Shown piece by piece: positions 1 through 10,381 of a stretch of 10,381 nt of DNA. Source of the DNA: Gammaproteobacteria bacterium (lineage in GTDB: Bacteria > Pseudomonadota > Gammaproteobacteria > Xanthomonadales > Xanthomonadaceae); assembly GCA_012510865.1 (NCBI GenBank), contig JAAZHF010000337.1, positions 1 to 10,381 of the forward strand. Reading direction: 5' to 3'. The first letter of the stretch is position 1. Every line of letters starts with the position of its first letter. The notes under the pieces were generated by a model. The model made no database searches. It was not told where the DNA came from and saw only the letters and a list, made by a program, of their open reading frames with translations. Position numbers and translations under genes: made by a program.

Positions 1-508
1 GGTCACCATCATCACCGAGGAGGACGACGGCCGCGAACTGATCCTGGGCTATTTCGGCCCCGGCGAGTTCGTCGGCGAGATGGGCCTGTTCATCGAGTCG
101 GACATCCGCGAGGTGGTCCTGCGCACGCGGGTCCAGACCGAGCTGGCCGAGATCAGCTACGAGCGCCTCTACCAGCTGTTCGAGGGATCGCTGTCCGGGG
201 ACGCCACCCAGATCGTCTATGCGATCGGCGCCCAGCTTTCGCGCCGCCTGCTCGACACCAGCCGCAAGGCCGGACGCCTGGCCTTCCTCGACGTCACCGA
301 CCGCATCACGCGCACCCTGCACGACCTGACCCGCGAGCCCGAGGCGATGAGCCATCCGGACGGCACCCAGCTGCGGGTGTCGCGCCAGGAGCTGGCGCGG
401 CTGGTGGGCTGCTCGCGCGAGATGGCCGGGCGCGTGCTGAAGAAGCTGCAGGCCGACGGCAAGCTCCACGCCCGCGGCAAGACGATCGTGCTCTACGGCA
501 CCCGCTGA
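1..508 (+). CDS. clp: Clp, CRP-like global transcription regulator (5' end outside window)
   Basis: Partial gene: 168 codons are visible (frame starts at base 2), against about 230 in Xanthomonas Clp, so roughly the first 60 residues are missing. The visible part covers the end of the cyclic-nucleotide-binding beta barrel (GYFGPGEFVGEMGLF), the long dimerisation helix (QLSRRLLDTSRKAGRLAFLDVTDRI) and a winged helix-turn-helix (RVSRQELARLVGCSREMAGRVLKKL), ending in VLYGTR. In E. coli CRP the phosphate-binding pair after the GE(F)xGE motif is Arg-Ser; here it is Arg-Glu (IREVV). That change is typical of Clp, which is known to respond to cyclic di-GMP rather than cAMP and to control virulence, exopolysaccharide and extracellular enzyme genes. 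The stop is 5 nt before the acetyltransferase gene, so the two may share a transcript. The Clp assignment is strong. The ligand is inferred from the family. Confidence 0.95.
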   Translation, partial: VTIITEEDDGRELILGYFGPGEFVGEMGLFIESDIREVVLRTRVQTELAEISYERLYQLFEGSLSGDATQIVYAIGAQLSRRLLDTSRKAGRLAFLDVTDRITRTLHDLTREPEAMSHPDGTQLRVSRQELARLVGCSREMAGRVLKKLQADGKLHARGKTIVLYGTR

Positions 509-513
509 GCCGG

Positions 514-984
514 ATGCCCAGCGCGTTCGAGCCACGGGGCACCCTGCCGGACGCCGACCTGCGGAGCGCGTCGGAGATCGATGCCGACGACGTCGCCGCC
601 CTGCTGAGCGCGCTGGGCTATCCCTGCGACGCCGCCGACGCCGCCCGCCGCATCGCCACCATCACCGCCAACGACCGCCAGGCCCTGGTGGTGGCCCGCT
701 GCGGCGGCATGGTCTGCGGGCTGGTCGCGCTGGACTTCATGTACTACCTGCCGCTGGACACCACCACCTGCCGGATCACCGCCCTGGTGGTCTCGCCCGG
801 CGCCCAGGGCCGCGGCCTCGGCCGGCAGCTGCTGCGCGAGGCGGAACGCCGCGCGCGCGCCGCCGGCGCCGCCCGGATCGAACTGACCAGCGGCTCGCAG
901 CGCACCGAGGCCCACGCCTTCTACCGGGCCTGCGGCTTCGGCGACGGCACCCTGCGCTTCATCAAGCGCCTCGGCGAGGCCTGA
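514..984 (+). CDS. GNAT-family N-acetyltransferase
   Basis: A 156-residue protein with a single GNAT fold, predicted to be cytoplasmic. The acetyl-CoA pyrophosphate-binding loop of motif A is clear: beta strand ITALVVSP, then Q98-G-R-G101-L-G103 and the helix RQLLREAERRARAAG. Motif B follows as RIELTSGSQRTEAHAFYRACGF, with Tyr137 in the position of the usual general-acid tyrosine. It lacks the signatures that would separate RimI, aminoglycoside or other known acetyltransferases, so the substrate cannot be named. The ATG lies 5 nt after the clp stop with no good Shine-Dalgarno sequence, which suggests translational coupling to clp. The family call is secure; function beyond acetyl transfer is unknown. 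Confidence 0.88.
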   Translation: MPSAFEPRGTLPDADLRSASEIDADDVAALLSALGYPCDAADAARRIATITANDRQALVVARCGGMVCGLVALDFMYYLPLDTTTCRITALVVSPGAQGRGLGRQLLREAERRARAAGAARIELTSGSQRTEAHAFYRACGFGDGTLRFIKRLGEA

Positions 985-1043
985 AGCCGCCGCGCTGCGC
1001 TGGCCGCGATCGCCCCGCACCCGTACCCTGTCGATCCCCACCA

Positions 1044-1058
1044 GCGGGCGCTGCCCGC
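1044..1058. repeat. Short GC hairpin upstream of the TSUP gene
   Basis: A perfect 6-bp inverted repeat, GCGGGC / GCCCGC, with a 3-nt loop lies in the 89-nt gap between the acetyltransferase and the transporter, 15 nt before the transporter start. No T-run follows, so it is not a convincing intrinsic terminator. In DNA this GC-rich it may be chance. Confidence 0.3.
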
Positions 1059-1073
1059 GCCAGGCCACCGCGC

Positions 1074-1829
1074 ATGCCGGAACTGCTCGGGTCCCACTTC
1101 CTGGTCTTCGTCGCCATCGGCCTCTGCGCCCAGCTGGTCGACGGCGCGCTGGGCATGGCCTATGGCCGGGTGTCCGCAGCGGTGCTGCTGGCGCTGGGCA
1201 TGCCCCCGGCGGCGGTCAGCGCCAGCGTCCACACCGCCGAGGTGTTCACCACCGGCGTCTCCGGCGCCGCCCACGGCATGCTCGGGAACGTCGACCGCCG
1301 GCTGATGCTGCGGCTCGCGGTGCCGGGCGTGGCCGGAGGCGTCATCGGCGCCACCGTCCTGAGCCGGATCGACGGCGACGTGGTCAAGCCCTGGATCCAC
1401 GCCTACCTGTCCGTGCTTGCGCTGCTGATCCTGCTGCGTGCGACGGGCCGGCGGCTGCCGCGCGGCGAAGTGCGGCGCGTCGGGGCGCTGGGCTTCGCCT
1501 CCGGCCTGCTCGACGCCATCGGCGGCGGCTGCTGGGGGCCGATGGGGACCTCCACCCTGCTCGCTGGCGTCGGCGAGGCGCGCACCAGCATCGGATCGGT
1601 GAGAGCCGCGGAGTCCGCGGTGACGATCGCGATCTCGCTCACCTTCCTGCTCTCGATCGGGATCGACCACTGGCGCGTGGTCGCCGGCCTGCTGCTGGGC
1701 GGCGTCATCGCCGCGCCGCTGGCGGCGCTGCTGGTGCGGCACGTGCGCGAGCGCGCGGTGCTGTTCGCCGTCGGCGCCCTGGTGCTCGCGATCTCGTGCT
1801 TCCAGATCTACCGCACGCTCGCCGGCTGA
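1074..1829 (+). CDS. TSUP (TauE/SafE) family membrane transporter
   Basis: A 251-residue, almost wholly hydrophobic inner-membrane protein with about eight predicted helices. It shows the two-fold internal repeat of the TauE/SafE family (PF01925): GLCAQLVDGALGMAYG at about 16-31 and GFASGLLDAIGGGCWGP at about 140-156, each opening one half. Family members move sulfite, sulfonates, thiosulfate or related small anions, but the substrate here cannot be read from the sequence. The charged loop RATGRRLPRGEVRRV (122-136) joins the halves. It lies 89 nt after the acetyltransferase, without a strong ribosome site. Its last 22 nt overlap the end of the HAD phosphatase gene on the other strand. No sulfur-metabolism genes flank it in the window. 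Confidence 0.88.
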   Translation: MPELLGSHFLVFVAIGLCAQLVDGALGMAYGRVSAAVLLALGMPPAAVSASVHTAEVFTTGVSGAAHGMLGNVDRRLMLRLAVPGVAGGVIGATVLSRIDGDVVKPWIHAYLSVLALLILLRATGRRLPRGEVRRVGALGFASGLLDAIGGGCWGPMGTSTLLAGVGEARTSIGSVRAAESAVTIAISLTFLLSIGIDHWRVVAGLLLGGVIAAPLAALLVRHVRERAVLFAVGALVLAISCFQIYRTLAG

Positions 1830-2623
1830 GCGCGGTCGGCGGGGAGCGGCGCGCCTCCCGCATAGGTGCCGGCGGCCACGGCCTCGCCCGCCCGCCCGGG
1901 ACAGCCCCAGTTGAGCACCGGCGTGCCCGGCGGCAGCTCCCGCCTGAAGCGCGCGACCGCGCGCGCCTTCGGGTTCACCACCACCGGCGAACGCGCCGCG
2001 CGCAACAGCGGAAGGTCGGCGCTGGAGTCGGAGTAGGCGGCGTCGATGTCGCCCCAGCCGAGCTCGCGCAGCATGCGCATCTTCTCTTCGTTGTGGCAGT
2101 GGCGCGCGGCCACCACGGCGCCGAAGCGCGGCCCGGCGAGGGTGCCGACCACCGGCACGTCGTCGTGGGCCACGAAGGCGAGGATCGCGCGCGCCAGCTC
2201 GGGCGGCGCCCCGGTGGCCACCACCACGCGGTCGCCGCGCTCGCGGTGGCGATGGAAGGCCTCCAGCGCCACCGGCAGCAGGCGCGCGCGGATCCGACCG
2301 GCGTGGCCCGCGACGTAGGCGTCGATCAGCGCATCCAGTTCGCGCACGCGATGCAGGCCCACCGTGCCGGCCCAGACGAAGCCCGAGATCCCGAGCCGGC
2401 GCGTCGGCAGGAAGGCCACCATCGGCCCGAACACCGGCGCCAGCAGCAGCGCGAGGACCCGTCGCCACCAGCTGCGCTTGATCAGCCACGCGAACAGGTG
2501 GCTGCCGGAGTCGCCGTCGTAGAGCGTGTGGTCGAAGTCGAACACGACCAGCGGCGCGTCGCCGCGCGGGCCGGCGCCCGGCGGGCGCACCGCCGGCGGC
2601 GGACCGAGCGGCGCGCCGCTCAC
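1808..2623 (-). CDS. HAD-IB family phosphatase (SerB-like), last gene of trp operon
   Basis: 271 residues from a GTG start that overlaps the trpC stop by 4 nt (GTGA). The reading frame stays open far upstream into trpC, but the first convincing motif begins at residue 25, so GTG at 2623 is the natural start. All four HAD motifs are visible: motif [12 protein letters not shown] with Asp29 (nucleophile) and Asp31; motif II VVVATG with Thr137; motif III Lys181 in NEEKMRML; motif [12 protein letters not shown] with Asp199 and Asp203. The GDSGSHLF stretch and the helical cap (about 45-125) match the HAD-IB hydrolases related to phosphoserine phosphatase. The substrate is unknown. Position suggests co-expression with tryptophan synthesis, but none of the known tryptophan steps needs a phosphatase. 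Its tail overlaps the convergent transporter gene by 22 nt. Confidence 0.87.
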
Positions 2624-3435
2624 GTACCGAACATCCCGCGCAGCGCGGCGCCCGGGTCGTCGGCGCGCATGAAGGCCTCGCCGACCAGGAAGGCGTCGAT
2701 CCCGGCGCCGCGCAGCAGCGCGACGTCGGCGGCGGTCATCACCCCGCTCTCGGTCACCAGTCGGCGGCCGTGCGGCGCCCTCGCCTTGAGCTGCAGCGTC
2801 GTCTCCAACGAGACCTCGAAGGTCCGCAGGTCGCGGTTGTTGACCCCAAGCAGGGGCATGCGGCCCGCGACCGCCGCCAGCCGCAGCGCACGCTCGAACT
2901 CTCCGGCATCGTGCACTTCGGCCAGCACGTCCATGCCCAGCTCCAGCGCCTGCGCCGAAAGGTCGTGCAGCAGCCCGTCGTCCAGCCCGGCGAGGATCAG
3001 CAGCACGCAGTCCGCGCCGAGCACCCGGGCCTCGTCGACCTGGTAGGCGTCGACGATGAAATCCTTCCGCAGCACCGGCAGCGTGCACGCCGCCCGCGCC
3101 CGGCGGAGGTAGGCGTCGGAACCCTGGAAGAAGTCGACGTCGGTGAGCACCGAGAGGCAGGCCGCACCGCCGGCCTCGTAGCTGCGCGCGATGGCGGCGG
3201 GGTCGAAGTCGGCGCGGATGACGCCCTTCGACGGGCTGGCCTTCTTCACCTCGGCGATCACCGCGGCGTGCCCGGCGGCGATCTTCGCCTCGAGCGCCGA
3301 AGCGAAGCCGCGCGGCGCAGGGGCATCGGCCAGCAGCGCCCGCAGCCCGGCGCGCGGCAGCCTCCGGCTGCGCTCCGCGACCTCCTCGACCTTGCGCGCG
3401 AGGATCCGCGCCAGCACGTCGGGCGCCGCGCTCAT
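2620..3435 (-). CDS. trpC: Indole-3-glycerol-phosphate synthase
   Basis: A 271-residue (beta/alpha)8 barrel of normal length for a monofunctional TrpC, with no fused TrpF domain. It closes the ring of 1-(2-carboxyphenylamino)-1-deoxyribulose 5-phosphate to give indole-3-glycerol phosphate in the cytoplasm. Active-site signatures are intact: [11 protein letters not shown] (Glu62, Lys64), LRKDFI (Lys124), LAEVH (Glu173), GVNNRDL (Asn199/200), TESG (Ser230) and the phosphate-binding FLVGEAFM. The ATG overlaps the trpD stop by 4 nt (ATGA), and its own stop overlaps the GTG of the HAD gene, so all three are probably translated from one message. Nothing suggests loss of function. Confidence 0.97.
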
Positions 3436-4478
3436 GCCGTGCCCCCCACCCCGGCAAGCGCGCGCGTGGCGGCCACGAACGCGTCCAGCCGCGCGCGCGC
3501 GGCCCCGGAGGCGATCGTTGCGCGCGCCAGCTCCACGCCGCCGGCGATCGAGTCCGCGACGCCGGCGACGTACAGCGCGGCGCCTGCGTTGAGCGCAACG
3601 ATCCGGCCCGGCAGGCCCTCGGCGTCGCCGATCGCCTCCAGCACCATCGCCTTCGACTCCGCGGCGCTTTCCACCCTCAGGTTGCGGCTGGCCGCCATCG
3701 GTATGCCGAAGTCCTCCGGGTGGACCTCGTACTCGCGCACCTGCCCGTCACGCAGCTCGCCGACCAGGGTGCCGGCGCCGAGCGAGATCTCGTCCATGCC
3801 GTCCCGGCCCCAGACCACCAGCGCGCGCTCGGCGCCCAGCTCCTGCAGCACGCGCACCTGGATGCCGACCAGGTCCGGGTGGAACACGCCCATCAGGATC
3901 GCCGGGGCGCCGGCCGGATTGGTCAGCGGACCGAGGATGTTGAACAGCGTGCGCACGCCCATCTCGCGGCGCACCGGGGCCACCACCTTCATCGCCGGGT
4001 GGTAGGCCGGCGCGTACATGAAGCCGATGCCGGTGCGGGCGATGGATTCCGCCACCGCCTCCGGCGCCAGCTCGATCGCCGCGCCCAGCGCCTCGTAGGC
4101 GTCGGCGCTGCCCGAGGTCGAGGACACGCTGCGCCCGCCGTGCTTGGCGACGCGGCCGCCGGCGGCGGCGATCACGAAGCTCGAGGCGGTGGAGATGTTG
4201 AAGGTGTTGGCGCCGTCGCCGCCGGTGCCGACGATGTCGACCAGGTGCGTGCGGTCCGCGACCTCGACCTTCCTCGCCAGCTCGCGCATGGCCCGGGCGG
4301 CGCCGGTGATCTCGCCCACGGTCTCCTTCTTCACCCGCAGGCCGATCATGATCGCCGCGGTCATCTGCGGGGACACCTCGCCGCGCATCACCTGGCGCAT
4401 GAGGTCAAACATCTCGTCCTCGAAGATCTCGCGGTGTTCGATGGTGCGCTGGAGGGCTTCCTGGGGCGTGATGGGCAT
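3432..4478 (-). CDS. trpD: Anthranilate phosphoribosyltransferase
   Basis: 348 residues, the usual length of a free-standing TrpD. It joins anthranilate to phosphoribosyl pyrophosphate to give phosphoribosyl anthranilate. Visible motifs are the PRPP-binding glycine loop GTGGDG (84-89), NIST (94-97), [15 protein letters not shown] (112-126), NILGPLTNP (180-188) and the metal-binding Asp229-Glu230 pair (MDEIS). The start at 4478 follows trpG by 70 nt and lacks a recognisable Shine-Dalgarno sequence. The stop overlaps trpC by 4 nt. Unlike the enterobacterial protein it is not fused to the TrpG amidotransferase, which is a separate gene just upstream. Confidence 0.97.
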
Positions 4479-4548
4479 GGTCGGGGAAGGGGCTCTGTCG
4501 ATGGGAGGCGGCGGCGCCGGGCAGCCGTCGGCGGCGGCGGCGGGCGGC

Positions 4549-5127
4549 TCAGGCGTCGAGGAAGTTCTTCAGCAGCGCGTGCCCGTGCTGGCTGAGGATG
4601 GACTCGGGGTGGAACTGCACGCCCTGGACCGGGTGCGTGCGGTGGCGCAGGCCCATGATCTCCTCGCGGCTGCCGTCGTCGTTCTCGGTCCAGGCCGTCA
4701 CTTCGAGGCAGTCCGGCAGGCTCGCCTGCTCCACCACCAGGGAATGGTAGCGCGTGGCCTCGAAGCCGTCCGGCAGCGCGTTGAACACACCGTTCCCGCC
4801 GTGCCGGATCGGCGAGGTCTTGCCATGCATGATCCGCCCGGCGCGCACCACCCGCCCGCCGTAGGCCTGGCCGATGGCCTGGTGCCCGAGGCAGACGCCG
4901 AGGATGGGCGTGGTCGGCCCCAGGCGCTCGATCACCTCGAGCGACACGCCGGCCTCGTTGGGCGTGCACGGCCCGGGCGAGATCACGATGTGGCTTGGCG
5001 CGCGGCGCGCGATCGCGTCGACGTCGATGGCATCGTTGCGCACCACCTCCACCTCCGCGCCCAGGACCTGCAGGTACTGCACGAGGTTGAAGGTGAAGCT
5101 GTCGTAGTTGTCGATCATCAGGAGCAT
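4549..5127 (-). CDS. trpG: Anthranilate synthase glutamine amidotransferase subunit (component II)
   Basis: A class I glutamine amidotransferase of 192 residues that would supply ammonia to TrpE for anthranilate synthesis. The triad is complete: Cys79 in GVCLGHQ, His173 and Glu175 in QFHPES. The oxyanion motif SPGPCTP (50-56) and the N-terminal [19 protein letters not shown] are typical. I chose the ATG at 5127 because family members begin right at this MxLxIDNYDSF strand. An in-frame ATG at 5178 would add 17 residues rich in Ala, Thr and Arg with no family counterpart. trpE is not in the window, so the large subunit must be encoded elsewhere. The protein could also serve aminodeoxychorismate synthase as PabA, as dual-use TrpG proteins do, but linkage to trpD and trpC favours tryptophan. 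Confidence 0.94.
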
Positions 5128-5192
5128 GTGGCGCGCCGGTCCCGTTCGTGCCGCAGTGGCGGCCGGATAGGTTCGCATGCCCGCGCGCGCCC

Positions 5193-5244
5193 GGCGAGCC
5201 GGCGCCGCCGTGCATGGATCACCGCCGGGTCACGCCGGCTCGCC
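5193..5244. repeat. Perfect 12-bp inverted repeat in the trpG-chaB divergent region
   Basis: GGCGAGCCGGCG at 5193-5204 is exactly complementary to CGCCGGCTCGCC at 5233-5244, with a 28-nt spacer. An 8-bp palindrome, GCCTAGGC, follows at 5242-5249. The repeat sits 20 nt before the chaB ribosome site and 65 nt before the chosen trpG start, in the only gap between these two divergent operons. It could be a hairpin in either 5' leader or an operator. No T-run follows it on either strand, and no Trp-rich leader peptide is visible. Confidence 0.55.
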
Positions 5245-5264
5245 TAGGCTCGTTGCGCTCGCCG

Positions 5265-5273
5265 AAGGAGGAG
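5265..5273 (+). promoter_or_regulatory. Strong Shine-Dalgarno site of chaB
   Basis: AAGGAGGAG, with its GGAGG core ending 7 nt before the ATG at 5279, is the best ribosome-binding site in the window. It rules out the longer in-frame start at 5177 and fixes the chaB N-terminus at MPYS. Confidence 0.85.
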
Positions 5274-5278
5274 CCGCC

Positions 5279-5506
5279 ATGCCGTATTCCCGACTCAGCG
5301 ACCTGCCGGAGTCCGTGCGCGACAACGTGCCCAGGCACGCGCAGGAGATCTACAAGGAAGCCTTCAACGCCGCCTGGGAGCAGTACGCCGACGCCGAAGA
5401 CCGTCGCGGCGACGCCTCCCGCGAGGAAACCGCCCACCGCGTCGCCTGGTCGGCGGTCAAGGAGAAGTACGCCAAGGGCGACGACGGCACGTGGCACGCA
5501 AAGTAG
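5279..5506 (+). CDS. chaB: ChaB family protein
   Basis: 75 residues, nearly the same length as E. coli ChaB (76) and alike along its whole length: MPYxxxSDLPESV, HAQEIYKEAFNAAWEQY, EDRRGDASREETAHRVAW and EYAKGDDxxWH-type blocks are all present. ChaB is a small soluble protein, historically called a regulator of the ChaA cation/proton antiporter; its biochemical role is poorly defined. It opens the oxidase operon after the only gap on this strand, and its last 16 nt overlap the start of the subunit II gene in another frame, so the pair is probably translationally coupled. No chaA is present in the window. The family call is very secure; its role in an oxidase operon is unknown. Confidence 0.95.
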   Translation: MPYSRLSDLPESVRDNVPRHAQEIYKEAFNAAWEQYADAEDRRGDASREETAHRVAWSAVKEKYAKGDDGTWHAK

Positions 5507-6195
5507 GCGCGGCCGCGGCGCTGGCCGCGCTGCTCGCCGGCTGTGCCGGTCCCCAGTCCGCGCTCGATCCCGCCGGTCCCGCCGCCGAGGCGATCGCCGG
5601 CATCTGGTGGGCGATGTTCTGGGGGGCGATGGCGGCCTGGCTGCTGGTGATGGGCCTGGTGTCCTGGGCGCTCTACCGCGGCCGGAACACGCGCGCCCTC
5701 GCCCGGCCCGGGCGGCTGATCGTCGGCGGGGGGCTCGTGCTGCCCCCGCTGCTGCTTGCCGGCCTGCTGGTGTACGGCTCGGTCTCGAGCGCGCGCATCA
5801 CCGGCCTGGGCGCCGGGGTGGACGCGCGCGTCGACGTCGTCGCCGAACGCTGGCGCTGGCGCTTCCGCTACCTCGACGACGATGGCCGGGCGGTCGCCGA
5901 GTCCTTCGACGTGCTGTCGCTGCCGCGCGGGCGCATGGTCGAGTTCCGGATCACCGGCACCGACGTCATCCATTCGTTCTGGATCCCGCGCCTGGGGGGC
6001 AAGGTCGACGCCATCCCGGGCCGGGTCAACCGGCTGCGCCTGCGCGCCGACGGCGACGGCCGCATCCGCGGCCAGTGCGCCGAGTATTGCGGCACCGGCC
6101 ACGCGGTGATGGCCTTCGAGGTGCTCGTCCACGACGATGCCGGGCACGCCGCCTGGCTGGCACGGCATCCCGTCCGGGAAGGGAGCCCGCCTTGA
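5491..6195 (+). CDS. ctaC: Cytochrome c oxidase subunit II, lipoprotein, CuA-containing
   Basis: 234 residues from a GTG start inside the end of chaB. The start is supported by a complete lipoprotein signal: Arg3-Lys4, a hydrophobic run, and the lipobox LLAG-Cys18. Two membrane helices follow (about 38-60 and 76-97), then the periplasmic cupredoxin domain. All CuA ligands are present: His161 (TDVIHSFWIP), Cys196, Glu198, Cys200, His204 and Met207 in GQCAEYCGTGHAVM. The aromatic electron-entry strand is WRWRFRY (121-127). The intact CuA site argues for cytochrome c rather than quinol as donor. There is no C-terminal cytochrome c domain. The second helix lacks the usual E-x-x-W-T motif; the position of the K-channel entry Glu is Val78 or Gly79. 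The stop overlaps the next gene's TTG start. Confidence 0.95.
   Translation: MARKVGAAAALAALLAGCAGPQSALDPAGPAAEAIAGIWWAMFWGAMAAWLLVMGLVSWALYRGRNTRALARPGRLIVGGGLVLPPLLLAGLLVYGSVSSARITGLGAGVDARVDVVAERWRWRFRYLDDDGRAVAESFDVLSLPRGRMVEFRITGTDVIHSFWIPRLGGKVDAIPGRVNRLRLRADGDGRIRGQCAEYCGTGHAVMAFEVLVHDDAGHAAWLARHPVREGSPP
6179..6185 (+). promoter_or_regulatory. Shine-Dalgarno site deciding the TTG start of the oxidase fusion gene
   Basis: AAGGGAG lies 6 nt before the TTG at 6192. No ATG or GTG occurs between the subunit II stop and the first helix in this frame, so this site supports a TTG start (TTGA overlap). Confidence 0.7.
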
Positions 6196-8705
6196 GCACC
6201 CCCGCTCCCGCGCCGGGGCCCGCTGATCCCCGCCTGCAGGCTCTGCACGCCACCTGGTCGGCCGGCAGCGGCTGGCGCGCGGGCCTGGCCGCGGTCAACC
6301 ACTCGACCATCGGCCTGCGCTTCATCGCAACCGGGCTGGCGTTCTTCCTGGTCGGCGGCCTGCTGGCGATGTTCATGCGCGTGCAGCTGGCCTGGTTCGG
6401 CAACGAGGTGCTGGACCCGCAGCGCTACGCCGAGTTCACCACCATGCACGGCACCACGATGATGTTCCTGTTCGCGGTGCCGGTGATGGAAGGCTTCGCG
6501 CTGTACCTGCTGCCGAAGATGCTCGGCGCGCGCGACCTCCCCTTCCCGCGGCTGTCCGCGTTCGGCTACTGGTGCTACCTGTTCGGCGGGCTGTTCCTGT
6601 ATTCCAGCTTCCTGTTCGACGCCGTGCCCGACAGCGGCTGGTTCATGTACGTGCCGCTCACCGATGCCACCTGGTCGCCCGGGCTCAACGCCGACTTCTG
6701 GCTGGTCGGGGTGACCTTCTCCGAAATCGCGGCGGTGGCCGCCGCGGTCGAGATGATCGTCGCCATCCTGGTCGGCCGCGCGCCGGGCATGGACCTGCGG
6801 CGCATGCCGCTGTTCGCCTGGGCGATGCTGGTGACGTCCTTCATGATCGCCTTCGGCTTCCCGCCGCTGATCCTGGCCAGCATCCTGCTGGAGATCCAGC
6901 GCGCATTCGGCTTCGTGTTCTTCGATCCCGCGCTGGGCGGCGACCCGCTGCTGTGGCAGCACCTCTTCTGGCTGTTCGGGCACCCCGAGGTCTACATCAT
7001 CTTCCTGCCGGCCGCGGGCGTGGTGTCGATGGTGGTGCAGGCCTTCGCGCGGCGACCGATGGTGGGCTACACCTGGATCGTGCTGGCGCTGGTGGGCACC
7101 GGCTTCCTGAGCTTCGGGCTCTGGGTGCACCACATGTTCACCGTCGGCATCCCGCTGCTGGCCATGGCCTTCTTCAGCGCCGCGAGCATGGCGGTCGCGA
7201 TCCCGATGGGCATCCAGGTATTCGCCTGGATCGCCACGCTGTGGGCCGGGCGGCCGTGGCTGCGCGTGCCGACGCTGTACCTCTTCGGCTTCTTCTTCGT
7301 CTTCGTGCCCGGCGGACTGACCGGCGTGATGGTGGCCATGGTGCCCTTCGACTGGCAGGCCCACGACAGCCATTTCGTGGTCGCCCACCTGCACCACGTG
7401 CTGATCGGCGGGCTGCTGTTCCCGCTGTTCGCGGGCCTCTACTACTGGCTGCCCCTGGCAAGCGGCCGGGAGCCGTCGGAGAGCCTCAGCCGCACGGCGT
7501 TCTGGCTGGTGTTCACCGGCTTCAACCTGACCTTCCTGCCGATGTACCTGACCGGCCTCCTGGGGATGCCGCGGCGCGCATACACCTACTTGCCCGATCT
7601 TGGCTTCCACTGGCTCAACCTGCTGTCGACCGCGGCCGGCTTCGTGCTGGCGGTCGGCATGGTCGCGGTGCTGGTGGACGTCGCGATGAGCTTCCGGCAC
7701 GGGCCGCGTGCGCGGCGCAACCCATGGCGCGCGGGCACGCTGGAGTGGGCGATCGCGCATCCGGTGCCCGACTTCAACTTCGCTTCGCTGCCCCGGGTGC
7801 GGGGGCGCGACCCGCTGTGGGCCGACCCGACCCTGGCCGCGGCGACCTCCGTGCCCGGCGGCCTGCTTGGCGACGCCCGCCACGGCGTCCGGGAACTGAT
7901 CGGCTCGAGCCTGCTGGACGCGCGGCCCGAGCAGGTGATCCGGGTGTCCGGGCCGAGCCGGCTGCCCCTGCTGGCGGCGCTCGCGCTGGCCGTGCTGCTT
8001 GCGTTCTTCATCGCCGGCCTCTACTGGCCGGCGCTCGCCATGCTCCCCGTGCTGCTGGCCATCCTGTGGCGCTGGGCATGGACCACCGGCGACCCGGGCG
8101 GACCCGACGCCGTGGAAGCCGAACCCGGACTGGTTCTGCCGACCCAGGGATCGGCGCGCAACGCGCCGGGATGGTGGGCGCTGGTGATGTCGCTCCTGGT
8201 CGACGGCTCGCCGTTCGCCTCGCTGGTCTTCAGCTACTTCTACCTGTGGCTGGGAACGGACGCCTGGCCGCCGGCCGGGCTGGGCATCGCCGGTTGGCCG
8301 GCGGCGATCGCATCGCTGCTCCTGCTGCTGGCCTGCGGCGCCGCCGCCGAACACGCGGCCCGCGCCCTGCGCCGCGAGGAGGGCACCCGGGCCGCCACCG
8401 CCTGGGTGGCGGCCACGGTCCTCGGCGCCGGCTCCATCGCTGCCCAGGCCTGGGCGATGGCGCCGGCCGGCGCTCCGGGAAGGCATGCGTATGCCTCGGT
8501 CGCATGGACCCTCGCCGGCTTCCACGCCGTGCACGTGCTGCTGGCCATGCTGTTCGCGGCCTTCGTCGCGGCGCGGCTGCGCCGCGGCCTGGTCACCGCG
8601 GCGCGCCCGCTGGAGGCCCGCGTGGCGGCCGGCCTGTGGCGCTACACCGTCGGCCAGGGCCTGCTGGCCTGGGCCGTCCTCCACCTGTTCCCGAGACTGG
8701 CATGA
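6192..8705 (+). CDS. ctaD: Cytochrome c oxidase subunit I/III fusion
   Basis: An 837-residue inner-membrane protein from a TTG start. Residues about 1-510 are heme-copper oxidase subunit I: heme a ligands His86 and His401, heme a3 ligand His399, CuB ligands His264, His313 and His314, cross-linked Tyr268, active-site Glu266 (GHPEVY), Mg-site His391-Asp392, and propionate arginines 461-462 (GMPRR). A linker (TLEWAIAHPVPDFNF, RDPLW) and two extra helices (about 597-635) lead to a subunit III-like domain (about 665-837) with WPP at 702-704 and GFHAVHV at 786-792. The enzyme reduces O2 to water. D115 of the D channel is kept, but the K-channel Thr and Lys are Met339 and Gln342. Two, probably three, D-channel asparagines are replaced (Leu104, Ser122, perhaps Glu187). 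Similar I/III fusions are known in caa3-type oxidases. Confidence 0.95.
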   Translation: MSTPAPAPGPADPRLQALHATWSAGSGWRAGLAAVNHSTIGLRFIATGLAFFLVGGLLAMFMRVQLAWFGNEVLDPQRYAEFTTMHGTTMMFLFAVPVMEGFALYLLPKMLGARDLPFPRLSAFGYWCYLFGGLFLYSSFLFDAVPDSGWFMYVPLTDATWSPGLNADFWLVGVTFSEIAAVAAAVEMIVAILVGRAPGMDLRRMPLFAWAMLVTSFMIAFGFPPLILASILLEIQRAFGFVFFDPALGGDPLLWQHLFWLFGHPEVYIIFLPAAGVVSMVVQAFARRPMVGYTWIVLALVGTGFLSFGLWVHHMFTVGIPLLAMAFFSAASMAVAIPMGIQVFAWIATLWAGRPWLRVPTLYLFGFFFVFVPGGLTGVMVAMVPFDWQAHDSHFVVAHLHHVLIGGLLFPLFAGLYYWLPLASGREPSESLSRTAFWLVFTGFNLTFLPMYLTGLLGMPRRAYTYLPDLGFHWLNLLSTAAGFVLAVGMVAVLVDVAMSFRHGPRARRNPWRAGTLEWAIAHPVPDFNFASLPRVRGRDPLWADPTLAAATSVPGGLLGDARHGVRELIGSSLLDARPEQVIRVSGPSRLPLLAALALAVLLAFFIAGLYWPALAMLPVLLAILWRWAWTTGDPGGPDAVEAEPGLVLPTQGSARNAPGWWALVMSLLVDGSPFASLVFSYFYLWLGTDAWPPAGLGIAGWPAAIASLLLLLACGAAAEHAARALRREEGTRAATAWVAATVLGAGSIAAQAWAMAPAGAPGRHAYASVAWTLAGFHAVHVLLAMLFAAFVAARLRRGLVTAARPLEARVAAGLWRYTVGQGLLAWAVLHLFPRLA

Positions 8706-9094
8706 GCACCGCCGCGCCGATGACGGGACTGCTCTCGCCGTACCGGCTGGCCGGCATCGCCGCCCCGATGACGGTCTGGGCGCTGCACCTGGTCCTGGTC
8801 TACGCGGTGCAGGGCATCACCTGCGGGCACGGCCTGGCCAATCCGCGCATCGCCGGCCTCGAGGCGCTGTCGTGGTGGCTGCTCGCGCTGACCGCGGCCG
8901 CCTTCGCCGCCCTGGCATGGACGGGGCTGCGCGCGTGGCGTGGATGGCGCGCCGCGGATGCGGGGGCGGCGACGCCCGCGATCGCGGCGCGCCGACGCTT
9001 TGCCGCCGCGGTGGCGTCCGCGCTCAGCGTGCTGTCCGCGGTGGCCGTCGCGTTCACCGCGACTCCCGTCCTGCTGCTCCCGGGGTGCGCCTGA
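8702..9094 (+). CDS. Small three-helix membrane protein of the oxidase operon, unknown function
   Basis: 130 residues; the ATG overlaps the fusion gene's stop by 4 nt (ATGA). Three predicted membrane helices lie at about 17-38, 58-78 and 98-122. The first carries WALHLVLVYAVQGITCGHG, with His29, Tyr34, Cys41 and His43 near one face or end. The C-terminus is LLLPGCA. The sequence matches no family I can name with certainty. The W-x-x-H-x-x-x-x-Y...C pattern resembles uncharacterised proteins encoded next to CtaG-type oxidase operons. Tight coupling to subunits I/III suggests an accessory subunit or an assembly or metal-handling factor. It is too hydrophobic to be soluble and has no cytochrome c motif (CxxCH). 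Confidence 0.82.
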   Translation: MSTAAPMTGLLSPYRLAGIAAPMTVWALHLVLVYAVQGITCGHGLANPRIAGLEALSWWLLALTAAAFAALAWTGLRAWRGWRAADAGAATPAIAARRRFAAAVASALSVLSAVAVAFTATPVLLLPGCA

Positions 9095-9095
9095 C

Positions 9096-9623
9096 ATGGC
9101 CGAGTCGCTGAAGCCGCCCACCCCGCCCCGGCTCAGCCGCACGGTCGAGAGCCGGGTGGCGATCAGGAGCCATCCTCTGCATCCCATGCTGGTGGTGTTC
9201 CCGATCGCCTTCCTGGCCACGGTGGCGCCTGCCGACCTGCTGTTCCTGTGGAGCGGCCTGGCGTTCTGGGCACAGCTGTCGCTCTTCATGAGCGCGGCCG
9301 GCCTCGCGCTGGGGGTCGTGGCCGCGGCGGCGGGCACGGTGGACCTGCTGCTGATCCGGGTGGTGCGCCGGCACGTTTCGGCCTGGAGCCACGCGCTGGC
9401 CGCGGTGATGCTGCTGGCGTTCGCGGCGGCGAACACCTGGCTGCGCTGGCCCGATCCGGCAGCGGCCGTCTGGCCGTGGGGCCTGCTGCTGTCGGTGCCG
9501 ATGGCCGCCCTGGTGGGCATCGCCGGCTGGCTGGGCGGCGGGCTCAGCTTCCACCACGGCATCGGCGTCGCGGGGCACGAGGGCGCGGAAGACCGCGGCC
9601 CCGATGTGCCGCCGGAACCATGA
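9096..9623 (+). CDS. DUF2231 family membrane protein
   Basis: 175 residues, starting 1 nt after the previous stop. The N-terminus has the family signature SHPLHPMLVVFPIAF (25-39) with Asp47, then AQLSLFMSAAGLALGVVAAAAGTVDLL (59-85), a histidine before the third helix (His99), Asn113, and GGLSFHHGIGVAG near the end. Four membrane helices are likely (about 30-52, 61-86, 97-115, 128-148). The conserved histidines and aspartates resemble heme- or metal-binding positions, but no function is established for the family. It is the last gene of the + strand oxidase run and converges on the HemJ-like gene, with 32 nt between the two stops and no clear terminator. The family call rests on motif recall, not a search. 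Confidence 0.85.
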   Translation: MAESLKPPTPPRLSRTVESRVAIRSHPLHPMLVVFPIAFLATVAPADLLFLWSGLAFWAQLSLFMSAAGLALGVVAAAAGTVDLLLIRVVRRHVSAWSHALAAVMLLAFAAANTWLRWPDPAAAVWPWGLLLSVPMAALVGIAGWLGGGLSFHHGIGVAGHEGAEDRGPDVPPEP

Positions 9624-9655
9624 GCATGCGCTGCGCCGCGCCCTGCACCCCGGCC

Positions 9656-10114
9656 TCAGCGCCGGGCAGCGGTACCCGGTGGCGGCGGGAGGTCGCCGAG
9701 CGTCTGCGGCTTGGCCCCCGTGAGCGCGGCGACGAGGAGCAGCACGAGCAGCGGCGCCCAGCCAAGGAGCCGGTAGATCCAAGGCCCGTGGCGCTCGCGC
9801 CCCTGGCCGAGCTCGTACAGCACCATGCCCAGGTACAGGTGCAGGAAGACCGCCCCGGCCACGAGCGCGAGCTTCATCGCCAGCCAGGCACCGGTGGGTC
9901 CGTATGCGATCAGCAGCATGCCGGTGGCCACGGCCACGAGGGCGGCGGGCGTCGCCATGCGGAAGTAGAGGGTGTTGGCGGTGGCGTTGAAATAGGAGGC
10001 CCCGGCGTCGCGCCCGCCCCGGTGCCGGGCCGCGAACAGCCGCGGCAGGAAGAACAGGCCCGTGAACCAGAGGACCATCGCCGAGACATGCAGGATCTTC
10101 AGCCAGGAATACAC
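9656..10114 (-). CDS. HemJ/CopD-like membrane protein
   Basis: 152 residues from a GTG preceded by GGGGGAG at a good distance; this start gives VYSWLKILHVSAMVLWFTGLFFLPRLF, the usual N-terminus of the family. Longer in-frame starts add only an Arg/Pro-rich tail and are rejected. Four membrane helices are predicted. The conserved His9 (LKxLH), Lys81 (AMKLALV) and His92 (FLHLYLG) match HemJ-type protoporphyrinogen IX oxidase and its relatives, which are often annotated as CopD family proteins. HemJ oxidises protoporphyrinogen IX during heme synthesis; CopD-type relatives are linked to copper import. Both fit a heme-copper oxidase locus, and the sequence alone does not decide. The gene is on the opposite strand to the oxidase genes on either side. 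Confidence 0.82.
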   Translation of the reverse strand: MYSWLKILHVSAMVLWFTGLFFLPRLFAARHRGGRDAGASYFNATANTLYFRMATPAALVAVATGMLLIAYGPTGAWLAMKLALVAGAVFLHLYLGMVLYELGQGRERHGPWIYRLLGWAPLLVLLLVAALTGAKPQTLGDLPPPPGTAARR

Positions 10115-10119
10115 GGGCG

Positions 10120-10126
10120 CTCCCCC
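10120..10126 (-). promoter_or_regulatory. Shine-Dalgarno site of the HemJ/CopD-like gene
   Basis: On the - strand GGGGGAG ends 5 nt before the GTG at 10114. It fixes the start and fills most of the 12-nt gap to the divergent CtaG-type gene. Confidence 0.6.
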
Positions 10127-10381
10127 ATGGGTTGGCGCCAGTGTGCCGGGCCGGGCGCGAAGCGACCGTGGTGGCCGGCTGGCGGGCCCACGCGCGCGCG
10201 GGCCGCGCGGTTCGCGGCCGCGCTGCTGCTCGCGGTCGCGCCCTGGGAGTCCGCGTCGGCGCACGCCGGCCATCCACATCCGCCCACCCTGGCAACGGCC
10301 GTCTCGGCCACGCCCTGGCTGCTGGTGCCGCTGGCCGCCTGGGTCCTCCTGTACGCGGCCGGCCTCCGAAGACTGTGGGGA
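10127..10381 (+). CDS. CtaG-like (caa3-type) cytochrome c oxidase assembly protein, 3' end outside window
   Basis: The first 85 codons of a gene that runs off the right edge. The ATG at 10127 is the only ATG, GTG or TTG in this frame before the signal sequence. After an Arg-rich start comes a secretion signal (about 24-45) with a likely cut after Ala45 (SASA|HAGHP). A first membrane helix follows, TPWLLVPLAAWVLLYAAGLRRLW. A His-containing mature N-terminus followed by xxPWxLxPLxxxxxLYxxGLxRLW is typical of the caa3_CtaG family (PF09678), which helps mature CuA or caa3-type oxidases and differs from Cox11-type CtaG. Context supports this: a CuA oxidase operon ends 0.5 kb upstream. No Shine-Dalgarno precedes the ATG, and only 12 nt separate it from the divergent gene. 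Confidence is limited by the short visible length. Confidence 0.75.
   Translation, partial: MGWRQCAGPGAKRPWWPAGGPTRARAARFAAALLLAVAPWESASAHAGHPHPPTLATAVSATPWLLVPLAAWVLLYAAGLRRLWG

Follow-up and report, generated by a model that had tools for sequence, protein, structure and literature searches.

How does an A-type cytochrome c oxidase supply its active site with protons when the lysine of its K-channel is replaced by glutamine? This question is raised by a stretch of DNA of 10,381 nucleotides (called here the window), for which an earlier reading made from the letters only (called here the sequence-only reading) had proposed that three K-channel residues changed together in two genes, with every metal ligand, Glu266, Tyr268 and Ser279 kept. 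Features of the locus are collected in Table 1, in which Pd and Rs stand for Paracoccus denitrificans and Rhodobacter sphaeroides numbering.

Table 1. Genes and residues of the oxidase locus, with window positions
Feature	Position	Strand	Evidence or remark
coxB/ctaC, cytochrome c oxidase subunit II, 234 aa	5491..6195	+	PF00116, 63 bits
Val78 of subunit II, at column of K-channel entry Glu (R. sphaeroides E101-II)	5722..5724	+	subunit II alignment
ctaD-ctaE fusion, subunit I+III, 837 aa, TTG start overlapping coxB stop	6192..8705	+	PF00115, 466.8 bits
Glu100, helix II acid, one turn from lost Asn gate	6489..6491	+	alignment; typical of Gln-type rows
Leu104, at asparagine-gate position N113 (Pd) / N121 (Rs)	6501..6503	+	alignment columns of canonical rows
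Asp115, D-channel entry acid (Pd D124)	6534..6536	+	alignment
Ser122, at asparagine-gate position N131 (Pd) / N139 (Rs)	6555..6557	+	alignment
Glu178, helix IV acid (Pd G190)	6723..6725	+	alignment
Glu187, at D-channel position N199 (Pd) / N207 (Rs)	6750..6752	+	alignment
Glu266-Val267-Tyr268, D-channel end and active-site Tyr	6987..6995 (Glu266 6987-6989; Tyr268 6993-6995)	+	aligned with Pd E278, Y280
Ser279 (Pd S291), K-channel serine kept	7026..7028	+	S in 79/80 genome loci (best 80 of 580)
His313-His314, CuB ligands	7128..7133	+	codon check; 80/80 genome loci (best 80 of 580)
Met339 (ATG), at K-channel Thr351 (Pd)	7206..7208	+	codon check, alignment; local change
Gln342 (CAG), at K-channel Lys354 (Pd) / Lys362 (Rs) / Lys319 (bovine)	7215..7217	+	codon check, alignment
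Small ORF, 130 aa, start overlapping ctaDE stop	8702..9094	+	ORF; hydrophobic by eye
DUF2231 membrane protein	9096..9623	+	PF09990, 107.6 bits; DUF2231 adjoins coxB in L086, L087
UPF0093 membrane protein	9656..10279	-	PF03653, 77.3 bits

The fusion protein scored 684.2 with the curated CtaD model TIGR02891, above the cut-off of 670.75; subunit II scored 141.1 bits with TIGR02866, below the cut-off of 147.7. The CuA ligands of subunit II are presumably His161, Cys196, Glu198, Cys200, His204 and Met207, as assigned from their motif. The structure predicted for the fusion from a 50-row alignment has a mean pLDDT of 86.5 and a pTM of 0.90, with confidence below 50 at residues 1-10, 261-263, 316-318 and 380-395. 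Its best Foldseek match is the fused caa3 I+III chain 2yev_A, aligned over the whole length (821 columns, TM score of 0.84 on the query, 31% identity), and there are matches to A-type chains, so that sequence and fold both place the protein in the A branch. The C-terminal part corresponds to subunit III, as residues 690-833 match chain 9fks_i, even though the Pfam COX3 threshold was not reached within the window. Of the features by which PMC3084760 defines the A type, the window has the CuB ligands and the Tyr (Tyr280, Pd) in GHPEVY; it departs from the D-channel set (D124, N199, N113, N131, Y35, S134, S193, E278) and from the K-channel set (K354, T351, S291, Y280), where Q342 and M339 differ and S279 and Y268 are kept. 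As judged from its sequence, the window oxidase is an intact A-branch oxygen reductase that is under selection and lacks the canonical K-channel.

The neighbouring genes are shared with some relatives. In the annotated plasmid relatives L086 and L087, a cytochrome c oxidase assembly gene, a 'CopD family' gene, DUF2231, coxB and ctaD are grouped, and the UPF0093 gene of the window is perhaps the counterpart, by neighbourhood, of this 'CopD family' gene. L089, L091 and L092 have different neighbours, without DUF2231 within the stretch shown. A Pfam scan gave no match for the 130-aa ORF; a hypothetical protein likewise comes next after ctaD in L087, L089 and L091.

The codons and the alignment with P. 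denitrificans subunit I, in which Gln342 lies over Lys354 and Met339 over Thr351, agree with the earlier assignment of these residues to the K-channel Lys and Thr positions. In pairwise alignments with solved structures, PMGIQ likewise lies under PTGIK without any gap in the motif, as expected from the proposed replacement of PTGxK. The CuB ligands, Glu266, Tyr268 and Ser279 had been described as kept, and the codon check and the alignment bear this out: Ser291, Tyr280, Glu278, Asp124 and the CuB ligands His276, His325 and His326 of P. denitrificans are all retained, together with His403, Asp404 and the heme ligands aligned with His411 and His413. It should be noted that the P. denitrificans reference sequence begins at residue 116, so that the heme a ligand His94 lies outside this comparison; His86 of the window, which we take to be this ligand, is invariant in the 50-row clade alignment. 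A compensating Lys elsewhere in helix VIII, a possibility raised by the sequence-only reading, was rejected, since a scan of helix VIII of the window subunit I found none and Lys109 is the sole Lys of the whole fusion.

The glutamine is not peculiar to the window. It occupies the K-channel Lys position in all of the best 120 homologues out of 7997 scored (120/120, at 58-100% identity and counting the entry of the window itself) and in 80/80 genome loci, taken as the best of 580 confirmed ones. This second set overlaps the first in organisms and was gathered with six peptide patterns which do not cover residues 339-342. The column of residue 339 is variable, with Met in 69, Thr in 44, Ala in 4 and Ser in 3 of the best 120 of 7997 homologues and with Thr in 74, Met in 5 and Ser in 1 of the best 80 of 580 loci. 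Hence the expectation that Met and Gln would both be conserved through the clade of I/III fusions held for Gln and failed for Met. A coordinated loss of the K-channel Thr was rejected on this variability, and the Thr to Met change is a local one, outside the change shared by the clade, most of which retains Thr. Tyr268 and Glu266 are each conserved in 80/80 loci (best 80 of 580); Glu278 (Pd) is replaced by Asp in 8 of the 119 other homologues (best 120 of 7997) and S291 (Pd) by Ala in L091, L112, L113 and L117.

These data also bear on whether the glutamine could stem from a decayed gene, a sequencing error or a misalignment, which we consider next to impossible and rejected; the sequence-only reading had called decay unlikely. 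The frame is open, the motifs align without gaps, and none of the close homologues (best 120 of 7997) has PTGxK. Furthermore, the pN/pS ratio of the fusion is 0.19-0.23 relative to three distinct near relatives (L005, L016 and L155), indicating purifying selection; it is 0.48-0.52 relative to L008, L012 and L013, where synonymous sites may near saturation. L153 and L154 gave values identical to those of L005 and L016.

For comparisons across the family, rows of our largest alignment (266 rows) were classed by their residue in the K-channel Lys column as Gln-type (229), Lys-type (33) or Ala/Thr-type (3), one row (L129) having a gap, and the counts that follow concern other columns only. Lys-type rows were hand-picked from genome match lists, with the P. 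denitrificans reference added. Subunit II was found for 110 Gln-type rows, 108 of them with a letter at the Glu column, and for 9 Lys-type rows, 8 of them with a letter, the other 24 having no subunit II match in the DNA covered. The K-channel entry Glu was present in 0/108 readable Gln-type rows compared to 8/8 readable Lys-type rows, and Ile stands at this column in the Ala/Thr-type rows (n=3). In the window, Val occupies the Glu column and Gly the W-T of E-x-x-W-T, the very losses that had been read from the subunit II letters. The K-channel Lys and the subunit II Glu thus appear to be absent together in rows readable for both; the idea of three residues changed together stands for this pair and not for the local Thr to Met change.

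Contrary to the view that the proton machinery is otherwise normal, the D-channel has changed as well (N131S, N199E and N113 to Leu104), with further changes in the window of S134 to Gly125 and S193 to Ala181 (Pd numbering) and of Pd Y35 to Phe44, the last read from the columns of the canonical rows. At N113, all 229 Gln-type rows have Met, Leu, Ile, Val or Ala, whereas the 33 Lys-type rows have Asn in 32 and a gap in one. At N131, the Gln-type rows have Ser in 151, Thr in 37, Gly in 31, Asn in 8 and other residues in 2, compared to Asn in 33/33 Lys-type rows, and at N199 they have Glu in 219, Asp in 6, Gly in 2, Val in 1 and a gap in 1, here again against Asn in 33/33. The helix IV position G190 is Glu in 228 Gln-type rows (gap in 1) and Gly in 32 Lys-type rows (Ile in 1), and the Glu100 column is Glu in 221/229 Gln-type rows compared to Ile, Val, Pro, Ala, Leu and others in the 33 Lys-type rows. 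The entry Asp124 is retained in 216 of the 229 Gln-type rows and is Asn in 7. A helix-wheel estimate based on the R. sphaeroides residue list in PMC10341450 suggests that Glu100 and Glu187 point towards the D-channel, with Glu178 pointing away from it.

Asn131 is kept in eight Gln-type rows. Seven of them have a shorter subunit I, some 640-650 aa long (L088 and L093, on Rhizobium plasmids, and L119-L123), and the eighth is the fused Paraburkholderia protein L089. In 7/7 of the shorter proteins Asp124 is replaced by Asn and the helix IV Glu is kept, as if this Glu had taken over; in L089, Asp124 is replaced by Ser, and both Asp124 and Glu199 are lacking. Taken together, the aligned columns show that D-channel differences accompany the absence of the K-channel Lys and Glu: the asparagine gate is gone, and helices II and IV carry additional acidic residues.

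The Gln form is widespread. Among the matches listed for 249 Pseudomonadota genomes drawn, it was found in the window's genome and in 21 others, as 15 full-length fusions, 5 proteins with a shorter subunit I and 1 fragment (L127); 3 genomes carry an Ala/Thr form, and the fragment L129 stops short of the position. The closest named relatives of the window enzyme, among the matches listed, are from Luteimonas. In an 89-row tree built from a thinned selection with nine channel columns omitted and without fragments L127 and L129 (58 Gln, 28 Lys, 2 Ala and 1 Thr), one branch separates the Lys rows from all others (SH-aLRT 99) and a second branch sets the Gln rows apart (96), all 58 clade rows being Gln. 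A careful 47-row tree gave supports of 100/99 for the Lys rows and 98/94 for the Gln rows. As these trees require few events, the association of residues over rows reflects shared history, not independent replication.

The Ala/Thr rows (L124-L126) form a sister clade that adjoins the Gln clade in both unrooted trees and whose named members include Sphingomonas. These three rows and 120/120 listed homologues of L124 have Trp at Glu278 (Pd), and the Lys354 column holds Ala in 108, Thr in 10, Asp in 1 and Gly in 1 of the same 120 homologues, so that both the K-channel Lys and Glu286 (Rs; Glu278 in Pd) are missing. Asp124, Asn131 and Asn199 are kept in 120/120. With CcoN and NOR sequences of the window's genome as outgroups, the Lys-less groups take a basal position, but the outgroup branches exceed 3 changes per site and make this root untrustworthy. 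No B-type outgroup was found on searching 199 genomes for family NF041075 at E <= 1e-60.

What do mutants of model enzymes suggest for such a protein? In K319M, reduction of heme a3 is essentially blocked (PMC12901375). One electron still gets to the active site in K362M (PMC10341450), and the first active-site reduction still happens in Lys-less mutants (PMC8079940). In the D-pathway, the N98D, N98T and N98S mutants (equivalent to Rs N139) keep O2 reduction and lose pumping, and the D-pathway could carry seven of the eight protons, pumping by the H-pathway being favoured (PMC12901375). From these data we infer that the Gln clade may supply its active site mainly by way of a rebuilt D-type channel and may pump poorly. 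The favoured reading, which we tentatively put at a little below an even chance, is that the window encodes a working oxidase whose protons enter mainly via this D-type channel and in which pumping is perhaps weak or absent. Electrons would enter at CuA and pass to heme a and then to the heme a3-CuB centre, as usual, and protons, including those that model enzymes take via the K-channel for active-site reduction, would move mainly from Asp115 by way of Glu187, Glu100 and water molecules beyond the lost gate to Glu266. Model enzymes lose the coupling to pumping when this gate carries Ser or Thr, and pumping by the clade enzyme may accordingly be weak or absent. Several observations run against this D-type route: PMC12901375 argues for pumping by the H-pathway and not by the D-channel, L089 lacks both of the acids noted above, Glu178 seems to face off the channel, and the 8 Asp replacements of Glu278 occur at its end.

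The main rival is that a K-type path works without Lys, through Gln342, Ser279, the Thr usually found at 339, water and Tyr268, which would form a hydrated path; given the missing subunit II Glu, its entrance would be a different one. Its best evidence is the steady Gln (80/80) together with the near-constant Ser (79/80), Thr being present in 74/80 loci (best 80 of 580), whereas the Lys position of the sister clade drifts. Fixation of Gln in 58/58 tree rows and in these loci, with Ser279 near constant, suggests that this site of the former K-path still serves a function, and the B- and C-type oxidases have a K-like path without this Lys (PMC3084760, PMC8079940). However, the window itself has Met for Thr, the subunit II Glu is missing in all 108 readable Gln-type rows, and Ser is replaced by Ala in the four loci named above. 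The block in K319M also speaks against such a path, although Met differs from Gln, as does the consensus reported in PMC10341450 that the K-channel Lys is indispensable for K-channel proton delivery in A-type oxidases. On balance we regard a path of this kind as rather doubtful.

Doubtful to a similar degree is a stronger form of the D-type route, in which the single rebuilt channel would take all protons, mirroring the B and C families with their one channel of the K type (PMC8079940). The Lys-less state might also be older than the canonical K-channel, given the root on the Lys-less side with the C-type and NOR outgroups and their very long branches.

The genomic setting bears on another explanation, namely that the enzyme is a second oxidase that is slow, specialised or unable to pump, and that its low turnover does no harm as the main flux passes via other oxidases. 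In a survey of the genus, 41 of 51 genomes have a match (68-100% identity), and all but one of the 41 have at least one further match at 36-39% identity, as would suit such a role. The exception, which counts against it, is the window's own genome, in which no second A-type match was seen, though in an assembly of 469 contigs and 91% completeness. Its three other PF00115 matches are more distant, two resembling cbb3 subunit I and one NO reductase by eye. The uncoupling known for N139 substitutions (PMC12901375) fits a second oxidase, and so does the lack of a distinct growth defect in an R. etli coxMNOP mutant (PMC4274787), if coxMNOP belongs to the clade. By contrast, the presence of the enzyme in many proteobacterial genera and the purifying selection argue for a useful rate, and we hold this explanation to be improbable. 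A lack of heme A synthesis was rejected, a CtaA match being present in the genome as a 194-aa open frame that covers model positions 152-322 of 322.

Variation of the K-channel within family A is already known from archaeal COX1, since Degli Esposti and others 2021 (PMC8239418) classed K-channel variants on a COX1 tree with 28 archaeal and 2 bacterial members. There, an archaeal ancestor would imply seven independent losses, and the authors reject the archaeal-ancestor hypothesis; long branches are reported for proteobacterial COX1-3 fusions. Within the limited literature searched (titles and the starts of abstracts), there was no description of a proteobacterial COX1-3 clade with Gln for Lys and a joint D-channel change, nor of a sister clade lacking Glu and Lys, and K362Q, K319Q and K354Q did not occur. 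A large Lys-less clade with uncoupling-type gate residues offers natural enzymes in which to test how the two channels share the work and whether pumping is required, and the sister clade, which lacks Glu286 as well as Lys, widens the same natural test.

Compared with the canonical A1-type aa3 oxidases of Paracoccus, Rhodobacter and bovine mitochondria, the window enzyme is alike in its CuB ligands, Pd His403/Asp404 and His411/His413, GHPEVY, the entry Asp, Ser291 and fold; it differs by lacking Lys354, the subunit II Glu and the asparagine gate, by having Glu for N199 and by the fusion of subunit III to subunit I. This fusion of I and III is shared with the caa3 oxidase of Thermus thermophilus (2yev). 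The Thermus enzyme is of the A2 type, in which the Glu is replaced by Tyr-Ser and the K-channel Lys is present; unlike it, the window keeps Glu266 and has no K-channel Lys. Degli Esposti and others (2014, 2021) described proteobacterial COX1-3 fusions, assigned to COX operon type a, to which the Gln clade may correspond: they are similar in their fused COX1-3, their occurrence in Proteobacteria and their long COX1 branches. The K- and D-channel residues of the Gln clade are absent from the text consulted. Finally, the B- and C-type oxidases resemble the Gln clade in having one effective proton entry route and no Lys at this position, but their route is the K-type path, whereas in the Gln clade the K-type residues are largely gone and the D-type residues appear rebuilt.

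The subunit I-III fusion encoded in the window contains a single lysine among its 837 residues, Lys109 (window fusion numbering, as for Glu234 and Asp496), which is located close to the D-channel entry. A lysine occupies this position in 211 of the 229 alignment rows that carry Gln at the K-channel position Lys354 (P. denitrificans numbering, used below; Gln-type rows) and in none of the 33 rows with Lys at that K-channel position. Two further acidic residues are typical of the Gln-type rows: Glu234 (220/229) and Asp496 (223/229). Immediately upstream, on the opposite strand, lie TrpC-, TrpD- and TrpG-like ORFs, named from translations read by eye.

Residues of the fusion and other genes in the window
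Feature	Position	Strand	Remark
Lys109	6516-6518		
Glu234	6891-6893		helix V
Asp496	7677-7679		subunit I part, last helix
Putative TrpC, TrpD, TrpG ORFs	2620-5178	minus	
TauE/SafE-type permease	1074-1829		
ChaB domain protein	5258-5506		
CRP-like regulator, C-terminal part	80-508		score below curated cut-off

The D-channel entry is altered in some Gln-type relatives. In the loci L088 and L093, carried by Rhizobium plasmids, and L119-L123, from five genomes, subunit I is shorter and the entry residue Asp124 is replaced by Asn, with Gln354 and Glu199 present. In the fused Paraburkholderia oxidase (L089), positions 124 and 199 are Ser and Val, respectively, and an acidic residue is found at another place in helix IV.

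A sister clade of A-branch oxidases, with Sphingomonas among its members, is represented by the loci L124, L125 and L126 together with the listed homologues of L124 (P0121-P0240). Among these homologues, the D-channel Glu278 is replaced by Trp in 120 of 120 and Lys354 by Ala, Thr, Asp or Gly, and Asp124, Asn131 and Asn199 are retained.
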